From Ruminococcus sp. (GTDB lineage: Bacteria > Bacillota > Clostridia > Oscillospirales > Acutalibacteraceae): a stretch of 56,303 bases of DNA. The stretch lies in the NCBI GenBank assembly GCA_017384945.1, contig JAFNSO010000018.1:1-56303 (forward strand), in the 5' to 3' direction. Under the pieces are notes generated by a model. The model was not told where the DNA came from. It worked only from the letters and a program-made list of their open reading frames with translations, and did not search any database. How positions within the stretch are numbered: position 1 is the first letter of the stretch; the number at the start of each line of letters is the position of its first letter. Shown in pieces: positions 1 to 56,303 of this stretch. The position numbers and the translations under genes were made by a program.

Positions 1-933
1 ATCCTTCTGGAGCTCGTCGAGGTACCAGTTCTGGATCTTCTTGCTCATATTGGCGCGGTTGCTCTTTTTGAAGCCGATGAACGTCATATTCTCGGACTCC
101 TTTAAGGCCTGCTTGTACTGGTCCTGAGTGATTTTGCTCTGGTCGACCATCTCTCTGAGCACAAGCTCGCGTCTGTCCTTGTTGTGCTTGGGATGAACAA
201 GGGGATTAAACTTGCTTGGGTTCTGGGTTATGCCCGCGATAGCCGCGCACTGGGCGATGGAGCACTTGTCGATGTTCTTGCCGAAGTAGAGATTCGCCGC
301 CGACTGAACACCCTGACAGTTGTTGCCGTAGTTTACGACGTTTAAGTAAGCCTCCAAGATCTCGTCCTTGGTGTACTCGGTTTCAAGCTTGAGCGCCTTG
401 ACGATTTCGCGGATTTTTCGGGTAAGGCTGACTTCGTTGTCGTCGGAGATGTTCTTTATCAGCTGCTGGGTCAGAGTAGAGCCGCCGTAGCTCGCCGTTC
501 CGCTGGAGAGATTGAGTATGGCTCCGACGGTTCGGTTGAGGTCGACGCCCTTGTGCTCGAGGAAACGCTTGTCCTCGATCGCGATCTGAGCGTCCTTCAT
601 GTGCTGCGGGATTTTGTTGAAGTCAACCCAGACTCTGTTCTCGGTCGAGTAGAGCGACTGGTACTTCTTGAATTCTCCCTTCGAGTTTTTTACGTAGATG
701 AAGCTCGTCTGATTGAGCTGCTTCGCCTTGAGGTTGATTCCCGTGTCCTCGGCGAAGATTCCGCCGATGTATATGGACAGGGAAATCGCGATTATCGTTC
801 CCGTTATGATGAAAACCATCATAAGCGTGAACAAAAACCTTCCCAAAGCCTTGAAAAATCTCTTCGCTCCGTGTGAGGGCGACGCCGAGTCGCTGTTCGG
901 AGCCGTGAATTTGCTGATGTCTGTTTCACGCAT
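1..933 (-). CDS. Class A penicillin-binding protein, N-terminal part (GT51 transglycosylase), cut by window edge
   Basis: Reading the minus strand from the ATG at 933 (Shine-Dalgarno AAGGAGT at 941-947) gives 311 residues with no stop before the left edge. Residues 1-30 are polar, then one hydrophobic helix at about 31-60 anchors the protein in the membrane. The rest is a GT51 peptidoglycan transglycosylase: EDKRFLEHKGVD holds the expected catalytic Glu of the ED..F..H.G motif, and GGSTLTQQLIKN and AYLNVVNYG follow in family order. The family polymerises lipid II glycan strands outside the membrane and normally continues into a transpeptidase domain, which lies outside this window. It is transcribed divergently from the small exported protein at 1154. 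The family call is firm; the exact PBP type cannot be decided from this part. Confidence 0.93.
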   Translation of the reverse strand, partial: MRETDISKFTAPNSDSASPSHGAKRFFKALGRFLFTLMMVFIITGTIIAISLSIYIGGIFAEDTGINLKAKQLNQTSFIYVKNSKGEFKKYQSLYSTENRVWVDFNKIPQHMKDAQIAIEDKRFLEHKGVDLNRTVGAILNLSSGTASYGGSTLTQQLIKNISDDNEVSLTRKIREIVKALKLETEYTKDEILEAYLNVVNYGNNCQGVQSAANLYFGKNIDKCSIAQCAAIAGITQNPSKFNPLVHPKHNKDRRELVLREMVDQSKITQDQYKQALKESENMTFIGFKKSNRANMSKKIQNWYLDELQKD

Positions 934-1019
934 AGAAAAAACTCCTTGCAATCAAATTAATTACCCCAAGTGTTGTTTCAGGGCATAGAGTTAAGCGCAA
1001 TTACACAATATTCTCCGAT

Positions 1020-1048
1020 AGTATAACATATTTCGCCCGATAAAGCAA
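1020..1048 (-). promoter_or_regulatory. Sigma-A-type promoter of the PBP gene
   Basis: On the minus strand TTGCTT (1048-1043) and TATACT (1025-1020) are separated by 17 bases. The element sits about 87 bases upstream of the PBP start codon. Confidence 0.6.
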
Positions 1049-1153
1049 GAGCTGCGCCGATTTTTGCCTATTAAATAGTATAAAAGCGCAAAAAGCGTGA
1101 AATAATAGCCTTTAGCAGAGGGTAATATAATAAAAAACGAAACGGGGAATTGT

Positions 1154-1492
1154 ATGAAAAGACTGATTCTGAGCGCCGCGGCGCTTATATGCGCGCTTGC
1201 CGCGATGTCGGCTTTGCTCGGAAAAAATGAGAGCGCAAGGGAAAAAAGCGTCGCTGTGCTCAGTCCCGCGACGGTCACCGCCGTAACAGCCGCCGAGCCT
1301 CAAGGTATGTTCGTTGTAAAAAGCGAGGACGGGGTCGTCGTCGTAGCGGAGAAGAGCTCGGGAAAAATTCTCAGGAAAACCGAGACCCAGACAGCCCTTC
1401 TTCCTCCGGACGACAGGGAAAGGCTCGAGCGCGGGATCGAGGTAAAAAGCGAGAGCGAGCTTAGAAGTCTGCTTGAGGATATTTGCAGCTGA
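1154..1492 (+). CDS. Small exported protein with BofC C-terminal-like domain
   Basis: This 112-residue protein starts with a Lys-Arg pair and an Ala/Leu-rich hydrophobic stretch (residues 4-24) that looks like a signal peptide or single membrane anchor. Residues 50-112 (MFVVKSEDGVVVVAEK through RSLLEDICS) follow the pattern of the small BofC_C-like domain common in Clostridia: a short beta hairpin, then LLPPDDRERLERGIEVKSESELRSLLED. In Bacillus, BofC modulates sporulation signalling across the forespore space, but these short clostridial versions have no assigned role and none is claimed here. The gene stands alone: an intrinsic terminator follows at 1503 and the fatty-acid promoter comes after that. 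The ribosome-binding site (ACGGGGAA) is weak. Confidence 0.7.
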   Translation: MKRLILSAAALICALAAMSALLGKNESAREKSVAVLSPATVTAVTAAEPQGMFVVKSEDGVVVVAEKSSGKILRKTETQTALLPPDDRERLERGIEVKSESELRSLLEDICS

Positions 1493-1502
1493 TAAGGGTC
1501 TG

Positions 1503-1537
1503 AGGGCTTGTCTGATTTTTTCGGGCGAGCCCTTTTT
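1503..1537 (+). terminator. Intrinsic terminator after the BofC-like gene
   Basis: AGGGCTTGTC pairs with GGGCGAGCCCT (with G-U pairs) and is followed by TTTTT. It separates the small exported protein from the fab operon. Confidence 0.75.
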
Positions 1538-1552
1538 CCGAGTGAATTTCTA

Positions 1553-1581
1553 TTGACTAATTCGCTTAATTATAGTAGAAT
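1553..1581 (+). promoter_or_regulatory. Promoter of the fab-acc operon
   Basis: TTGACT (1553-1558) and TAGAAT (1576-1581) are 17 bases apart, about 80 bases ahead of fabK. A GGGAGACC/GGTTTCCC hairpin (about 1612-1630) lies in the leader. I could not match a FapR or FabT operator with confidence. Confidence 0.65.
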
Positions 1582-1659
1582 TATATAGGATGGATTTTTA
1601 TGTGAAATAACGGGAGACCGCGGGTTTCCCCCTTTGATTTGCGAAAAAAGGTGATACAT

Positions 1660-2610
1660 ATGATTTCAACTGTAATTAACGAAGCTCTCGGAATCGAATA
1701 CCCGATTTTTCAGGGCGGAATGGCTTGGGTCGCGGACGCGTCCCTCGCCGCAGGCGTAAGCAACGCGGGAGGACTCGGACTTATTGCCGCGATGAACTCA
1801 AACGGCGAGCAGCTCAGAGCCGAGATTAAAAAGTGCAAGGAGCTTACGGACAAGCCCTTCGGCGTAAATATTATGCTTATGAGCCCCTTCGCTGACGAGG
1901 TCGCGGACGTTGTCGTCGAGGAGGGCGTAAAGGTCGTCACTACAGGCGCGGGCACCCCGGGTAAATATATGGAAAAATGGAACGAAGCGGGTATCAAGGT
2001 CATCCCCGTTGTTCCGTCAACGGCTCTCGCGAGGAGAATGGAAAAGCTCGGAGCCTTCGCGGTCATCGCGGAGGGCGGCGAAAGCGGCGGCCATGTCGGA
2101 GACCTCACGACTATGGCTCTCGTTCCGCAGGTCGTCGACGCGGTGAGCATTCCCGTTATCGCTGCGGGCGGTATCGCCGACGGCAGACAGGTCGCGGCGT
2201 GCTTCCTGCTCGGAGCAGTCGGAGTTCAGGTCGGCACACGCTTCCTCGTAGCGACGGAATGTACGATCGCTCAGGAGTACAAGGACAAGATTTTAAAGGC
2301 GAAGGATATAGACACTGTAGTTACGGGCAAGCGTCTCGGACATCCCGTACGCTGTATCAAGAGCAGCTATACAAGAGAATATACGAAAATGGAGTACGAC
2401 TCCTCGACCTACTCCGACGAGGAGCTCGAGGCGAAGGGAGCCGGAGTGCTCCGTCTCGCCGCCCGCGAGGGAGACGTCAAAAACGGCTGTGTGCTCGCGG
2501 GTCAGGTTGCCTCAATGGTAACAAAGGAGGAACCCGCCGCGGACATCATCAAGGATTTGTTCACTAAGGCGGAGGAAGTTTTAGGCGGTGCGTCAAAATG
2601 GGTAAAATAG
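1660..2610 (+). CDS. fabK: Enoyl-[ACP] reductase II, FMN-dependent
   Basis: The 316-residue protein belongs to the nitronate monooxygenase/FabK fold. It opens with IEYPIFQGGMAW and carries the flavin-site motif EGGESGGHVG near residue 144 and the phosphate-binding VIAAGGIADGRQ near residue 175. FabK reduces the trans-2-enoyl-ACP double bond in the last step of each fatty-acid elongation round using NAD(P)H and FMN, and replaces FabI in many Firmicutes. I chose the ATG at 1660 because AAAGGTGA sits 6 bases upstream; a TTG at 1639 in the same frame would add seven residues without a site. It is the first gene of the operon, and its last 13 bases overlap fabD, implying coupled translation. Confidence 0.93.
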   Translation: MISTVINEALGIEYPIFQGGMAWVADASLAAGVSNAGGLGLIAAMNSNGEQLRAEIKKCKELTDKPFGVNIMLMSPFADEVADVVVEEGVKVVTTGAGTPGKYMEKWNEAGIKVIPVVPSTALARRMEKLGAFAVIAEGGESGGHVGDLTTMALVPQVVDAVSIPVIAAGGIADGRQVAACFLLGAVGVQVGTRFLVATECTIAQEYKDKILKAKDIDTVVTGKRLGHPVRCIKSSYTREYTKMEYDSSTYSDEELEAKGAGVLRLAAREGDVKNGCVLAGQVASMVTKEEPAADIIKDLFTKAEEVLGGASKWVK

Positions 2611-3500
2611 CTTTGGTTTTCTCGGGTCAGGGCGCTCAGTACACGGGAATGGGCAGGGAGCTTTACAATAGCTCACCCGCCGCGAAAGCCGTGTTCGATA
2701 TGGCTGACTCGATTCGCCCCGAAACCTCGAAGCAGTGCTTTGAGGCTCCGATCGAGGAGCTTTCGGTCACCGTCAACACCCAGCCCTGCGTCTTTACGGC
2801 TGATCTGGCGGCGGCAAGGGCGGTTGCCGAAAAGGGCGTGCGCCCCGACTGTGTCGCGGGCTTTTCGCTCGGAGAAATCGCGGCGCTTGCGTTTTCCTCT
2901 ATGCTCAGTGACGAGGACGCGTTCAGACTCGTCTGCAAAAGAGGCGAGCTGATGGACAAGGCGGCTAAGGAGAACCCCGGAGCTATGCTCGCGGTTATGA
3001 AGCTTCCCGCGGATAAAATCGAGGAGATCTGTTCAAAATACGAGGACACCTACCCCGTGAACTACAACAGTCCCGCCCAGACCGTCGTCGCGACTAAGGA
3101 GGAGAACGTTGACGCGCTTATCGCGGAGTTTTCCGACATAAAAGGAAGAGCAAAGAGACTCGCCGTCAGCGGCGCCTTCCACTCTCCGTTTATGGCTTCA
3201 GCGGCAGAGGGACTGTACGAATATATGAAGGACAAGGACTTCGGCGAGCCCGAGATCCCCGTATACTCAAACTACACCGCCAAGCCCTACGAGGGCGATT
3301 ACAAAGCGCTCGTCAGAGCTCAGGTCGAAAAGCCCGTCCGCTGGCAGCAGATCGTTGAAGATATGGCGTCTAACGGCGTCGATACGATCATAGAGGTCGG
3401 CGTGGGTAAAACCCTCACGGGTCTTGTCAAGAGAATTAACCCCGATATAAAGGTCATTAAGGTCGAGAACACCTCCGACCTTGAGTCGCTCAATATTTAA
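2598..3500 (+). CDS. fabD: Malonyl-CoA:ACP transacylase
   Basis: The protein has 300 residues, the usual length. It begins VFSGQGAQYTGMG, the typical oxyanion-loop start, has the nucleophile Ser90 in GFSLGEIAAL (the more common GHSLG has His where this has Phe), and has the catalytic His region SGAFHSPFM near residue 197. It moves malonyl from CoA to acyl carrier protein, supplying FabF. The start lies inside the end of fabK (13-base overlap, different frame) with only a weak GGCGGTG site, so it probably depends on ribosomes finishing fabK. No acpP gene is present in this operon, so the acceptor protein must be encoded elsewhere. Confidence 0.95.
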   Translation: MGKIALVFSGQGAQYTGMGRELYNSSPAAKAVFDMADSIRPETSKQCFEAPIEELSVTVNTQPCVFTADLAAARAVAEKGVRPDCVAGFSLGEIAALAFSSMLSDEDAFRLVCKRGELMDKAAKENPGAMLAVMKLPADKIEEICSKYEDTYPVNYNSPAQTVVATKEENVDALIAEFSDIKGRAKRLAVSGAFHSPFMASAAEGLYEYMKDKDFGEPEIPVYSNYTAKPYEGDYKALVRAQVEKPVRWQQIVEDMASNGVDTIIEVGVGKTLTGLVKRINPDIKVIKVENTSDLESLNI

Positions 3501-3513
3501 TAGGAGACATATT

Positions 3514-4257
3514 ATGGATTTTAAAGGAAAAACTGCCGTCGTTACCGGCGGCTACAGCGGAATCGGCAGGGCTGTTTCCGAAAAGCTCGCGTCTCTCGGC
3601 GCTGACATCGCTTTGGTCGGAATCGGCTCCGAAAACGACAAGAACGCCGCTCTGGAGTCAATCAGGGCTCTGGGCGTAAAGGTTCTCGCTTATGACTGCG
3701 ACGTGAGTGATTTTGCGGCGGGCGAGGCTGTTATCAAGGAAATTATTTCCGAGTTCGGAAAAATCGACATTCTCGTCAACAACGCGGGAATCACCCGCGA
3801 CAAGCTTATGCTTAATATGCCCGAGGAGGACTTTGACGCGGTAATCAACGTCAACCTCAAGGGCGCGTTCAATATGACAAAGCACGTTTACAAGCCCTTT
3901 ATGCGTCAGCGCTCGGGCAGAATCGTAAACGTAGCGAGCATAGTCGGTATCAACGGCAACGCGGGTCAGGCAAACTACTCGGCTTCAAAGGCGGGCGTTA
4001 TCGGACTCACAAAGTCCGTCGCGCGTGAGCTCGCCGCAAGGGGAGTCACCTGCAACGCCGTAGCCCCGGGCTACATCGACACCGCTATGACTCAGGCGCT
4101 GTCCGATAAGGTCAAGGACGAGATTTCAGCCTCGATCCCGATGAAGAGAAGAGGTCTCCCCGAGGACGTCGCGAACGTAATCACCTTCCTGTGCAGCGAT
4201 ATGGCGTCGTACGTAACAGGCGAGGTAATCCGCGTTGACGGCGGAATTGCTATGTAG
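3514..4257 (+). CDS. fabG: 3-oxoacyl-[ACP] reductase
   Basis: A 247-residue short-chain dehydrogenase. The NADPH-binding TGGYSGIG is at residues 11-18, NNAG at 89-92, and the catalytic Ser142, Tyr155 and Lys159 are all in place (YSASK). The C-terminus DGGIAM is typical of FabG. It reduces 3-ketoacyl-ACP to 3-hydroxyacyl-ACP. The start at 3514 has AGGAGA 6 bases upstream, whereas the frame is open back into fabD. It is followed by an unusual 164-base structured spacer before fabF; the other junctions from fabK to accA range from short gaps to overlaps. Confidence 0.95.
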   Translation: MDFKGKTAVVTGGYSGIGRAVSEKLASLGADIALVGIGSENDKNAALESIRALGVKVLAYDCDVSDFAAGEAVIKEIISEFGKIDILVNNAGITRDKLMLNMPEEDFDAVINVNLKGAFNMTKHVYKPFMRQRSGRIVNVASIVGINGNAGQANYSASKAGVIGLTKSVARELAARGVTCNAVAPGYIDTAMTQALSDKVKDEISASIPMKRRGLPEDVANVITFLCSDMASYVTGEVIRVDGGIAM

Positions 4258-4421
4258 CGTTGCGACCGCCGCCTGTGGCGGATGAAGGGAGCAAAAGCGC
4301 TCGGCAAAATAAGGAGTTGAAGGACTGCGAGGGGGCAGTCCGCGCAACGACTATATTTTGACGCGGACAGTTGCGACCGCTTGAAACCGAGCGCCGTTCA
4401 GAAAGGAGAATTAACTAATTT
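4258..4421 (+). repeat. Structured spacer between fabG and fabF with a direct repeat and alternative hairpins
   Basis: GTTGCGACCGC occurs at 4259-4269 and again at 4370-4380. Between the copies are three hairpins: CCGCC/GGCGG (4266-4281), GAGC/GCTC (about 4291-4304) and GGACTGC/GCAGTCC (4322-4341). CGCAAC at 4343-4348 can pair with GTTGCG of the downstream copy (4370-4375) or of the upstream copy (4259-4264). I see no start or convincing promoter inside. It may be a dispersed intergenic repeat or a processing/attenuation site that changes the ratio of fabF-accA to fabK-fabG. Confidence 0.6.
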
Positions 4422-5654
4422 ATGAGAAGAGTTGTTGTAACAGGCTTAGGCGCTGTTACGCCTGTCGGTAATGATGTTCCCACAATGTGGAAGAATATGC
4501 TCGACGGCGTTTGCGGTATTGATAAAATCCGGAAATTTGACACCGAAAACCTCGCGGTCAAAATCGCGGGCGAGGTAAAGGACTTTGACCCCACCACGGT
4601 CATTGAGAAGCGCGACGTGAGAAAGACCGATATGTACACGATTTTTGCCCTCGCAGCCGCTAAGGAGGCGGTCGAGGACAGCGGGATCATAGGCACGATC
4701 GACCCGAAGCGTCTCGGCTCCTACATAGGCGCGGGTATCGGCGGTCTTTACACCTTCTATGAAAACGCTCAGGGAATGATTGAAAAGGGCCCCCGCAAGG
4801 TCAGCCCTCATTTCATCCCCAAGATGATCGGAAATATCGCCACGGGTCAGGTTGCTATCAAATATAACGCGAAGGGTCCCTCGCTTTCGACGATGTCGGC
4901 GTGCGCTTCGGGCTCTAACTCTGTCGGAGAGGCGTTCCACGCGGTAAAGGACGGCTACGCCGACGCGGTTATCGCGGGCGGCGCGGAGTGCGTTGTTCAC
5001 CCGCTCACTATCGCGGGCTTCTCGAATATGAAGGCTCTCTCGACAACCGAGGATCCGAAAAAGGCGTCCATCCCGTTTGACGTAAAGCGCAACGGCTTTG
5101 TAATGGGCGAGGGCGCGGGCGTTCTTATCCTCGAGGAGTACGAGCACGCAAAGGCGAGAGGCGCGAAGATTTATGCCGAAATGGTAGGCTACGGCAACAC
5201 CTGCGACGCTCACCACGTCACGGCTCCGTCGCCCGACGGCGAGTGTCTCGCCGAGGCTATCCGCGTGTCCTTCGCTGAGGGCAATGTGACCGACGAGGAC
5301 ACAATCTACCTTAACGCTCACGGAACCTCCACTCCGATGAACGACAAGACCGAGACTATGGCTATAAAGTCCGCTCTCGGCGAAAAAGCCTACGACATCA
5401 GCGTAAGCTCAACAAAATCAATGACAGGTCATATGCTCGGCGCTACGGGCGCTATTGAGGCGATAGTTGCCGTTCTCGCGGTAAGCGAGGGCAAAATCCC
5501 GCCCACAATCGGCACCGACGAGCCCGACCCCGAGTGTGACCTTGACTATACTCTCGGCAAGGCGAGAGACAGAGCCGTCACCGTCGCCGCAAGCACCAAC
5601 CTCGGCTTCGGCGGTCACGACACCTGCCTTGTATTCAGAAAATCGGAGGACTGA
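4422..5654 (+). CDS. fabF: 3-oxoacyl-[ACP] synthase II
   Basis: The 410-residue condensing enzyme has the full Cys-His-His triad: Cys161 in SACASGSNS, His300 in [11 protein letters not shown] and His337 in [15 protein letters not shown]. It elongates acyl-ACP with malonyl-ACP and releases CO2. GAAAGGAG lies about 10 bases before the start, so translation is independent of fabG despite the long spacer. The 3' end carries the ribosome-binding site of accB. No FabH gene, which starts new chains, is present in the window. Confidence 0.96.
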
Positions 5655-5658
5655 AAAA

Positions 5659-6105
5659 ATGATCGATATTGAAACACTGAAGGAATATATTAAGGTGCTT
5701 GAGGAAAGCTCCCTCGCCGAAATCGAAATCAGCGACGAGGAGGATTCTATCCGCCTCGCTAAGCCCTGCGCGGAGCCTCCCGTGGTCACGGTTTCGTCGA
5801 GCGCTCCCGCCGCGGCTCCCGTTCAGACCGCCGCTCCCGCCGCCGCTGTAAGCGCGGCTACCGCTTCCTCGGGCAAGAGCATTAAGAGCCCGATGGTCGG
5901 CGTTTTTTACGCCGCTCCCGCTCCCGAAATGCCCCCCTTCGTCAAGGTTGGCGACACAGTTCAGAAGGGCGACGTCGTCTGCATTATCGAGGCTATGAAG
6001 ATTATGAACGAGATTACCGCCGACCAGAGCGGAACCATTGAGGAAATCCTCGTCGGCAACGGCGACGTTGTTGAGTTCGACCAGCCTCTATTCAGAATCA
6101 AATAA
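5659..6105 (+). CDS. accB: Biotin carboxyl carrier protein of acetyl-CoA carboxylase
   Basis: The 148-residue protein has a charged N-terminal segment, an Ala/Pro-rich linker (about residues 38-72, [15 protein letters not shown]) and a C-terminal biotinyl domain with the attachment motif EAMKIMNE. Lys114 is the expected biotinylated residue. The thumb loop typical of AccB is visible around [16 protein letters not shown]. The start at 5659 follows the fabF stop by 4 bases and uses CGGAGGA inside the fabF end; an open stretch upstream in this frame is only the shadow of fabF. Its biotin is carboxylated by AccC and read out by AccA/AccD, all encoded just downstream. Confidence 0.95.
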
Positions 6106-6114
6106 GGTGATACT

Positions 6115-6531
6115 ATGTTAAATCAGGAACAGATCAAGGAAATTATCCCTCATCGCGACAATATGCTCCTCGTGCAGGAGGCTGAGGCGGTCGACGAGAC
6201 TACCTCTCACGGCAAGTACACCGTCAGCGGCGACGAGTTCTTTTTGAAGGGTCATTTTCCCGGCAACCCCGTCGTTCCGGGCGTAATTCTGTGCGAAATG
6301 ATGGCTCAGTCGAGCTGCGTAATGCTCGCTGACAAGTGCAAGGGCAAGACACCCTACTTCACAAAGATGGACAACGTCAAGTTCAAGGGTATGGTTAAGC
6401 CCGGGGACACACTCGAGACGACCTGCACCCTCACCCGCTCGAGAGGTAATTTCTACTTCATCAACGCCAAGGGCTATGTCGACGGCAAGCTCTGCGTCAG
6501 CGCGGATTTCAGCTTCGCGCTTGTTGATTAA
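6115..6531 (+). CDS. fabZ: 3-hydroxyacyl-[ACP] dehydratase
   Basis: A 138-residue single hot-dog domain. His47 in GHFPGNPVVPGV and Glu61 in LCEMMAQ are the catalytic pair. It removes water from 3-hydroxyacyl-ACP to form the substrate of FabK. IPHRDNMLL near the N-terminus is the usual start of FabZ. It sits between accB and accC, an order common in clostridial fab-acc operons. The upstream site is AAGGTGA. Confidence 0.96.
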   Translation: MLNQEQIKEIIPHRDNMLLVQEAEAVDETTSHGKYTVSGDEFFLKGHFPGNPVVPGVILCEMMAQSSCVMLADKCKGKTPYFTKMDNVKFKGMVKPGDTLETTCTLTRSRGNFYFINAKGYVDGKLCVSADFSFALVD

Positions 6532-6554
6532 GTTTTTCGGAAGTGATTATATAA

Positions 6555-7904
6555 ATGTTTAGTAAAATACTGGTCGCGAACCGAGGAGAAATCGCGGTTC
6601 GTATTATCCGCGCGTGCCGTGAAATGGGTATCTCCACCGTGGCGGTTTATTCGACCGCCGACAGGGACGCCATGCACGTCCAGCTCGCCGACGAGAGCTA
6701 CTGCGTAGGCGGCGCCAGGGTCGGCGAAAGCTACCTCAATATGCCCGCTATCCTCACAGCCGCGCTCGAAAGCGGCGCGCAGGCGATTCACCCCGGCTAC
6801 GGACTTCTTTCCGAGAACGCGAAGTTTGTCAAGCTCTGCGAGGAGTGCAACATCGAGTTCATCGGTCCGAGCTCCGAGATGATAAACCTGCTCGGCGACA
6901 AGGATATGGCGCGCAAGACAATGCGTAACGCGGGAGTTCCCGTCACCCCGGGTACAGACGTGCTCGAAAACGTACAGTCCGCGAAGGAGCTCGCGGCTGA
7001 GGTGGGTTACCCCCTGCTTATAAAGGCTCGCTCGGGCGGCGGCGGAAGAGGAATCCGTCTTGTCGAAACGCCCGAGGAATTTGAGAACGCTTATAACAGC
7101 GCTTACTCCGAGGCTGAGGCTGCCTTCGGCGACGGAGCGCTTTACATAGAAAAGTATCTGAAGCCCGTTAAGCACATCGAAATGCAGCTGCTCTGCGACA
7201 AACACGGCAACGCGATTTGTCTCGGAGAGCGCGAGTGCTCCGTCCAGCGTCACAACCAGAAGCTTATCGAGGAGAGCCCGTCTCCCTCAATCAGCGAGGA
7301 AACCCGCGAGGCTATGATTGACGCGGCGATTAAGGCGGCTCACGCGGTCAACTACAACTCGGTCGGCACCGTAGAGTTTCTTTACGATAAGGACGGCAAC
7401 TTCTACTTTATGGAAATGAACACCCGCTTGCAGGTCGAACACGGCGTTTCCGAAATGGTTACGGGTATGGACATCGTTCAGTGGCAGATACGTGTCGCGG
7501 CGGGAGCAAGGCTCAACCGCACTCAGGACAAGGTCTACTTCCACGGCCACGCGATCGAGTGCCGTATCAACGCCGAGGACCCCGAGCACAACTACCGTCC
7601 GAGCTGCGGCAGGATCACGGGACTCCACGTTCCCGGCGGCTCCTTCGTCAGATTTGACACCGCTTTGTATCAGAACTATAATATCCCGCCGTTTTACGAT
7701 TCGATGATCGGCAAGGTTATCGTTCAGGGTCGTACCCGTGAGCTTGCCGTCAGAAAGATGAAAATGGCGCTTTCCGAGCTTTCGATTCAGGGAGTAACGG
7801 TCAACCGTGACCTGATGATCGATATTCTCTCCGAAAAGGAGTTCCTCGACGGAAGCTACACGACCGATTTTATGGAGAATTTTGAAAAACGTAAGAATAA
7901 CTGA
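6555..7904 (+). CDS. accC: Biotin carboxylase of acetyl-CoA carboxylase
   Basis: The 449-residue ATP-grasp enzyme matches the usual length. It opens FSKILVANRGEIAVRIIRA, has the glycine-rich lid KARSGGGGRGIR near residue 160, and has the catalytic region MEMNTRLQVEHGVSEMVTG near residue 287, where metal-binding Glu and catalytic Arg lie. In the usual motif QVEHPVTE the Pro is Gly here. It carboxylates biotin on AccB with ATP and bicarbonate in the first half of malonyl-CoA synthesis. Confidence 0.96.
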   Translation: MFSKILVANRGEIAVRIIRACREMGISTVAVYSTADRDAMHVQLADESYCVGGARVGESYLNMPAILTAALESGAQAIHPGYGLLSENAKFVKLCEECNIEFIGPSSEMINLLGDKDMARKTMRNAGVPVTPGTDVLENVQSAKELAAEVGYPLLIKARSGGGGRGIRLVETPEEFENAYNSAYSEAEAAFGDGALYIEKYLKPVKHIEMQLLCDKHGNAICLGERECSVQRHNQKLIEESPSPSISEETREAMIDAAIKAAHAVNYNSVGTVEFLYDKDGNFYFMEMNTRLQVEHGVSEMVTGMDIVQWQIRVAAGARLNRTQDKVYFHGHAIECRINAEDPEHNYRPSCGRITGLHVPGGSFVRFDTALYQNYNIPPFYDSMIGKVIVQGRTRELAVRKMKMALSELSIQGVTVNRDLMIDILSEKEFLDGSYTTDFMENFEKRKNN

Positions 7905-7913
7905 GGTGCTTAA

Positions 7914-8795
7914 ATGGATTTGTTCGCGTTTATAAAACCTAAAAACGAGCTCGAGCAGCAGGGAACCGAGGCTGAGACAAAAAAGCCCTACGTTCCCGAC
8001 GAAATGTGGACGAAATGTCCCGAATGCGGAACGCTTCTGCTCACCACGGATATTGAGGAAAATTTACAGGTTTGCTCGAAGTGTAACCACCACTTCCGTC
8101 TCGGCGCCCGAAAGAGGATCGAGATTATCACCGACTGCGACAGCTTTGTTGAAATGGACAGGGATTTTTCGAGCGTTAACATAATCGATTTCCCCGGCTA
8201 CGACGAAAAGCTCGAGAAGGGCAGGGAAAAAAGCGGGGAGAACGAGAGTGTGATCTGCGGCACCGCGAAAATCCGCGGAATCAAGACCGTGATAATCAGT
8301 ATGAACGCGGACTTTATGATGGGCTCGATGGGCACCGTCACGGGCGACAAAATCACCCGCGCCTTTGAGTACGCGACCGAGAATATGCTCCCTGTTGTCG
8401 CGTTCACCGTTTCGGGCGGCGCGAGAATGCAGGAGGGTATCCTCTCGCTTATGCAGATGGCAAAGACCTCGGGCGCTGTCAAAAAGCACAGCGACGCGGG
8501 ACTTTTGTATATAACCGTTCTGACTGACCCGACCTCGGGCGGCGTTACGGCGTCCTTCGCTATGGAGGGCGACATCATCCTCGCCGAGCCAAAGGCGCTG
8601 ATCGCCTTTGCGGGTCCGAGGGTCATTGAGCAGACTATCCGCCAGAAGCTCCCCAAGGACTTCCAGACCGCCGAGTTTTTGCAGGCAAAGGGCTTTGTGG
8701 ACAAGGTTGTAGACCGACGCTATTTGAAGGATACGATCGCCCATCTGCTCAAAATTCACAACTACACGGAGGAGGAGACCGATGAGCGCGTATGA
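7914..8795 (+). CDS. accD: Acetyl-CoA carboxylase carboxyltransferase, beta subunit
   Basis: The 293-residue protein carries a four-Cys zinc ribbon at residues 38-61 (CPECGTLL and CSKCNHHF), followed by a crotonase-fold carboxyltransferase domain with SGGARMQEG and DPTSGGVTASFAM. With AccA it transfers the carboxyl group from biotin to acetyl-CoA. The stop overlaps accA by 14 bases, so the two subunits are probably translated in step. Confidence 0.95.
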   Translation: MDLFAFIKPKNELEQQGTEAETKKPYVPDEMWTKCPECGTLLLTTDIEENLQVCSKCNHHFRLGARKRIEIITDCDSFVEMDRDFSSVNIIDFPGYDEKLEKGREKSGENESVICGTAKIRGIKTVIISMNADFMMGSMGTVTGDKITRAFEYATENMLPVVAFTVSGGARMQEGILSLMQMAKTSGAVKKHSDAGLLYITVLTDPTSGGVTASFAMEGDIILAEPKALIAFAGPRVIEQTIRQKLPKDFQTAEFLQAKGFVDKVVDRRYLKDTIAHLLKIHNYTEEETDERV

Positions 8796-9564
8796 TAAGG
8801 TGCTTGCCGCGCGCAGCACAAAGAAACTGACGTCAATGGATTATATTCACAACCTCTTCGGCGACACCTTCATCGAGCTTCACGGCGACAGAGGCTTCGC
8901 GGACGACAAGGCTGTGGTCGGAGGCGTCGGAATGCTCAACGAAATGCCCGTTACCGTTATCGGTCTCGAAAAGGGCAGAAATACATTTGAGAGAATGGAG
9001 CGCAACTTCGGCGCGGCTCACCCCGAGGGCTACAGAAAGGCTCTCAGGCTGATGAAGCAGGCGGAAAAATTTCACCGACCGATTCTCTGCTTTGTCGATA
9101 CGAGCGGCGCGTTCTGCGGAATCGCCGCCGAGGAAAGAGGTCAGGGTCACGCGATCGCCACTAACCTTATGGAGATGATGGCGCTCAAAACCCCTGTGCT
9201 CTCAATTTTCATCGGTGAAGGCGGCTCGGGAGGAGCGATAGCCCTCGCGGTCGCGGACGAGGTCTGGATGATGGAGAACGCGGTTTACTCGGTAATTTCT
9301 CCCGAGGGCTGCGCGAGTATACTCTGGAAGGACAGCTCCAAGGCTGCCGACGCCGCCGAGTGTCTAAAGATGACCGCAAACGACCTCTTTGAGCTCGGTG
9401 TTATCGAAAGAATCCTGCGCGAGCCTGTCGCGGGCGAGCAGAAGATGTTTGAGAGCTTAAAGCTGCTTATCTGCCGCACCTTCGAGAAAAACCTCTCAAT
9501 CCCCGTCGACGAGCTTGCCGAAGCGCGCTATCAGCGTTTCAGAAAAATCGGCGCTCAGGAATAA
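8782..9564 (+). CDS. accA: Acetyl-CoA carboxylase carboxyltransferase, alpha subunit
   Basis: A 260-residue protein, slightly shorter than E. coli AccA because the N-terminal extension is absent. Motifs include LHGDRGFADD, GSGGAIALAVADEVWMMENAVYS (split here only for description) and SPEGCASILWKD, typical of the alpha subunit. It pairs with AccD. It is the last gene of the operon: the stop is followed within 10 bases by a 10-bp hairpin and T-run that doubles as the translation-start region of the next small gene. Confidence 0.95.
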   Translation: MSAYDKVLAARSTKKLTSMDYIHNLFGDTFIELHGDRGFADDKAVVGGVGMLNEMPVTVIGLEKGRNTFERMERNFGAAHPEGYRKALRLMKQAEKFHRPILCFVDTSGAFCGIAAEERGQGHAIATNLMEMMALKTPVLSIFIGEGGSGGAIALAVADEVWMMENAVYSVISPEGCASILWKDSSKAADAAECLKMTANDLFELGVIERILREPVAGEQKMFESLKLLICRTFEKNLSIPVDELAEARYQRFRKIGAQE

Positions 9565-9571
9565 AAAATTA

Positions 9572-9605
9572 CACCTCAACCTATAATATGGTTGAGGTGA
9601 TTTTT
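9572..9605 (+). terminator. Terminator hairpin that also covers a Shine-Dalgarno
   Basis: CACCTCAACC (9572-9581) pairs perfectly with GGTTGAGGTG (9590-9599), followed by TTTTT. The 3' strand contains GAGGTGA, the only ribosome-binding site for the ORF at 9606, so the folded form both ends fab-acc transcription and would block translation of any read-through message. Confidence 0.7.
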
Positions 9606-9782
9606 ATGTTTGAGGATTTTCCTAATCGGTTTTCGAGCGCGCTCAAGGAGAATTTCTGCGCGATGAAGTACGTTTCCTGTCTTTCGGACAAAAGGAGGAA
9701 AAAGCTCGTCGACGAGGTCGAGCGGATGAACGACGAGGAAATGCGCAAATGCGTCAGCGAGCTCGCGAAAAAAATCTTCTGA
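9606..9782 (+). CDS. Small basic protein of unknown function (58 aa)
   Basis: The ATG at 9606 lies 6 bases after GAGGTGA; an in-frame ATG at 9588 sits in the terminator loop with no site. The product starts MFEDFPNRFSSALKENF and is rich in Lys and Glu, with a likely helical second half (SDKRRKKLVDEVERMNDEEM). No known domain is recognised. Coding evidence is the good start site and a plausible composition. It is convergent with the DUF1275 gene, and the two reading frames overlap by 29 bases at their 3' ends with no terminator between them. Confidence 0.55.
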   Translation: MFEDFPNRFSSALKENFCAMKYVSCLSDKRRKKLVDEVERMNDEEMRKCVSELAKKIF

Positions 9783-10410
9783 GTACGTTAATGTATTTGT
9801 AAACGACGGCGGGAATCAGCGCGAGAAGTCCGATTACCGCGCTCAGCCTGCCGAAAAACAGCGACCCGACGCACGCGAGCGTGACCCCGATGTGAAAGTA
9901 CAAAAGCGTCAGCCCGAACACCCTTGTTTTGTTCAGGCGGCTTTTGTCGCGGTCAGCCGCGTACTCGACGAGAGAGGTCAGAAACTGACGGTAGTTGTTG
10001 CTTGAGAAAATCGTCGAGCAGTTGTAGCCGTCGATGTACTCGAACGCCGTCCACTGAAAGGCGGTCGCGAAGAAAATCGGGTACAGGCTTATAAGTGGGT
10101 TGAGACCGCTCGGCAGCAAAAGAAGCGTAATAAACGCCGCCGCGTCGATTATGAAGCTTATGAGCTCGGTTTTGCTCTTTAAAAGCTTCGGGAGCATAGC
10201 CGCCAGCGCAAAGCCCATAAAGTACAGCAGGGCAGCGCACAGCCTGAGCAGCAGCACGACGGGCTCGCCATAAATCAGACTACGCACCACGCCCATAAGG
10301 TTGAGCGTCTGCGCGTTGCCGAAAACCTCGCCCAGATTGCACACCGCGAAGCCGCCGAACACACCGCCGACCACCGCCATATTGTAGTGCATAAAATTGT
10401 TGCGTTTCAT
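9754..10410 (-). CDS. DUF1275 (YoaK-type) integral membrane protein
   Basis: The 218-residue protein has about six hydrophobic segments. Family features of DUF1275 are visible: the first helix with GGVFGGFAVCNLGEVFGNAQTLNLM, and the conserved middle SLYPIFFATAFQWTAFEYIDGYNCSTIFSSNNYRQF. The family's function is unknown; a transporter-like role has been suggested but nothing here shows a substrate. It has its own promoter 40-70 bases upstream and runs against the neighbouring operons. Confidence 0.85.
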   Translation of the reverse strand: MKRNNFMHYNMAVVGGVFGGFAVCNLGEVFGNAQTLNLMGVVRSLIYGEPVVLLLRLCAALLYFMGFALAAMLPKLLKSKTELISFIIDAAAFITLLLLPSGLNPLISLYPIFFATAFQWTAFEYIDGYNCSTIFSSNNYRQFLTSLVEYAADRDKSRLNKTRVFGLTLLYFHIGVTLACVGSLFFGRLSAVIGLLALIPAVVYKYINVLRRFFSRAR

Positions 10411-10453
10411 ATCGTTTTATCAGTCCTTTGGCTCTCAGTCGAGGGCTTTTTCT

Positions 10454-10482
10454 ATTATACCATAGTTTTCCTCTGTTAACAA
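10454..10482 (-). promoter_or_regulatory. Promoter of the DUF1275 gene
   Basis: Minus strand TTGTTA (10482-10477), a 17-base spacer and TATAAT (10459-10454). Confidence 0.7.
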
Positions 10483-10576
10483 ATCTTTTGAGGAAATAAA
10501 GCCCTTAGTGAAATATGCACAAAAAACCGAGTGAAATTTTGTGCTCTATTTTTGTCGAAAGATTGCGGGTGTAATA

Positions 10577-10605
10577 GTGACATTGTTGTGCAAATATATT
10601 ATAAT
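10577..10605 (+). promoter_or_regulatory. Promoter of the SPFH/zinc-ribbon/TPM operon
   Basis: GTGACA (10577-10582), a 17-base spacer and TATAAT (10600-10605). A GGCTGAAT/ATTCAGCC hairpin (about 10619-10643) precedes the Shine-Dalgarno AAAGGAG. Confidence 0.65.
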
Positions 10606-10658
10606 AGTTATGAATATGGGCTGAATGTCTATATATTCAGCCGAAAGGAGTTTTTATT

Positions 10659-11999
10659 ATGGGATTAATTAAAGCGGCTTTAGGCGCCGCGGGCGGAGTT
10701 ATGGCCGATCAGTGGAAGGAATTCTTCTACTGCGACAGTCTCGACAAAAACACCCTTGTCGTAAAGGGTCAGAAGAGAACGTCAAGGCGTTCCTCCAACA
10801 CAAAGGGCGAGGACAACATCATCTCCAACGGCTCAAAAATTGCCGTAAACGACGGTCAGTGTATGATCATCGTCGAGCAGGGCAAGGTTGTTGAGTTCTG
10901 CGCCGAGCCCGGTGAATTTACATACGACACTTCAACCGAGCCAAGTCTCTTTACGGGAAAGCTCGGTCAGGGTATTCTCAATACCTTTAAGCAAATCGGA
11001 AAGCGTTTTACCTTCGGCGGCGACACAGGTAAGGACCAGCGCGTCTACTACTTCAACACGAAGGAAATCGTTGAGAACAAGTTCGGAACCCCTAGCCCCG
11101 TTCCGTTCAGGGTTGTGGACAGCAAAATCGGCTTTGATATCGACCTTGAGATTCGCTGCAGCGGTATCTATTCATACAAAATCACCGACCCGCTTCTGTT
11201 CTACACAAACGTATGCGGCAACGTAAGCGAGCCCTACAAGCGCACCGAGATCGACGGTCAGCTCAAAACAGAGTTCGTAGACGCTCTTGTTCCCGGCTTT
11301 TCTACCATGAGCGACCTTGAGCTTCGTCCGAATCAGATAAGCGCTCACAAAAATGAACTTATCGACGCGATGAACGGCGCTCTCAGCTCCAAGTGGAGCG
11401 AGCTCAGAGGACTGAGCATTGTATCTATCGCGCTCAACCCGATTGTCCTCACCGAAGAGGACTCCAAGATGCTCAAGGAGGCTCAGCGCAGAGGAATGCT
11501 CCGCGATCCCGGTATGGCGGGCGCTACTATGGTCGACGCTCAGGCGGAGGCTATGAAGGCGGCGGCTTCCAACGAGGCAGGCGCTATGAACGGCTTTATC
11601 GGAATGGGTATGGCTATGAACGCAGGCGGCGGAATGAACGCGGCTCAGGGCTTCTACAATATGGCGTCTCAGCAGCAACAGCAGCAGGCTCCCGTTCAGC
11701 AGGCGCCCGCTCAGCAGGCACCCGCTCAGGGCGGCTGGAAGTGCTCAAAGTGCGGCGCGACCGCGACGGGCAAATTCTGCCCCGAGTGCGGAACTCCGAA
11801 GCCCGCCGACAACGGCTGGACCTGCAAGTGCGGCGCGGTCAACAAGGGCAGATTCTGTCAGGAGTGCGGCTCACCCAAGCCCGCGGGAGTACCGACCTAC
11901 AAGTGCGACAAATGCGGCTGGGAGCCTAAGGACCCGCACAATCCTCCTAAATTCTGTCCCGAGTGCGGCGACCCGTTCGACGATAACGATATTGTATAA
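10659..11999 (+). CDS. SPFH-domain protein with C-terminal zinc ribbons (YdjI-like)
   Basis: Of 446 residues, about 1-300 form an SPFH/virion-core-like domain (MADQWKEFFYCDSLDKNTLVVKG and IIVEQGKVVEF are typical of the YdjI branch). Residues 300-360 are a Gly/Met/Gln/Ala-rich linker with a run of Gln. Three zinc ribbons follow: CSKC...CPEC, CKC...CQEC and CDKC...CPEC. In Bacillus subtilis YdjI works with YdjG, YdjH and the phage-shock protein PspA at the membrane. Here the same three partners are in one operon but no pspA gene is nearby. The role is inferred from that order; the domain call is seen directly. Confidence 0.85.
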   Translation: MGLIKAALGAAGGVMADQWKEFFYCDSLDKNTLVVKGQKRTSRRSSNTKGEDNIISNGSKIAVNDGQCMIIVEQGKVVEFCAEPGEFTYDTSTEPSLFTGKLGQGILNTFKQIGKRFTFGGDTGKDQRVYYFNTKEIVENKFGTPSPVPFRVVDSKIGFDIDLEIRCSGIYSYKITDPLLFYTNVCGNVSEPYKRTEIDGQLKTEFVDALVPGFSTMSDLELRPNQISAHKNELIDAMNGALSSKWSELRGLSIVSIALNPIVLTEEDSKMLKEAQRRGMLRDPGMAGATMVDAQAEAMKAAASNEAGAMNGFIGMGMAMNAGGGMNAAQGFYNMASQQQQQQAPVQQAPAQQAPAQGGWKCSKCGATATGKFCPECGTPKPADNGWTCKCGAVNKGRFCQECGSPKPAGVPTYKCDKCGWEPKDPHNPPKFCPECGDPFDDNDIV

Positions 12000-12012
12000 T
12001 TGAGGGTAAGCT

Positions 12013-13101
12013 ATGGCTGATATTTTTGAATATAAATGTCCCTGTTGCGGCGGCGCGGTAAATTTCGATGCCACCGCTCAGAAGATGAAGTGTCCCTACT
12101 GCGACACCGAGTTCGACCCCAACGCTTTTATTAAGAAGGACAAGAGACTCGAGGAGCAGGAGCCCGATAATTTTAAGTGGGACGAAAAAGCGGGTCAGGA
12201 ATGGGACGACAACGAGGAAGGTCAGATGAACGTGTTCGTCTGCCAATCCTGCGCGGGTGAGATCGTTGCCGACGAGAACACAGCGGCGACGGAGTGCCCC
12301 TACTGCGGAAATCCCGTTGTTCTCAGCGGACGACTCTCGGGTACCTTAAAGCCCGACTATGTCATTCCGTTCAAGCACACAAAGGAGCAGGCGAAGGACG
12401 AGCTCAAAAGGTATGTTAGCTCAAAGAAATTCGCCCCCAAAAAGTTCAAGCAGGAGAACAGGCTCGAGGAAATCAAGGGTATCTACGTTCCGTTCTGGCT
12501 CTTTGATTCCGACACGGACGCCGCCGTCAGCTACGAGGCGACGACCGTCAGAACATGGTCGGACTCAAAGTACAACTACACCGAGACGAGCTTCTTCGAC
12601 GTTTACCGCGCGGGCTCAATGAGCTTTGTAAACATCCCGTGTGACGGCTCCTCTCAGATGCCTGACGACCTTATGGAGTCGATCGAGCCCTTCGATTTCA
12701 GCGAGGCGGTCGATTTCCAGACAGCGTATCTCGCGGGTTATCTCGCCGACAAGTACGACGTGACTATGGAGGACAGCATTGAGCGCGCGAACAACCGTGT
12801 CCGCACAAGCTCCGAGCAGGTGCTCCGCGGCACGATCGACTATCCATATCATTCCGTTATCGCTAAGTCGAGCTCGGTTCAGATCACTAACGGTAAGGCA
12901 AAGTACGCCCTCTATCCCGTTTGGATCCTTAACACCGACCACAACGGAAAGAAATACACCTTCGCAATGAACGGTCAGTCGGGCAAGCTCATAGGCGACC
13001 TGCCTGTTGACGGCAAAAAGCTTTTCGCGCTTTTCGCGGGATTGTCTGTCGGACTCGCGGTAATAATTTACTTTATCGCCGCGTTCACAGGGCTGCTTTA
13101 A
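12013..13101 (+). CDS. TFIIB-type zinc-ribbon membrane protein (YdjG-like)
   Basis: The 362-residue protein has two N-terminal zinc ribbons (CPCCGGAVNFD...CPYCDTEFD at residues 9-36, and CQSCAGEIV...CPYCGNPVVLSG at 76-105). A long beta-rich region follows (FKHTKEQAKDELKRYV, YVPFWLFDSD) and then one transmembrane helix near the C-terminus (about 335-358). This is the layout of YdjG-type proteins. It lies 13 bases after the SPFH gene and 12 bases before the TPM gene, consistent with one membrane complex. The biochemical role is unknown. Confidence 0.8.
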   Translation: MADIFEYKCPCCGGAVNFDATAQKMKCPYCDTEFDPNAFIKKDKRLEEQEPDNFKWDEKAGQEWDDNEEGQMNVFVCQSCAGEIVADENTAATECPYCGNPVVLSGRLSGTLKPDYVIPFKHTKEQAKDELKRYVSSKKFAPKKFKQENRLEEIKGIYVPFWLFDSDTDAAVSYEATTVRTWSDSKYNYTETSFFDVYRAGSMSFVNIPCDGSSQMPDDLMESIEPFDFSEAVDFQTAYLAGYLADKYDVTMEDSIERANNRVRTSSEQVLRGTIDYPYHSVIAKSSSVQITNGKAKYALYPVWILNTDHNGKKYTFAMNGQSGKLIGDLPVDGKKLFALFAGLSVGLAVIIYFIAAFTGLL

Positions 13102-13113
13102 GGGGGTGTCGGT

Positions 13114-13899
13114 ATGAAAAAGGTATTATCATTTTTGATGGTTGTTATTATCATCTCGGCGCTTTCGCTTCCCTTTGCCGCGGCTGAAAAGGGTCAGCCC
13201 GTCGTTGACGATGCGGGAGCTCTGACCGCCGAGCAGGTGCAGAGCCTTTCGAGCCAGCTCACCGAGGTCTCGAATGAAACGGGAATCGACGTTGTAGCGG
13301 TCACGATCACGGGTCTCGAGTCGGGAACGATGATGGAATACGCCGACGATTACTACGATTACAACGGCTATTCCGAGGACGGAATCCTGCTTCTTATCGC
13401 GACTCAGGACAGAAAATGGTGGATTTCCACCAAGGGCTACGGAATCACAGCCTTCACCGACTGGGGAATCCAGTACATAGGCGACGAAATCAAGCCCGAG
13501 CTCAAGAAGGGCGACTGGTACGGAGCCTTCGTGAAGTACGGAAACCTTTGCAAGGACTTTGTTGCCGAGGCAAGAAAGGGCAAGCCCTACGACACTAACC
13601 ATAAAATCGAGTCGATGACGGATAAGCTTTTCAGAGGAGCGGTTTCGCTCGGAATAGGTATGCTTATTTCGTTGATTGTCGTGCTCTCAATCAGGTCAAA
13701 GTACAAGCCCGTCCGTCTCAAGGCGGAGGCTAACGACTACCTCGTTCAGGGCAGTCTGAAGCTCAAGGAGAGCTACGACCATTTCCTCTATACCCACGTG
13801 TCGAGGACGGAGCGCTCCGACAACGACAGCGGCGGCGGAAGCTCGACGCATACCTCCTCCTCGGGTTCATCCCACGGCGGCGGAGGCGGAAGCTTCTAG
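13114..13899 (+). CDS. Membrane-anchored TPM-domain protein (YdjH-like)
   Basis: The 261-residue protein has an N-terminal signal sequence (residues 1-24), a TPM (TLP18.3/Psb32/MOLO-1) domain from about 28 to 150 (VVDDAGALTAEQVQSLSSQL, then DGILLLIATQDRKWWISTKGYG), a transmembrane helix at about 175-195, and a Gly/Ser-rich tail ending HGGGGGSF. The tail and the order exported TPM domain, helix, cytoplasmic tail are typical of YdjH/YgcG-like proteins. TPM proteins are linked to membrane-protein quality control, but the exact task here is not known. It is the last gene of the operon; a strong terminator follows. Confidence 0.85.
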   Translation: MKKVLSFLMVVIIISALSLPFAAAEKGQPVVDDAGALTAEQVQSLSSQLTEVSNETGIDVVAVTITGLESGTMMEYADDYYDYNGYSEDGILLLIATQDRKWWISTKGYGITAFTDWGIQYIGDEIKPELKKGDWYGAFVKYGNLCKDFVAEARKGKPYDTNHKIESMTDKLFRGAVSLGIGMLISLIVVLSIRSKYKPVRLKAEANDYLVQGSLKLKESYDHFLYTHVSRTERSDNDSGGGSSTHTSSSGSSHGGGGGSF

Positions 13900-13909
13900 G
13901 CTTTTAACT

Positions 13910-14128
13910 CAAAATTTCGGTCGGGTAGACAGCGGCTTCTTTGAAGCGTTGTCGTCCGACCGCTTTTTTAATTGAGAATTGAGAATGAATGACGGGCAGA
14001 GAGGTTCATATGAAAATGAATCTTTCTGCCCGACAGAATTTATATGCGCTTCGCGCCGGCAAAATATAAATACGGTCGGGTGACAAGGCTTCTCGCAGAA
14101 GAAACTGTCTACCCGACCTGAAATTTTC
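13910..14128. mobile_element. MITE-like hairpin element with terminal inverted repeats
   Basis: The left end (13910-13932) and right end (14105-14128) are inverted copies of about 23 bases; the shared core is GGTCGGGTAGACAG, and the AAAATTTC flank is repeated with one extra base. Each end also folds on itself: CGGTCGG/CCGACCG (13918-13962) and GGTCGGGT/ACCCGACC (14074-14118). A third long hairpin lies at 13991-14034 (CGGGCAGA/TCTGCCCG) and a fourth at about 14038-14072 (ATTTATAT/ATATAAAT). No ORF is present. It fills almost the whole gap between two convergent genes and so acts as their shared terminator. Whether it is mobile is inference. Confidence 0.55.
13918..13969 (+). terminator. Intrinsic terminator of the SPFH/zinc-ribbon/TPM operon
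   Basis: CGGTCGG pairs with CCGACCG, inner GACA with TGTC and GCTTC with GAAGC, followed by CTTTTTTA. This hairpin is also the left arm of the inverted-repeat element. Confidence 0.8.
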
Positions 14129-14130
14129 AA

Positions 14131-14349
14131 TTATTTATCCTCAATTTTCTTCGCAGCCTGCTTGAACGGTACTACGCTTCCGTCGGGGAACTCGACGTCG
14201 GTGTTGTCGAGCTGGCGCTCCATATTGCTTCGGAAGTTTTTCAGGTACTTCTTGTACAGCTCCTTTTGCTCCCTTTGCTCGTCCTCGGTCAGTCCCTGCT
14301 CACGCTTTTTCTTCGCGAGCTCGTTTATTCTCTTTATCATTTCTTCCAT
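14131..14349 (-). CDS. DUF896 (YnzC-type) small protein
   Basis: The 72-residue protein starts at the ATG at 14349, 5 bases after GAGGTGA; a GTG at 14358 overlaps that site and is less likely. MIKRINELAKKKREQGLTEDEQREQ followed by KKYLKNFRSNMERQL is the standard DUF896 pattern of two short helices. The C-terminal tail (VEFPDGSVVPFKQAAKKIEDK) is longer than in YnzC. YnzC is made under SOS control in Bacillus; here the gene simply diverges from the MutS-like gene. Function is unknown. Confidence 0.88.
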   Translation of the reverse strand: MEEMIKRINELAKKKREQGLTEDEQREQKELYKKYLKNFRSNMERQLDNTDVEFPDGSVVPFKQAAKKIEDK

Positions 14350-14367
14350 TTGTCTCACCTCGGTCTG

Positions 14368-14396
14368 ATTATATCACAAATTATCGTAATTAACAA
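14368..14396 (-). promoter_or_regulatory. Promoter of the DUF896 gene
   Basis: Minus strand TTGTTA (14396-14391), 17 bases, TATAAT (14373-14368), 19 bases ahead of the ATG. Confidence 0.7.
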
Positions 14397-14407
14397 GGTC
14401 TATTATA

Positions 14408-14436
14408 TTGTCAAAGCGGCTGTTTTGCTGTATAAT
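14408..14436 (+). promoter_or_regulatory. Promoter of the MutS-like gene
   Basis: TTGTCA (14408-14413), 17 bases, TATAAT (14431-14436). It diverges from the DUF896 promoter with 11 bases between the -35 boxes. Confidence 0.7.
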
Positions 14437-14465
14437 TCAGATATAAGACATTTCGGAGGAAAGCT

Positions 14466-16169
14466 ATGGATAATATGGAAAATTTCAGCCTTATGTACCC
14501 CGAGGGAGCTGACAGAAGCTGTTTGACCCTTACCGACGAGGCTCTCAACGACCTTTCCGTTGATTTTATTCTCGACGCGCTCACCGACGAGAACTACGAG
14601 AAAAACCTTATCAGGCAGATTTTTGTCCGAATCGCCTGCGACAAGGACGTAATAAGCTACAGACGCGATATTTTTGACGATTTTCTGCGGTTTCCCAAGC
14701 TCAGAAGCGAGCTCAGCGAGCTTGTTGTAAAGCTTGCGGACCTCAGAGAAATCGAGCGCTTTCAGAAGGATCAGGAGGCGTCGTCGCTTTGGATGCTGAT
14801 AAACAGGCTGCGCGAGATTGACGAGTACGTCGGCTGTATCACCTCGATAAAAAATATTCTCGAGTCGCTCGATATCCGCTCAGACGGTATGAAGCGGCTT
14901 AGACAGAATGTGATTGACATTTACAACGGCAGCGGGTTCGACGAGCTCAAAAAGGATATAGACGAGACCTTCGAGAAGGCTAGAAGGCTAAAGAGCATTA
15001 CGATCGGCGTGAACCTCGACAGCCTGCTCCGTCCGAAGAACGCGGGAGTGGTTTCGCTAAACGACACCGAGTTTGGCAGACCCGGGCTTATGAGACATTT
15101 CCTACGCTTTACCGACAACGACGACCTGCACGAGGGCAACGACGTCTCGAAATTTGACTCGTACCACCCCGCAAATCCCGCGAACACGGGCGCGTTTAAG
15201 ATGATTATGGGCAGTGTTCAGCAGGACGCGAACCACAATGTCCACATCGAGACCAACGACATCACGGGCGCGGATCCGCTCTCGGACGCGCTCAAAAAGA
15301 GCGTCACCGACATCCTCAGACGCACCGTCAAGGAAATCAAGTCCACGCTCAAAAAGTACATAAACATCAGCGGCTACGCGCTTATCAACCTTATGCCCGA
15401 GATTATATTTTTTATCCGCTGGGCGGAGCTTGTCGATAAAATCAGGGCTCTTGGTATGCCGATGTGCAAGGCTGAGATACTCGACGCGGAAAAGAGAGAA
15501 TGTTCTTTTAAAGAATTATATAATCTCAAGCTAGCTATAAAGAATATTCAGGGTGACAACATTGACATCGTGACAAACGACGTTGATTTCAACGACGAGC
15601 ACAGAATCTACATCCTCACGGGTCCGAACAGGGGAGGAAAGACGATTTTCACTCAGGCGGTCGGTCTCGCTATGCTTATGGCTCAAAGCGGGATCTATGT
15701 ACCCGCGGCGAGCGCGTCTGTCAGCCCCTGCGACAATATCTACACTCATTTTCCCGCCGACGAAAACGACACCGTTGACCTCGGACGACTCGGCGAGGAG
15801 AGTCAGAGACTAGCCGCGATTTTTGACTCCGCGACTGACAAGAGCTTTCTCCTTCTCAACGAGAGCTTCGCGACAACAAACGTCGCCGAGGGTCTTTTCA
15901 TCGCGAATGATGTTGTAAAGGCTATGAGATACATCGGCACACGGGTCGTTTTTAACACCCATATGCACGAGCTTGCCCGCAGGGTGGACGAAATCAACGC
16001 CGAAACCGAGGGCTCGAGCGTCGTCGCGAGTATGATTACGGGCGTTCACGACGGTCAGAGAAGCTTTAAGGTCAGCCTCGCGCCGCCTCAGGGCGTCAGC
16101 TACGCGCGCGACATTGCGGTCAAGTACGGTGTTACTTTTGAACAAATCAGAAATTCCATAAAGAAGTGA
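14466..16169 (+). CDS. MutS-related ATPase lacking the mismatch-binding domain
   Basis: The 567-residue protein has an all-helical N-terminal two thirds resembling MutS core/clamp domains (III/IV) and a C-terminal MutS ABC-type ATPase. The Walker A GPNRGGKT is at about residues 386-393. The Walker B segment LLLNESFATT near 462 has Asn where MutS normally has Asp, as in DELGRGT. THMHELA near 500 is the H-loop. There is no N-terminal mismatch-recognition domain and no Smr domain, so it is neither MutS1 nor MutS2. Such short MutS-like proteins are found in Clostridia without a proven role; a DNA-structure ATPase is plausible. It is monocistronic with its own promoter. Confidence 0.82.
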   Translation: MDNMENFSLMYPEGADRSCLTLTDEALNDLSVDFILDALTDENYEKNLIRQIFVRIACDKDVISYRRDIFDDFLRFPKLRSELSELVVKLADLREIERFQKDQEASSLWMLINRLREIDEYVGCITSIKNILESLDIRSDGMKRLRQNVIDIYNGSGFDELKKDIDETFEKARRLKSITIGVNLDSLLRPKNAGVVSLNDTEFGRPGLMRHFLRFTDNDDLHEGNDVSKFDSYHPANPANTGAFKMIMGSVQQDANHNVHIETNDITGADPLSDALKKSVTDILRRTVKEIKSTLKKYINISGYALINLMPEIIFFIRWAELVDKIRALGMPMCKAEILDAEKRECSFKELYNLKLAIKNIQGDNIDIVTNDVDFNDEHRIYILTGPNRGGKTIFTQAVGLAMLMAQSGIYVPAASASVSPCDNIYTHFPADENDTVDLGRLGEESQRLAAIFDSATDKSFLLLNESFATTNVAEGLFIANDVVKAMRYIGTRVVFNTHMHELARRVDEINAETEGSSVVASMITGVHDGQRSFKVSLAPPQGVSYARDIAVKYGVTFEQIRNSIKK

Positions 16170-16188
16170 TAATTGTCGCATTTGTCAC

Positions 16189-16217
16189 TTGTTTTTGAGT
16201 ATATGATGTGATACAAT
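16189..16217 (+). promoter_or_regulatory. Promoter of microprotein 1
   Basis: TTGTTT (16189-16194), 17 bases, TACAAT (16212-16217), 37 bases before the start codon. The short peptide therefore has a dedicated promoter. Confidence 0.6.
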
Positions 16218-16253
16218 AATGCCATAAGGCTATAGATTATTTCGAGGTGTGTT

Positions 16254-16379
16254 ATGAAAAAGTATGAAACTCCTGAAATTGAAAAGATTGTTTACTTGGA
16301 AAACGATTGTCTGTCGGATACGCTCGGTACCGAGAGTGAGGATGTGGGTGAGATTCTTAATCCCCCGGGTAATCCCTGA
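16254..16379 (+). CDS. Microprotein 1 of a three-member paralogous family (41 aa)
   Basis: The ATG is 6 bases after GAGGTG. The peptide begins MKKYETPEIEKIVYLENDCL and ends in an acidic, Gly/Pro-rich tail (EILNPPGNP). The N-terminus follows the same pattern as the peptides at 32413 and 51537: MK-[KE]-Y, Pro at position 7, Glu at position 9, Tyr at position 13 or 14, then an acidic pair and Leu, with the remainder unrelated. That pattern, its own promoter and its own terminator argue that it is real. Function is unknown. A conserved leader plus variable core recalls precursor peptides, but no modification or export gene is adjacent, so this stays a hypothesis. Confidence 0.7.
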   Translation: MKKYETPEIEKIVYLENDCLSDTLGTESEDVGEILNPPGNP

Positions 16380-16407
16380 TCAGATATTAACCCTGATCAG
16401 ATATTAA
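16374..16407 (+). repeat. 17-bp perfect tandem duplication at the end of microprotein 1
   Basis: CCCTGATCAGATATTAA occurs twice back to back (16374-16390 and 16391-16407). The first copy contains the TGA stop of the peptide. It looks like a recent slippage or duplication event and has no other visible role. Confidence 0.8.
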
Positions 16408-16409
16408 AT

Positions 16410-16440
16410 AGAGGCTGACTTTTGGGTCAGCCTCTTTCTT
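16410..16440. terminator. Bidirectional terminator between microprotein 1 and the DUF1540 gene
   Basis: AGAGGCTGAC (16410-16419) pairs with GTCAGCCTCT (16426-16435); TTTCTT follows on the plus strand and ATTTAAT on the minus strand. Confidence 0.8.
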
Positions 16441-16615
16441 ATCCCTGTGTTTTTGCCTCGAAGCTCTCGCAGTCTACGCAGCTGCACTCGGTCGGTCTTA
16501 TTTCGTGGGTTCCGACGAGTATGCTGTCGAGTGAGCAGTAGTTCTTTTCATTGTTGTGGTATTTGCAGCTTTCCACGGTACAGCGGATACACTGGTTTGC
16601 GAATTGATTTTTCAT
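16439..16615 (-). CDS. DUF1540 Cys-rich small protein
   Basis: The 58-residue protein starts at the ATG at 16615, preceded by GAGGTGA; the frame stays open further upstream but without a start site. Six cysteines are spaced as in DUF1540 (C..C....C, then C, then C..C), with CIRCTVESCKYH and ECSCVDCESF. The family is presumed to bind metal and is abundant in Clostridia, including spore-related contexts, but its function is unknown. Confidence 0.85.
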   Translation of the reverse strand: MKNQFANQCIRCTVESCKYHNNEKNYCSLDSILVGTHEIRPTECSCVDCESFEAKTQG

Positions 16616-16707
16616 TTGTTTCACCTCGATATTAGATTTTGAGCTTTTGCCGAAAATATTCATCACAAGGCGCTTTATTTTAAATAGTATATCGTGAGGT
16701 GATGTTT

Positions 16708-17055
16708 ATGTTTTATTTCAGCATTTGCGTGCTGTCGCTTTTCGCGCTTATCGGGGTTTTGCAGGTTTGCAGGGGTATCGCCCAAGCTCTTACCCGCTCG
16801 AAGAACGACAGTGAAATCATACTTATTGAGCCGATCCGCAAAAAGCAGGAGGACGCGGAGCTTTTGCTGAGAAGCGCCGCGGGAAAGGTGATGTGGATGG
16901 GACGCTTCGCGCCCGACAGGGTGGTGTGTCTCGACTGCGATATGGACAGCGAAACAAAGCGCGTATGCAGGCTCGTGTGTGACGAGTACCCGTTTATGGA
17001 GCTGTGCACAAAAAGCGAAATCCTCGAAAGAATCGAGAGAATGACCGCAAAATAA
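16708..17055 (+). CDS. Membrane-anchored protein of unknown function (115 aa)
   Basis: The ATG at 16708 is 5 bases after GAGGTGA; a GTG at 16699 overlaps that site. One hydrophobic helix (residues 1-22) leads to a soluble domain with LLRSAAGKVMWMGRFAPDRVVCLDCDMDSETKRVCRLVCDEYPFMELCT. The repeated pattern VVCLDCDMD...VCRLVCDEY suggests a small alpha/beta domain facing the cytoplasm, but I recognise no family. A strong hairpin at 17115 follows. Confidence 0.65.
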   Translation: MFYFSICVLSLFALIGVLQVCRGIAQALTRSKNDSEIILIEPIRKKQEDAELLLRSAAGKVMWMGRFAPDRVVCLDCDMDSETKRVCRLVCDEYPFMELCTKSEILERIERMTAK

Positions 17056-17114
17056 ACAAATTACCGCGCGGGCTCAACAGCAAAGGCGATTTTTTAAAAG
17101 AAAATGACAAAAGT

Positions 17115-17149
17115 AAAAACAACAGGTCGAACCCTGTTGTTTTTGTTTT
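17115..17149. terminator. Bidirectional terminator
   Basis: AAAAACAACAGG (17115-17126) pairs with CCTGTTGTTTTT (17133-17144), then GTTTTTG. It serves the converging genes at 16708 (+) and 17170 (-). Confidence 0.75.
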
Positions 17150-17169
17150 TGATGTATTGTATAATAATA

Positions 17170-17871
17170 TTATGCTTTTTTGCGGATAAGTACGATCGGG
17201 GTACATTCCTTGCCCTGTCCGCAGGGGTTGTCGGAAATCAGTCCGTGGAGCTCTTCCTCGGAGAGCGTGATGTCTGACGAGTAGCCGAGAACCTCCTGTC
17301 CGAGGTCGTTCGCGTCGACGATCATCATACTCATTCCGAGCTTTTCCTTGATTTCGTCGCACACGCCCGAGGGATTTTCGGGGTTTTCGATTCCGATGTC
17401 GCCGTATTCGTCCCAAACCTTGTTGTAGAAGCCGTCGAGTCCCGCGACGTCCTGTCCGACGATTTCGTAGAACACGCCCTTTTTGCCGAAGAGCTTGCAA
17501 ACTCCGCCCGCTATACTCGCCCAGAGCACCTTGGGAAGTCCCGCTTTGCTGATGGCGTACTGCATTTTGATTGTTTCGCCGACGCCGACGCCCGCTGTCT
17601 CGGGGTGTGAAGCGAACTTGGAGAGGAATTTCGCCCAGAAGCCGATTTTGAGCTCGTCACGTCTTACAACTCGGTTCTGACACAGCGCTATTATTTTTTC
17701 GCTGGACGATACGATATCGCCCTCCTGATAGATCGGCGAGACGTACTTTCTGAATACCTCAACGTAATCCTCGCCCTGCTTTACAAAGTGTGTTTTTATT
17801 GCGTGGCGCATATAGGTTGTGCCGTTCACCGTGATTTCTACGTTTTTGCCTTCGTTAGCGAAAAATTCCAT
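17170..17871 (-). CDS. Coenzyme F420-0:L-glutamate ligase-like protein (CofE-like)
   Basis: The 233-residue protein contains the CofE-type sequence SEKIIALCQNRVV near residue 56, HPETAGVGVGETIKMQYAI at 89-107, GKKGVFYEIVGQDVAG near 130, and MIVDANDLGQEVLGYSSD near 185. True CofE adds glutamates to coenzyme F420. Clostridia of this type usually carry this protein without the other F420 genes, and none is seen here, so its substrate is uncertain. It has its own promoter and a shared terminator. The fold assignment is reasonably sure; the reaction is not. Confidence 0.75.
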   Translation of the reverse strand: MEFFANEGKNVEITVNGTTYMRHAIKTHFVKQGEDYVEVFRKYVSPIYQEGDIVSSSEKIIALCQNRVVRRDELKIGFWAKFLSKFASHPETAGVGVGETIKMQYAISKAGLPKVLWASIAGGVCKLFGKKGVFYEIVGQDVAGLDGFYNKVWDEYGDIGIENPENPSGVCDEIKEKLGMSMMIVDANDLGQEVLGYSSDITLSEEELHGLISDNPCGQGKECTPIVLIRKKA

Positions 17872-17921
17872 ACTGTACCTCCGTAATATCTCAGATAATC
17901 ATTACTTTAATTTTCAGTATA

Positions 17922-17950
17922 ATTATATATCATTCAAAAAAATTTATCAA
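17922..17950 (-). promoter_or_regulatory. Promoter of the CofE-like gene
   Basis: Minus strand TTGATA (17950-17945), 17 bases, TATAAT (17927-17922). Confidence 0.7.
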
Positions 17951-17957
17951 TCAGCAT

Positions 17958-17981
17958 TTCGGCGTTTCTGCCGAATTTTTT
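17958..17981 (+). terminator. Terminator-like hairpin in the recD2 leader
   Basis: TTCGGC pairs with GCCGAA around a 6-base loop and is followed by TTTTTT that runs straight into the recD2 Shine-Dalgarno TAGGAG. It could attenuate transcription or simply stop upstream read-through. Confidence 0.45.
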
Positions 17982-17992
17982 AGGAGCATTTT

Positions 17993-20200
17993 ATGCAAAA
18001 TAACGAACTTTTTGAGCTTTGCGCCACAGTTGAAACAATTATTTACCGAAATGACTCGAACGGCTACTCCGTTATCGAGCTCGACGACGAGGATCAAACG
18101 ACCGCCGTCGGGATCATGCCCGACGTCAACGTCGGCGAGAACGTCAGGCTTATCGGATGTTTCAAGCCCCACGCGTCCTACGGTATGCAGTTTTCGGTTT
18201 CAACCTATGAAAAAACAATGCCCGAGGATATCGCGGGGATACTAAGCTACCTGAGTTCAGGCTCAATCAAGGGTATCGGTCCCGCGACCGCGTCAAATCT
18301 CGTCAAGGAATTCGGTGAGGCGACACTTGACGTGCTTATGAACGAGCCCGAGAGGGTCGCGAGGATAAAGGGGATCTCGCTGAACAAGGCAAAGGATATA
18401 AGCGCTCAGCTCAGGGAGAGCTCGGGAATCAGAGAGCTTATGATTTATCTCGGAGAGTACGATATAAGCCCCGCGAGCGTCGTGAAAATCTACAAGGCGT
18501 TCGGCTCGAGATCTGTCGCGGAAATCGAGAGCAACCCCTACTGCCTTTCCGACGGGGACTTCGGCGTTAGCTTTGAGAAGGCTGACAAAATAGCGCTCAA
18601 GCAGGGCAGAGAGCCCGACGAAAGGCTTAGGATCCGCGCGGGGCTCGCCTATGTGCTCGCTCACAACCGCTCGAACGGTCACACCTGCCTTCCGAGCGAC
18701 AGGCTGGTCGAGACCACGGGGAGCTTCCTCGGCGTTGAGTACCGAAGCGTCGCCGAGGCGCTTGACGGGATGATTGCGGACGAGAGTCTGATAAGCTACG
18801 ACGCGCAGGGCAGAAGGATGATTTTTTCCGTGGATATGTTTTCCTCGGAGTGCTACATCGCGCAGAGAATCAAGATGATACGCCTTTTTCCCGCCGCTTT
18901 TATCCCCGATATAGACAAGCATATCGAGACAATAGAAGAATACAACGGTATAAAATACGCTTCCATGCAGAAGGAGGCGATAACGCAAGCGCTGACGGGC
19001 GGACTGCTTGTGCTTACGGGAGGTCCCGGTACGGGCAAGACGACGACGCTCAACGCCATTATAAAAATTCTGAAGGATAAGGGTCAGACCGTTTTCCTCT
19101 GCGCTCCGACAGGAAGGGCGGCTCAGAGAATGAGCGAGGTGACGGGCGAGGAGGCAAAGACGATTCACCGCTTGCTCGAGGTCTCGTGGGACAAGAACGA
19201 CAAGCCCGCCTTCAAGAAAAACGAAAAGAATATGCTAAAATGCGACGCGCTGATTATCGACGAGGTTAGTATGGTGGACGCTCAGCTTTTTGAGAGCGTT
19301 ATGCGCGCTTTACCGATGGGGTGCAGGCTTATCCTCGTCGGAGACAGCCACCAGCTTCCGTCAGTCGGCGCGGGTAATGTGCTCGACGACCTCACCTCCT
19401 CGGGAATCGTTCCGGTTGTGGAGCTCAACGAGATTTTCAGGCAGTCTCTTCAAAGCCTTATCGTAACCAACGCCCACAGAATCGTTCGCGGCGATATGCC
19501 CGAGCTCAGCGTCAGGGACAAGGACTTTTTCTTTTTGCCGTCCGAGAAAAAGGAGGTAATCAGAAAAACCGTCGTTGATTTGTGCAGCACGCGTCTTTGC
19601 AAGGCTTACGGCTATGATGTTTTTCAGAATATTCAGGTTCTCGCCCCCGGGAGAAAGGGAGAGCTCGGGGTGAACGAGCTCAACACCACCCTGCAAGCCG
19701 TTATCAATCCGTCCGACGACAGCAAGGCTGAGCTTGTGTCGGGCAAAAAGCTTCTCCGCGAGGGCGACAAGGTTATGCAGACGAAAAACAACTACGACCT
19801 GCTCTGGGTCAAAGAGGACGGCGAGACGGGCGAGGGGATTTTTAACGGCGAAATCGGCGTAATCGAGAGCATAAAGAGGAACTCGAGGATAATCAAGGTC
19901 AAATTCGACGACAAGCTCGCTTCCTATGACTTTGACTTCGCTGCCGACCTCGACCTCGCCTACGCCACGACCGTCCATAAAAGTCAGGGCAACGAGTTCG
20001 ACGCGGTCGTTATGCCGCTGTTTCGGGGCTCGCCGATGCTTTATTACAGAAATTTGCTTTACACAGCCGTCACGCGCGCTAAAAAGCTGATGATTATTGT
20101 CGGAAGTCGCGAGATTATCCGAAAAATGGTTGACAATAACCGCAAGAACAAGCGCTACAGCGGGCTGGGATTCTTTTTGACGGAGCAGGATGATGAATAG
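17993..20200 (+). CDS. recD2: ATP-dependent RecD2-type DNA helicase
   Basis: The 735-residue protein has an N-terminal OB-like region, helix-hairpin-helix motifs near residues 95-135 (SGSIKGIGPATASNLVKEFG, RIKGISLNKAKDI), a superfamily 1B helicase core with Walker A LTGGPGTGKTTT near 341, LIIDEVSMVDAQL (Walker B) near 420, GDSHQLPSVGAG, and VHKSQGNEFDAVV plus YTAVTRAKK at the C-terminus. This is RecD2, which works without RecBC as a 5'-3' helicase in DNA repair. The reading frame overlaps the start of comF by 11 bases. RecD2 paired with a ComF-type gene is common in Clostridia. Confidence 0.95.
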   Translation: MQNNELFELCATVETIIYRNDSNGYSVIELDDEDQTTAVGIMPDVNVGENVRLIGCFKPHASYGMQFSVSTYEKTMPEDIAGILSYLSSGSIKGIGPATASNLVKEFGEATLDVLMNEPERVARIKGISLNKAKDISAQLRESSGIRELMIYLGEYDISPASVVKIYKAFGSRSVAEIESNPYCLSDGDFGVSFEKADKIALKQGREPDERLRIRAGLAYVLAHNRSNGHTCLPSDRLVETTGSFLGVEYRSVAEALDGMIADESLISYDAQGRRMIFSVDMFSSECYIAQRIKMIRLFPAAFIPDIDKHIETIEEYNGIKYASMQKEAITQALTGGLLVLTGGPGTGKTTTLNAIIKILKDKGQTVFLCAPTGRAAQRMSEVTGEEAKTIHRLLEVSWDKNDKPAFKKNEKNMLKCDALIIDEVSMVDAQLFESVMRALPMGCRLILVGDSHQLPSVGAGNVLDDLTSSGIVPVVELNEIFRQSLQSLIVTNAHRIVRGDMPELSVRDKDFFFLPSEKKEVIRKTVVDLCSTRLCKAYGYDVFQNIQVLAPGRKGELGVNELNTTLQAVINPSDDSKAELVSGKKLLREGDKVMQTKNNYDLLWVKEDGETGEGIFNGEIGVIESIKRNSRIIKVKFDDKLASYDFDFAADLDLAYATTVHKSQGNEFDAVVMPLFRGSPMLYYRNLLYTAVTRAKKLMIIVGSREIIRKMVDNNRKNKRYSGLGFFLTEQDDE

Positions 20201-20831
20201 GATTTTGAGTGGTTTTTTGGCGGCTTTTTGTCCGTATGTCTGTCCCTTCTGCGGCAAGGTAATCAAATTTGGTGAAAAGGCCTGCGCCGAATGCGTCGAG
20301 CTGTTTTATGACGATATGATTACGCGGAGAGCCGTCGGGGGATATCCCTGTAAAAGCCTTTTTCCGTACAAAGAGCCGTATTCGAACTCGGTTGTTCGGA
20401 TGAAGTTTTCCAAGTACCCGATATTTTCGGAGAACTTCGCGCTCTGTATGTACTCGAAGTTATCCTCTCCCGATTTTGATTTGATTACATACGTTCCGAT
20501 GTACATAAAGAAAGAGCGTGAACGAGGGTTTAATCAGGCGTTTCTGATTGCCCGCGACTACTCAAGTCTTGTGAAGATTCCGTGTGAAGCCCTGCTCGAA
20601 AAAATAAAGGACAACAAGGAGCAGCACACGCTTCCCGCGAGTGAGCGAAAGGATAATGTGAAGGGTGTTTATCGCGCGGTAAATAAAGAGAAGATTATCG
20701 GGAAAAATATTCTCGTTATAGATGATGTTATCACAACGGGCAACACCCTCGGAGAGTGCTGCAAAATGCTTATGCGGGCGAAGGCGGCGAGCGTTTCCTG
20801 CCTTACGGTTTGCGCGAAAATTGACGCTTAG
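20190..20831 (+). CDS. ComF family phosphoribosyltransferase-like protein
   Basis: The 213-residue protein has an N-terminal four-Cys zinc motif (CPYVCPFCGK...CAEC, residues 14-37) and a C-terminal phosphoribosyltransferase-fold domain with ILVIDDVITTGNTLGEC near residue 175. RERGFNQAFLIAR and LPASERKDNVKGVY are diagnostic of ComFC/GntX. The family contributes to DNA uptake in competent bacteria, but its biochemical reaction is not settled. It overlaps recD2 and is likely co-transcribed with it. Confidence 0.92.
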   Translation: MMNRILSGFLAAFCPYVCPFCGKVIKFGEKACAECVELFYDDMITRRAVGGYPCKSLFPYKEPYSNSVVRMKFSKYPIFSENFALCMYSKLSSPDFDLITYVPMYIKKERERGFNQAFLIARDYSSLVKIPCEALLEKIKDNKEQHTLPASERKDNVKGVYRAVNKEKIIGKNILVIDDVITTGNTLGECCKMLMRAKAASVSCLTVCAKIDA

Positions 20832-20853
20832 GCTTATTTTCCGCTCAAAAGGG

Positions 20854-20882
20854 TTGAAATATAACGTTATTTGGAATATAAT
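20854..20882 (+). promoter_or_regulatory. Promoter of the mreB gene
   Basis: TTGAAA (20854-20859), 17 bases, TATAAT (20877-20882). The start codon is 32 bases further on. Confidence 0.75.
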
Positions 20883-20914
20883 TAGCTTATCTGAATCATC
20901 GGGAAGGTGTATGT

Positions 20915-21940
20915 ATGGATATTGCTTTGGATTTGGGAAGCAGCCGCACAAGGCTGTTTATTGATAAAAAGGGTAAGGTGCTCGACGAGGCGTCCGTCGC
21001 CGCGTACAACGTTATCAGCAACAAAATTATCGCGGTGGGCGACGAGGCGTACGCTATGCTCGGGAAAACTCCCGACAGCATAAGCGCGGAGTATCCGCTC
21101 GCCAATGGGGTGATTTCGCAGTCGGCGTTGGTTGAGGATATGGTGCAGATCCTTATGAAGCACGTTTGCACGAGTAAAATCGTTATGCCGAGGGTCGTCG
21201 CGGCTATCCCCGGAGACGTTACAGAGGTCGAGAAGCGCGCTGTCGTCAACGCAATAAGCGCCTTCGGCGTTCGCAGGGTTTACCTTATTGAGAACAGCAA
21301 GGTCGCCGCTATGGGCGCCGGGCTGGACATTATGGGCCCTCACGGCTCAATGGTTGCCGACCTCGGAGCCGGCACCTCGGACATCGCCATCCTTTCGCTG
21401 GGCGGTATCGCCGAGAGCAAGTCGATTAAGACGGGCGGCAACAAAATGGACGAGGAAATCCTTAAATATATGAAGCGCGAGTACTCGCTCGTCATCGGTC
21501 TGCCGATGGCGGAGAGGTGCAAGAAGGCTATAGGAACGCTGTCCGAGCCCGACGGCGACGAGGAGGAAAAAACATTCCGCGTCAAGGGAAGAGACGCTAT
21601 CGGCGGGCTCCCGAGGTTCGTCGACGTTAAGGCGAGTGAAATCACGGCTGTGATTATGGAGACAGCTATGGAAATCGTCTCGGCGGTCAAGGACGTTATC
21701 GAAAACGCTCCCCCCGAGCTGGTCGGCGATATTTACGAGGACGGAATCACGCTCACGGGCGGGCTTTCAAAGCTCGACGGCTTCGCGAAGCTTATCGCGG
21801 ACAACACGGGTATCAGGGTGAAGGTCGCGAAGGACCCCGAGGACTGCGTTATCCTCGGCTGCGGAGAGGCGACCAAGTATATCTCGGAGGTCGAGAAAAA
21901 CTCAAAGACGGATATAAACCCGCTTATGGCGGCATATTAA
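20915..21940 (+). CDS. mreB: MreB-family actin-like rod-shape protein
   Basis: The 341-residue actin-fold protein has phosphate-1 motif DLGSSRTRLF (residues 6-15), ADLGAGTSDIAILSLGG (phosphate-2), IENSKVAAMGAGLDI and LTGGLSKLDGFAKLI (adenosine motif). It forms membrane filaments that guide peptidoglycan synthesis. mreC and mreD are not adjacent, so this is a solitary copy, perhaps an Mbl- or MreBH-like paralogue. Compared with typical MreB the first motif reads GSSRTRLF rather than GTANTLVY, so it may be a divergent member. It is monocistronic, with its own promoter and terminator. Confidence 0.85.
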   Translation: MDIALDLGSSRTRLFIDKKGKVLDEASVAAYNVISNKIIAVGDEAYAMLGKTPDSISAEYPLANGVISQSALVEDMVQILMKHVCTSKIVMPRVVAAIPGDVTEVEKRAVVNAISAFGVRRVYLIENSKVAAMGAGLDIMGPHGSMVADLGAGTSDIAILSLGGIAESKSIKTGGNKMDEEILKYMKREYSLVIGLPMAERCKKAIGTLSEPDGDEEEKTFRVKGRDAIGGLPRFVDVKASEITAVIMETAMEIVSAVKDVIENAPPELVGDIYEDGITLTGGLSKLDGFAKLIADNTGIRVKVAKDPEDCVILGCGEATKYISEVEKNSKTDINPLMAAY

Positions 21941-21948
21941 CATCAAGA

Positions 21949-21989
21949 GGCTGTCACAGAATTTTACATTCTGCGACAGCCCTTTTTTT
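21949..21989 (+). terminator. Terminator of mreB
   Basis: GGCTGTC/GACAGCC plus CAGA/TCTG around an inner loop, with a run of seven T. Confidence 0.8.
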
Positions 21990-22009
21990 GGAAAAATATC
22001 GGAAATTTA

Positions 22010-22038
22010 TTGAGTTGTTGTCTTAAAAATGATACAAT
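22010..22038 (+). promoter_or_regulatory. Promoter of the NAD salvage operon
   Basis: TTGAGT (22010-22015), 17 bases, TACAAT (22033-22038). I saw no clear NiaR or NrtR operator. Confidence 0.65.
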
Positions 22039-22068
22039 GATAAAAATACGCTAAAGGACGGTGACGGA

Positions 22069-22593
22069 ATGAAACACTTTTTAATTGTGGTAGATATGCA
22101 GAAGGACTTTGTCGACGGCGCTCTCGGTACGAGCGAGGCGGTCGGGATAGTCAAAAATGTTGTGAGGAAAATCGAGGACTTTGACGGAGAAATATTCGCT
22201 ACCCTCGACACTCATTTTGAAAACTACCTTGAAACCGCCGAGGGAAAAAAGCTCCCCGTTGAGCATTGTATAAAGGACACGGACGGCTGGAGATTCGACA
22301 AGGCTGTGGGCGAGGCGCTTGAGAAAAAGGGCTTTACTGCGGTTGAGAAAAACACCTTCGGCTCTGTTGACCTTCCGAGGCTGATAAAGGACGCGTCGGG
22401 CGGAGATGAGTTCACGCTTGAGCTCTGCGGGCTTTGCACCGACATCTGCGTGGTGAGCAACGCTCTTGTGCTAAAGGCGAGCTTTCCCGAGATTCCGATA
22501 GCGGTTGACGCAGCGTGCTGCGCGGGAGTTACCCCCGAGGCTCACGACGCCGCGCTTAAAACAATGGCAAGCTGCCAGATTGATATTATTTGA
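22069..22593 (+). CDS. pncA: Nicotinamidase-like cysteine hydrolase
   Basis: The 174-residue isochorismatase-fold protein has the catalytic triad in family order: Asp9 (VVDMQKDFVDG), Lys94 (VEKNTFGS) and Cys127 (LCTDICVVSNA). DTHFENYLETAEGKKLPVEHC supplies the metal/substrate-binding Asp and His residues typical of nicotinamidases. It would convert nicotinamide to nicotinate and ammonia. Direct neighbourhood with nadE and pncB makes nicotinamide the likely substrate among the many possible for this fold. Confidence 0.85.
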   Translation: MKHFLIVVDMQKDFVDGALGTSEAVGIVKNVVRKIEDFDGEIFATLDTHFENYLETAEGKKLPVEHCIKDTDGWRFDKAVGEALEKKGFTAVEKNTFGSVDLPRLIKDASGGDEFTLELCGLCTDICVVSNALVLKASFPEIPIAVDAACCAGVTPEAHDAALKTMASCQIDII

Positions 22594-22602
22594 GGTGATA
22601 CT

Positions 22603-23343
22603 ATGTTTGATGCTGAAAAAGTCAAGAACGAGTGCGTACAGTGGATACGCGATTTCTTTGAGAATAACGGAAAGGGCTGCAACGCGGTGCTCGGTATTTC
22701 GGGCGGCAAGGACAGCTCGATCGTCGCCGCCTTGTGCGTTGAGGCGCTCGGCAGGGACAGGGTCATCGGCGTGCTTATGCCAAACGGCGAGCAGGCTGAT
22801 ATCGACAAGGCGAAGCTGCTTGTCGAGACTCTCGGGATAAAGCATTACATTATTAATATAAAGGACGCTTATGAAGGGCTTTTAAAGAGCATTCCGTTTG
22901 AGCTGAGCGCGCAGAGCGTTACAAATCTGCCGCCGAGAATCCGTATGGCGACCTTGTACGCCGTTTCTCAGAGCCACAACGGAAGAGTCGCCAACACCTG
23001 CAACCTTTCCGAGGACTGGGTCGGCTACTCGACCCGCTACGGCGACAGCGTCGGAGATTTCAGCCCCTGCTCGAACATCACCGTGGACGAGATGAAGCAA
23101 ATCGGCAGGCTGCTCGGACTTCCCGCCGAGCTTGTCGACAAGGTCCCCTCGGACGGACTTTGCGGAAAAACAGACGAGGATAACCTCGGCTTTACCTACG
23201 CCGAGCTCGACCGATATATCCGCACAGGCGAAATCGACAACCCCGAAAGCAAGCAAAAAATCGACCGCCTGCACAAAATGAACCTATTTAAGCTTAAGCT
23301 TATGCCCGCGTTCATGCCCGATTTAAAAACGGCTGTTGAGTAA
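22603..23343 (+). CDS. nadE: NAD+ synthase, ammonia-dependent
   Basis: The 246-residue protein has the PP-loop SGGKDSSIVAAL at residues 34-45 and the NadE signatures NTCNLSEDWVGYSTRYGDSVGDFSP and PSDGLCGKTDEDNLGFTYAELD. It amidates nicotinate adenine dinucleotide to NAD. There is no N-terminal glutaminase domain, so it uses free ammonia, which PncA upstream can release. It lies 9 bases after pncA and 11 bases before pncB; no nadD is nearby, so the adenylyl transfer step is encoded elsewhere. Confidence 0.93.
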   Translation: MFDAEKVKNECVQWIRDFFENNGKGCNAVLGISGGKDSSIVAALCVEALGRDRVIGVLMPNGEQADIDKAKLLVETLGIKHYIINIKDAYEGLLKSIPFELSAQSVTNLPPRIRMATLYAVSQSHNGRVANTCNLSEDWVGYSTRYGDSVGDFSPCSNITVDEMKQIGRLLGLPAELVDKVPSDGLCGKTDEDNLGFTYAELDRYIRTGEIDNPESKQKIDRLHKMNLFKLKLMPAFMPDLKTAVE

Positions 23344-23354
23344 AGGAGTACGAT

Positions 23355-24548
23355 ATGAAGCTTGAACCGATTATCGTGTCTCTGCTCGATACGGATTTAT
23401 ATAAATTCAATATGGACCAGGTGATTTTCCACAAGCACACCGACCTTTGCGGACAGTATTTCTTTAAGTGCCGCAATAAGGGAGTGGTGTTCACCGAGGA
23501 GATGGTAAGTGAGATCGAGGCTCAGATCGATCACCTCTGCACGCTGAAATTTACGGGGGAGGAGCTTGATTACCTTCGCTCCATCCGCTTTATAAAGGAC
23601 GACTATGTCGAGTTTTTGAGACTGTGGCGCCCGATCAGGGACTATGTGACCGTTTCGCGCGGCGACGACGGAGAACTCAGCGTCGTGGTGGACGGCCCCC
23701 TGTTCTCCGCTATGCAGTTTGAAATCTTTTTGCTCGAAATTATAAACGAGGTTTATTTCAGAATGAACTTCGATTATGAAAAGCTCAGAAAATCCGCCGA
23801 GGAGAAGCTTGATGAAAAAATCAAGGCTCTGAATGACGGTACATACACCTTCAGGTTCGCGGAGTTCGGCTGCCGCAGACGTCTCTCGCGCGAGTGGGAG
23901 GATGTCGTCGTCAGAAGGCTCGCGCTCGAAACCGATAAATGCGTCGGAACCTCGAACGTGTACCTCGCGATGAAGTACGACCTCACTCCGATAGGCACCT
24001 ACGCTCACGAGTACGTGCAGATGTATCAGGGAATAGACAAGGTTCCGCTCGCGTACACGAATTATTACGCGATGAAGGACTGGTACGCGGAGTACGACGG
24101 AGACAACGGCACCGCGCTCACAGACACTATCACGACCGACCTGTTTTTGCTCGATTTCACCCGCTCGATGGTCAACAACTACTCGGGCGTCCGTCACGAT
24201 TCGGGCGACCCCTACGAGTGGGGCGAAAAGCTTATCAGACACTACGAGAGCTACGGCGTTGACCCGAAATCAAAGCTTTTGCTCTTCTCGGACAGCCTTG
24301 ATTTTGACAGAGCGCAGAAGCTCTTCGACCACTTCAAGGACAGAACGAGGGTGAGCTTCGGAATCGGCACCTTCTGCTCAAACGACACCTGCGAAAAGGC
24401 GCTCAACATCGTCATCAAGCTCCAGTACGTCAACGGCAGACCCGTCGCGAAGCTCTCCGACGACGTCGGCAAGGCTATGTGCAGGGACGAAGAGTACCTC
24501 GATTACCTCAAGCGCTCGGTCGAGTTCAGACTTAACAGAGAAAAGTAG
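23355..24548 (+). CDS. pncB: Nicotinate phosphoribosyltransferase
   Basis: The 397-residue protein begins with SLLDTDLYKFNMDQVIFHKH, typical of PncB, and has GTSNVYLAMKYDLTPIGTYAHEYVQ and the phosphate-binding region GVRHDSGDPYEWGEKLIRHYE. It joins nicotinate to PRPP giving nicotinate mononucleotide. With PncA and NadE it makes a compact salvage route from nicotinamide to NAD. The start has AAAGGAG 8 bases upstream. Confidence 0.94.
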   Translation: MKLEPIIVSLLDTDLYKFNMDQVIFHKHTDLCGQYFFKCRNKGVVFTEEMVSEIEAQIDHLCTLKFTGEELDYLRSIRFIKDDYVEFLRLWRPIRDYVTVSRGDDGELSVVVDGPLFSAMQFEIFLLEIINEVYFRMNFDYEKLRKSAEEKLDEKIKALNDGTYTFRFAEFGCRRRLSREWEDVVVRRLALETDKCVGTSNVYLAMKYDLTPIGTYAHEYVQMYQGIDKVPLAYTNYYAMKDWYAEYDGDNGTALTDTITTDLFLLDFTRSMVNNYSGVRHDSGDPYEWGEKLIRHYESYGVDPKSKLLLFSDSLDFDRAQKLFDHFKDRTRVSFGIGTFCSNDTCEKALNIVIKLQYVNGRPVAKLSDDVGKAMCRDEEYLDYLKRSVEFRLNREK

Positions 24549-24557
24549 GGTGAGTTT

Positions 24558-25832
24558 TTGAGAAAAAGTTATACCTACGCGGGGATCACGGTTTTGATTT
24601 GGTCGACCCTCGCGACTGTAGTTAAGCTGGCGCTCGCCGATATACCCCCGCTCGAGGCGCTCGCCGTCAGCAGCGGTCTCGCCTTTGTGTTTCTTTTGGT
24701 TCTGAATATTTTTAACGGCTCGCTCAGGGAGATGAAGGGCTGCGGCTTCAAGGATTTTCTGATGATGGCGGGACTCGGGTTTCTCGGACTGTTTTTGTAC
24801 TCGGCGCTTTACTATTTCGCGATTGACCGCCTCGGTTCACAGGAGGCTTGCATACTGAATTATCTGTGGCCGATTATGATTATAGTTTTTGCCTGCGTGA
24901 TTTTGAAGGAAAAGCTGACGGCGCTAAAGCTTGTCGCCGTTGGGATGTCGTTTTCGGGAATCGTTGTGCTCACGCTCGGGAAAGGCGGCGCTCCTTCGCC
25001 CGACCGTATAATAGGGATTGCCGCCTGCATTGCCGCGGCGGTGTGCTACGGGCTTTTTTCGGTTCTTAACAAAAGGCACAGTATGAATCAGAACGTCACA
25101 ATGATGTGGGCTTGGTTTACGACCTCGGTATGCGCCTTCGCGGCGAGCCTGATTTTTGAAAAAATGACGCCGATCGTCGGCGTTCAATGGCTCGGAATGA
25201 CGTGGCTCGGAGTTGTTGTCAACGCGGTGGCGTATCTGCTTTGGGCGATCGCCCTGAAAAACGCGGACGACTCGGCGAAGGTCGCGAATCTCGCTTACCT
25301 TGTGCCGTTTCTTTCGATTATCCTTTCAGCCGTTGTGCTCGGGGAAAAGCTTACGATCAACGCGGTGTTCGCTCTGCTTTTGATTGTCGGGGGAATACTC
25401 CTGCAGAGCTTCGGCTTTAGTAAAGGAAAGAGGGGAAAAGCGATGAAAAAAATAGAGTCCTTCGAGGTCGTTACGCTTTATGAAAACGGGATGAGGTTTT
25501 CTTCGGTTTACGAGATTGTGCCGCGCAAAGAGAAAGCCGAGGTCTCGAAGTACGAAAAGAGATATTCGGGAGAAAAGGATGAGCGCGTCCTCGTTAAGCG
25601 CGCCGAGATAAGCGCCGACGAAGCGTTGGAGCTGCTCAACGACTGCGGGCTTCTTTCGTGGAACGGATTTTGCGGCGCCCACCCTCGCGGAGTCAGGGAC
25701 GGTATCGCGTTCAGGCTGGAGGCGAAAGTCAACGGCGGCGAGATGATACACGCGGACGGCTCGCAGAATTTCCCGAAGAACTACAGGACTTTCAGAGACG
25801 GGCTGTATCAGATCCTTTTTAAAAATGAATAG
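24558..25832 (+). CDS. DMT/EamA permease fused to an extra soluble C-terminal domain
   Basis: Of 424 residues, about 1-290 form a ten-helix drug/metabolite transporter with two EamA repeats (GITVLIWSTLATVVKLAL, IMIIVFACVILKEKLT, and the second repeat ending VVLGEKLTINAVFALLLIVGGILLQ). Residues 296-424 form a soluble domain, with Met296 followed by KKIESFEVVTLYENG and ending SQNFPKNYRTFRDGLYQILF, that resembles domains of small clostridial exported or hypothetical proteins. The start is TTG at 24558 behind GGGTGA. An ATG at 25443 stands exactly at the junction behind GAGGGGAAAAG, so a free domain could also be made. Being last in the NAD salvage operon, it might carry a pyridine compound, but no residue proves this. 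Confidence 0.8.
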   Translation: MRKSYTYAGITVLIWSTLATVVKLALADIPPLEALAVSSGLAFVFLLVLNIFNGSLREMKGCGFKDFLMMAGLGFLGLFLYSALYYFAIDRLGSQEACILNYLWPIMIIVFACVILKEKLTALKLVAVGMSFSGIVVLTLGKGGAPSPDRIIGIAACIAAAVCYGLFSVLNKRHSMNQNVTMMWAWFTTSVCAFAASLIFEKMTPIVGVQWLGMTWLGVVVNAVAYLLWAIALKNADDSAKVANLAYLVPFLSIILSAVVLGEKLTINAVFALLLIVGGILLQSFGFSKGKRGKAMKKIESFEVVTLYENGMRFSSVYEIVPRKEKAEVSKYEKRYSGEKDERVLVKRAEISADEALELLNDCGLLSWNGFCGAHPRGVRDGIAFRLEAKVNGGEMIHADGSQNFPKNYRTFRDGLYQILFKNE

Positions 25833-25908
25833 CTTTTTATTGGAATTTTTGAAAAATCCGTTTTTCTTCAGAAAAACTTCAGATTGATAAGGTATTATAT
25901 AATAAAAA

Positions 25909-26005
25909 CACGGAAAAAAGCGTGAATCCCCAGAGGGATAATCCGCTTTCTGCTACCTTATCAGCCCACGATAAGGTTGAATTCTAGCAGCTTTATGTGG
26001 GCGGA
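25909..26005 (+). ncRNA. Structured leader RNA with a predicted pseudoknot, upstream of the secreted protease
   Basis: In order: hairpin CACG/CGTG (25909-25924), hairpin ATCCC/GGGAT (25926-25939), an outer stem TCCGC (25942-25946) with GCGGA (26001-26005), stem CTGCTA/TAGCAG (25950-25955 with 25985-25990), and an 8-bp hairpin ACCTTATC/GATAAGGT (25955-25977). The loop bases GCCCAC (25964-25969) match GTGGGC (25997-26002) perfectly, making a pseudoknot next to the purine-rich GGAAAGG ahead of the ATG at 26024. A second GATAAGGT is at 25886-25893, close to the likely promoter. I do not recognise a known riboswitch class. Confidence 0.55.
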
Positions 26006-26023
26006 AAGGCTTTGGTAATCATT

Positions 26024-28540
26024 ATGAACCTATTAAAGAGAATTATAAGCGTCGGACTTTCGGCGTCTGTGCTTGCGGGCGTTTTTGTTCCCGCCGCTGT
26101 GAGCGCTTCGGCGAAGGACACAAGCTCGGTTATTTATGATTTTAACGGGGACAAGGTAAGCGACGAGAAGGATGTTGAGGATATCATATCCTTTAATAAA
26201 AAGACCTATGCTCCGATTTTGCAGGAAATGCTGTACGGCGGATTGGAGTCAACCGATTTCGATACCTCGAAGGCGGACGGTATTCCGAGGTATTTTCTGA
26301 CAAATATCGACGAGTGCACGACTCCGAGATTGCAGAAGCCTATCGGCGATTGCTGGGCTCAGGCATCGATCGGTATGATCGAGAGCTCCGCGCTCAAGGC
26401 AAAGCACCGTCTCAAAAATCCGAACGGCGAAATCGACAGCAGGGCTTTTTCGGAGCCCGTCCTCAGCGGACTGTCGAACGAGGTGTTGTATTCGCCGAGA
26501 GCGACAGCGTGGTTCCTGGGCGAGCCGCTTTCGCAGAAGGAGACCTCCACTCAGGTCGGAGAGGGTACCGACTACCCAGACAACGGAATCGACCGTTTTG
26601 TTGACGGCGGAATGAACGCTTTCTGTGAAACGCTGTTTACCGCGTGGAGAAGCGTGTTCGACGAGAGCCAGTTCCCGCATTTCCCGAACGGCTGGGACGC
26701 CACCTTGAAAAACCTCAACAGCAACAAGGATTGGTTCCTTCCCGATAACCTCAGCGGAAAGTCCTTCAGCAAGGCTCCGAGGGTTACCGACTGCCTGTAC
26801 CTGCCGTCAGCCTCGGAATTTACATTTACAGAGAACAAGGAACGCGTCTGGAAAAAGTGCGATACAAAGGCCAGAAGTATTATCAAGCAGGCGCTTATCG
26901 ATTACGGCGCGGTGCAGATGTCGTCGGATTCGGCTGATGAAAAATTCAGCGCGATGTACAGCGACAAGGAGAAGAGCTTGGCGGGTCATACCCTCCTGAT
27001 TGTTGGCTGGGATGACAATTACCCGAAGGATAATTACAAGGGCAAAAGCAAAACTTCCCCGACCGAGGACGGCGCGTGGCTCGTCAAGAACACGTTCGGC
27101 AGCTACGACTATATGAAATCCGCTTTCAGAAACTGGGATATTGACCGCGAGGGAATTTACGGTATGACCTACGAGGAGACCCAAGCCTTCCTCAAGGAAA
27201 AGAACACCACGCTTGAGGAGCAGCTTAAAAGCAATCCCTTGGCTCAGAATAAATACGCCTACGAAACGGGTATCCGCGACGAGAATGACAGGGGTACGGG
27301 CTTCTACTGGGTTTATTATTGCGACAAGACCGTCTGCGCTCACGCTGTTTATAACGTCGACATTCCCGATGACGGCTACGATTATGACAACAACTACCAG
27401 TATGATTACTCCGTAAGCTATGACGACATAAGACTGTCCCTCAGAACGGCGGACAAGGATACACTCGTCAGCAACGTGTTCACTTCAAAGGGCGACGAAA
27501 AGCTCAAGGCTTTCTCCGCTTATACGAACGCCACCGACTCAGTTGTGAAAACCTGGATTTATCTTCTTGACGGCTCGGAGAGCAATCCCACGGAGGGTGA
27601 GCTCGTTTACTCGACCGAGGACAAGGTGAAATTCGCGGGCTTCCACACGATCAGGCTAAACAAGGAAATCGACCTCGCAAAGGGTCAGAAATTCGCGGTT
27701 GTGCAGAATATCAGGTCTTACGACAAAAGTACGGACGCGGAGGTTTCCTTCCTCAACCTCGAGACTATCATAGATAACAGTAAGGTTTTTGTAAGTCCCG
27801 TAAAGAATACCGTTATTTGCAACGACGGCGAGACCTTCGTAAGACTCGACGGCAGCTGGACGACTCCGAAGGAGCTCGACAAAAACCTCGAAATCGCAAG
27901 CATAGTAAACTTCGGAAACGCGAAAATCAAGGCGTTCACAGTAAACAGCTCTGAACAGCCGACCGAGGAGGCGACGGATTATCCGACCACACCGCTCCCG
28001 ACTCAGGCGGAGTATGTTCCTCCCACGGAAACGACCGAGCCTGCCGAGACTGCTCCCTCAACGGCGGCTGAGCCTTCAACAACAGTGACTGAGCCCTCGA
28101 CAGCGGCGACGGAGTCGATTGCCACCGAGTCTCAGCCGACGACTTCCGCGACTGAACCCTCGACAGCGGCGACGGAGCCGATTGCCACCGAGCCTCAGCC
28201 GACAACTTCCGCGACTGAGCCCTCGGAGAAGAAGGCTAACCCCGTAAGCGTGACGGTAAAGTCAAAAACCGTCAAAGCGAAGGCTCTCAGGAAAAAGGCT
28301 CAGAAAGTTAACGCTGTTACCGTAAAGAACGCTCAGGGTAAGGTTGCTTTTAAACTTTCCTCTGTTCCGAAAAAGCTCAAAAAGATCGTGAAGATAAGCT
28401 CAAAGGGCGTAATTACGATAAACAAGTGGAAAAAGGCGAAGAAGGGTTCCTTTAACATCAAAATAAAAATTACCGCCAAGGGCAACTCCGAATACAAATC
28501 AAGGACAGTTACCAAGACGGTTAAAATAAAGATCAAGTAA
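26024..28540 (+). CDS. Secreted papain-like (C1A) cysteine protease with Ig-like C-terminal domain
   Basis: The 838-residue protein has a signal peptide (residues 1-30, ending AVSASA), then a single Ca-loop-like segment DFNGDKVSDEKD that recalls half a dockerin. A C1 peptidase domain follows with Cys110 in IGDCWAQASIGMIE, His near 321 in GHTLLIVGWDD and Asn near 355 in WLVKNTFGSY. The next 200 residues are beta-rich, as in the lectin-like domain that often follows this peptidase. A Thr/Pro/Glu-rich linker (about 645-735) leads to a Lys-rich Ig-like domain ending KTVKIKIK, shared with the protein at 28578. It probably degrades proteins outside the cell or at its surface. I chose the ATG at 26024 because the signal peptide starts there. 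Confidence 0.85.
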   Translation: MNLLKRIISVGLSASVLAGVFVPAAVSASAKDTSSVIYDFNGDKVSDEKDVEDIISFNKKTYAPILQEMLYGGLESTDFDTSKADGIPRYFLTNIDECTTPRLQKPIGDCWAQASIGMIESSALKAKHRLKNPNGEIDSRAFSEPVLSGLSNEVLYSPRATAWFLGEPLSQKETSTQVGEGTDYPDNGIDRFVDGGMNAFCETLFTAWRSVFDESQFPHFPNGWDATLKNLNSNKDWFLPDNLSGKSFSKAPRVTDCLYLPSASEFTFTENKERVWKKCDTKARSIIKQALIDYGAVQMSSDSADEKFSAMYSDKEKSLAGHTLLIVGWDDNYPKDNYKGKSKTSPTEDGAWLVKNTFGSYDYMKSAFRNWDIDREGIYGMTYEETQAFLKEKNTTLEEQLKSNPLAQNKYAYETGIRDENDRGTGFYWVYYCDKTVCAHAVYNVDIPDDGYDYDNNYQYDYSVSYDDIRLSLRTADKDTLVSNVFTSKGDEKLKAFSAYTNATDSVVKTWIYLLDGSESNPTEGELVYSTEDKVKFAGFHTIRLNKEIDLAKGQKFAVVQNIRSYDKSTDAEVSFLNLETIIDNSKVFVSPVKNTVICNDGETFVRLDGSWTTPKELDKNLEIASIVNFGNAKIKAFTVNSSEQPTEEATDYPTTPLPTQAEYVPPTETTEPAETAPSTAAEPSTTVTEPSTAATESIATESQPTTSATEPSTAATEPIATEPQPTTSATEPSEKKANPVSVTVKSKTVKAKALRKKAQKVNAVTVKNAQGKVAFKLSSVPKKLKKIVKISSKGVITINKWKKAKKGSFNIKIKITAKGNSEYKSRTVTKTVKIKIK
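28087..28212 (+). repeat. 63-bp tandem repeat in the protease linker
   Basis: Two near-identical 63-base units start at 28087 and 28150; a third begins at 28213 and stops after about 14 bases. They encode Thr/Pro/Glu-rich 21-residue units (PSTAATE..ATE.QPTTSATE), an in-frame expandable linker. Confidence 0.85.
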
Positions 28541-28544
28541 TATT

Positions 28545-28570
28545 AAGAGGCAGCCGACCGGCTGCCTCTT
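28545..28570. terminator. Bidirectional terminator between the protease and the 329-aa secreted protein
   Basis: AAGAGGCAGCC (28545-28555) pairs with GGCTGCCTCTT (28560-28570), an 11-bp perfect stem between convergent genes. Confidence 0.8.
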
Positions 28571-28577
28571 GTTCGTG

Positions 28578-29567
28578 CTATTTAGTTTCGAGATACCCCG
28601 TACCCTTGCAGTAGGGGCAGGTTGTGTACAGTGTTCCGTGGCATACGGTGCAGGGAAGGTATACCGTCTGTCCTGTGGTCTCGTCGATCGTTACGTAGCT
28701 TCCGCCTCTGCCGCCGCAGGCTGTGCAGAACGCTCTGCCTGTTCCGTTGCAGTAGGCGCAGGCGGTTTTCTTTGTCTCTGAGGCGGGCTTTTCGGTGACC
28801 GCCATGGTCTTTTTCTTTGCCTTTGCCTTTGTGGTGATCATCACCCTGACGGTCTTTGTGATTGTTTTAGCGCTGTAGGAGCTGTCTCCCGCGGCCTTTA
28901 TTTTCAGCTTGATTTTGTAGGTCTTTTTGGCGTAGGAGCCTTTTTTGAAGGTCACTGCGCCGGTTGCGGAGTTTACCTTGATTTTCTTGTAGATTGAGGC
29001 TGATGTGCCCTTTTTTACTTTTTTGATTGTTACCTTGCCCTTGGCTGAGCTGATTTTTACGGGCTTTACGGTCTTTTGGGACTTTTTAAGGGCGCTTGCG
29101 GCGAGTCTCTTTTCGCTTACGGTCAGCTTTATCGGGTTCGGTGACTTTGACTTTGAGACGGGCTTCTTTGACGACCATTCGCCTGTGAAGTTTCTCTTGC
29201 CCTGATTGTTTTCGGAGTCAGCCCACCTTGTGACCGTGAACGAGACGTTTTCGACCTTTAAGTCCTCGGACTGATTGAGAGCCGCGTCCCAGTCAGGCTG
29301 AGTCGAGCCGTTGGGCATTCTCACGAATACGACGTTGTCGCACAGCTTGTTGAATACGATCGTTTCGGCGTTTTTGCCGCCGTTTACCCAGTGGCCTTCT
29401 TCGCCCTCGGACCATGTCCACGCGAACCATACGGGGTTATCGACCGACGCTACTCCCGGGTGAAAATACACGGTTTTTGTGCCCTCCGCCGCGGTTGCGG
29501 ACACAGCCGTAAGCGCGCAGATAAGCATAAGCGCCGCCAGAAACGCGCTCAATGTTCTTTTTATCAT
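28578..29567 (-). CDS. Secreted protein: beta-sandwich module, Ig-like domain and DnaJ-type Cys motifs
   Basis: The start is ATG at 29567 behind AGGAGG, giving 329 residues. A signal peptide (1-26) is followed by a domain (about 27-125) with TKTVYFHPGVASVDNPVWFAWTW and NVVFVRMPNGSTQPDWD, resembling carbohydrate-binding beta-sandwich modules of gut Firmicutes. Next comes the Lys-rich Ig-like domain (about 145-245) also found in the protease at 26024. The C-terminus has four CxxC pairs, three of them CxxCxGxG (CAYCNGTG, CTACGGRG, CPYCKGTG), as in the zinc domain of DnaJ. That zinc ribbon is normally cytoplasmic, so its presence behind a signal peptide is odd. It lies downstream of the amylase on the same strand. 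Function is unknown; polysaccharide binding is a guess. Confidence 0.75.
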   Translation of the reverse strand: MIKRTLSAFLAALMLICALTAVSATAAEGTKTVYFHPGVASVDNPVWFAWTWSEGEEGHWVNGGKNAETIVFNKLCDNVVFVRMPNGSTQPDWDAALNQSEDLKVENVSFTVTRWADSENNQGKRNFTGEWSSKKPVSKSKSPNPIKLTVSEKRLAASALKKSQKTVKPVKISSAKGKVTIKKVKKGTSASIYKKIKVNSATGAVTFKKGSYAKKTYKIKLKIKAAGDSSYSAKTITKTVRVMITTKAKAKKKTMAVTEKPASETKKTACAYCNGTGRAFCTACGGRGGSYVTIDETTGQTVYLPCTVCHGTLYTTCPYCKGTGYLETK

Positions 29568-29701
29568 ATTGTCCTCCTGTGTTGTAAAAATGTGTTGAAG
29601 CTTACACATTATTATACCATAATACGGTAAAAAATACTTACCAAAGTTTGATTGTGAACTTTGTCTGTTTTGTATAGAAAAGTGTCGGAGAGCTTGCAGA
29701 G

Positions 29702-29730
29702 AAAAAATCAGCCCCTCATAAAAGGGGCTG
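29702..29730 (-). terminator. Terminator of the amylase gene
   Basis: On the minus strand CAGCCCC and GGGGCTG form a 7-bp stem followed by ATTTTTT. Confidence 0.75.
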
Positions 29731-29737
29731 AAAAGTA

Positions 29738-31999
29738 TTATAATGTGTCCTTGTACGCCTTGCCTGTGTTCTCAAAGCCGCTCATCTTCGCGAGATATTT
29801 CTGGATGCAGGTCGCGTCCTTGATGTCGACTCTTCCGTTCGCGTTAGTATCGGCGAGAAGCTCGGCTGTCTCGGAAAGCGTCTCGAGATTCGCCAGCACC
29901 TTCTGAATCAGAGTCGCGTCCTTGATGCTGATGGTTTTGTCCTCGTTTACGTCGCCGACCAAGCCGTCGATTGTTTTCTCGGTGACTGTCGGAGCGTCGG
30001 TTGTTGTTTCGGTTGCGGTTGTAGTGGGAGGAGGTGTTGTCGCCTGTGTCGGAGCCTCGGTGGGATTCGGTCTTACGGGGGTGTAATCCTCAAATTTGTT
30101 GCCCGCCTTGAAGAGCTTTGTTTTTCCGTCGAGGGGAAGTCCCGGCTCCTTGTGCGCGGGATAGCGGTTCTTGGATTCCTCAAGCTCCGTCTCGGTGAAG
30201 ATTACGGAGCCGTCCGCGAGCTCCTCGGGAACGTCTATTACGTAATAGCCTGTCGCGCTGTCGAGCGTCATTGCTTTTCCCGGCCATTTGCCGTTGTTCA
30301 GCGACGCTGAGTAGATGTACGCGTAAACCTTTGACCACTTGTAGGATGAGTTGTCAAAATAAATGCGCTGCCTGGCGTTCGGGTCTTCCTTTGTGTAGGT
30401 GAAGGTCTGAACCGGGCTCCACTCCTTGCCGTCTGTTGCCTTTACGCTGATTTTGGTGGACGCGCCGTAGTCAACGTCCTTGCCGATTGTGATGACCTGA
30501 CCGTTTTTATAGTCGGTGAAGGCGCCGCCGTCGATTGAGTACTGGGCAGAGGTCGCGTTTTCAAAGGTGAGCGTGACCTTCATTGTTTCCGTCTTATATG
30601 TTGTGGAGGGAGTAGCCGAGGCTGAGGGACCCGCGGGCTCAGTGCTGTAGAATACCGCGATTCCCTTGCTTCCGAGCGTACCTGTGATCGTTTCGCTTGT
30701 TACCGTCCATTTGCTGCCCGTGACCTCGTCGGTGTAGGTGCCGGGTCTTACGAGACAGTCGGCGTTGGGGACGGTCTTTTTGCCGCCCGAGCCGTTCGCG
30801 GCAACGATCACCGCGCCGCCGTCACGGCATACTACGTCGCAGCCGTCGCCTGTGGTGTAGCTTTCTCTTCTGCCGACAAGCGCGTTCTTGAAGTGGTTTA
30901 CGGCGGATACTTCCTTTGATTTATAGTGAGTGCTGCCCTTGCTGCCCGCGTAGATGTTTTCTCTGTCGGTTGAGTTGGGTCTTGAGAGGTAGAGCGCCTG
31001 CGCGTCGACTCTTGAGCCGAGCAGAGCGTAGGAGCGGTCGATTACATCCTGACTGAGATATTTTGTCCAGCCGCCGTCATTCGGGTCGTTGGAGAAGGTG
31101 TCGTGGCTTTCGCCCCAGTAGACGAGCTTTGTGCCGTCGATACCCTGCTTTTTCCAGTGGGAGCTGTTTGTTACGACCTTGCCGTCTCTCATTCCGCCTG
31201 TGGATTCTCCGCTGTAGTTACAGTCGCTTATGCTGATGTACTTTGTGTATTCCTTTAGTACGTCGGCTGCCTTTCCGCCCGGGTTGTCGAGAATCTCGCC
31301 GTATGACCAGAGTCCGACCTCCTTGACCATTTTGAAGAAGTTGTCGCCCTCGGCGGGTGTGCCGATGTGCTTTGCCGCGTCAAAACGGAAGCCCGACACG
31401 CCTATGCTCTTGAGGTCGTTGAGGTATTTCTTTACGGCGCTCTGAACATAGCTGTTCTCGGTCGCGAGGTCCTGCATTCCGATGTCGCCGTGTGTGACCT
31501 GATAGCGGTCGCCCCAGTTTGTGACCTTGCCCATTGTGTGCCAGTACTTGCCGTCACGAAGGTCGTCCTGGATTTTGCCGTGGTCGCCCGTGAGGTGGTT
31601 CGCGACGATGTCGACGATGATTTTGATTCCGTACTTCTTAGCCTCGGTGCAGAGGGCTTGAAGCTCGTTTTTGCCGCCGAGGTTGTTGCCGCTGATGTAG
31701 AAGCCGCGCGGCTGGTACAGCCAGTACCATTTTCCGTCGGTGTCGGCGGGCTGGGCGGGCGAGGTCTGAATCGTCTTGAAGCCCGCTTCGGCTATGCTTT
31801 TGAGTTCGTTTTTGATGTCGGTGTATTTCCAGTTGAAGCACTGGAGGATGTTGCCTTCCTCGATTTTGTCAGGCAGTCCGTAATCCGCGCCTGTCTCTGT
31901 TTTAGAGGTGTCCGCGGCGGAGGTCTGGATCACTCCGAATACGCAGCCTGAGATCATGATGCAAATGCAGAGCAACAATCCCGTAATCCTTTTTGTCAT
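29738..31999 (-). CDS. Extracellular alpha-amylase (GH13) with starch-binding module and type I dockerin
   Basis: The 753-residue protein has a signal peptide (about 1-29) and a GH13 barrel with region I DIVANH, region II GFRFDAAKH (nucleophile Asp), region III YGEILDNP (acid Glu) and region IV GESHDTFSND. After the barrel comes its C-terminal beta domain, a chitobiase-like beta segment (MKVTLTFENATSAQYSIDGGAF), a CBM26-like starch-binding module (IYFDNSSYKWSKVYAYIYS...WPGKAM), a Pro/Thr linker, and a type I dockerin with two Ca loops (GDVNEDKTISIKDATLIQK and ADTNANGRVDIKDATCIQK). It should hydrolyse starch while docked on a scaffoldin, as in Ruminococcus bromii amylosomes. No cohesin protein is in the window. 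ATG 31999 is preferred over TTG 32008, which touches the ribosome site. Confidence 0.95.
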   Translation of the reverse strand: MTKRITGLLLCICIMISGCVFGVIQTSAADTSKTETGADYGLPDKIEEGNILQCFNWKYTDIKNELKSIAEAGFKTIQTSPAQPADTDGKWYWLYQPRGFYISGNNLGGKNELQALCTEAKKYGIKIIVDIVANHLTGDHGKIQDDLRDGKYWHTMGKVTNWGDRYQVTHGDIGMQDLATENSYVQSAVKKYLNDLKSIGVSGFRFDAAKHIGTPAEGDNFFKMVKEVGLWSYGEILDNPGGKAADVLKEYTKYISISDCNYSGESTGGMRDGKVVTNSSHWKKQGIDGTKLVYWGESHDTFSNDPNDGGWTKYLSQDVIDRSYALLGSRVDAQALYLSRPNSTDRENIYAGSKGSTHYKSKEVSAVNHFKNALVGRRESYTTGDGCDVVCRDGGAVIVAANGSGGKKTVPNADCLVRPGTYTDEVTGSKWTVTSETITGTLGSKGIAVFYSTEPAGPSASATPSTTYKTETMKVTLTFENATSAQYSIDGGAFTDYKNGQVITIGKDVDYGASTKISVKATDGKEWSPVQTFTYTKEDPNARQRIYFDNSSYKWSKVYAYIYSASLNNGKWPGKAMTLDSATGYYVIDVPEELADGSVIFTETELEESKNRYPAHKEPGLPLDGKTKLFKAGNKFEDYTPVRPNPTEAPTQATTPPPTTTATETTTDAPTVTEKTIDGLVGDVNEDKTISIKDATLIQKVLANLETLSETAELLADTNANGRVDIKDATCIQKYLAKMSGFENTGKAYKDTL

Positions 32000-32050
32000 T
32001 TTTCTCAACTCCTAAATCTTGCAGGTTTATCATTAATTGCCAACATATTC

Positions 32051-32079
32051 ATTGTACCAAAACGCGGGGATAAATTCAA
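32051..32079 (-). promoter_or_regulatory. Promoter of the amylase gene
   Basis: Minus strand TTGAAT (32079-32074), 17 bases, TACAAT (32056-32051), about 52 bases before the start codon. Confidence 0.65.
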
Positions 32080-32237
32080 TGAGCGTATTGCACAATACAA
32101 TTGATAATAATATTGCCGTTCTATGGAAAACGCTAATCGCGCCCGAGGGTTGAGACCGCATTCCGCCGCGGACGCGGGAAAGCCGATTGTAAGGCTGCGC
32201 GCCCGCGGGGTTTTATAAGCTGTTTTTCAAAAAAGTA
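32080..32237. other. Gene-free stretch between divergent promoters (amylase and microprotein 2)
   Basis: The whole gap between starts is 413 bases (32000-32412). Besides the two promoters it holds a GC-rich hairpin, CGCGGG (32173-32178) with CCCGCG (32202-32207) and inner AGCC/GGCT, followed by TTTTAT on the plus strand. This looks like a terminator, but no plus-strand gene precedes it. I see no ORF with a start site here. Confidence 0.5.
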
Positions 32238-32267
32238 TTGACTTTTATTCTGTTGATAATGTACAAT
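32238..32267 (+). promoter_or_regulatory. Promoter of microprotein 2 and the 358-aa gene
   Basis: TTGACT (32238-32243), an 18-base spacer and TACAAT (32262-32267). Confidence 0.65.
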
Positions 32268-32278
32268 AAAATTACTAA

Positions 32279-32328
32279 AAAATCCCTTGATAAAGGCGTT
32301 TTATTATAAAAAGTCATCAAAGGATTTT
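32279..32328 (+). promoter_or_regulatory. Leader hairpin of microprotein 2
   Basis: AAAATCCCTTGA (32279-32290) pairs with TCAAAGGATTTT (32317-32328) with one mismatch, in a 140-base leader; a GTCCGA/TCGGAC inverted repeat lies near 32374-32386. Role unknown. Confidence 0.45.
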
Positions 32329-32412
32329 CGGCGATCGCTCTGACGCTTTGTCTGCTTTTGGGTTCAGAGTCGTGTCCGACTCGGACGGCAATAACGAAAG
32401 GAGCGTAACCAA

Positions 32413-32520
32413 ATGAAAGAATACACGGCACCCGAAATGGAAGTCATAAAATACAACGACGAGGATATTCTTTTAATAAGTGACGATAACTTTTCCGTAA
32501 ATCTTTATGAAATACAATAA
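32413..32520 (+). CDS. Microprotein 2 of the paralogous family (35 aa)
   Basis: The ATG follows AAAGGAG by 9 bases. The peptide MKEYTAPEMEVIKYNDEDIL shares its N-terminal pattern with the peptides at 16254 and 51537, while the C-terminal part (LISDDNFSVNLYEIQ) is unique. It has a strong promoter with a 140-base folded leader. The next gene starts 20 bases after its stop, so the two are probably co-transcribed. No signal sequence or Cys is present. Function unknown. Confidence 0.7.
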   Translation: MKEYTAPEMEVIKYNDEDILLISDDNFSVNLYEIQ

Positions 32521-32540
32521 GACAGCTAAGAGGTAAAGTA

Positions 32541-33617
32541 ATGCCCGAATACAGTGAACAGGATTTGAAATACGCCGCTGAACTTCGTGAGGAGATTCAC
32601 AGGGAAGCGCTTGGAATTGTACAAAAAACGCGCCCCGACGTGACGGAAGTGATCGACCGCCATACTGTCGAGGACTATTTTCAGGAGATGTGGGATTACC
32701 CCGGGGTTTGGTACACGGTTGTGGCTGTTCCTTACGGCCACAACAGCCGAAAGGCGCTTGTTGACACGATTGTGCGTAACACGCTCTCGGGGCAGGCTTT
32801 TGAGCCTGAACCCTTGGACACACGGGAAGATCGGGAAATGGACAAAGCCGAGCAAAGGCGAAGGATACAGGCAAAGCAGCTTGACTCAAAGCCCGCCGGC
32901 TACCGCAAGCTGTTTACTGTGGAGCTCGACCGAAAAAAACACGTTTTCTGCGCTGTCGGAGTGGATTCGGACGGCAGGTATATTCTTGAGCGATTTGAGG
33001 AGTATGGTCTCGGTGACTCCGTCGGCTCCGTGGGGGAGTATTTCGTTCTGACCGATTTGGAGTACTGCCGCTACCTGCGGCTGGCGCTTTTGAACGGACA
33101 GCTTACCGAGGATGAATATGACAGGCTCAACACCCGCAAAAAGAAAGAGTCGAAGTTTGAGGATCCCGTCCGAAAGCTTTTATCCGAGTACCCCGAGCTT
33201 GTTTTGGACTACCGCGTTGTCAGGGAGCGTTACTGCGGTTACGAATCGCACCGCAGAGCGCTCAAGTCGGCTTTCACCACAATCGACGGGGATTGGGACG
33301 GCGACCCCGATAACGCCGAGGGGAAGAGTATTGCCGCAGAGGAGCTTTTTTCGTCGGATTATCAAAAGGGAAGGCTTAACTACAGAAAAGCGTTTTTGCA
33401 TCCGCCGCACAATAACAGCTACACGGGCAAGGACTTTGTCCGCTTTAACGCCGCCCTCTTTCCGAACGGAACTGACGGGCTTGAGGTTTTTGAATGGACT
33501 ACCGACTGGTCGGATTATTTCGACGACGGTCACGAGTGGTGGGGAACTCTGTGCCTGACGGTTTATGACAAAACGCTCGACCGCTTTGTTGTGATAATGG
33601 CGTCGGCTACGGATTGA
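32541..33617 (+). CDS. Protein of unknown function (358 aa)
   Basis: A soluble acidic protein with no transmembrane segment. About residues 45-75 (MWDYPGVWYTVVAVPYGHNSRKALVDTIV) and the C-terminal GLEVFEWTTDWSDYFDDGHEWWGTLCLTVYDKTLDRFVVIMASATD look well conserved in style, being rich in Trp, Asp and Tyr, and suggest a structured beta domain. The middle is charged and probably helical (REDREMDKAEQRRRIQAKQL). I recognise no family. GAGGTAAAG precedes the start. The pairing with microprotein 2 is the only functional clue. Confidence 0.75.
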   Translation: MPEYSEQDLKYAAELREEIHREALGIVQKTRPDVTEVIDRHTVEDYFQEMWDYPGVWYTVVAVPYGHNSRKALVDTIVRNTLSGQAFEPEPLDTREDREMDKAEQRRRIQAKQLDSKPAGYRKLFTVELDRKKHVFCAVGVDSDGRYILERFEEYGLGDSVGSVGEYFVLTDLEYCRYLRLALLNGQLTEDEYDRLNTRKKKESKFEDPVRKLLSEYPELVLDYRVVRERYCGYESHRRALKSAFTTIDGDWDGDPDNAEGKSIAAEELFSSDYQKGRLNYRKAFLHPPHNNSYTGKDFVRFNAALFPNGTDGLEVFEWTTDWSDYFDDGHEWWGTLCLTVYDKTLDRFVVIMASATD

Positions 33618-33754
33618 ATTTATAAATCGTCGCGCAAAATGACCGATAATCGGGGATGATACGCTTCGTGTCATTGACGTGACGGAGCGATTCTTTACTT
33701 TTTTAAGCCTATCTGTTACTTTCAAAGCATAAACAGACGAAAGGACAGATAATT

Positions 33755-34420
33755 ATGAAAGCTAAAAGAGATTTGTTTTTCGGCGTCGGCTTGATTGCCG
33801 CGTTTGTATTGTGGACGCTTCTGATTATGAGCGTTGATGTTCAGAACGTCGGTCAGCGCTCAACGGCGGTCGGGCTCGCGGCGTTCAATCTTTGGTTTCA
33901 CGGGATAACAGGCGCGAATATGCGGCTGTACACGGTTACCGACTGGCTGGGGCTCGTGCCGATTGCCGTATGTATGGGGTTCGGCGTTCTCGGTCTTACT
34001 CAATTGATACGCCGTAAAAGCTTGTTCAGGGTCGACCCTGATATTATACTTCTGGGAGTATATTATATTTTGGTGATTATCGGGTATCTGATATTTGAAA
34101 TGTTCCCGATTAACTACAGACCGATTCTGATAGACGGATTTTTGGAGGCGTCCTACCCGTCCTCAACTACGCTTTTGGTGTTGTCGGTAATGCCGACTCT
34201 GGTTTTGCAAGTCAAAAGACGGAGCAAAGGCTCAGCCGCAAGATATGCCGTGTGTGTCTTTTCGGTTTTGTTTTCGGCGTTTATGGTTGTCGGACGATTG
34301 GTGGCGGGTGTGCACTGGGCTACGGATATAATAGGCTCAGTTTTGCTTAGCTTCGGGCTTTTTGAGCTGTATCGCGCCGCCGTGACGCTTACGGACAAGA
34401 GGAAAGAAAATGGAATTTAA
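33755..34420 (+). CDS. PAP2-family membrane phosphatase
   Basis: The 221-residue protein has about six hydrophobic segments. Phosphatase motifs appear in order: YRPIL (motif 1 region), YPSSTTLLVLS (motif 2, with Ser-Ser-Thr replacing the usual Ser-Gly-His) and GRLVAGVHWATDIIGSVLLS (motif 3, with His and Asp). The motif-2 His is therefore missing, which may change or remove activity; this variant does occur in clostridial members. Likely substrates are lipid phosphates such as undecaprenyl diphosphate, but this is inference. It overlaps the XRE gene by 11 bases. Confidence 0.8.
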   Translation: MKAKRDLFFGVGLIAAFVLWTLLIMSVDVQNVGQRSTAVGLAAFNLWFHGITGANMRLYTVTDWLGLVPIAVCMGFGVLGLTQLIRRKSLFRVDPDIILLGVYYILVIIGYLIFEMFPINYRPILIDGFLEASYPSSTTLLVLSVMPTLVLQVKRRSKGSAARYAVCVFSVLFSAFMVVGRLVAGVHWATDIIGSVLLSFGLFELYRAAVTLTDKRKENGI

Positions 34421-35012
34421 CGAAAAAATGCAGGAGCTCAGAAAAAGCAAGGGGCTTACTCAGGAGGAGCTCGCAAAGGAGCTTTTTGTATCGAGGACGG
34501 CAGTTTCAAAATGGGAATCGGGACGGGGCTATCCGAGTGTTGATTCTTTAAAAGAAATATCACGCTTTTTTCGGGTGTCGGTTGACGAGCTTATTTGTCC
34601 CGACGAGATTATCACCGCGGCTGAAAATGAAAAGCGTGAAGCAATCGGCAGGTATACCGCGCTGATTTGCGGCTTGCTCGATGTTCTGACGGTGCTTTTG
34701 ATGTTCATACCCGTGTTCGGCAACGGCAAGGGCTCGCCCGCCGTGACGCCGACGGGGCTTACGGATGCGGCTTTATGGATCGTGCTTGTGTATGTCGCGG
34801 TAATCGGCGTAATGGTGATAAACGGAATTTGTACGGTAATCATCAGCCGATTTGATAAGCCTGTCCTGAAAAAGCATATGATTGTTACGGGCGCGGCGCT
34901 GTCGGTGCTCGCTGTGTTTTTGTTCATCGTAACAAGACAGCCCTACGCGGGGATAATGTGCTTTTCGATACTGATTATCAAGGGGTATCTGATATTGAGG
35001 AGCCATACGTAA
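34410..35012 (+). CDS. XRE-family regulator with C-terminal membrane helices
   Basis: The 200-residue protein has an N-terminal helix-turn-helix (LRKSKGLTQEELAKELFVSRTAVSKWESGRGYPSVDSLKEISRFF, residues 9-54) and about four membrane helices from residue 80 on. This membrane-bound XRE layout is common in Firmicutes and is thought to sense membrane or cell-wall state. Translational overlap with the PAP2 gene suggests it monitors or controls that phosphatase. The regulon is not known. Confidence 0.85.
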   Translation: MEFNEKMQELRKSKGLTQEELAKELFVSRTAVSKWESGRGYPSVDSLKEISRFFRVSVDELICPDEIITAAENEKREAIGRYTALICGLLDVLTVLLMFIPVFGNGKGSPAVTPTGLTDAALWIVLVYVAVIGVMVINGICTVIISRFDKPVLKKHMIVTGAALSVLAVFLFIVTRQPYAGIMCFSILIIKGYLILRSHT

Positions 35013-35055
35013 AGACAGGGGAATTACAAGCAGTCTATATAAGCGTAACGGAAAG

Positions 35056-35130
35056 AGGCCGACCCAAGGGTCAGCCTAAAATTCGTTTATTGAAAAAACA
35101 AGGGTCGGCTCGTTTGAGTCAACCCTTTTA
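35056..35130 (+). terminator. Tandem hairpins ending the PAP2-XRE unit
   Basis: First hairpin AGGC/GCCT with GACC/GGTC (35056-35077), second AAGGGT/ACCCTT with inner CTC/GAG (35100-35127), then TTTTA. The sequence GCCGACCC of the first is the reverse complement of GGGTCGGC in the second, so the two can also pair with each other. Confidence 0.6.
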
Positions 35131-35138
35131 ACCGGTTC

Positions 35139-35152
35139 GAGTGTTCATAACG
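35139..35152 (+). repeat. Left 14-bp inverted repeat of the sigma/anti-sigma segment
   Basis: GAGTGTTCATAACG. Its exact reverse complement is at 37218-37231, beyond the anti-sigma gene. Confidence 0.75.
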
Positions 35153-35243
35153 AAATTTTTTTATTTTTTTTGCACCCAAATACAATTAAAAGCTGTTATT
35201 ATATACAGAAGCGCTTCAAAACAAAGCAAAGGGGATGAATCGA

Positions 35244-35786
35244 ATGAAGGACAGGCTTGTTGAAAAGCTGAAAAAACACGACGAAAAAGCGTTGACGCAG
35301 ATCATTGAGCAGTATTCGAAGTTTGCGGCCTCCATCATATATAACACATCCAAAGGAAGTCTCACGAAGGAAGATATCGAGGAAGTTACTGCCGATGTGT
35401 TTGTAACGCTGTGGAACAACGCAGAAAAGGTGCAGGAGGGCAAGCTCAAGGGTTATCTTTGCAGCATTGCCAAAACACGCGCATTGAATAAGATTAAGAG
35501 CTTACATAATAACACAGTCCTCAACATTGATGATTACGATCCCGAAGACGATTTTTCGATTGCGGACGAAACGGAAAAGAAGGACATCCACCGTGAACTG
35601 CGCGAGGTTATTTCGGAGATACCGTTGCCCGACAGAGAGATATTGATAAGGCATTATTATTACGATCAAACTGTTTCTCAGATTTCCGGTGAAATGGACA
35701 TCAATATCGAAACGGTCAAATCCAAGCTAAGACGGACGCGCGAAAAAATCAAAGCAAAACTGATTGAAAGGAGTTACGCGATATGA
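35244..35786 (+). CDS. ECF-type RNA polymerase sigma factor
   Basis: The 180-residue protein has region 2 (EQYSKFAASIIYNTSKGSLTKEDIEEVTADVFVTLWNNAEKV then LKGYLCSIAKTRALNKIKS) and region 4 (LPDREILIRHYYYDQTVSQISGEMDINIETVKSKLRRTREKIK). I chose the second Met (35244) because AAAGGGG lies 10 bases upstream; the first (35235) touches that site. A perfect palindrome GAAGCGCTTC (35208-35217) lies just upstream and could be a control site. Base use is visibly AT-richer than in the neighbouring operons, hinting at acquisition. It overlaps the anti-sigma gene by four bases. Confidence 0.92.
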   Translation: MKDRLVEKLKKHDEKALTQIIEQYSKFAASIIYNTSKGSLTKEDIEEVTADVFVTLWNNAEKVQEGKLKGYLCSIAKTRALNKIKSLHNNTVLNIDDYDPEDDFSIADETEKKDIHRELREVISEIPLPDREILIRHYYYDQTVSQISGEMDINIETVKSKLRRTREKIKAKLIERSYAI

Positions 35787-37102
35787 AAACAACATTCAAG
35801 ACAGTTTTCACCGAGTTAGACGATGAACTGATGGAGCTTGATATTCAGGATAATTCACCTGATATCGACATCGACAAAATAAAAAGTGAGGTAATTATGA
35901 AAATCAACAGCGAAAAAAGCTCAAAAAATAAATTCAGCAAAAAAATTGTCGTTATGCTTTTGGCGGCGGTCATCCTCGTAGGAGGAACGATCGGAGCTTT
36001 TGCGACAGGCAGTGTGCAGGCAGTTTTCGGCAGTATCTTTCAGAACAGCGACGGAATGAACGAGCTCGGCCTTTTTGACGGCGGCAATGTGGAGGTAAAG
36101 TCTGAGGACAACAGCCTTGACATTAAGCTGCTCGGTATCACGGGCGACGGCGAAAAGCTCTGCTCCGCCATTGAGATCACCAAAAAGGACGGCAGTCCCG
36201 TTATTGACAAGGATTACTCCTACCCCTCCAACAGAGAACCCTTTGACGGCTCGTCATGGAAGGTGACGGTCAACAGCGGAGATGAAGCCAAAAGCGCAAT
36301 GCATTCGCCGCAATATTACCTTTCCGACGACAACAAAACGCTGACGATCTATCTGTTTACGACCACCGCCTCAGATTCAGACGACAGCTTGCAGGACAGC
36401 AGGATGACTTTTGTCAGCAAGCAGTTCCATGTGAACAAAGTAACCAACGAGTTAGCCTCCGTCAAGCTTCCGGGTCAGATGGATCCGATCTTTGACGAGT
36501 TGAAAACTAATGATGAGTTAACCTCGGACGACGTTCTGTTTGACCAAGAGGAGCTTGCCAAAAAGCGCAGCGCATTAGGATTGAAGGAGGAGGACTTCAC
36601 TACGATCGACTACAAGGGCACACGCATTTATTGTCAGGCGGAGCTAAAGACGTTTGAGCTTCCCTTTACCATCAGCTACGACCTCAACTACCGTACCGAC
36701 AAATTTATCGAGAAAGACCTCAGCGCACAGAACGCTCCCGAGGTCGTAGTAAAAAACACGCGTAACGCCAAGATGACCGTTTCTCCGTTTAGTATCTACC
36801 TGTCCGGCGAGTGCGACGCCGATAATCCCGATTCCCCCGGTGAGGACGGACTTGATAAGTGCTTTATGCTCCCGAAATGGGACGATACCAGCAAGGTTAC
36901 CCTTACCGACGGCACGGTTTATTATCTGTTCGCAAACGAAGGCGGAGAGCAGCGTACAGATGAAAACGGCGTCTATCATACGACGCTGCATCTCAAATAC
37001 TCCACGGTGATCGGACCGCCTCTCGAACCCGAAAACATCTTTGTCAACATCAAGGATATTCAATCCGTCGTTATCAACGGAGATACGGTTTACGAAAAGT
37101 AA
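35783..37102 (+). CDS. Transmembrane anti-sigma-like protein with DUF4179-type extracellular region
   Basis: The 439-residue protein has a cytoplasmic N-terminus (1-52), one transmembrane helix (about 53-75, IVVMLLAAVILVGGTIGAFATG) and a long extracellular beta-rich region (SVQAVFGSIFQ onward) with the layout of DUF4179/anti-sigma partners. It follows the sigma gene with a four-base ATGA overlap. The expected role is to hold the sigma factor at the membrane until an external signal arrives. The signal is unknown; the extracellular part contains no recognisable carbohydrate-binding module. Confidence 0.78.
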   Translation: MKTTFKTVFTELDDELMELDIQDNSPDIDIDKIKSEVIMKINSEKSSKNKFSKKIVVMLLAAVILVGGTIGAFATGSVQAVFGSIFQNSDGMNELGLFDGGNVEVKSEDNSLDIKLLGITGDGEKLCSAIEITKKDGSPVIDKDYSYPSNREPFDGSSWKVTVNSGDEAKSAMHSPQYYLSDDNKTLTIYLFTTTASDSDDSLQDSRMTFVSKQFHVNKVTNELASVKLPGQMDPIFDELKTNDELTSDDVLFDQEELAKKRSALGLKEEDFTTIDYKGTRIYCQAELKTFELPFTISYDLNYRTDKFIEKDLSAQNAPEVVVKNTRNAKMTVSPFSIYLSGECDADNPDSPGEDGLDKCFMLPKWDDTSKVTLTDGTVYYLFANEGGEQRTDENGVYHTTLHLKYSTVIGPPLEPENIFVNIKDIQSVVINGDTVYEK

Positions 37103-37118
37103 TCTTGCGATACAATCA

Positions 37119-37158
37119 AACAGTCCTCTGCTGTGTTCCTGCCGCAGAGGGCTGTTTT
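37119..37158 (+). terminator. Terminator after the anti-sigma gene
   Basis: CCTCTGC/GCAGAGG with outer AACAG/CTGTT, followed by TTATGTTTTTT. Confidence 0.8.
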
Positions 37159-37202
37159 ATGTTTTTTGACGAGCATCAATCACCTTATAAAAGAAAATGA
37201 GC

Positions 37203-37231
37203 GTTCATAACATAATCCGTTATGAACACTC
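37203..37231 (-). terminator. tRNA terminator hairpin that overlaps the right inverted repeat
   Basis: GTTCATAAC (37203-37211) and GTTATGAAC (37219-37227) form a perfect 9-bp stem; read on the minus strand it is followed by ATTTTCTTTT. CGTTATGAACACTC at 37218-37231 is the right copy of the 14-bp repeat whose left copy is at 35139. Confidence 0.65.
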
Positions 37232-37235
37232 ATAC

Positions 37236-37311
<76 letters not shown>

Positions 37312-37420
37312 GTATTTGCTTTTCAGTGTTTATATTATAGCGCGTTTTGTCTACTTTGTCAAGGGGTAATGTTATTTTCTTTCAATATTTGAAAAAAGTT
37401 CTAATTTTTGTAGATTAAAA

Positions 37421-37450
37421 TTGATTTTTTGTGCCTTTGTGTGTTATACT
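37421..37450 (+). promoter_or_regulatory. Promoter of metG
   Basis: TTGATT (37421-37426), 18 bases, TATACT (37445-37450), 31 bases before the start codon. No T-box or S-box leader is present. Confidence 0.65.
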
Positions 37451-37481
37451 GATTTAGTATATTAATTATGGAGTGATTCAT

Positions 37482-39440
37482 ATGTGCAAAGATTGTAAGG
37501 GAAAGCCTTATTATATTTCAACCGCGATCGCGTATACCTCGCGTAAGCCTCATATCGGCAACAGCTATGAGATTGTTCTTACCGACGCTATCGCGCGTTA
37601 TAAGCGTATGCTCGGGTACGACGTCTACTTCCAGACGGGTACAGACGAGCATGGTCAGAAGATTGAGATGTACGCCCAGTCAGAGGGCTGTACCCCCAAG
37701 GAGTATGTAGACAGGGTGGCGGGCGAAATCCGCGATATCTGCGACGTGCTCAACACCTCATACGACTATTTTATCCGCACGACCGACGCCGACCACGAGA
37801 GAGTTGTGCAGAAGATTTTCAAAAAGCTGTACGAGCAGGGAGATATCTACAAGGGCAGCTACGAGGGACTTTACTGTACGCCTTGCGAGAGCTTCTGGAC
37901 AGAGAGCCAGCTCGTCGACGGCAAGTGCCCCGACTGCGGCCGCGAGGTCAAGGCGGCGAAGGAGGAGGCTTACTTCTTAAAGCTCTCCAAATATCAGAAG
38001 CAGCTCGAGGAGTATATCGAGTCACACCCCGACTTTATCTATCCCGAAAGCCGCAAGAAGGAAATGCTCAACAACTTCATCAAGCCCGGGCTTCAGGATT
38101 TGTGCGTGTCCCGAACAAGCTTCAAGTGGGGCGTGCCTGTTGACTTTGACGACAAGCACGTTGTGTATGTCTGGATCGACGCGCTCTCTAACTATATCAC
38201 CTCGCTCGGATATGACCCCGACGGAAGCGGCGAGAAGTACAAGAAATTCTGGCCCGCCGACGTTCATATAATCGGAAAGGATATCGTGCGCTTCCATACG
38301 ATTTACTGGCCGATTATGCTTATGGCTCTCGGCGAGCCCCTTCCGAAGCAGGTCTACGGTCATCCGTGGCTTTTGTTCGGTGAGGACAAAATGAGCAAGA
38401 GCCGAGGAAATGTCATTTACGCCGACGAGCTCGTTAAGCTTATCGGTGTCGACGCGGTGCGCTACTATTTGCTCTCCGAAATGCCCTTCGCGAGCGACGG
38501 CTCGATTACGTACGAGACGATTATCGAGAGGTTTAATTCGGACCTCGCGAATACTCTCGGCAACCTTGTGAACCGCACGATCGCTATGAACAACAAGTAT
38601 TTCGGCGGCGTTGTGCAGGAGCCCTGCGCGAAGGAGGAGCTTGACTCTGAGCTTGAGCAGTTCTGCTATGATACGATAAAGAAGGTTGACGACTGTATAA
38701 ACAGCTTCCACATCAGCGACGCGGTCGAGGCGGTTATGAACCTCGCCAAGCGCTGCAACAAATATATCGACGAGACTACCCCGTGGGTTCTCGCCAAGGA
38801 CGAGAGCCTTAAGCCGAGACTCGGTACTGTGCTTTATAATCTGCTTGAGGCAATCAGATACATTGCGGTGCTTATCGCTCCGTTTATGCCCGATACCGCG
38901 AAGAATATTCTGAGTCAGATCAACTGCGGAGAGGCTTCGTATGATTCGCTTGAGAAATTCGGCGCTTACGCTGCGGGTACAAAGCTTGAAAACCCGACTC
39001 CGCTCTTTGTACGCATCGACCCCGACAAGCTCTATAAGGAGATCGAGGATATGCAGAAGAAGAGCGCCGAGGCGGAGAAGAGCATTGAGGAGGTAGAGGA
39101 GCTCGAGTCCATCGCCCCCGAGATTTCGATCGACGATTTCTCGAAGTCCGACATCCGCGTCGGTAAGGTTCTCGCCTGCGAAAAGGTAAAGAAATCAAAG
39201 AAGCTTCTCAAGTTTTCAATCGACGACGGTATGGGCGGAAGAACTATCGTCAGCGGTATAGCTCAGTATTATTCACCCGAGGAGCTCGTCGGCAAGAAGG
39301 TACTGTTTGTCGCGAACTTAAAGCCCGTCAAGCTCTGCGGAGTTGAGAGTCAGGGAATGATTCTTTCGGCGGAAAAGGGCGACAGCTTGACCCTGATTAC
39401 GGTTGATGACAAGATTGAGAACGGAAGTAAGATCGTTTGA
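37482..39440 (+). CDS. metG: Methionyl-tRNA synthetase with C-terminal tRNA-binding domain
   Basis: The 652-residue class I synthetase has the HIGH-type KPHIGNS near residue 22, zinc-binding CTPC...CPDC near 125-148, and KMSKSRGN near residue 303. Residues about 555-652 form an EMAP/Trbp111-type tRNA-binding domain (ISIDDFSKSDIRVGKVL...ESQGMILSAE). It charges methionine onto both tRNA-Met species; the initiator tRNA is encoded about 170 bases upstream on the other strand. ATG 37482 follows GGAGTGA by 5 bases. Confidence 0.96.
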   Translation: MCKDCKGKPYYISTAIAYTSRKPHIGNSYEIVLTDAIARYKRMLGYDVYFQTGTDEHGQKIEMYAQSEGCTPKEYVDRVAGEIRDICDVLNTSYDYFIRTTDADHERVVQKIFKKLYEQGDIYKGSYEGLYCTPCESFWTESQLVDGKCPDCGREVKAAKEEAYFLKLSKYQKQLEEYIESHPDFIYPESRKKEMLNNFIKPGLQDLCVSRTSFKWGVPVDFDDKHVVYVWIDALSNYITSLGYDPDGSGEKYKKFWPADVHIIGKDIVRFHTIYWPIMLMALGEPLPKQVYGHPWLLFGEDKMSKSRGNVIYADELVKLIGVDAVRYYLLSEMPFASDGSITYETIIERFNSDLANTLGNLVNRTIAMNNKYFGGVVQEPCAKEELDSELEQFCYDTIKKVDDCINSFHISDAVEAVMNLAKRCNKYIDETTPWVLAKDESLKPRLGTVLYNLLEAIRYIAVLIAPFMPDTAKNILSQINCGEASYDSLEKFGAYAAGTKLENPTPLFVRIDPDKLYKEIEDMQKKSAEAEKSIEEVEELESIAPEISIDDFSKSDIRVGKVLACEKVKKSKKLLKFSIDDGMGGRTIVSGIAQYYSPEELVGKKVLFVANLKPVKLCGVESQGMILSAEKGDSLTLITVDDKIENGSKIV

Positions 39441-39456
39441 TTTGGCACCCCGTCGA

Positions 39457-39588
39457 GGGGGATATCGTCAGTAAGACGGATGTGCGCTGAGTTTATTTGA
39501 GAAGATGAACGATACCTCCCGCAGCAGACCTTGATAGGGAGCGTAGGTGCGGGGGATATCGTCAGTAAGACGGAGGTACACTGAGTTT
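39457..39588 (+). repeat. 38-bp direct repeats between metG and tatD
   Basis: GGGGGATATCGTCAGTAAGA begins both copies (39457-39494 and 39551-39588), which agree at 35 of 38 positions. Each contains a small CGTC/GACG hairpin with loop AGTAA. Between them CTCCCGCA (about 39517) can pair with TGCGGGGG (about 39548). The second copy provides the GGAGG used by tatD and its start codon; the first has GGATG in place of GGAGG. Confidence 0.75.
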
Positions 39589-40360
39589 GACGAGGAAATA
39601 TAAAATATGTGACGCTCATTGTCATTATGACGACGCCTGGTTTGACGAGGATAGGAAGGAGCTGCTTTCCTCCTTGCCCGAAAGCGGAGTGGAGCTTGTG
39701 GTAAGCAACGCGGTGGATATAAAATCAGCTCTCGTAAATCAGGGCTACGCGGAAAAATATCCGCATATATATTTCACGGCGGGCTTTCACCCCGAAAACC
39801 TTGAAAACCTGCCGTCCGATTATCTCGACGGCGTTGCTGAGCTTTTGAAGCACCCGAAATGCGTCGCGCTCGGTGAAATCGGACTCGACTACCACTGGGA
39901 CATCCCGCGTGATTTGCAGAAAAGGGTCTTTGAGGAACAGCTCCTTCTGAGCAGGGAGCTCGACGTTCCCGTTGTTATTCACGACAGGGAGGCTCACGGC
40001 GACACGATGGATTTACTCAGAAAATATAAGCCGAAGGGTCTTATGCACTGCTTCAGCGGCAGCGTTGAGTTTATGCGCGAGGTTATGAGGCTCGGTATGA
40101 GCATAAGCCTCGGCGGAGTCGTGACTTTTAAAAACGCGCGCCACAGCGTTGACTGCGCGAGAGAGGTTCCGATTGACAGACTCCTGCTCGAGACCGACGC
40201 GCCGTATCTCAGCCCTGTTCCGAACAGGGGCAAGCGCAACGACAGCAGAAATATTGTCTTCGTGGCTGAGAGAATCGCGGAAATCCGAGGAATGGATACG
40301 CAGGAGCTGTTGAATATTACCGCTGAAAACACCAAAAGACTGTACGGTATTGAGGACTAG
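39587..40360 (+). CDS. tatD: TatD-family metal-dependent hydrolase/deoxyribonuclease
   Basis: The 257-residue amidohydrolase-fold protein has the N-terminal metal motif CDAHCHYDD, ALGEIGLDYHWD near residue 88, VIHDREAHGD near 127, MHCFSGS near 148 and LLETDAPYLSP near 200. These supply the metal-binding His, Glu and Asp residues. TatD proteins act as 3'-5' exonucleases or on D-Tyr-tRNA-like substrates. The start is a TTG at 39587 placed 10 bases after GGAGG; no ATG fits the conserved N-terminus. A gene for this family just downstream of metG is typical in Firmicutes. Confidence 0.93.
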   Translation: MTRKYKICDAHCHYDDAWFDEDRKELLSSLPESGVELVVSNAVDIKSALVNQGYAEKYPHIYFTAGFHPENLENLPSDYLDGVAELLKHPKCVALGEIGLDYHWDIPRDLQKRVFEEQLLLSRELDVPVVIHDREAHGDTMDLLRKYKPKGLMHCFSGSVEFMREVMRLGMSISLGGVVTFKNARHSVDCAREVPIDRLLLETDAPYLSPVPNRGKRNDSRNIVFVAERIAEIRGMDTQELLNITAENTKRLYGIED

Positions 40361-40363
40361 AAT

Positions 40364-41494
40364 ATGAAACGCTTTTTATCAATCGTTTTGACCGCGGCTT
40401 TGCTCTGCTCCGCGTTATGCGCCTGCGGAAATTCAAAGAACGGTCATAAAATAAAAATCACAGACGAGTTTATGGCTGAAAAGCTTACCGTCACGTTTTT
40501 CAGCACCGAGAACAACGAAAAGGAAACCGTCACTCCCGAAAAGGGCGAAAAGACCGACGATTATCAGGAGTATTTTTGCTCGGGAGATACGGATAAATAC
40601 GACAGAATGTACATCACGAGCGACGACGAGGACAGTGTTGAGCTCGCGTTCAACGACTATGTTTCGGGATGGAATATCGGCAGCAAGGGAGCTTGCCCGA
40701 TCGGGACGGAAAAGCCCGATTACGAAATAAAAACATTCAAGTATTCAAAGACCGAAAAGGATGTTTATATCTGGACTCCGTCCGATTACGATAAGAAATC
40801 GAAGGAAAAGTATTCCGTCATTTATATGACCGACGGTCAGAATCTTTTTGAGCAGACGGCTACTCAGTTCGGCTCGTGGGGAGCCGCCGAGAGCGTTCAG
40901 GCTATGATGGAAAACAGCAAGAACAAGGCGATCGTTGTCGGAATTGACGACAGTACCTCCAACCGAGACAGCGAGCTTACTCCCGACATCGGCAATATTG
41001 CCGAGCTTGCGGACAAGAGCAACTACGAAAACGGTACGGGCAAGTATTACTCGGACTTCGTGATGAACACGGTCGTGCCTTATGTTGAAAAGAATTACAA
41101 CGTTTATACCGACCCCGAGCATAACGCGGTCTGCGGAAGCTCCTCGGGCGGTATCGAGTGCTTTTACATCGGAATTGAGCACCCCGAAAAGTTCGGGACA
41201 ATCGGCGCGCTGTCGCCCGCCTTCGGGCTGTACGACAACACCACGTGGCTCAATTATCTCAAATCGAAAAAGTTCAAGACTTATCCGAGGGTGTATATAT
41301 ATAACGGCGGCGCCGACGAGCTCGAAAAATTCCTGCTCATAGGAGCTAAGAGTATGCCCGAAAATCTTGAGAAAATAAACTATCCAAAAGACAAAATAAC
41401 CTTCAAATACTACGAAAAGGGTATGCACAACGAGGCGTACTGGCGGGCGGTTTTCCCCGAGTTTTTGAAGCTTATGTTTGATAAGGACAAGTAA
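40364..41494 (+). CDS. Lipoprotein esterase of the alpha/beta-hydrolase (enterochelin-esterase-like) type
   Basis: The 376-residue protein starts with a lipoprotein signal whose lipobox ALCAC places the lipid Cys at residue 21. An N-terminal beta domain (about 30-120) resembles the CBM48-like domain of esterase D types, then a hydrolase domain has KYSVIYMTDGQNLFE, the nucleophile elbow CGSSSGGIECF (Ser near 258), a probable acid in YNGGADELEKF, and the His in EKGMHNEAYWR. It may deacylate esterified saccharides or phenolic esters outside the cell, fitting the polymer-degrading lifestyle; the substrate is unknown. It begins 4 bases after tatD. Confidence 0.85.
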   Translation: MKRFLSIVLTAALLCSALCACGNSKNGHKIKITDEFMAEKLTVTFFSTENNEKETVTPEKGEKTDDYQEYFCSGDTDKYDRMYITSDDEDSVELAFNDYVSGWNIGSKGACPIGTEKPDYEIKTFKYSKTEKDVYIWTPSDYDKKSKEKYSVIYMTDGQNLFEQTATQFGSWGAAESVQAMMENSKNKAIVVGIDDSTSNRDSELTPDIGNIAELADKSNYENGTGKYYSDFVMNTVVPYVEKNYNVYTDPEHNAVCGSSSGGIECFYIGIEHPEKFGTIGALSPAFGLYDNTTWLNYLKSKKFKTYPRVYIYNGGADELEKFLLIGAKSMPENLEKINYPKDKITFKYYEKGMHNEAYWRAVFPEFLKLMFDKDK

Positions 41495-41538
41495 AATACC
41501 GACCTTTTACGGTTGGCTTATTATAAGGAGGCTAAATT

Positions 41539-41850
41539 ATGATTTTAGTAAACACACCAACAATTCCGGGAAGAGAGTTTACGGCTCTCGGTCTCGTAAC
41601 AGGAAACACAGTTCAGTCCAAGAACGCGTTCAAGGATATCGGCGCGGGCTTTAAGAGCATGGTAGGCGGCGAGCTTGTTTCCTACACAAAGATGCTTACG
41701 GAAGCTCGCGAAAAGGCGCTCCAGAGAATGATGTCTCAGGCTCAGCAGATGGGCGCAGACGCTGTTGTAAACGTCAAGTTCTCAAGCGCGTCTATTATGG
41801 ACGGCGCGGCTGAGATCCTGGCAAGCGGTACAGCAGTAAAGTTTAATTGA
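41539..41850 (+). CDS. YbjQ/UPF0145 family protein
   Basis: The 103-residue protein has the family pattern: NTPTIPGREFTALGLVTGNTVQS at the start, GGELVSYTKMLTEAREKALQRMMSQAQQMGADAVVNVKF in the middle, and a closing GTAVKF. It is annotated as putative heavy-metal-binding but has no Cys; function is unknown. A good Shine-Dalgarno (AAGGAGG) precedes it. Confidence 0.9.
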   Translation: MILVNTPTIPGREFTALGLVTGNTVQSKNAFKDIGAGFKSMVGGELVSYTKMLTEAREKALQRMMSQAQQMGADAVVNVKFSSASIMDGAAEILASGTAVKFN

Positions 41851-41917
41851 TTTTCTGCGGCAGCTTTGTTCATTGATCGCTTGTTTCAAATCAGATGAAA
41901 ACTGAGCGGACGATGAA

Positions 41918-41960
41918 AAGGAGCCGGCTCAAACCCGTTAGGGCTTTGAGTCGGCTCCTT
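41918..41960. terminator. Strong terminator between convergent ybjQ-like and glnN genes
   Basis: A 16-bp stem with one G-U pair: AAGGAGCCG..CTCAAA (41918-41933) with TTTGAG..CGGCTCCTT (41945-41960). Confidence 0.85.
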
Positions 41961-41983
41961 GATTTATTGTTTCTTTGCGTTTA

Positions 41984-44077
41984 TCAGACTCCGAAGAGCA
42001 TTTCGCCGTAGCTGGGATAAGGCCAGTAGTCGGACGCGGTCTGGGTTTCCATATCGTCGCCGATCGCTCTGAGCGCCTGCATATCGGCGAACACAACGTT
42101 GCAGTAGAAGTCGGCGTAAGCCTGCATATCGTCGGAGAGCTCGCCTGCTTTGATAAGGTCGTTTTCGAGCTCGCTTACCTTGTCGGCAAAGCATACGAGC
42201 TTTTGGCTGAGGTCGGTTACGAGCTTTGTTTCGAGCGATACGGGGATCTCCTCGGACAGCGCTCTCTTGGCGAGGGCTGTGTCGGTAAGCTCTCTGACGT
42301 ACTCGGTAACGGCTGGGATGATGTCCTTTTTCGCCATATCTATCATCGTAAGAGCTTCGATGTTTATTAGCTTCGCGTAGTTTTCGAGCTCAACCTCGTA
42401 TCTCGCGTTAAGCTCCTGCTCGGTGAATACTTCGTTTTCCGTAAAGAGCTTGATGTTCTTTTCGCTGTCATAATGCTTTAACGCCTCGGGGACGCTTTTG
42501 AGGTTCAAAAGCCCGCGTCTTTCGGCTTCCTTGACCCACTTGGCGGAGTAGTTGTCGCCGTTGAAGATGATCCTGTCGTGCTGCTTGAAGATCCTCGCGA
42601 CGAGTCTCTTTGCCGCAGCCTTTACGTCCTTGACCTGCTCGAGTCTGTCGGCGAATTCCTTGAGCTCCTGAGCTACGATTGTGTTTATGATGATGTTCGC
42701 GCTGGCGATGTTCGACGCAGAGCCGAGCATTCTGAACTCAAAGCGGTTGCCCGTGAACGCGAAGGGCGAGGTTCTGTTGCGGTCGGTGGTGTCCATTCTG
42801 AGTGAGGGAAGAACCTCTACGCCGAGGTCCATATCCTCGAGTCCCTCGCTCTCGTACTCCTCGCCGACCTCGATCGAGTGAACGACCGCGTCGAGGTCGT
42901 CGCCGAGAAATACCGAGAGGATCGCGGGGGGCGCTTCGTTGGCGCCGAGACGGTGGTCGTTGCCCGCGGAGGCTACGGAAATTCTGAGCAGATCCTGATA
43001 CTCGTCGACCGCCTTGATAATAGCGGCGAGGAAAACGAGGAATTGCAGGTTTTCCGCGGGGTTCTTACCCGGCTTCAGGAGGTTTTCGCCCGTGTTGGTC
43101 GAGATCGACCAGTTGTTGTGCTTGCCCGAGCCGTTTACGCCCGCGAAAGGCTTTTCGTGAAGCAGACAGACGAGGTCGAACTTCTCGGCGGTCTTTTTGA
43201 GTATTTCCATCATAAGCTCGTTGTGGTCAACGGCTACGTTGGTTGTTGTGAAAATCGGAGCGATCTCGTGCTGTGAGGGAGCGACCTCGTTGTGCTTTGT
43301 CTTGGCGTAAATGCCGTACTTCCACAGCTCTATGTCGAGCTCCTTCATAAACTCGGCTACGCGCGTTTTGATTGAGCCGAAGTAGTGGTCGTCGAGCTCC
43401 TGACCCTTCGGAGCCTTTGCGCCGAAAAGCGTTCTGCCCGTGTAAATGAGGTCGGGGCGGGCGTCGTACATCTTTTTGTCAATGAGGAAGTACTCCTGCT
43501 CGGGGCCGACGGTGGTTGTTACCCTGTGAACGTCGGTTTTTCCGAGAAGGTGAAGCACACGCACTGCTTCCTTTGATATTCTCTCCATCGAGCGGAGAAG
43601 AGGGGTCTTTTTGTCGAGCACCTCGCCCGTGTACGAGGCGAAGGCGGTCGGGATATACAAAGTTCCGTCTCTCGCGAAGGCAGGCGAGGTCGGATCCCAC
43701 GCGGTGTAGCCTCTTGCCTCGAAGGTCGCGCGGATTCCGCCGTTCGGGAAGGAGGACGCGTCGGGCTCGCCCTTTATGAGCTCCTTGCCGCTGAAGGTCA
43801 TGAGCACCTTGTCGTCGCCGTCGGGAGTGATGAAGCTGTCGTGCTTCTCGGCGGTTATGCCCGTGAGAGGCTGGAACCAGTGGGTGTAGTGGGTGCAGCC
43901 CTTCTCGATAGCCCATTCCTTCATGGCGTGAGCCACAGCGTTGGCTACGCTGTCGTCAAGGGTCTCGCCGTCGTGGACGGTCTTTTTGAGAGCCTTGTAG
44001 ATGGGCTTTGGGAGTCTTTCCTTCATTACGTCGTCGTTAAAGACGTTGCTGCCAAACAGCTCGGGAACATTTATCAT
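41984..44077 (-). CDS. glnN: Glutamine synthetase type III
   Basis: The 697-residue protein is of GSIII size. Signatures are [15 protein letters not shown] near residue 165, [18 protein letters not shown], the catalytic stretch [20 protein letters not shown], and [21 protein letters not shown]. It joins ammonia to glutamate. The start is ATG 44077 behind AAAGGAGAG; the upstream open frame runs through the leader terminator and is not coding. The leader carries an ANTAR-type antiterminator and an intrinsic terminator, and the ANTAR regulator is encoded divergently, so nitrogen control by antitermination is likely, as described for clostridial glnA with NitR. Confidence 0.95.
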
Positions 44078-44098
44078 CTGATTCTCTCCTTTTGGGGT

Positions 44099-44150
44099 AA
44101 AAAAGATACAGCGCCGCAGGGAATTTCCCCACAGCGCCTTTGCTGTTATC
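44099..44150 (-). promoter_or_regulatory. ANTAR-type antiterminator and intrinsic terminator in the glnN leader
   Basis: On the minus strand ACAGC (44146-44142) can pair with the nearby GCTGT (44135-44131), leaving the six-base loop AAAGGC, with A at position 1 and G at position 4 as in ANTAR target hairpins. The same ACAGC, extended by GAT (44150-44148), can instead pair with a second GCTGT-ATC (44112-44105) that runs directly into TTTTTT, giving an intrinsic terminator. The two folds exclude each other. The second hexaloop of the classical two-hairpin motif is not seen. Confidence 0.72.
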
Positions 44151-44157
44151 AATTGAA

Positions 44158-44186
44158 AGTATATAACGGCAAAGGGGATTTGTCAA
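44158..44186 (-). promoter_or_regulatory. Promoter of glnN
   Basis: Minus strand TTGACA (44186-44181), 17 bases, TATACT (44163-44158). Transcription would start just before the antiterminator hairpin. Confidence 0.85.
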
Positions 44187-44385
44187 TACTTTTAAAGGCG
44201 AAAAAAATACCGAAAAAATTATTCTATAAAAAACTTTCGTCACCGTGATTAATTTATGTGCAAAGTATATGCGACGCCTGAAAACGTCGGTATTTTTTCT
44301 CTAAAATATTTTTTATAATTCTATAAAGTAAATTTCTTTATGCTGAAATGCTTTAAAATAAGACGATGAAATATGGTGGATAACT
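44187..44385. other. Rest of the glnN-ANTAR intergenic region
   Basis: The full gap is 308 bases. Beyond the glnN leader and promoter it holds an 11-bp inverted repeat AAAAAATACCG (44202-44212) / CGGTATTTTTT (44288-44298) and, inside it, a hairpin CGACG/CGTCG (44272-44289) followed by a T-run on the plus strand, resembling an attenuator ahead of the ANTAR gene. TATAAT occurs near 44314, but I could not pair it with a good -35 box. No ORF is visible. Confidence 0.45.
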
Positions 44386-44955
44386 ATGAAAAACGCATTG
44401 ATTGTTTCTAAAACCGAATCGGGAATTAAGGCGATATCCTCTCTGCTTAAAACGGAGGATTTTGATGATGTCGCCTGCACTCTTTCGGTCGACGACGCGC
44501 GTGAGAAGGTCAGGGACGATTTGTTCGACCTAATTGTTATCAATACTCCGCTCGACTGCGAGACAGGGCTTGAGTTTTCCGTCGAATGCGCCGGGGCGAC
44601 AAAGGCGTCGGTCATTCTGATCGTCAGACAGGACAAGGCGGACAAGGCGTTTGAGCTCGTCGCGGGGAAGGGCGTGCTTGTAATCAGCAAGCCGCTCAAC
44701 AAGCACCTTTTTCATCATTACATAATCTTCACCCGCTGTTTTAAGGAGCGTCTGATTCCCGCTTACGAGGAAAACGAAAAGCTCAAATCCGAGATGGAGG
44801 AAATGAAGATTATAAACAGGGCTAAGCTTCTGCTTATTCAGTGTCTCTCTATGACCGAGACTCAGGCGCACAGCTACATTGAGCGTCAGGCGATGAATAT
44901 GCGCAAAAGCAAGCTCGAAATCGCGAAGCAGGTCATCAAGACCTACCAAAACTGA
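44386..44955 (+). CDS. ANTAR-domain antitermination regulator (NitR-like)
   Basis: The 189-residue protein has an N-terminal response-regulator-like fold (KNALIVSKTESGIKAISSLL, then DDLFDLIVINTPLD) in which the phosphoryl-acceptor Asp position reads INTPLD, so phosphorylation may not apply. A coiled segment (EENEKLKSEMEEMKI) follows, and residues 130-187 are the RNA-binding ANTAR domain (INRAKLLLIQCLSMTETQAHSYIERQAMNMRKSKLEIAKQVI). ANTAR proteins bind hairpins with A1/G4 hexaloops to prevent termination, and such a hairpin lies in the glnN leader about 240 bases away. The target is inferred from that match and the divergent layout. Confidence 0.88.
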   Translation: MKNALIVSKTESGIKAISSLLKTEDFDDVACTLSVDDAREKVRDDLFDLIVINTPLDCETGLEFSVECAGATKASVILIVRQDKADKAFELVAGKGVLVISKPLNKHLFHHYIIFTRCFKERLIPAYEENEKLKSEMEEMKIINRAKLLLIQCLSMTETQAHSYIERQAMNMRKSKLEIAKQVIKTYQN

Positions 44956-45001
44956 CAACTAATCTACTTTATTATACATTAAACAGGAAAGGAAGTCGTT
45001 T

Positions 45002-46081
45002 ATGAGCCGAGACGCGTACCTGATTTTGGAAAACGGTAAATACTTCAAGGGTAAGGCATTCGGTGCCGAGAAGGAAACCACGGGAGAGCTTGTTTTTACA
45101 ACGGCTATGACAGGCTATCTTGAAACACTCACCGACCCGAGCTATTTTGGTCAGGTGGTTATTCAGACATTCCCTCTTATCGGTAACTACGGGGTTATTC
45201 CCTCTGATTTCGAGAGCAAGGCTCCCGCTTTAAAAGCTTATATTGTCAGAAACTGGTGCCAAGCTCCCAGCAACTTCCGTTGTGAGGGTGATCTTGACAC
45301 TTTTTTAAAAAGCGCAGGCATTCCCGCGCTCTATGACATCGACACCCGCGCTCTTACAAGAATCGTAAGAGAATACGGCGTTATGAATTGCAGGCTTACA
45401 TACTCGCTCGACAACCTCGAGAGTGTCGTTGAGGAAATCAAGCCCTACAAGGTCGAAAAGGCGGTAAGCTCAACCTCGACAGAGAACCGTCAGTTTTACG
45501 AGGCGGAGAACCCCGAGCGCAGCGTCGTGCTCATCGACTACGGCGCTAAGCACAACATCGGCAGAGAGCTCGTAAAGCGCGGCTGCAACCTCACGGTTGT
45601 TCCGTACAACACAACGGCGGAGGAGATTCTTTCGCTCAATCCCGACGGAATTATGCTTTCAAACGGCCCCGGAGACCCGCAGGAAAACGTTGAGGCTATC
45701 GAAACCCTCAAAAAGCTCTGCGAAAAGAAAATCCCGACCTTCGGAATCTGCCTCGGACATCAGCTGCTCGCGCTCTCACAGGGAGCGAAAACCGAGAAGC
45801 TTCACTACGGTCACAGAGGAGCCAACCAGCCCGCCAAGGAGATCAAGACCGACAAGGTTTACATCACCTCTCAGAATCACGGCTACGCGGTTATCAACGA
45901 CTCCGTCCCCGAGAATGCCGAGGTCAGCTTTGTAAACGGCAACGACGGAACCTGCGAGGGTATCACATACACCGATATGCCCGCTTTCTCCGTTCAGTTC
46001 CACCCCGAAGCCTGCGGAGGCCCCAAGGACACTGCCTTCCTCTTCGACAGGTTTATAAATATGATTGACGAAAACAAGTAA
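45002..46081 (+). CDS. carA: Carbamoyl-phosphate synthase small subunit
   Basis: The 359-residue protein has the CarA N-terminal domain (YLILENGKYFKGKAFGAEKETTGELVFTTAMTGYLETLTDPSY) and a class I glutamine amidotransferase with the nucleophile Cys in FGICLGHQLLALS near 248 and the His-Glu pair in SVQFHPEACGG near 330. It provides ammonia from glutamine to CarB for carbamoyl phosphate (pyrimidine and arginine synthesis). The site is GGAAAGGAAG. I found no PyrR-type leader. Confidence 0.96.
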   Translation: MSRDAYLILENGKYFKGKAFGAEKETTGELVFTTAMTGYLETLTDPSYFGQVVIQTFPLIGNYGVIPSDFESKAPALKAYIVRNWCQAPSNFRCEGDLDTFLKSAGIPALYDIDTRALTRIVREYGVMNCRLTYSLDNLESVVEEIKPYKVEKAVSSTSTENRQFYEAENPERSVVLIDYGAKHNIGRELVKRGCNLTVVPYNTTAEEILSLNPDGIMLSNGPGDPQENVEAIETLKKLCEKKIPTFGICLGHQLLALSQGAKTEKLHYGHRGANQPAKEIKTDKVYITSQNHGYAVINDSVPENAEVSFVNGNDGTCEGITYTDMPAFSVQFHPEACGGPKDTAFLFDRFINMIDENK

Positions 46082-46120
46082 TATTCTTTTAAAGAAATAA
46101 CGTTATAAAGGAATGATTCT

Positions 46121-49100
46121 ATGCCGTTAAAATCAGATATAAAAAGAGTTATGGTAATCGGCTCGGGCCCGATCGTAATCGGTCAGGCAGCCGAATTTGA
46201 CTACGCGGGAACGCAGGCGTGCCGCGCGCTCAAGGAGGAAGGACTCGAGGTTATCCTCGTAAACTCCAACCCCGCGACAATTATGACAGACAACGCTATG
46301 GCGGACAAGGTTTATATCGAGCCGCTTACTCTTGAAATAGTAAAGCGTATCATTATAAAGGAGCGCCCCGACTCTCTGCTCTCGACCCTCGGCGGTCAGA
46401 CAGGTCTCACGCTCTCGATGCAGCTCGCGAAGGAGGGCTTCCTCGACAAGTACGGGGTAAAGCTTCTCGGCGCTGTCCCTGAGACGATCGACAAGGCGGA
46501 GGACCGCCAGATGTTCAAGGACACTATGCTCGAGATCAACCAGCCCGTCATCCCCTCGACCGTCGTTAACGACGTTGAGGCGGCAGTCGCGTTTGCCGAC
46601 GAAATCGGTTATCCCGTAATCGTTCGTCCCGCCTTTACGCTCGGCGGAACGGGCGGCGGCATAGTCGACGACGAGGAGGAGCTCAGAGAGATCTGCTCAA
46701 ACGGACTCGAGCTTTCTCCGATTACCCAGTGTCTTATCGAGAAGTGTATCTCGGGCTGGAAGGAAATCGAGTTTGAGGTAATGCGCGACTCGCTCGGCAA
46801 CGTTATTACCGTCTGCTCGATGGAGAACTTCGACCCCGTCGGCGTTCACACGGGCGACTCTATCGTAATCGCTCCCGCTGTTACTCTCGCCGACAAGGAG
46901 TATCAGATGCTCCGTTCCGCGGCGCTCGACATTATCTCTGCGCTCAAGGTTGAGGGCGGATGTAACTGTCAGTTCGCGCTCAATCCCGAGACCTTTGAGT
47001 ACGCGGTGATCGAGGTCAATCCCCGTGTTTCGCGTTCCTCGGCGCTCGCTTCAAAGGCTACGGGCTATCCTATTGCGAAGGTAGCGGCTAAAATCGCTAT
47101 CGGCTATACTCTCAACGAAATCAAAAACGCGGTCACAGGCTCGACCTACGCGTGCTTCGAGCCCGCGCTCGACTATGTTGTAGTCAAGCTCCCCAAGTGG
47201 CCCTTCGATAAATTCGTATACGCTAAGCGCTCGCTCGGCACACAGATGAAGGCGACGGGTGAGGTTATGGCGATCGCCCCGACCTTTGAGCAGGCGATTA
47301 TGAAGGCTGTCAGAGGCGCGGAGATTTCCCACGACACTCTCGACGACGAGATGTTCGAGGAAATGACAAACGAGCAGATCGTCGAGAGACTGAGCGTTTG
47401 CGACGACCTCAGAATGTTCTGTGTTTACGAGGCGTTGAAGCGCGGAATTTCCGTTGACCTGATTCACGAAATCACACTCATTGACGAGTGGTTCTTAAAT
47501 AAACTCATTTACATCGCCGATATGGGCGAAAGACTCAGAGAGGGCAGATTCGACGAAGAAACCTACAGACAGGCGAAGGAGCTCGGCTACCTCGACCGCA
47601 CGATCGAGAAGATTAGCGGTCAGAAGGTCGAAAACCCGCTCGTTCCCGTGTTCAAGATGGTTGATACCTGCGCGGCTGAGTTCAACGCCGAGACGCCCTA
47701 CTTCTACTCGACCTTTGATGAGGAGAACGAGGCTGAGCTCTTTATAAAGGAAAAGAACTCCGATAAAAAGACGGTTATCGTATTCGGCTCGGGTCCCATC
47801 AGAATCGGTCAGGGTATCGAGTTCGACTACGCCTCCGTTCACTGCGTATGGGCTCTCAAAAAGGCGGGCTACGAGGTCGTCATTGTAAACAACAACCCCG
47901 AGACCGTTTCCACCGACTTTGATACTGCCGACAGGCTTTACTTTGAGCCGCTTACAACTGAGGACGTTATGGGCATTATCAAGACCGAGAAGCCCTTCGG
48001 CGTTGTCGTCGCCTTCGGCGGTCAGACTGCTATCAAGCTTACCCAGTTCCTCGACGAGAGCGGAGTCAACATTCTCGGAACCTCCTACGACGCTATTGAT
48101 ATGGCTGAGGACAGAGAGCGCTTTGACGAGCTTCTGGAGCAGCACCACATCGCCCGCGCGAAGGGCGTTACCGTTATGACTAAGGACGAGGCTCTTGAGG
48201 CCGCCAACCGAATCGGTTATCCCGTGCTTCTCCGTCCGTCCTACGTGCTCGGCGGTCAGAATATGATTATCGCTTTCAACGACGCTGACGTTGATGAATA
48301 TATGGACATCATTCTCGCTCAGGAGATTGAAAACCCGATTTTGATCGACAAGTACCTCATGGGTACCGAGCTTGAGGTCGACGCTATCTGTGACGGCGAG
48401 GACATCCTTATCCCCGGTATTATGGAGCACGTCGAGCGCTCGGGCGTTCACTCGGGTGACTCTATCGCGGTCTATCCCGCGTGGAACGTCACCGACGAGA
48501 TGACGGACATCATCATAAAGGCGACCCGCAACCTTGCGCTTTCGCTCAAGACAAAGGGTCTCGTCAATATTCAGTACATCGTCTACAACGGCGAGCTCAA
48601 CGTAATCGAGGTCAATCCCCGTTCGTCTCGTACAATTCCTTACATCAGCAAGGTTACGGGCGTTCCGATGGTCGATCTCGCGACAAAGGCTATGCTCGGC
48701 GAAAAGCTCTCCGATATGGGCTACGGTACGGGTCTTTACAAGAAATCTCCCTATTTTGCCGTCAAGGTTCCCGTGTTCAGCTTTGAAAAGCTCATTAACG
48801 TTGACAACCACCTCGGCCCCGAGATGAAGTCCACGGGCGAGGTCCTCGGCGTGGCGGGAACTCTCGAGGAGGCTCTTTACAAGGGTCTTATCGGAGCGGG
48901 CTACAAGATGAAGCGCGGCGGCGGAGTTCTGGTCACAGTCAGAGACTCCGACAAGGCGGAAATCGGCGACATCGTCAAGAAGTACGCCGATATGGGCTTC
49001 AAGATTTACGCGACAAAGGGTACCGCGAAGGTGCTTGAAACATATAACATCGACTCCGCTGTTGTCAGCAAGATCCACGAGAACGACAGCGCGAACACAC

Positions 49101-50173
49101 TCACTCTCATTGAGAGCGGCGAGATCCAGTATGTTATCTCGACCTCGGCAAAGGGCAGGATCCCCAGCCGCGACTCGGTTAAGATCCGCCGCAAAACCGT
49201 TGAGCGCAACATTCCCTGTCTAACCTCGCTTGACACAGCCAACGCTCTCGCCGACTGCCTGAGAAGCCGTTATTCTCAGGTCAGCACTGAGCTCGTCGAC
49301 ATCAACAACATGCGCAGCGAGAAGATGATGCTCAAGTTCACCAAGATGCAGGGCGCGGGCAACGACTACATTTATTGCAGCACCTTTGATCAGGAAATCA
49401 ACAACCCCGAGGCGCTTTCTGTTCGCCTTTCCGACCGTCACTTCGGTATCGGCGGCGACGGAATCATCCTTGTCTGCCCGTCCGAGGTAGCCGACGCGAA
49501 GATGCGTATGTTCAATCTTGACGGCTCCGAGGGTAAAATGTGCGGCAACGGAATCCGCTGCGTCGGAAAATTCCTGTATGACCATAATATGCTCGACATT
49601 AAGGAGCGCGACGAGTTTACGGTCGAAACGCTCAGCGGCGTAAAGAACCTCAAGGCGTACACTCAGGACGGAGAGGTCACAAAGCTGCGCGTCGATATGG
49701 GCAAGGCGGAGCTCAACCCCAAGCTCATTCCCGTTCTTTGCGACAAGGACAGAATGATTGACGAGGAGGTCACGATCGGCGGAAAGAAATACAACGTTAC
49801 CTGCGTTTCGATGGGCAATCCGCACTGCGTTGTATTTGTCGATAACGTCGACGGACTTGATATTGAGAAGGTCGGCCCCGAGTTTGAAAACGACCCGATT
49901 TTCCCCGAAAGAGTCAACACCGAGTTCATCAAGGTTCTCAACGACCGCACAATCAAGATGCGCGTCTGGGAGCGCGGCTCGGGCGAGACATGGGCGTGCG
50001 GAACAGGCGCCTGCGCCGTAGCGGTTGCCGCGTGTGAAAACGGCTTCTGCAAAAAGGGCGAGGATATTACGGTCAAGCTCAAGGGCGGCGATCTCGTAAT
50101 CAACTACACCGACGACACCGTCTATATGACGGGCGAAGCGCTCAAGACCTTTGAGGGTGAAATCGAAATCTGA
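46121..50173 (+). CDS. carB-dapF: Fusion: carbamoyl-phosphate synthase large subunit (CarB) - diaminopimelate epimerase (DapF)
   Basis: One uninterrupted frame of 1350 codons. Residues 1-1066 are a complete CarB: ATP-grasp half 1 (VIGSGPIVIGQAAEFDYAG near 9), half 2 (VFGSGPIRIGQGIEFDYAS near 555) and the allosteric domain ending near LTSLDTANALADCLRSRY. Residues 1069-1350 are a complete DapF: LKFTKMQGAGNDYIY, first catalytic Cys in MCGNGIRCVGKF, second in ACGTGACAVA. There is almost no linker. The codon at 49325 is an ATG in a tandem ATGATG behind GCGAGAAG, so separate DapF might also start there; a TGA in the +1 frame overlaps it. CarB makes carbamoyl phosphate; DapF makes meso-diaminopimelate for lysine and peptidoglycan. 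dapL follows. Confidence 0.9.
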   Translation: MPLKSDIKRVMVIGSGPIVIGQAAEFDYAGTQACRALKEEGLEVILVNSNPATIMTDNAMADKVYIEPLTLEIVKRIIIKERPDSLLSTLGGQTGLTLSMQLAKEGFLDKYGVKLLGAVPETIDKAEDRQMFKDTMLEINQPVIPSTVVNDVEAAVAFADEIGYPVIVRPAFTLGGTGGGIVDDEEELREICSNGLELSPITQCLIEKCISGWKEIEFEVMRDSLGNVITVCSMENFDPVGVHTGDSIVIAPAVTLADKEYQMLRSAALDIISALKVEGGCNCQFALNPETFEYAVIEVNPRVSRSSALASKATGYPIAKVAAKIAIGYTLNEIKNAVTGSTYACFEPALDYVVVKLPKWPFDKFVYAKRSLGTQMKATGEVMAIAPTFEQAIMKAVRGAEISHDTLDDEMFEEMTNEQIVERLSVCDDLRMFCVYEALKRGISVDLIHEITLIDEWFLNKLIYIADMGERLREGRFDEETYRQAKELGYLDRTIEKISGQKVENPLVPVFKMVDTCAAEFNAETPYFYSTFDEENEAELFIKEKNSDKKTVIVFGSGPIRIGQGIEFDYASVHCVWALKKAGYEVVIVNNNPETVSTDFDTADRLYFEPLTTEDVMGIIKTEKPFGVVVAFGGQTAIKLTQFLDESGVNILGTSYDAIDMAEDRERFDELLEQHHIARAKGVTVMTKDEALEAANRIGYPVLLRPSYVLGGQNMIIAFNDADVDEYMDIILAQEIENPILIDKYLMGTELEVDAICDGEDILIPGIMEHVERSGVHSGDSIAVYPAWNVTDEMTDIIIKATRNLALSLKTKGLVNIQYIVYNGELNVIEVNPRSSRTIPYISKVTGVPMVDLATKAMLGEKLSDMGYGTGLYKKSPYFAVKVPVFSFEKLINVDNHLGPEMKSTGEVLGVAGTLEEALYKGLIGAGYKMKRGGGVLVTVRDSDKAEIGDIVKKYADMGFKIYATKGTAKVLETYNIDSAVVSKIHENDSANTLTLIESGEIQYVISTSAKGRIPSRDSVKIRRKTVERNIPCLTSLDTANALADCLRSRYSQVSTELVDINNMRSEKMMLKFTKMQGAGNDYIYCSTFDQEINNPEALSVRLSDRHFGIGGDGIILVCPSEVADAKMRMFNLDGSEGKMCGNGIRCVGKFLYDHNMLDIKERDEFTVETLSGVKNLKAYTQDGEVTKLRVDMGKAELNPKLIPVLCDKDRMIDEEVTIGGKKYNVTCVSMGNPHCVVFVDNVDGLDIEKVGPEFENDPIFPERVNTEFIKVLNDRTIKMRVWERGSGETWACGTGACAVAVAACENGFCKKGEDITVKLKGGDLVINYTDDTVYMTGEALKTFEGEIEI

Positions 50174-50264
50174 TTTTCGACACATTTCTCTGTTTTTCGC
50201 TTACAATTTAATATAATATATAAGAATGGTTGGAAGGTAAAAAGCGCTTTGGCGCGAAAGAATT

Positions 50265-50287
50265 GCCGACACATGGTCGGCAGGAGG
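50265..50287 (+). promoter_or_regulatory. Hairpin directly before the dapL Shine-Dalgarno
   Basis: GCCGAC (50265-50270) pairs with GTCGGC (50276-50281); AGGAGG starts at the next base. The 121-base gap after carB-dapF also contains TATAAT near 50212, without a good -35 box. Confidence 0.5.
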
Positions 50288-50294
50288 TAATTTT

Positions 50295-51494
50295 ATGGAA
50301 ATAAACAGAAACTTTGACAACCTGGTTCCTAACTATCTCTTCGCTGAGGTAGCAAAGAGAACCAACGAATTCATCAAGAACAATCCCGACAAAAAGGTGA
50401 TCAAGCTCGGCATAGGCGACGTTACTCTTCCGCTTGCTCCCGTTGTTGTGGAGGCGATGAAGCATGGCGCCGAGGAGCTCGGCAAAAAGGAAACCTTCAA
50501 GGGCTACCCCGACTACGAGGGCTACGAGTTTTTGCGTGAGGCTATTTCGGATTATTACAAGAGCTTCGGCGTTAAGGTCGCGGCCGACGAGATTTTCGTC
50601 TCAGACGGCGCAAAGTCCGACTGCGGAAACATCGGCGATATCTTCGGCAAGGACAACACCGTCCTCGTCACAGACCCCGTTTATCCCGTTTATGTCGACA
50701 GCAACATTATGGCGGGACGAGAGATCGTATACGCCAACTCCAACGAGAAGAACGGCTTTGCCGCTATGCCTCCCAAGGATATCAAGGCGGACATAATCTA
50801 TCTTTGCTCGCCGAACAACCCCACGGGCTCAGCCTACACCTACAACGAGCTCGAGGCGTGGATTGAGTACGCGCTCGAAAACGACGCGATCATTCTTTAC
50901 GACGCGGCTTACGAGGCGTTCATCACCGAGGAGCTTCCTCGTTCGATCTTCGCCGTTGAGGGCGCGAGAAAGTGCGCGATCGAGTTCTGCTCGCTCTCCA
51001 AGACCGCGGGCTTTACGGGTACCCGCTGCGGCTACACCGTTATCCCCAAGGAGCTCGAGCGCGACGGTCATAACCTCAACAAGCTCTGGTACCGCCGTCA
51101 GGCGACCAAGTTCAACGGCGTTTCGTGGCCTGTTCAGCGCGGCGCGGCGGCTGTTTTCAGCGAGGAAGGTCAGAAGCAAATCAGGGAGAACATCGCATAC
51201 TATCAGGAGAACGCGAGAATTATCTCCTCCGCGATGGACGAGCTCGGAATCTACTACACGGGCGGAAAGAATTCCCCCTACATCTGGCTTAAATGCCCCG
51301 GCAAAATGGACAGCTGGGAGTTCTTCGATTATCTTCTCGAAAAAGCCAACGTTGTCGGCACCCCCGGAGAGGGCTTCGGCGCGAACGGCGCGGGCTATTT
51401 CAGACTCACCTCCTTCGGTGACAGAGAAAGCACGATCGAGGCGGTCGAGAGGATCCAGAGACTTTTGTCAAAAAAGCTTATTGATAACGTATAA
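50295..51494 (+). CDS. dapL: LL-diaminopimelate aminotransferase
   Basis: The 399-residue class I/II PLP aminotransferase has KLGIGDVTLPLAPVVVEAM, SDGAKSDCGNIGDIFG, CSPNNPTG and the PLP Lys in SLSKTAGFTGTRCGY near residue 236. GDVTLPL and SDGAKSD are typical of DapL, which turns tetrahydrodipicolinate directly into LL-diaminopimelate. DapF, fused to CarB just upstream, then epimerises it to the meso form. The AGGAGG site is excellent. A terminator follows. Confidence 0.95.
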   Translation: MEINRNFDNLVPNYLFAEVAKRTNEFIKNNPDKKVIKLGIGDVTLPLAPVVVEAMKHGAEELGKKETFKGYPDYEGYEFLREAISDYYKSFGVKVAADEIFVSDGAKSDCGNIGDIFGKDNTVLVTDPVYPVYVDSNIMAGREIVYANSNEKNGFAAMPPKDIKADIIYLCSPNNPTGSAYTYNELEAWIEYALENDAIILYDAAYEAFITEELPRSIFAVEGARKCAIEFCSLSKTAGFTGTRCGYTVIPKELERDGHNLNKLWYRRQATKFNGVSWPVQRGAAAVFSEEGQKQIRENIAYYQENARIISSAMDELGIYYTGGKNSPYIWLKCPGKMDSWEFFDYLLEKANVVGTPGEGFGANGAGYFRLTSFGDRESTIEAVERIQRLLSKKLIDNV

Positions 51495-51500
51495 CGCGAA

Positions 51501-51524
51501 AAGGCGGCTCAACTGAGCCGCCTT
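51501..51524. terminator. Bidirectional terminator between dapL and microprotein 3
   Basis: AAGGCGGCTC (51501-51510) pairs with GAGCCGCCTT (51515-51524) around AACT; TTTTCGCG follows on the minus strand. Confidence 0.8.
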
Positions 51525-51536
51525 AACTATTTCCAA

Positions 51537-51683
51537 TCAGATAATGCTTTCTTTCGTCCAGCCTGAGCCGCTGCCCTCGGCATTGTAGATTCCGTTTTTC
51601 TGATATGTATCGCCTGATTTGAGGAGAATGTCATTTTCGTTGTACAGGACAATTTCCATTGTCGGTCTTTTGTATTCTTTCAT
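51537..51683 (-). CDS. Microprotein 3 of the paralogous family (48 aa)
   Basis: The start is ATG 51683 with AAAGGAG upstream; the open frame further upstream lies over the transglutaminase gene end. The peptide MKEYKRPTMEIVLYNENDIL matches the N-terminal pattern of the peptides at 16254 and 32413 (Lys-Glu/Lys-Tyr, Pro7, Glu9, Tyr13/14, Asp-Ile-Leu) and ends with a different Gly/Ser-rich tail (NAEGSGSGWTKESII). It starts 14 bases after the stop of a secreted transglutaminase-like protein and shares its transcript. No signal peptide. Function unknown. Confidence 0.72.
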   Translation of the reverse strand: MKEYKRPTMEIVLYNENDILLKSGDTYQKNGIYNAEGSGSGWTKESII

Positions 51684-51696
51684 TGTTTGTCTCCTT

Positions 51697-53862
51697 TTAA
51701 TGATTTGCGATGTGTTCTGCGTATTCTTCAAAGTTGAATGCGCAGCCGTCAAATTCGGTGTAGCCCGCATAAATAGTTTCACCGCTTTTGAGCGTTATGA
51801 AGAACCTCGCGCAGATCGTTCCTCCGTCCTCGGGGATATCGTTTACCGCGGCGGTGACGTACTTGTAATCGGTGGAACCGAAGTCTGCTGAGCCGTAGCC
51901 TCCCTCGCAGAAGGTGTTGGATGTTCCCGCGCAGCTGTAGATGTGATTAGCGTTCTCTACAGTGAGGTTTCCGACGCTCTGCTTTGCGGTCGCGCAGTTC
52001 TTGGAGGTGAGGGTGAAAATGTATCCGTAGTCCTCGACGTCGTCGCTTGAGAGGATTTGAGAGTTGACGACGGTTATGAAACGGACGTCGCGTTTGGATA
52101 TGTCTGTTTTGAGCTGGACTCCAAGCAGGTCGAGCGAGGTGTAGCTTTTTGAATCGCTTTCAAAGAATTTAGTGATATTTGTGTCAACGTCGCTTGTGGC
52201 GTCGAAGGTCTTTTTGTTCAAAGCGGGGATGATTATTTCATCAGGCGTGATTTCGGTGTAATCGTTATCCGTTAGGGTGTAGAGATTGCCGTCGCTTCCC
52301 TCGTAGTATTCGATGTTGCCGTCGGATGTGACTGTCGCGTCCTTTTTCTCGACGAGCGTGTATTCTATGGGGGTGTCAACCCAGCTTGCGGTCAGGGTGT
52401 AATTGTGCTTTTCGGGGCTTAAAGCCATAGTGTCGTTCGGCTGATAAAGATTGCCGTCTTCGTCTGTCCAGCCGCCGAACATCTTTCCCTCGGGCGCCGT
52501 GAAGCCGCTGTCGGGGAGGAGATAATCGGTGTCGGCGGTGATTACGCTCTCCATTTCGCCCGAGCCGTCTCCCGCGTTGAAGCTGATTGTATATATCGTT
52601 TGGAAGGTGTACAGCTCAACCGATGTTTTATCATTATTGGGATTATCAGCCTCAAGACCGTACAGCTTTCCGTCCTTTTCATACAGACCGTAAAGCTGAT
52701 TGCCGTCGTTGAGAACATTATCGAGTAAGGTTGCTTTTGTGTCCGTTAAAGGGTCATAGACGTATACGCAGTTTTCGCCGTTGAAGTAGAGCAGACCGTT
52801 ATGCTCGGCTATTCCCGAGAAGTTTCCTACCCAATGTGAGTTTCCTCCCGCGCTCCAAATATCGCTTATCTCCAGCTTGTCATCAAATGTATCGTTCTCG
52901 TGATTATATACGCCGATGTATCCTTTGTTGTCTTTCTTGTAGAGAGTGTACAGCCCGCCGTTGATGTAGTACATTGCGTTATCAAGACTGTGAAGATTGT
53001 CGTATTCGTCGTATTTATCGTCGGAAGCGTTTATGTATTCGTAATCTGTATGAGCTTCATATCTGTATGTAGCGTCATCTGTATTCTGAAATTCATCATC
53101 ACTGAGCAGAAAATATGAGTGAGAAACCTTTCCCGGTCTGTCGGAGCCGTCTTTATTTACCGGATCATCATAGGTAAGATCGACATTGTAGTAATAGTCG
53201 GAGTCGTCGAGCTTCAGCTTCATCCACTCGTGATTCATTTCATCCGAGTTGATGATTTCACTCTTGATTCCTACCTGAGCGAGCAGATATGCGTAGCACT
53301 CGGCGTAGTTTTCGCATCTGCCCCACCCCTCAACCATAAGGGTATAGTTGTTGCTGTTCTCTTTCAGATAGGCGCTGTTGAGCGCGAGCTGATCATGCAG
53401 AACGAGCGCCTTTGTGAATTCGTCCATGCTGTCATCAAGACAGGCGAGGTATTCGTCCGCCTTCGCGTAGAACTCGGAAAGCTTTTCGTCCGTTTCATCG
53501 GCTGTGTATATATATTGCGGCTTTATCGCGGTGAGAATGCTGCCCCTGCTTGAATAGCTGTAACTGTAGTCGACAAAGAAAAGCTCGGGATAAACACCTA
53601 TTGAAGCTGAAAATAATGAAGAGTGTTCGGAAACGGGTATTCGGTATTGAGCAATGTTTATTGACTCTTCGTGGTTCATATAACCCGCGTAGAGCGCTTC
53701 CAGTACATCTGTATGATTGTTTACATATTCGGGATCGCTCGAGATTTCCAATTCGGTGATCATTCCCGGAAGCGTTCTTTCAGCCGCGAACGCGGAAATC
53801 GGGAATACACCCGAAAGCAGAATAACACTCAAAAGAATCGCTGCCGTGCGCTTAAAATTCAT
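51697..53862 (-). CDS. Secreted transglutaminase-like protein with List-Bact-type repeat
   Basis: The 721-residue protein has a signal peptide (residues 1-27, ending AFAAE), a transglutaminase-like domain with Cys183 (GWGRCENYAECYAYL), His211 (EMNHEWMKL) and Asp228 (NVDLTYDD), the expected triad, then a beta-propeller-like segment (about 285-440, with repeats of the type LYFNGENCVYVYDP and LYGLYEKDGKLYGLE). A List_Bact/InlB-type repeat (ISFNAGDGSGEMES...MFGGWTDEDGNLYQPNDTM...YTLTASW) and a C-terminal beta domain follow. It may be a protease or crosslinker acting on cell-surface or dietary protein; the reaction is not known. The start has AAGGAGG upstream. Confidence 0.85.
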   Translation of the reverse strand: MNFKRTAAILLSVILLSGVFPISAFAAERTLPGMITELEISSDPEYVNNHTDVLEALYAGYMNHEESINIAQYRIPVSEHSSLFSASIGVYPELFFVDYSYSYSSRGSILTAIKPQYIYTADETDEKLSEFYAKADEYLACLDDSMDEFTKALVLHDQLALNSAYLKENSNNYTLMVEGWGRCENYAECYAYLLAQVGIKSEIINSDEMNHEWMKLKLDDSDYYYNVDLTYDDPVNKDGSDRPGKVSHSYFLLSDDEFQNTDDATYRYEAHTDYEYINASDDKYDEYDNLHSLDNAMYYINGGLYTLYKKDNKGYIGVYNHENDTFDDKLEISDIWSAGGNSHWVGNFSGIAEHNGLLYFNGENCVYVYDPLTDTKATLLDNVLNDGNQLYGLYEKDGKLYGLEADNPNNDKTSVELYTFQTIYTISFNAGDGSGEMESVITADTDYLLPDSGFTAPEGKMFGGWTDEDGNLYQPNDTMALSPEKHNYTLTASWVDTPIEYTLVEKKDATVTSDGNIEYYEGSDGNLYTLTDNDYTEITPDEIIIPALNKKTFDATSDVDTNITKFFESDSKSYTSLDLLGVQLKTDISKRDVRFITVVNSQILSSDDVEDYGYIFTLTSKNCATAKQSVGNLTVENANHIYSCAGTSNTFCEGGYGSADFGSTDYKYVTAAVNDIPEDGGTICARFFITLKSGETIYAGYTEFDGCAFNFEEYAEHIANH

Positions 53863-53925
53863 TAATATTCCTCCTTATTAAAGCGTGTTTTATCCTTATT
53901 GATTCGGAAAAACATCTTAATGGAC

Positions 53926-53954
53926 AGTATAGTATACTTTTCCTCAAATGTCAA
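53926..53954 (-). promoter_or_regulatory. Promoter of the transglutaminase-microprotein 3 operon
   Basis: Minus strand TTGACA (53954-53949), 17 bases, TATACT (53931-53926). Confidence 0.8.
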
Positions 53955-54012
53955 TATTATATAAAGAATTGGAAAGTATTTGTATATATTGCCGAAGTAA
54001 TTACTAAAGGAG

Positions 54013-54041
54013 AAAAAATAACCGCCCAAGCGGGCGGTTAT
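54013..54041 (-). terminator. Terminator of glyS
   Basis: ATAACCGCCC and GGGCGGTTAT form a 10-bp stem; on the minus strand TTTTT follows. Confidence 0.85.
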
Positions 54042-54049
54042 ATAAATTA

Positions 54050-55426
54050 TCAGAATTTTACAAGCTCCGTGATGTAGTCCCTGAGCTTGTCGATCGCTAC
54101 TCTTTCCTGCTCCATTGTGTCTCGGTTGCGGATCGTTACGCAGCCGTCGTCAACGCTGTCGAAGTCGTAGGTAATGCAAACCGGGGTTCCGATCTCGTCC
54201 TGACGGCGATAGCGCTTACCGATTGAGCCCGCGTCGTCGTAGTCAACCATAAAGTCCTTGCTGAGTTCCTCAAAGACCTCGCTCGCCTTGTCGCCGAGCT
54301 TCTTTGAAAGCGGAAGGATCGCAGCCTTGAAGGGCGCGAGCGCCGGGTGGAGTCTGAGCACTGTTCTTGTGTCCTTCTCGTTTACTGCTTCCTCGTCGTA
54401 AGCCTCGGTCATAATCGCGAGGAACAGTCTCTCAACGCCGAGCGACGGCTCGATTACATACGGAATGTACTTCTCGTTTGTCTGAGGATCAAAGTACTCG
54501 AGGCTCTTTCCGCTTGTGTTGATGTGCTGAGTGAGGTCGTAGTCGGTTCTGTCGGCGACGCCCCAAAGCTCGCCCCAGCCGAAGGGGAAGAGGTATTCGA
54601 AGTCGGTTGTCGCCTTACTGTAGAAGCAGAGCTCCTCCTTGTCGTGGTCGCGGAGTCTGAGATTTTCGGGCTTGATGTTGAGCGAATACAGCCAGTCGCG
54701 GCAGAAACCTCTCCAGTACTCGAACCACTCGAGGTCGGTTCCGGGCTTGCAGAAGAACTCAAGCTCCATCTGCTCGAACTCTCTTACGCGGAAAATAAAG
54801 TTACCCGGGGTAATTTCGTTTCTGAAGCTCTTACCGATCTGAGCAACGCCGAAGGGAACCTTCTTGCGGCTCGTTCTCTGAATATTTGCGAAGTTTACGA
54901 ATATACCCTGAGCCGTCTCGGGACGGAGGTAAAGCTCGTTTTTGCTGTCCTCTGTGACGCCCTGGAAGGTCTTGAACATAAGGTTGAACTGACGGATGTC
55001 GGTGAAGTTGTGCTTGCCGCAGTTGGGGCAGGGAATGCTGTGTTCCTTGATGTAGTCCATCATCTGCTCGTTGCTCCAGCCCGCGACGTTGGTGCCGTCG
55101 AAGTCCTCGATGAGGTTGTCGGCTCTGTGGCGGGTCTTGCACGCCTTGCAGTCCATGAGCGGATCGGAGAAGCCGCCGAGGTGACCCGACGCGACCCATG
55201 TCTGCGGATTCATGAGGATGGCGCTGTCCAGGCCGACATTGTGCGGATTTGCCTGCACAAAGAAATGCCACCATGCCTTTTTGATGTTGTTCTTGAGCTC
55301 CACGCCGAGCGGACCGTAGTCCCATGTATTTGCCAGACCGCCGTAGATCTCGGAGCCTGCATACACAAAGCCGCGTCCCTGACAGAGGGCGACGAGCGTG
55401 TCCATAGATTTATCCGTGTTTTTCAT
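54050..55426 (-). CDS. glyS: Glycyl-tRNA synthetase, alpha2 (eukaryote/archaea-like) type
   Basis: The 458-residue class II synthetase has [32 protein letters not shown] (motif 1 region), [12 protein letters not shown] and CPNCGKHN (zinc-like Cys pairs), [25 protein letters not shown] (motif 2) and [14 protein letters not shown] (motif 3), plus a C-terminal anticodon-binding domain ([14 protein letters not shown]). It charges glycine onto tRNA-Gly as a single-chain homodimer, in place of the two-subunit GlyQ/GlyS. ATG 55426 is chosen because the promoter's start point lies at about 55460; a longer open frame begins above the -10 box. Confidence 0.94.
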
Positions 55427-55466
55427 TCGGTAAGAAACCGCCTTTCCGTTTTGAATTCTACCCCTT

Positions 55467-55495
55467 ATTATAGCGTAGATTGCATGATTTGTCAA
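55467..55495 (-). promoter_or_regulatory. Consensus promoter of glyS
   Basis: Minus strand TTGACA (55495-55490), 17 bases, TATAAT (55472-55467), a perfect match to the sigma-A consensus. No T-box leader is visible. Confidence 0.88.
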
Positions 55496-55530
55496 GCATG
55501 CGGCGCGATCAGCCGCACGGCAGAGGGGTA

Positions 55531-56303
55531 TTATGCGTCAGCGATCTCCGCCATTGCCTGCTGAACAGCCTGCTTTGCGGCGCGGGGCGATCTGCCGCCG
55601 GCACGCACCGCAAATTTCTCCGCTTCCTCGCAGAGAGTATCGGTATCAAGCGGAAGCTCCGAGAGGTCAGCGATCGCCTGCACGATGCTGAGATACTCCT
55701 CCTTTTCCGGCGCTTTGAACTGCACGCGCAGTCCGAAGCGTGCCGCGAGCGAGATGCGCTCCTGCACCTCATCGTCGCCGATGATCTCACCTCTGCCCGG
55801 CATCGGGACAAGCTGCGTCAGGTTGCTCGTTGCATAGATGACCGCATTCGAGGGCATTGCCGTCACAGAGCCTTCGAGAATCGCCTTCAGCTCGCTGAAG
55901 CTGCCGTCGCCCGGATGGAAGGAGAGGTCGTCGATAAAGAGGATGAATTTCAGCGGATTGCCGTAGATGCTGTCCCAGACAGCGGGCAGACCGCGGAGCT
56001 GTTCCTTTGTGATCTGGATGAGCCGCAGACCGTCGCCGGCGTATTCGTTGACGATTGCCTTGACAGTCGAGGACTTGCCGGTGCCGGTGTCGCCGCAGAG
56101 CAGGACATTCTGTGCGGGCTTGCCCTCCAGCAGTGCGATCGTGTTGCGGATGACAGCGCCGCGCTCCTCCTCATAGCCGAAGAGCTGACTGAGGCGCACG
56201 GGATCGGGATGCTGCGCGGGAATCGTTCTGCCGTGCTCGACGGTGAAGACCGTGCTCTGCGCATAGTGCCCGTAGCCGAATTTCGTGAGCTCATCGAGCC
56301 GTG
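55531..56303 (-). CDS. DUF815 family AAA+-like ATPase, C-terminal part (start beyond window)
   Basis: The frame is open to the right edge, giving 257 residues without a start. A GTG at 56199 is possible but lies inside conserved sequence ([25 protein letters not shown]), so the true start is outside. Walker [15 protein letters not shown], Walker [10 protein letters not shown] and [11 protein letters not shown] (sensor 1) match the DUF815 family, whose function is unknown. Codon choice (ACC GGC, GCC GGC, CTG) differs from the rest of the window, where ACG GGC and GCG GGC prevail. It ends 100 bases before the glyS coding start; a short TGCGGC/GCCGCA repeat follows its stop but no T-run. Confidence 0.85.

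Follow-up and report, generated by a model that had tools for sequence, protein, structure and literature searches.

Here we report that, in a Ruminococcus sp., a carbamoyl-phosphate synthase (CPS) large subunit, CarB, and a diaminopimelate (DAP) epimerase, DapF, are encoded as a single in-frame fused protein, and that many related fusions have lost the first catalytic cysteine of the epimerase. We propose an ancient fusion whose DapF domain was kept as a DAP-binding, perhaps regulatory, domain while its catalysis was repeatedly dropped, an account that we regard as standing at about an even chance of being right. The order-wide spread of the fusion, its single origin and the repeated loss of the first cysteine in relatives are absent from an earlier note on this DNA.

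Results

The fused gene and its neighbourhood

Within the window, by which we mean the whole 56,303-nucleotide stretch that was analysed, the fused carB-dapF gene occupies positions 46121..50173 of the forward strand, the strand of all features below, and was delimited by ORF calling and profile searches as one open frame of 1350 aa with an ATG start. Its CarB part (residues 1-1064, 46121..49312) is complete through the allosteric domain and ends as unfused relatives do, e.g. ...ELVDITKI; among the NCBIfam models of the CPS large subunit family (TIGR01369, NF003671), it matches TIGR01369 over residues 3-1046 with 1450 bits against a cut-off of 1027. The allosteric (MGS) domain was placed at residues 949-1035 (48965..49225) by PF02142. 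A linker, RSEKMM (residues 1065-1070, 49313..49330), leads into the DapF domain (residues 1071-1350, 49331..50170), which matches NCBIfam TIGR00652 over residues 1072-1348 (299 bits, cut-off 114.65) and is matched by DAP_epimerase in the Pfam search that also found the MGS domain; its PDB relatives by sequence are 2otn, 9mro and 3ejx. With both profiles matched at full length above curated cut-offs in one ORF, the fusion claimed by the earlier note is real, and its coordinates, short linker and downstream dapL are as described there.

The CarA partner adjoins the fusion, giving the gene row carA-carB.dapF-dapL: carA, for the small (glutaminase) subunit of CPS (359 aa, 45002..46081; TIGR01368, 455 bits, cut-off 307), lies upstream, and dapL, for LL-diaminopimelate aminotransferase (399 aa, 50295..51494; TIGR03542, 515 bits, cut-off 365), downstream. 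In 104 of the 115 non-redundant fused loci that extend far enough, a carA match is found upstream on the same strand. Like E. coli CarB (1bxr/1jdb), the window protein has all domains in the same order up to and including the MGS domain, and an adjoining carA, but beyond the allosteric domain, at the point where E. coli CarB stops, it continues into a full DapF; residues 933-1073 of E. coli CarB are described as its allosteric C-terminus (PMC6245113).

Distribution and single origin of the fusion

A search of related genomes, which the earlier note had suggested as a check, recovered the same fused ORF in 34 of 59 genomes, the window's own included. The window's assembly is a draft in 106 contigs, in which sequencing or assembly might have joined two genes; yet the same frame recurs not only in these relatives but also in the single-contig genomes G223, G497 and G521, and in records not labelled MAG, namely Ruminococcus sp. 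FC2018 (L204), Neglectibacter sp. X58 (L211) and Treponema sp. C6A8 (L238), so that we give an artefact a negligible probability. An indel error in particular was rejected because the relatives carry in-frame copies (30 of full length, with 60-97% identity, and 4 in pieces, own included) and the linker has one and the same length in 119 of 120 non-redundant fusions, a set that includes the window.

Overall, the fusion is present in at least 96 of 297 genomes of the order (94 rows plus G036 and G040), as well as in rumen treponemes. The plasmid collection that was searched gave no match. In FastTree phylogenies, the only trees used, the fused CarBs form one clade with support of 100 that includes one nested unfused row, the DapF domain having been dropped in one lineage (G037). 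This topology indicates one ancient in-frame fusion with one nested loss.

The junction between the two domains

The nearest unfused CarBs stop at about residue 1064, and no dapF follows them in any of 20 fetched loci (18 with about 1.5 kb and 2 with about 0.2 kb of downstream sequence); a coupled carB/dapF pair exists, though its CarB is of another type (G010, L272). The linker carries ATGATG at 49325-49330 with a +1-frame TGA at 49326, which the earlier note had read as the trace of an ancestral overlapping gene pair. Any ATGATG contains that TGA, so it is no sign of such an overlap. The same note had suggested that free DapF might be made from this ATGATG behind a weak Shine-Dalgarno sequence; the stretch before it holds none of the Shine-Dalgarno-like strings scanned for, and the ATG is not conserved. 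When start codons were counted at window residues 1066-1072, leaving out the conserved DapF Met1076, only 28 of the 120 fusions had one (ATG in 22, GTG or TTG in 6) and 92 had none, which argues against this internal start.

The DapF active site in the window and in related fusions

Both catalytic cysteines are present in the window protein, in line with the earlier claim that its key DapF residues are intact: Cys1141 (49541..49543), equivalent to C. glutamicum Cys83 and H. influenzae Cys73, and Cys1293 (49997..49999), equivalent to C. glutamicum Cys221. The catalytic roles of the C. glutamicum pair are described in PMC5296763, where alanine at each of the DAP-binding residues considered here nearly abolished activity. 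The window retains all eight of these residues as mapped, and hence ten of ten, as do DapF of C. glutamicum (5h2g/5m47) and H. influenzae (1bwz), from which it differs in not being free-standing. The search of the window's genome yielded no further DapF. Since the ten residues are kept, dapL can supply LL-DAP and no second DapF was found, the window protein is probably bifunctional, with both halves active.

Among the fusions at large, the first cysteine is replaced in 78 of 120 (hereafter Cys-lost), by Ala in 54, Gly in 17, Ser in 6 and Phe in 1, and in 3 further fusions the first is kept and the second lost. As a group, the fused relatives thus do not share the pair of catalytic cysteines of DapF (TIGR00652). 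The CarB tree places twelve changes at the first cysteine, of which well-supported branches force at least 10, although such counts alone do not tell loss from gain. Fusions that have both cysteines share 66 conserved positions, and of these the first cysteine alone is lost altogether in the Cys-lost fusions. Seven of the eight DAP-binding residues are kept in at least 96% of these 78 (N74, N85, N159, N194, E212, R213 and T223, in 75-77 each), and N15 in 61.

Some members of the DapF/proline-racemase superfamily catalyse one-base reactions, and the Cys-lost domain might likewise catalyse a different, one-base reaction. Its second cysteine persists in 75 of 78 Cys-lost fusions, beyond what binding alone would need, and the N15 equivalent has become Asp in 15. 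We nevertheless consider this improbable: the residues replacing the first cysteine include no single new catalytic residue, the other seven binding residues are unchanged in nearly all copies, and no new neighbour gene was identified among the downstream ORFs of 6 loci.

Retention at the pocket sites does not exceed that at the remaining conserved positions of DapF (median 0.974 vs 0.987) and could therefore be structural. A dimeric DapF fold might hold CPS molecules together, ligand binding being irrelevant; DapF is described as dimerising via a conserved interface (PMC5296763), and CPS as having an oligomerisation domain (PMC6245113). Set against this, folding does not obviously require pocket side chains such as N194, E212 and R213, and yet they persist in 76-77 of 78 copies, which leaves a purely structural role rather unlikely.

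The median dN/dS of the DapF domain is 0.056 in 134 Cys-kept pairs and 0.125 in 18 Cys-lost pairs; in 3 mixed pairs, which set a Cys-kept against a Cys-lost copy, dN/dS is 0.258. These ratios indicate that the domain is under purifying selection, relaxed in Cys-lost copies. Such an approximate doubling after cysteine loss would fit a plain bifunctional enzyme, in which being fused does no more than keep CPS and DapF in linked amounts, without cross-talk between them, and the Cys-lost copies are slowly decaying relics. The intact cysteines and binding residues of the window, the absence of the domain from G037, and the finding of a downstream dapL match in Cys-kept loci only (13 of 41, vs 0 of 68 Cys-lost; counted over non-redundant loci whose flanks were long enough) point the same way. 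Relics, however, would be expected to truncate or to lose pocket residues, whereas every Cys-lost domain not cut by a contig end is of full length and the pocket is largely preserved; the ratio of 0.125 and the persistence of the domain through a whole Cys-lost clade of 52 rows also weigh against decay. We consider this reading the less likely one, though it deserves serious attention.

Other routes to meso-DAP in carrier genomes

Another meso-DAP route, either a separate DapF or meso-DAP dehydrogenase (Ddh), was found in 62 of 65 Cys-lost vs 23 of 40 Cys-kept genomes (Fisher 2.6e-6). In independent pairs, the association is not significant, with only 5-7 pairs available, and for separate DapF alone it is equal both ways (1.2 vs 1.2); the link between cysteine loss and another route is thus a clade-level one. 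All 42 separate DapFs that were read, 28 of them from Cys-lost genomes, have the first cysteine. No other route was found in the Cys-lost genomes G256, G295 and G062, nor in G177 and G040, where the first cysteine is present and the second lost. Fifteen Cys-lost genomes have Ddh but lack a separate DapF, and in none of them did DapL or DapH score above curated cut-offs; G067 has a partial DapL-like match (317 bits, cut-off 365), and aminotransferases of 402-414 bits (TIGR03540 cut-off 593) occur in G139, G312 and G088, so that complete absence of an LL-DAP route from these 15 genomes is only partly shown.

Discussion

Our preferred account is that the fusion set DapF behind the C-terminal allosteric domain of CarB, and that DapF was then kept for a second job, the binding of DAP next to the MGS domain. 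C. glutamicum DapF closes on its ligand; a like movement in the fusion would bear on the MGS domain, and bound DAP would tune carbamoyl-phosphate synthesis to the supply of wall precursors. In many lineages, the first catalytic cysteine would have been lost and the epimerase step dropped, leaving a binding-only domain, with meso-DAP supplied by a separate DapF or by Ddh. Across the family, DapF would then persist as a DAP-binding domain, with a putative regulatory role, beside the CPS allosteric domain.

By alignment to E. coli CarB, the window's equivalents of T977, K993 and N1015/T1017 in the MGS domain are T968, K984 and S1007/S1009. Residues of the UMP site have also changed within the 52-row Cys-lost clade: 12 of its rows keep the K993 equivalent, and 50 have G in place of S at the T1017 equivalent. 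For the most part, UMP-site residues are retained by the other 26 Cys-lost rows, so a swap of effector would be partial at best. We therefore advance only tentatively, and at somewhat less than even confidence, the fuller prediction that an epimerase fused to CPS lost catalysis through one cysteine in about ten or more lineages and became a DAP sensor setting pyrimidine and arginine precursor synthesis by the state of wall precursors, in one large clade maybe in place of UMP.

Fusions of CPS with another enzyme are known, CAD among them; the steps joined in CAD follow one another in pyrimidine synthesis, whereas the fusion partner in the window belongs to lysine/peptidoglycan synthesis. We know of no DapF in human CPS1. 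In that enzyme, CPS is described as switched by NAG bound at its C-terminal part (PMC4655335), the location also proposed here for DAP, although ligand and domain differ. Among open-licence PMC papers, we found no publication on a CarB-DapF fusion or on control of CPS by DAP, which agrees with the earlier note that no such enzyme is described.

If the DapF part reads DAP, common rumen and gut bacteria would have a direct allosteric wire from wall-precursor supply to nucleotide and arginine supply; since uridine nucleotides are consumed in building the wall, such a link would be physiologically reasonable. An enzyme would then also have turned into a ligand-binding domain many times via loss of one catalytic residue, for which the separate DapF or Ddh genes offer genome-level hints of what made the loss affordable. 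For annotation, a DapF match on the fused gene of a Cys-lost genome should not be counted as an epimerase before it has been tested.

The carB-dapF fusion gene and its surroundings

The fused gene occupies positions 46121-50173 on the forward strand as a single frame of 1350 aa, in which the large subunit of carbamoyl-phosphate synthase (CPS), CarB, is followed by diaminopimelate (DAP) epimerase, DapF. The CarB part (residues 3-1046) matches TIGR01369 with 1450 bits (cut-off 1027) and the DapF part (residues 1072-1348) matches TIGR00652 with 299 bits (cut-off 114.65), the order of Pfam domains being CPS ATP-binding, oligomerisation, allosteric (MGS) and DAP_epimerase. The in-frame fusion claimed in an earlier note on this DNA is thus borne out, with both families above cut-off and the frame recurring in relatives. 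The LL-diaminopimelate aminotransferase gene dapL, also claimed there, indeed lies downstream, and carA lies upstream. The window's genome, a draft with 89.5% completeness, yielded no second DapF but encodes a meso-DAP dehydrogenase, Ddh (G000:C20). Before carA are genes for an ANTAR-domain protein (44386-44955), whose N-terminus resembles a response regulator below the Pfam cut-off, and, on the opposite strand, a type III glutamine synthetase (41984-44152). A 721-aa protein encoded at 51697-53862 on the minus strand has no Pfam match at E 0.001.

Distribution and origin of the fusion

The search for the same frame in related genomes, proposed in the earlier note, found it widely in the genus, order and phylum. 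Among the window's own genome and 58 relatives, 34 of 59 have the fusion: a single full-length match in 30, two in-frame pieces in G036 and G040, and a copy cut by contig ends in G023 and G018. In the window's genus, it is present in 22 of 36 genomes (own included), while 13 carry an unfused distant CarB instead and G035 falls in neither count; these 13 indicate that the fused gene was replaced or lost within one genus. Their unfused CarB shows only 48-58% identity, and 11 of the 13 have a separate DapF listed. Order-wide, at least 96 of 297 genomes (the window's own and those at least 90% complete) have the fusion, comprising at least 94 rows that extend well into DapF, plus G036 and G040; phylum-wide, at least 17 of 398 genomes carry it, counting the window's own. 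Carriers include the single-contig genomes G497 and G521 (phylum set) and G223 (order set), as well as three records not labelled MAG, namely Ruminococcus sp. FC2018 (L204), Neglectibacter sp. X58 (L211), and Treponema sp. C6A8 (L238). Of 80 loci listed in named genomes, several of them cut by contig ends, 79 are read through the junction in one frame, the sole broken frame being at L244. The closest named record among the matches listed is uncultured Ruminococcus sp. RUG14250 (L202; 91.5% identity). The indel error that the earlier note had considered at the junction did not materialize, and we rejected sequencing error as the source of the fusion because relatives, including single-contig genomes and records not labelled MAG, carry the same fused frame.

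In a FastTree phylogeny of 148 CarBs sharing less than 88% identity (120 fused and 28 unfused), with the distant CarB type as root, fused proteins form one clade with support 100 and a single nested unfused row (G037), hence two changes of state in all; on a 162-row DapF tree, two changes between fused and separate are likewise needed. Judged by these trees, the fusion shows a single origin. CarB of unfused relatives ends near residue 1064 (e.g., ...ELVDITKI; a few residues longer in some), where the linker starts, and linker length is identical in 119 of 120 non-redundant fusions; L045 and L046 (G140 and G106) have a seven-residue insertion. Five rows from treponemes/spirochaetes cluster together (support 100) within the fused clade, and this nesting speaks for horizontal transfer. 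These rumen Treponema/Spirochaetaceae rows (L232, L243, L224, L237, and L238) are all devoid of the first catalytic cysteine of DapF, and one is not labelled MAG. Elsewhere in the set, the fused gene occurs in bins named Treponema and Synergistaceae (L178, L186, L228); its presence in bins of these groups may reflect transfer or mis-binning.

Loss of the first catalytic cysteine with retention of the pocket

DapF of C. glutamicum closes upon its ligand and uses the catalytic pair Cys83 and Cys221; C83A, C221A, or alanine at N15, N74, N85, N159, N194, E212, R213 or T223 each nearly abolish activity (PMC5296763). We mapped these ten residues by motif rather than structural alignment, and the spacings around both cysteines agree. 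All ten are present in the window's DapF, and its activity is well supported as a prediction. Among 177 fused proteins, the first position (Cys1141 in the window) is C in 78, A in 64, G in 25, S in 6, and F in 4; of the 120 non-redundant fusions, 42 retain the cysteine and 78 have lost it. This label changes 12 times on the CarB tree, at least 10 of them on well-supported branches, and 13 times on the DapF tree, counts that do not separate loss from gain; we read the changes as probable losses because the cysteine is catalytic and separate DapFs have it. It is kept in all 42 separate DapFs read, 28 of which come from the 47 Cys-lost genomes having one; the second cysteine of the 42, by pattern, is C in 37, matched elsewhere in one and without match in four.

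Binding residues largely persist across the 78 Cys-lost copies (N74 in 77, N85 in 76, N159 in 75, N194 in 76, E212 in 77, R213 in 77, T223 in 75), the N15 equivalent is N in 61, D in 15, and S in 2, and the second cysteine is kept in 75. Among 66 positions conserved in the 39 two-Cys copies, the only one missing from every Cys-lost copy is Cys1141. Pocket sites in these copies are not better kept than other conserved DapF sites, the two being about equal (0.974 vs 0.987). The DapF domain has a median dN/dS of 0.056 among Cys-kept pairs (n = 134), 0.125 among Cys-lost pairs (n = 18), and 0.258 among mixed pairs (n = 3); the corresponding CarB values are 0.044, 0.054, and 0.122. Pairs share rows and hence are not independent; the DapF values point to constraint that is relaxed, yet still strong, after Cys loss. 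The reverse pattern, first cysteine kept and second lost, occurs in G154, G177, and G040, of which G154 has Ddh and the other two lack it.

Other routes to meso-DAP in fused genomes

We searched 105 of 109 fused genomes, 40 Cys-kept and 65 Cys-lost. A separate DapF is present in 6 of 40 Cys-kept vs 47 of 65 Cys-lost genomes; among the latter, Ddh scores above cut-off in 15 of 18 without a separate DapF vs 16 of 47 with one (p 6e-4), a partial match in G119 below cut-off being counted as none. Any other meso-DAP route is found in 62 of 65 Cys-lost vs 23 of 40 Cys-kept genomes (p 2.6e-6); these associations rest on clades and were not shown in independent pairs (5-7 pairs). The exceptions are G256 (99% complete, with DapL), G295 (91% complete; congener G136 has a separate DapF), and G062, where the fused gene is cut at a contig end and congeners G038 and G077 have a separate DapF. 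Fifteen of the 37 genomes that retain both cysteines showed no route besides the fused DapF, and it is therefore presumably active in them. Neighborhoods also differ: an ANTAR match lies upstream of 12 of 40 Cys-kept vs 0 of 75 Cys-lost loci, and a dapL match downstream of 13 of 41 vs 0 of 68.

The allosteric domain and a possible mechanism

We take N1015 and T1017 of E. coli CPS to be nucleotide-site residues. Effectors of this enzyme bind within residues 933-1073, where T977 and K993 matter for UMP (PMC6245113). By alignment to E. coli CarB, the equivalents of K993, N1015, and T1017 are K in 41, S in 40, and S in 42 of the 42 Cys-kept fusions, and K in 24, S in 25, and S in 26 of 26 Cys-lost rows outside the largest clade. 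That clade, with 52 Cys-lost rows and support 100, has K in 12, Y in 46, and G in 50. Threonine is found at the T977 position in 38 of 42, 24 of 26, and 51 of 52 rows of these three groups, respectively. An altered nucleotide site thus coincides with Cys-lost DapF in one large clade; the enzyme there may have switched effectors, or it may be a CPS for arginine only that has escaped UMP.

Sequence comparison shows the fusion, its spread and single origin, and the repeated change of the first cysteine with the pocket retained. DAP binding at the DapF domain may alter CPS via the MGS domain; such a DAP sensor, if real, would be more than a variant of known families. CarB and DapF are known families, and as far as we found their joining and the repeated Cys loss are undescribed: open-licence PMC full text yielded no description of the fusion, as the earlier note had supposed, or of DAP control of CPS.

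Internal start and neighboring dapF genes

An internal start for free DapF had also been suggested. The ATGATG at 49325 is confirmed in the window, but residues 1066-1072 contain ATG in only 22 of the 120 non-redundant fusions, GTG/TTG in 6, and no start codon in 92. The +1 TGA, regarded as a trace of an overlapping gene pair, does not support that view, since any ATGATG contains it. In G010, a congener of the window without the fusion, dapF directly follows a distant-type, unfused carB (G010:C75:4312-8287, L272), with GGAGG directly before the carB stop TAA, then one base and ATG. This coupled pair on the other CarB type means that carB and dapF were brought together at least once more; the pair is not ancestral to the fusion. 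At L053, L203, and L208, the fused gene is closely followed by a separate dapF, whose product shares 60-62% identity with the DapF domain of the fusion; in G308 and G190, a separate dapF lies 2-3 kb downstream.
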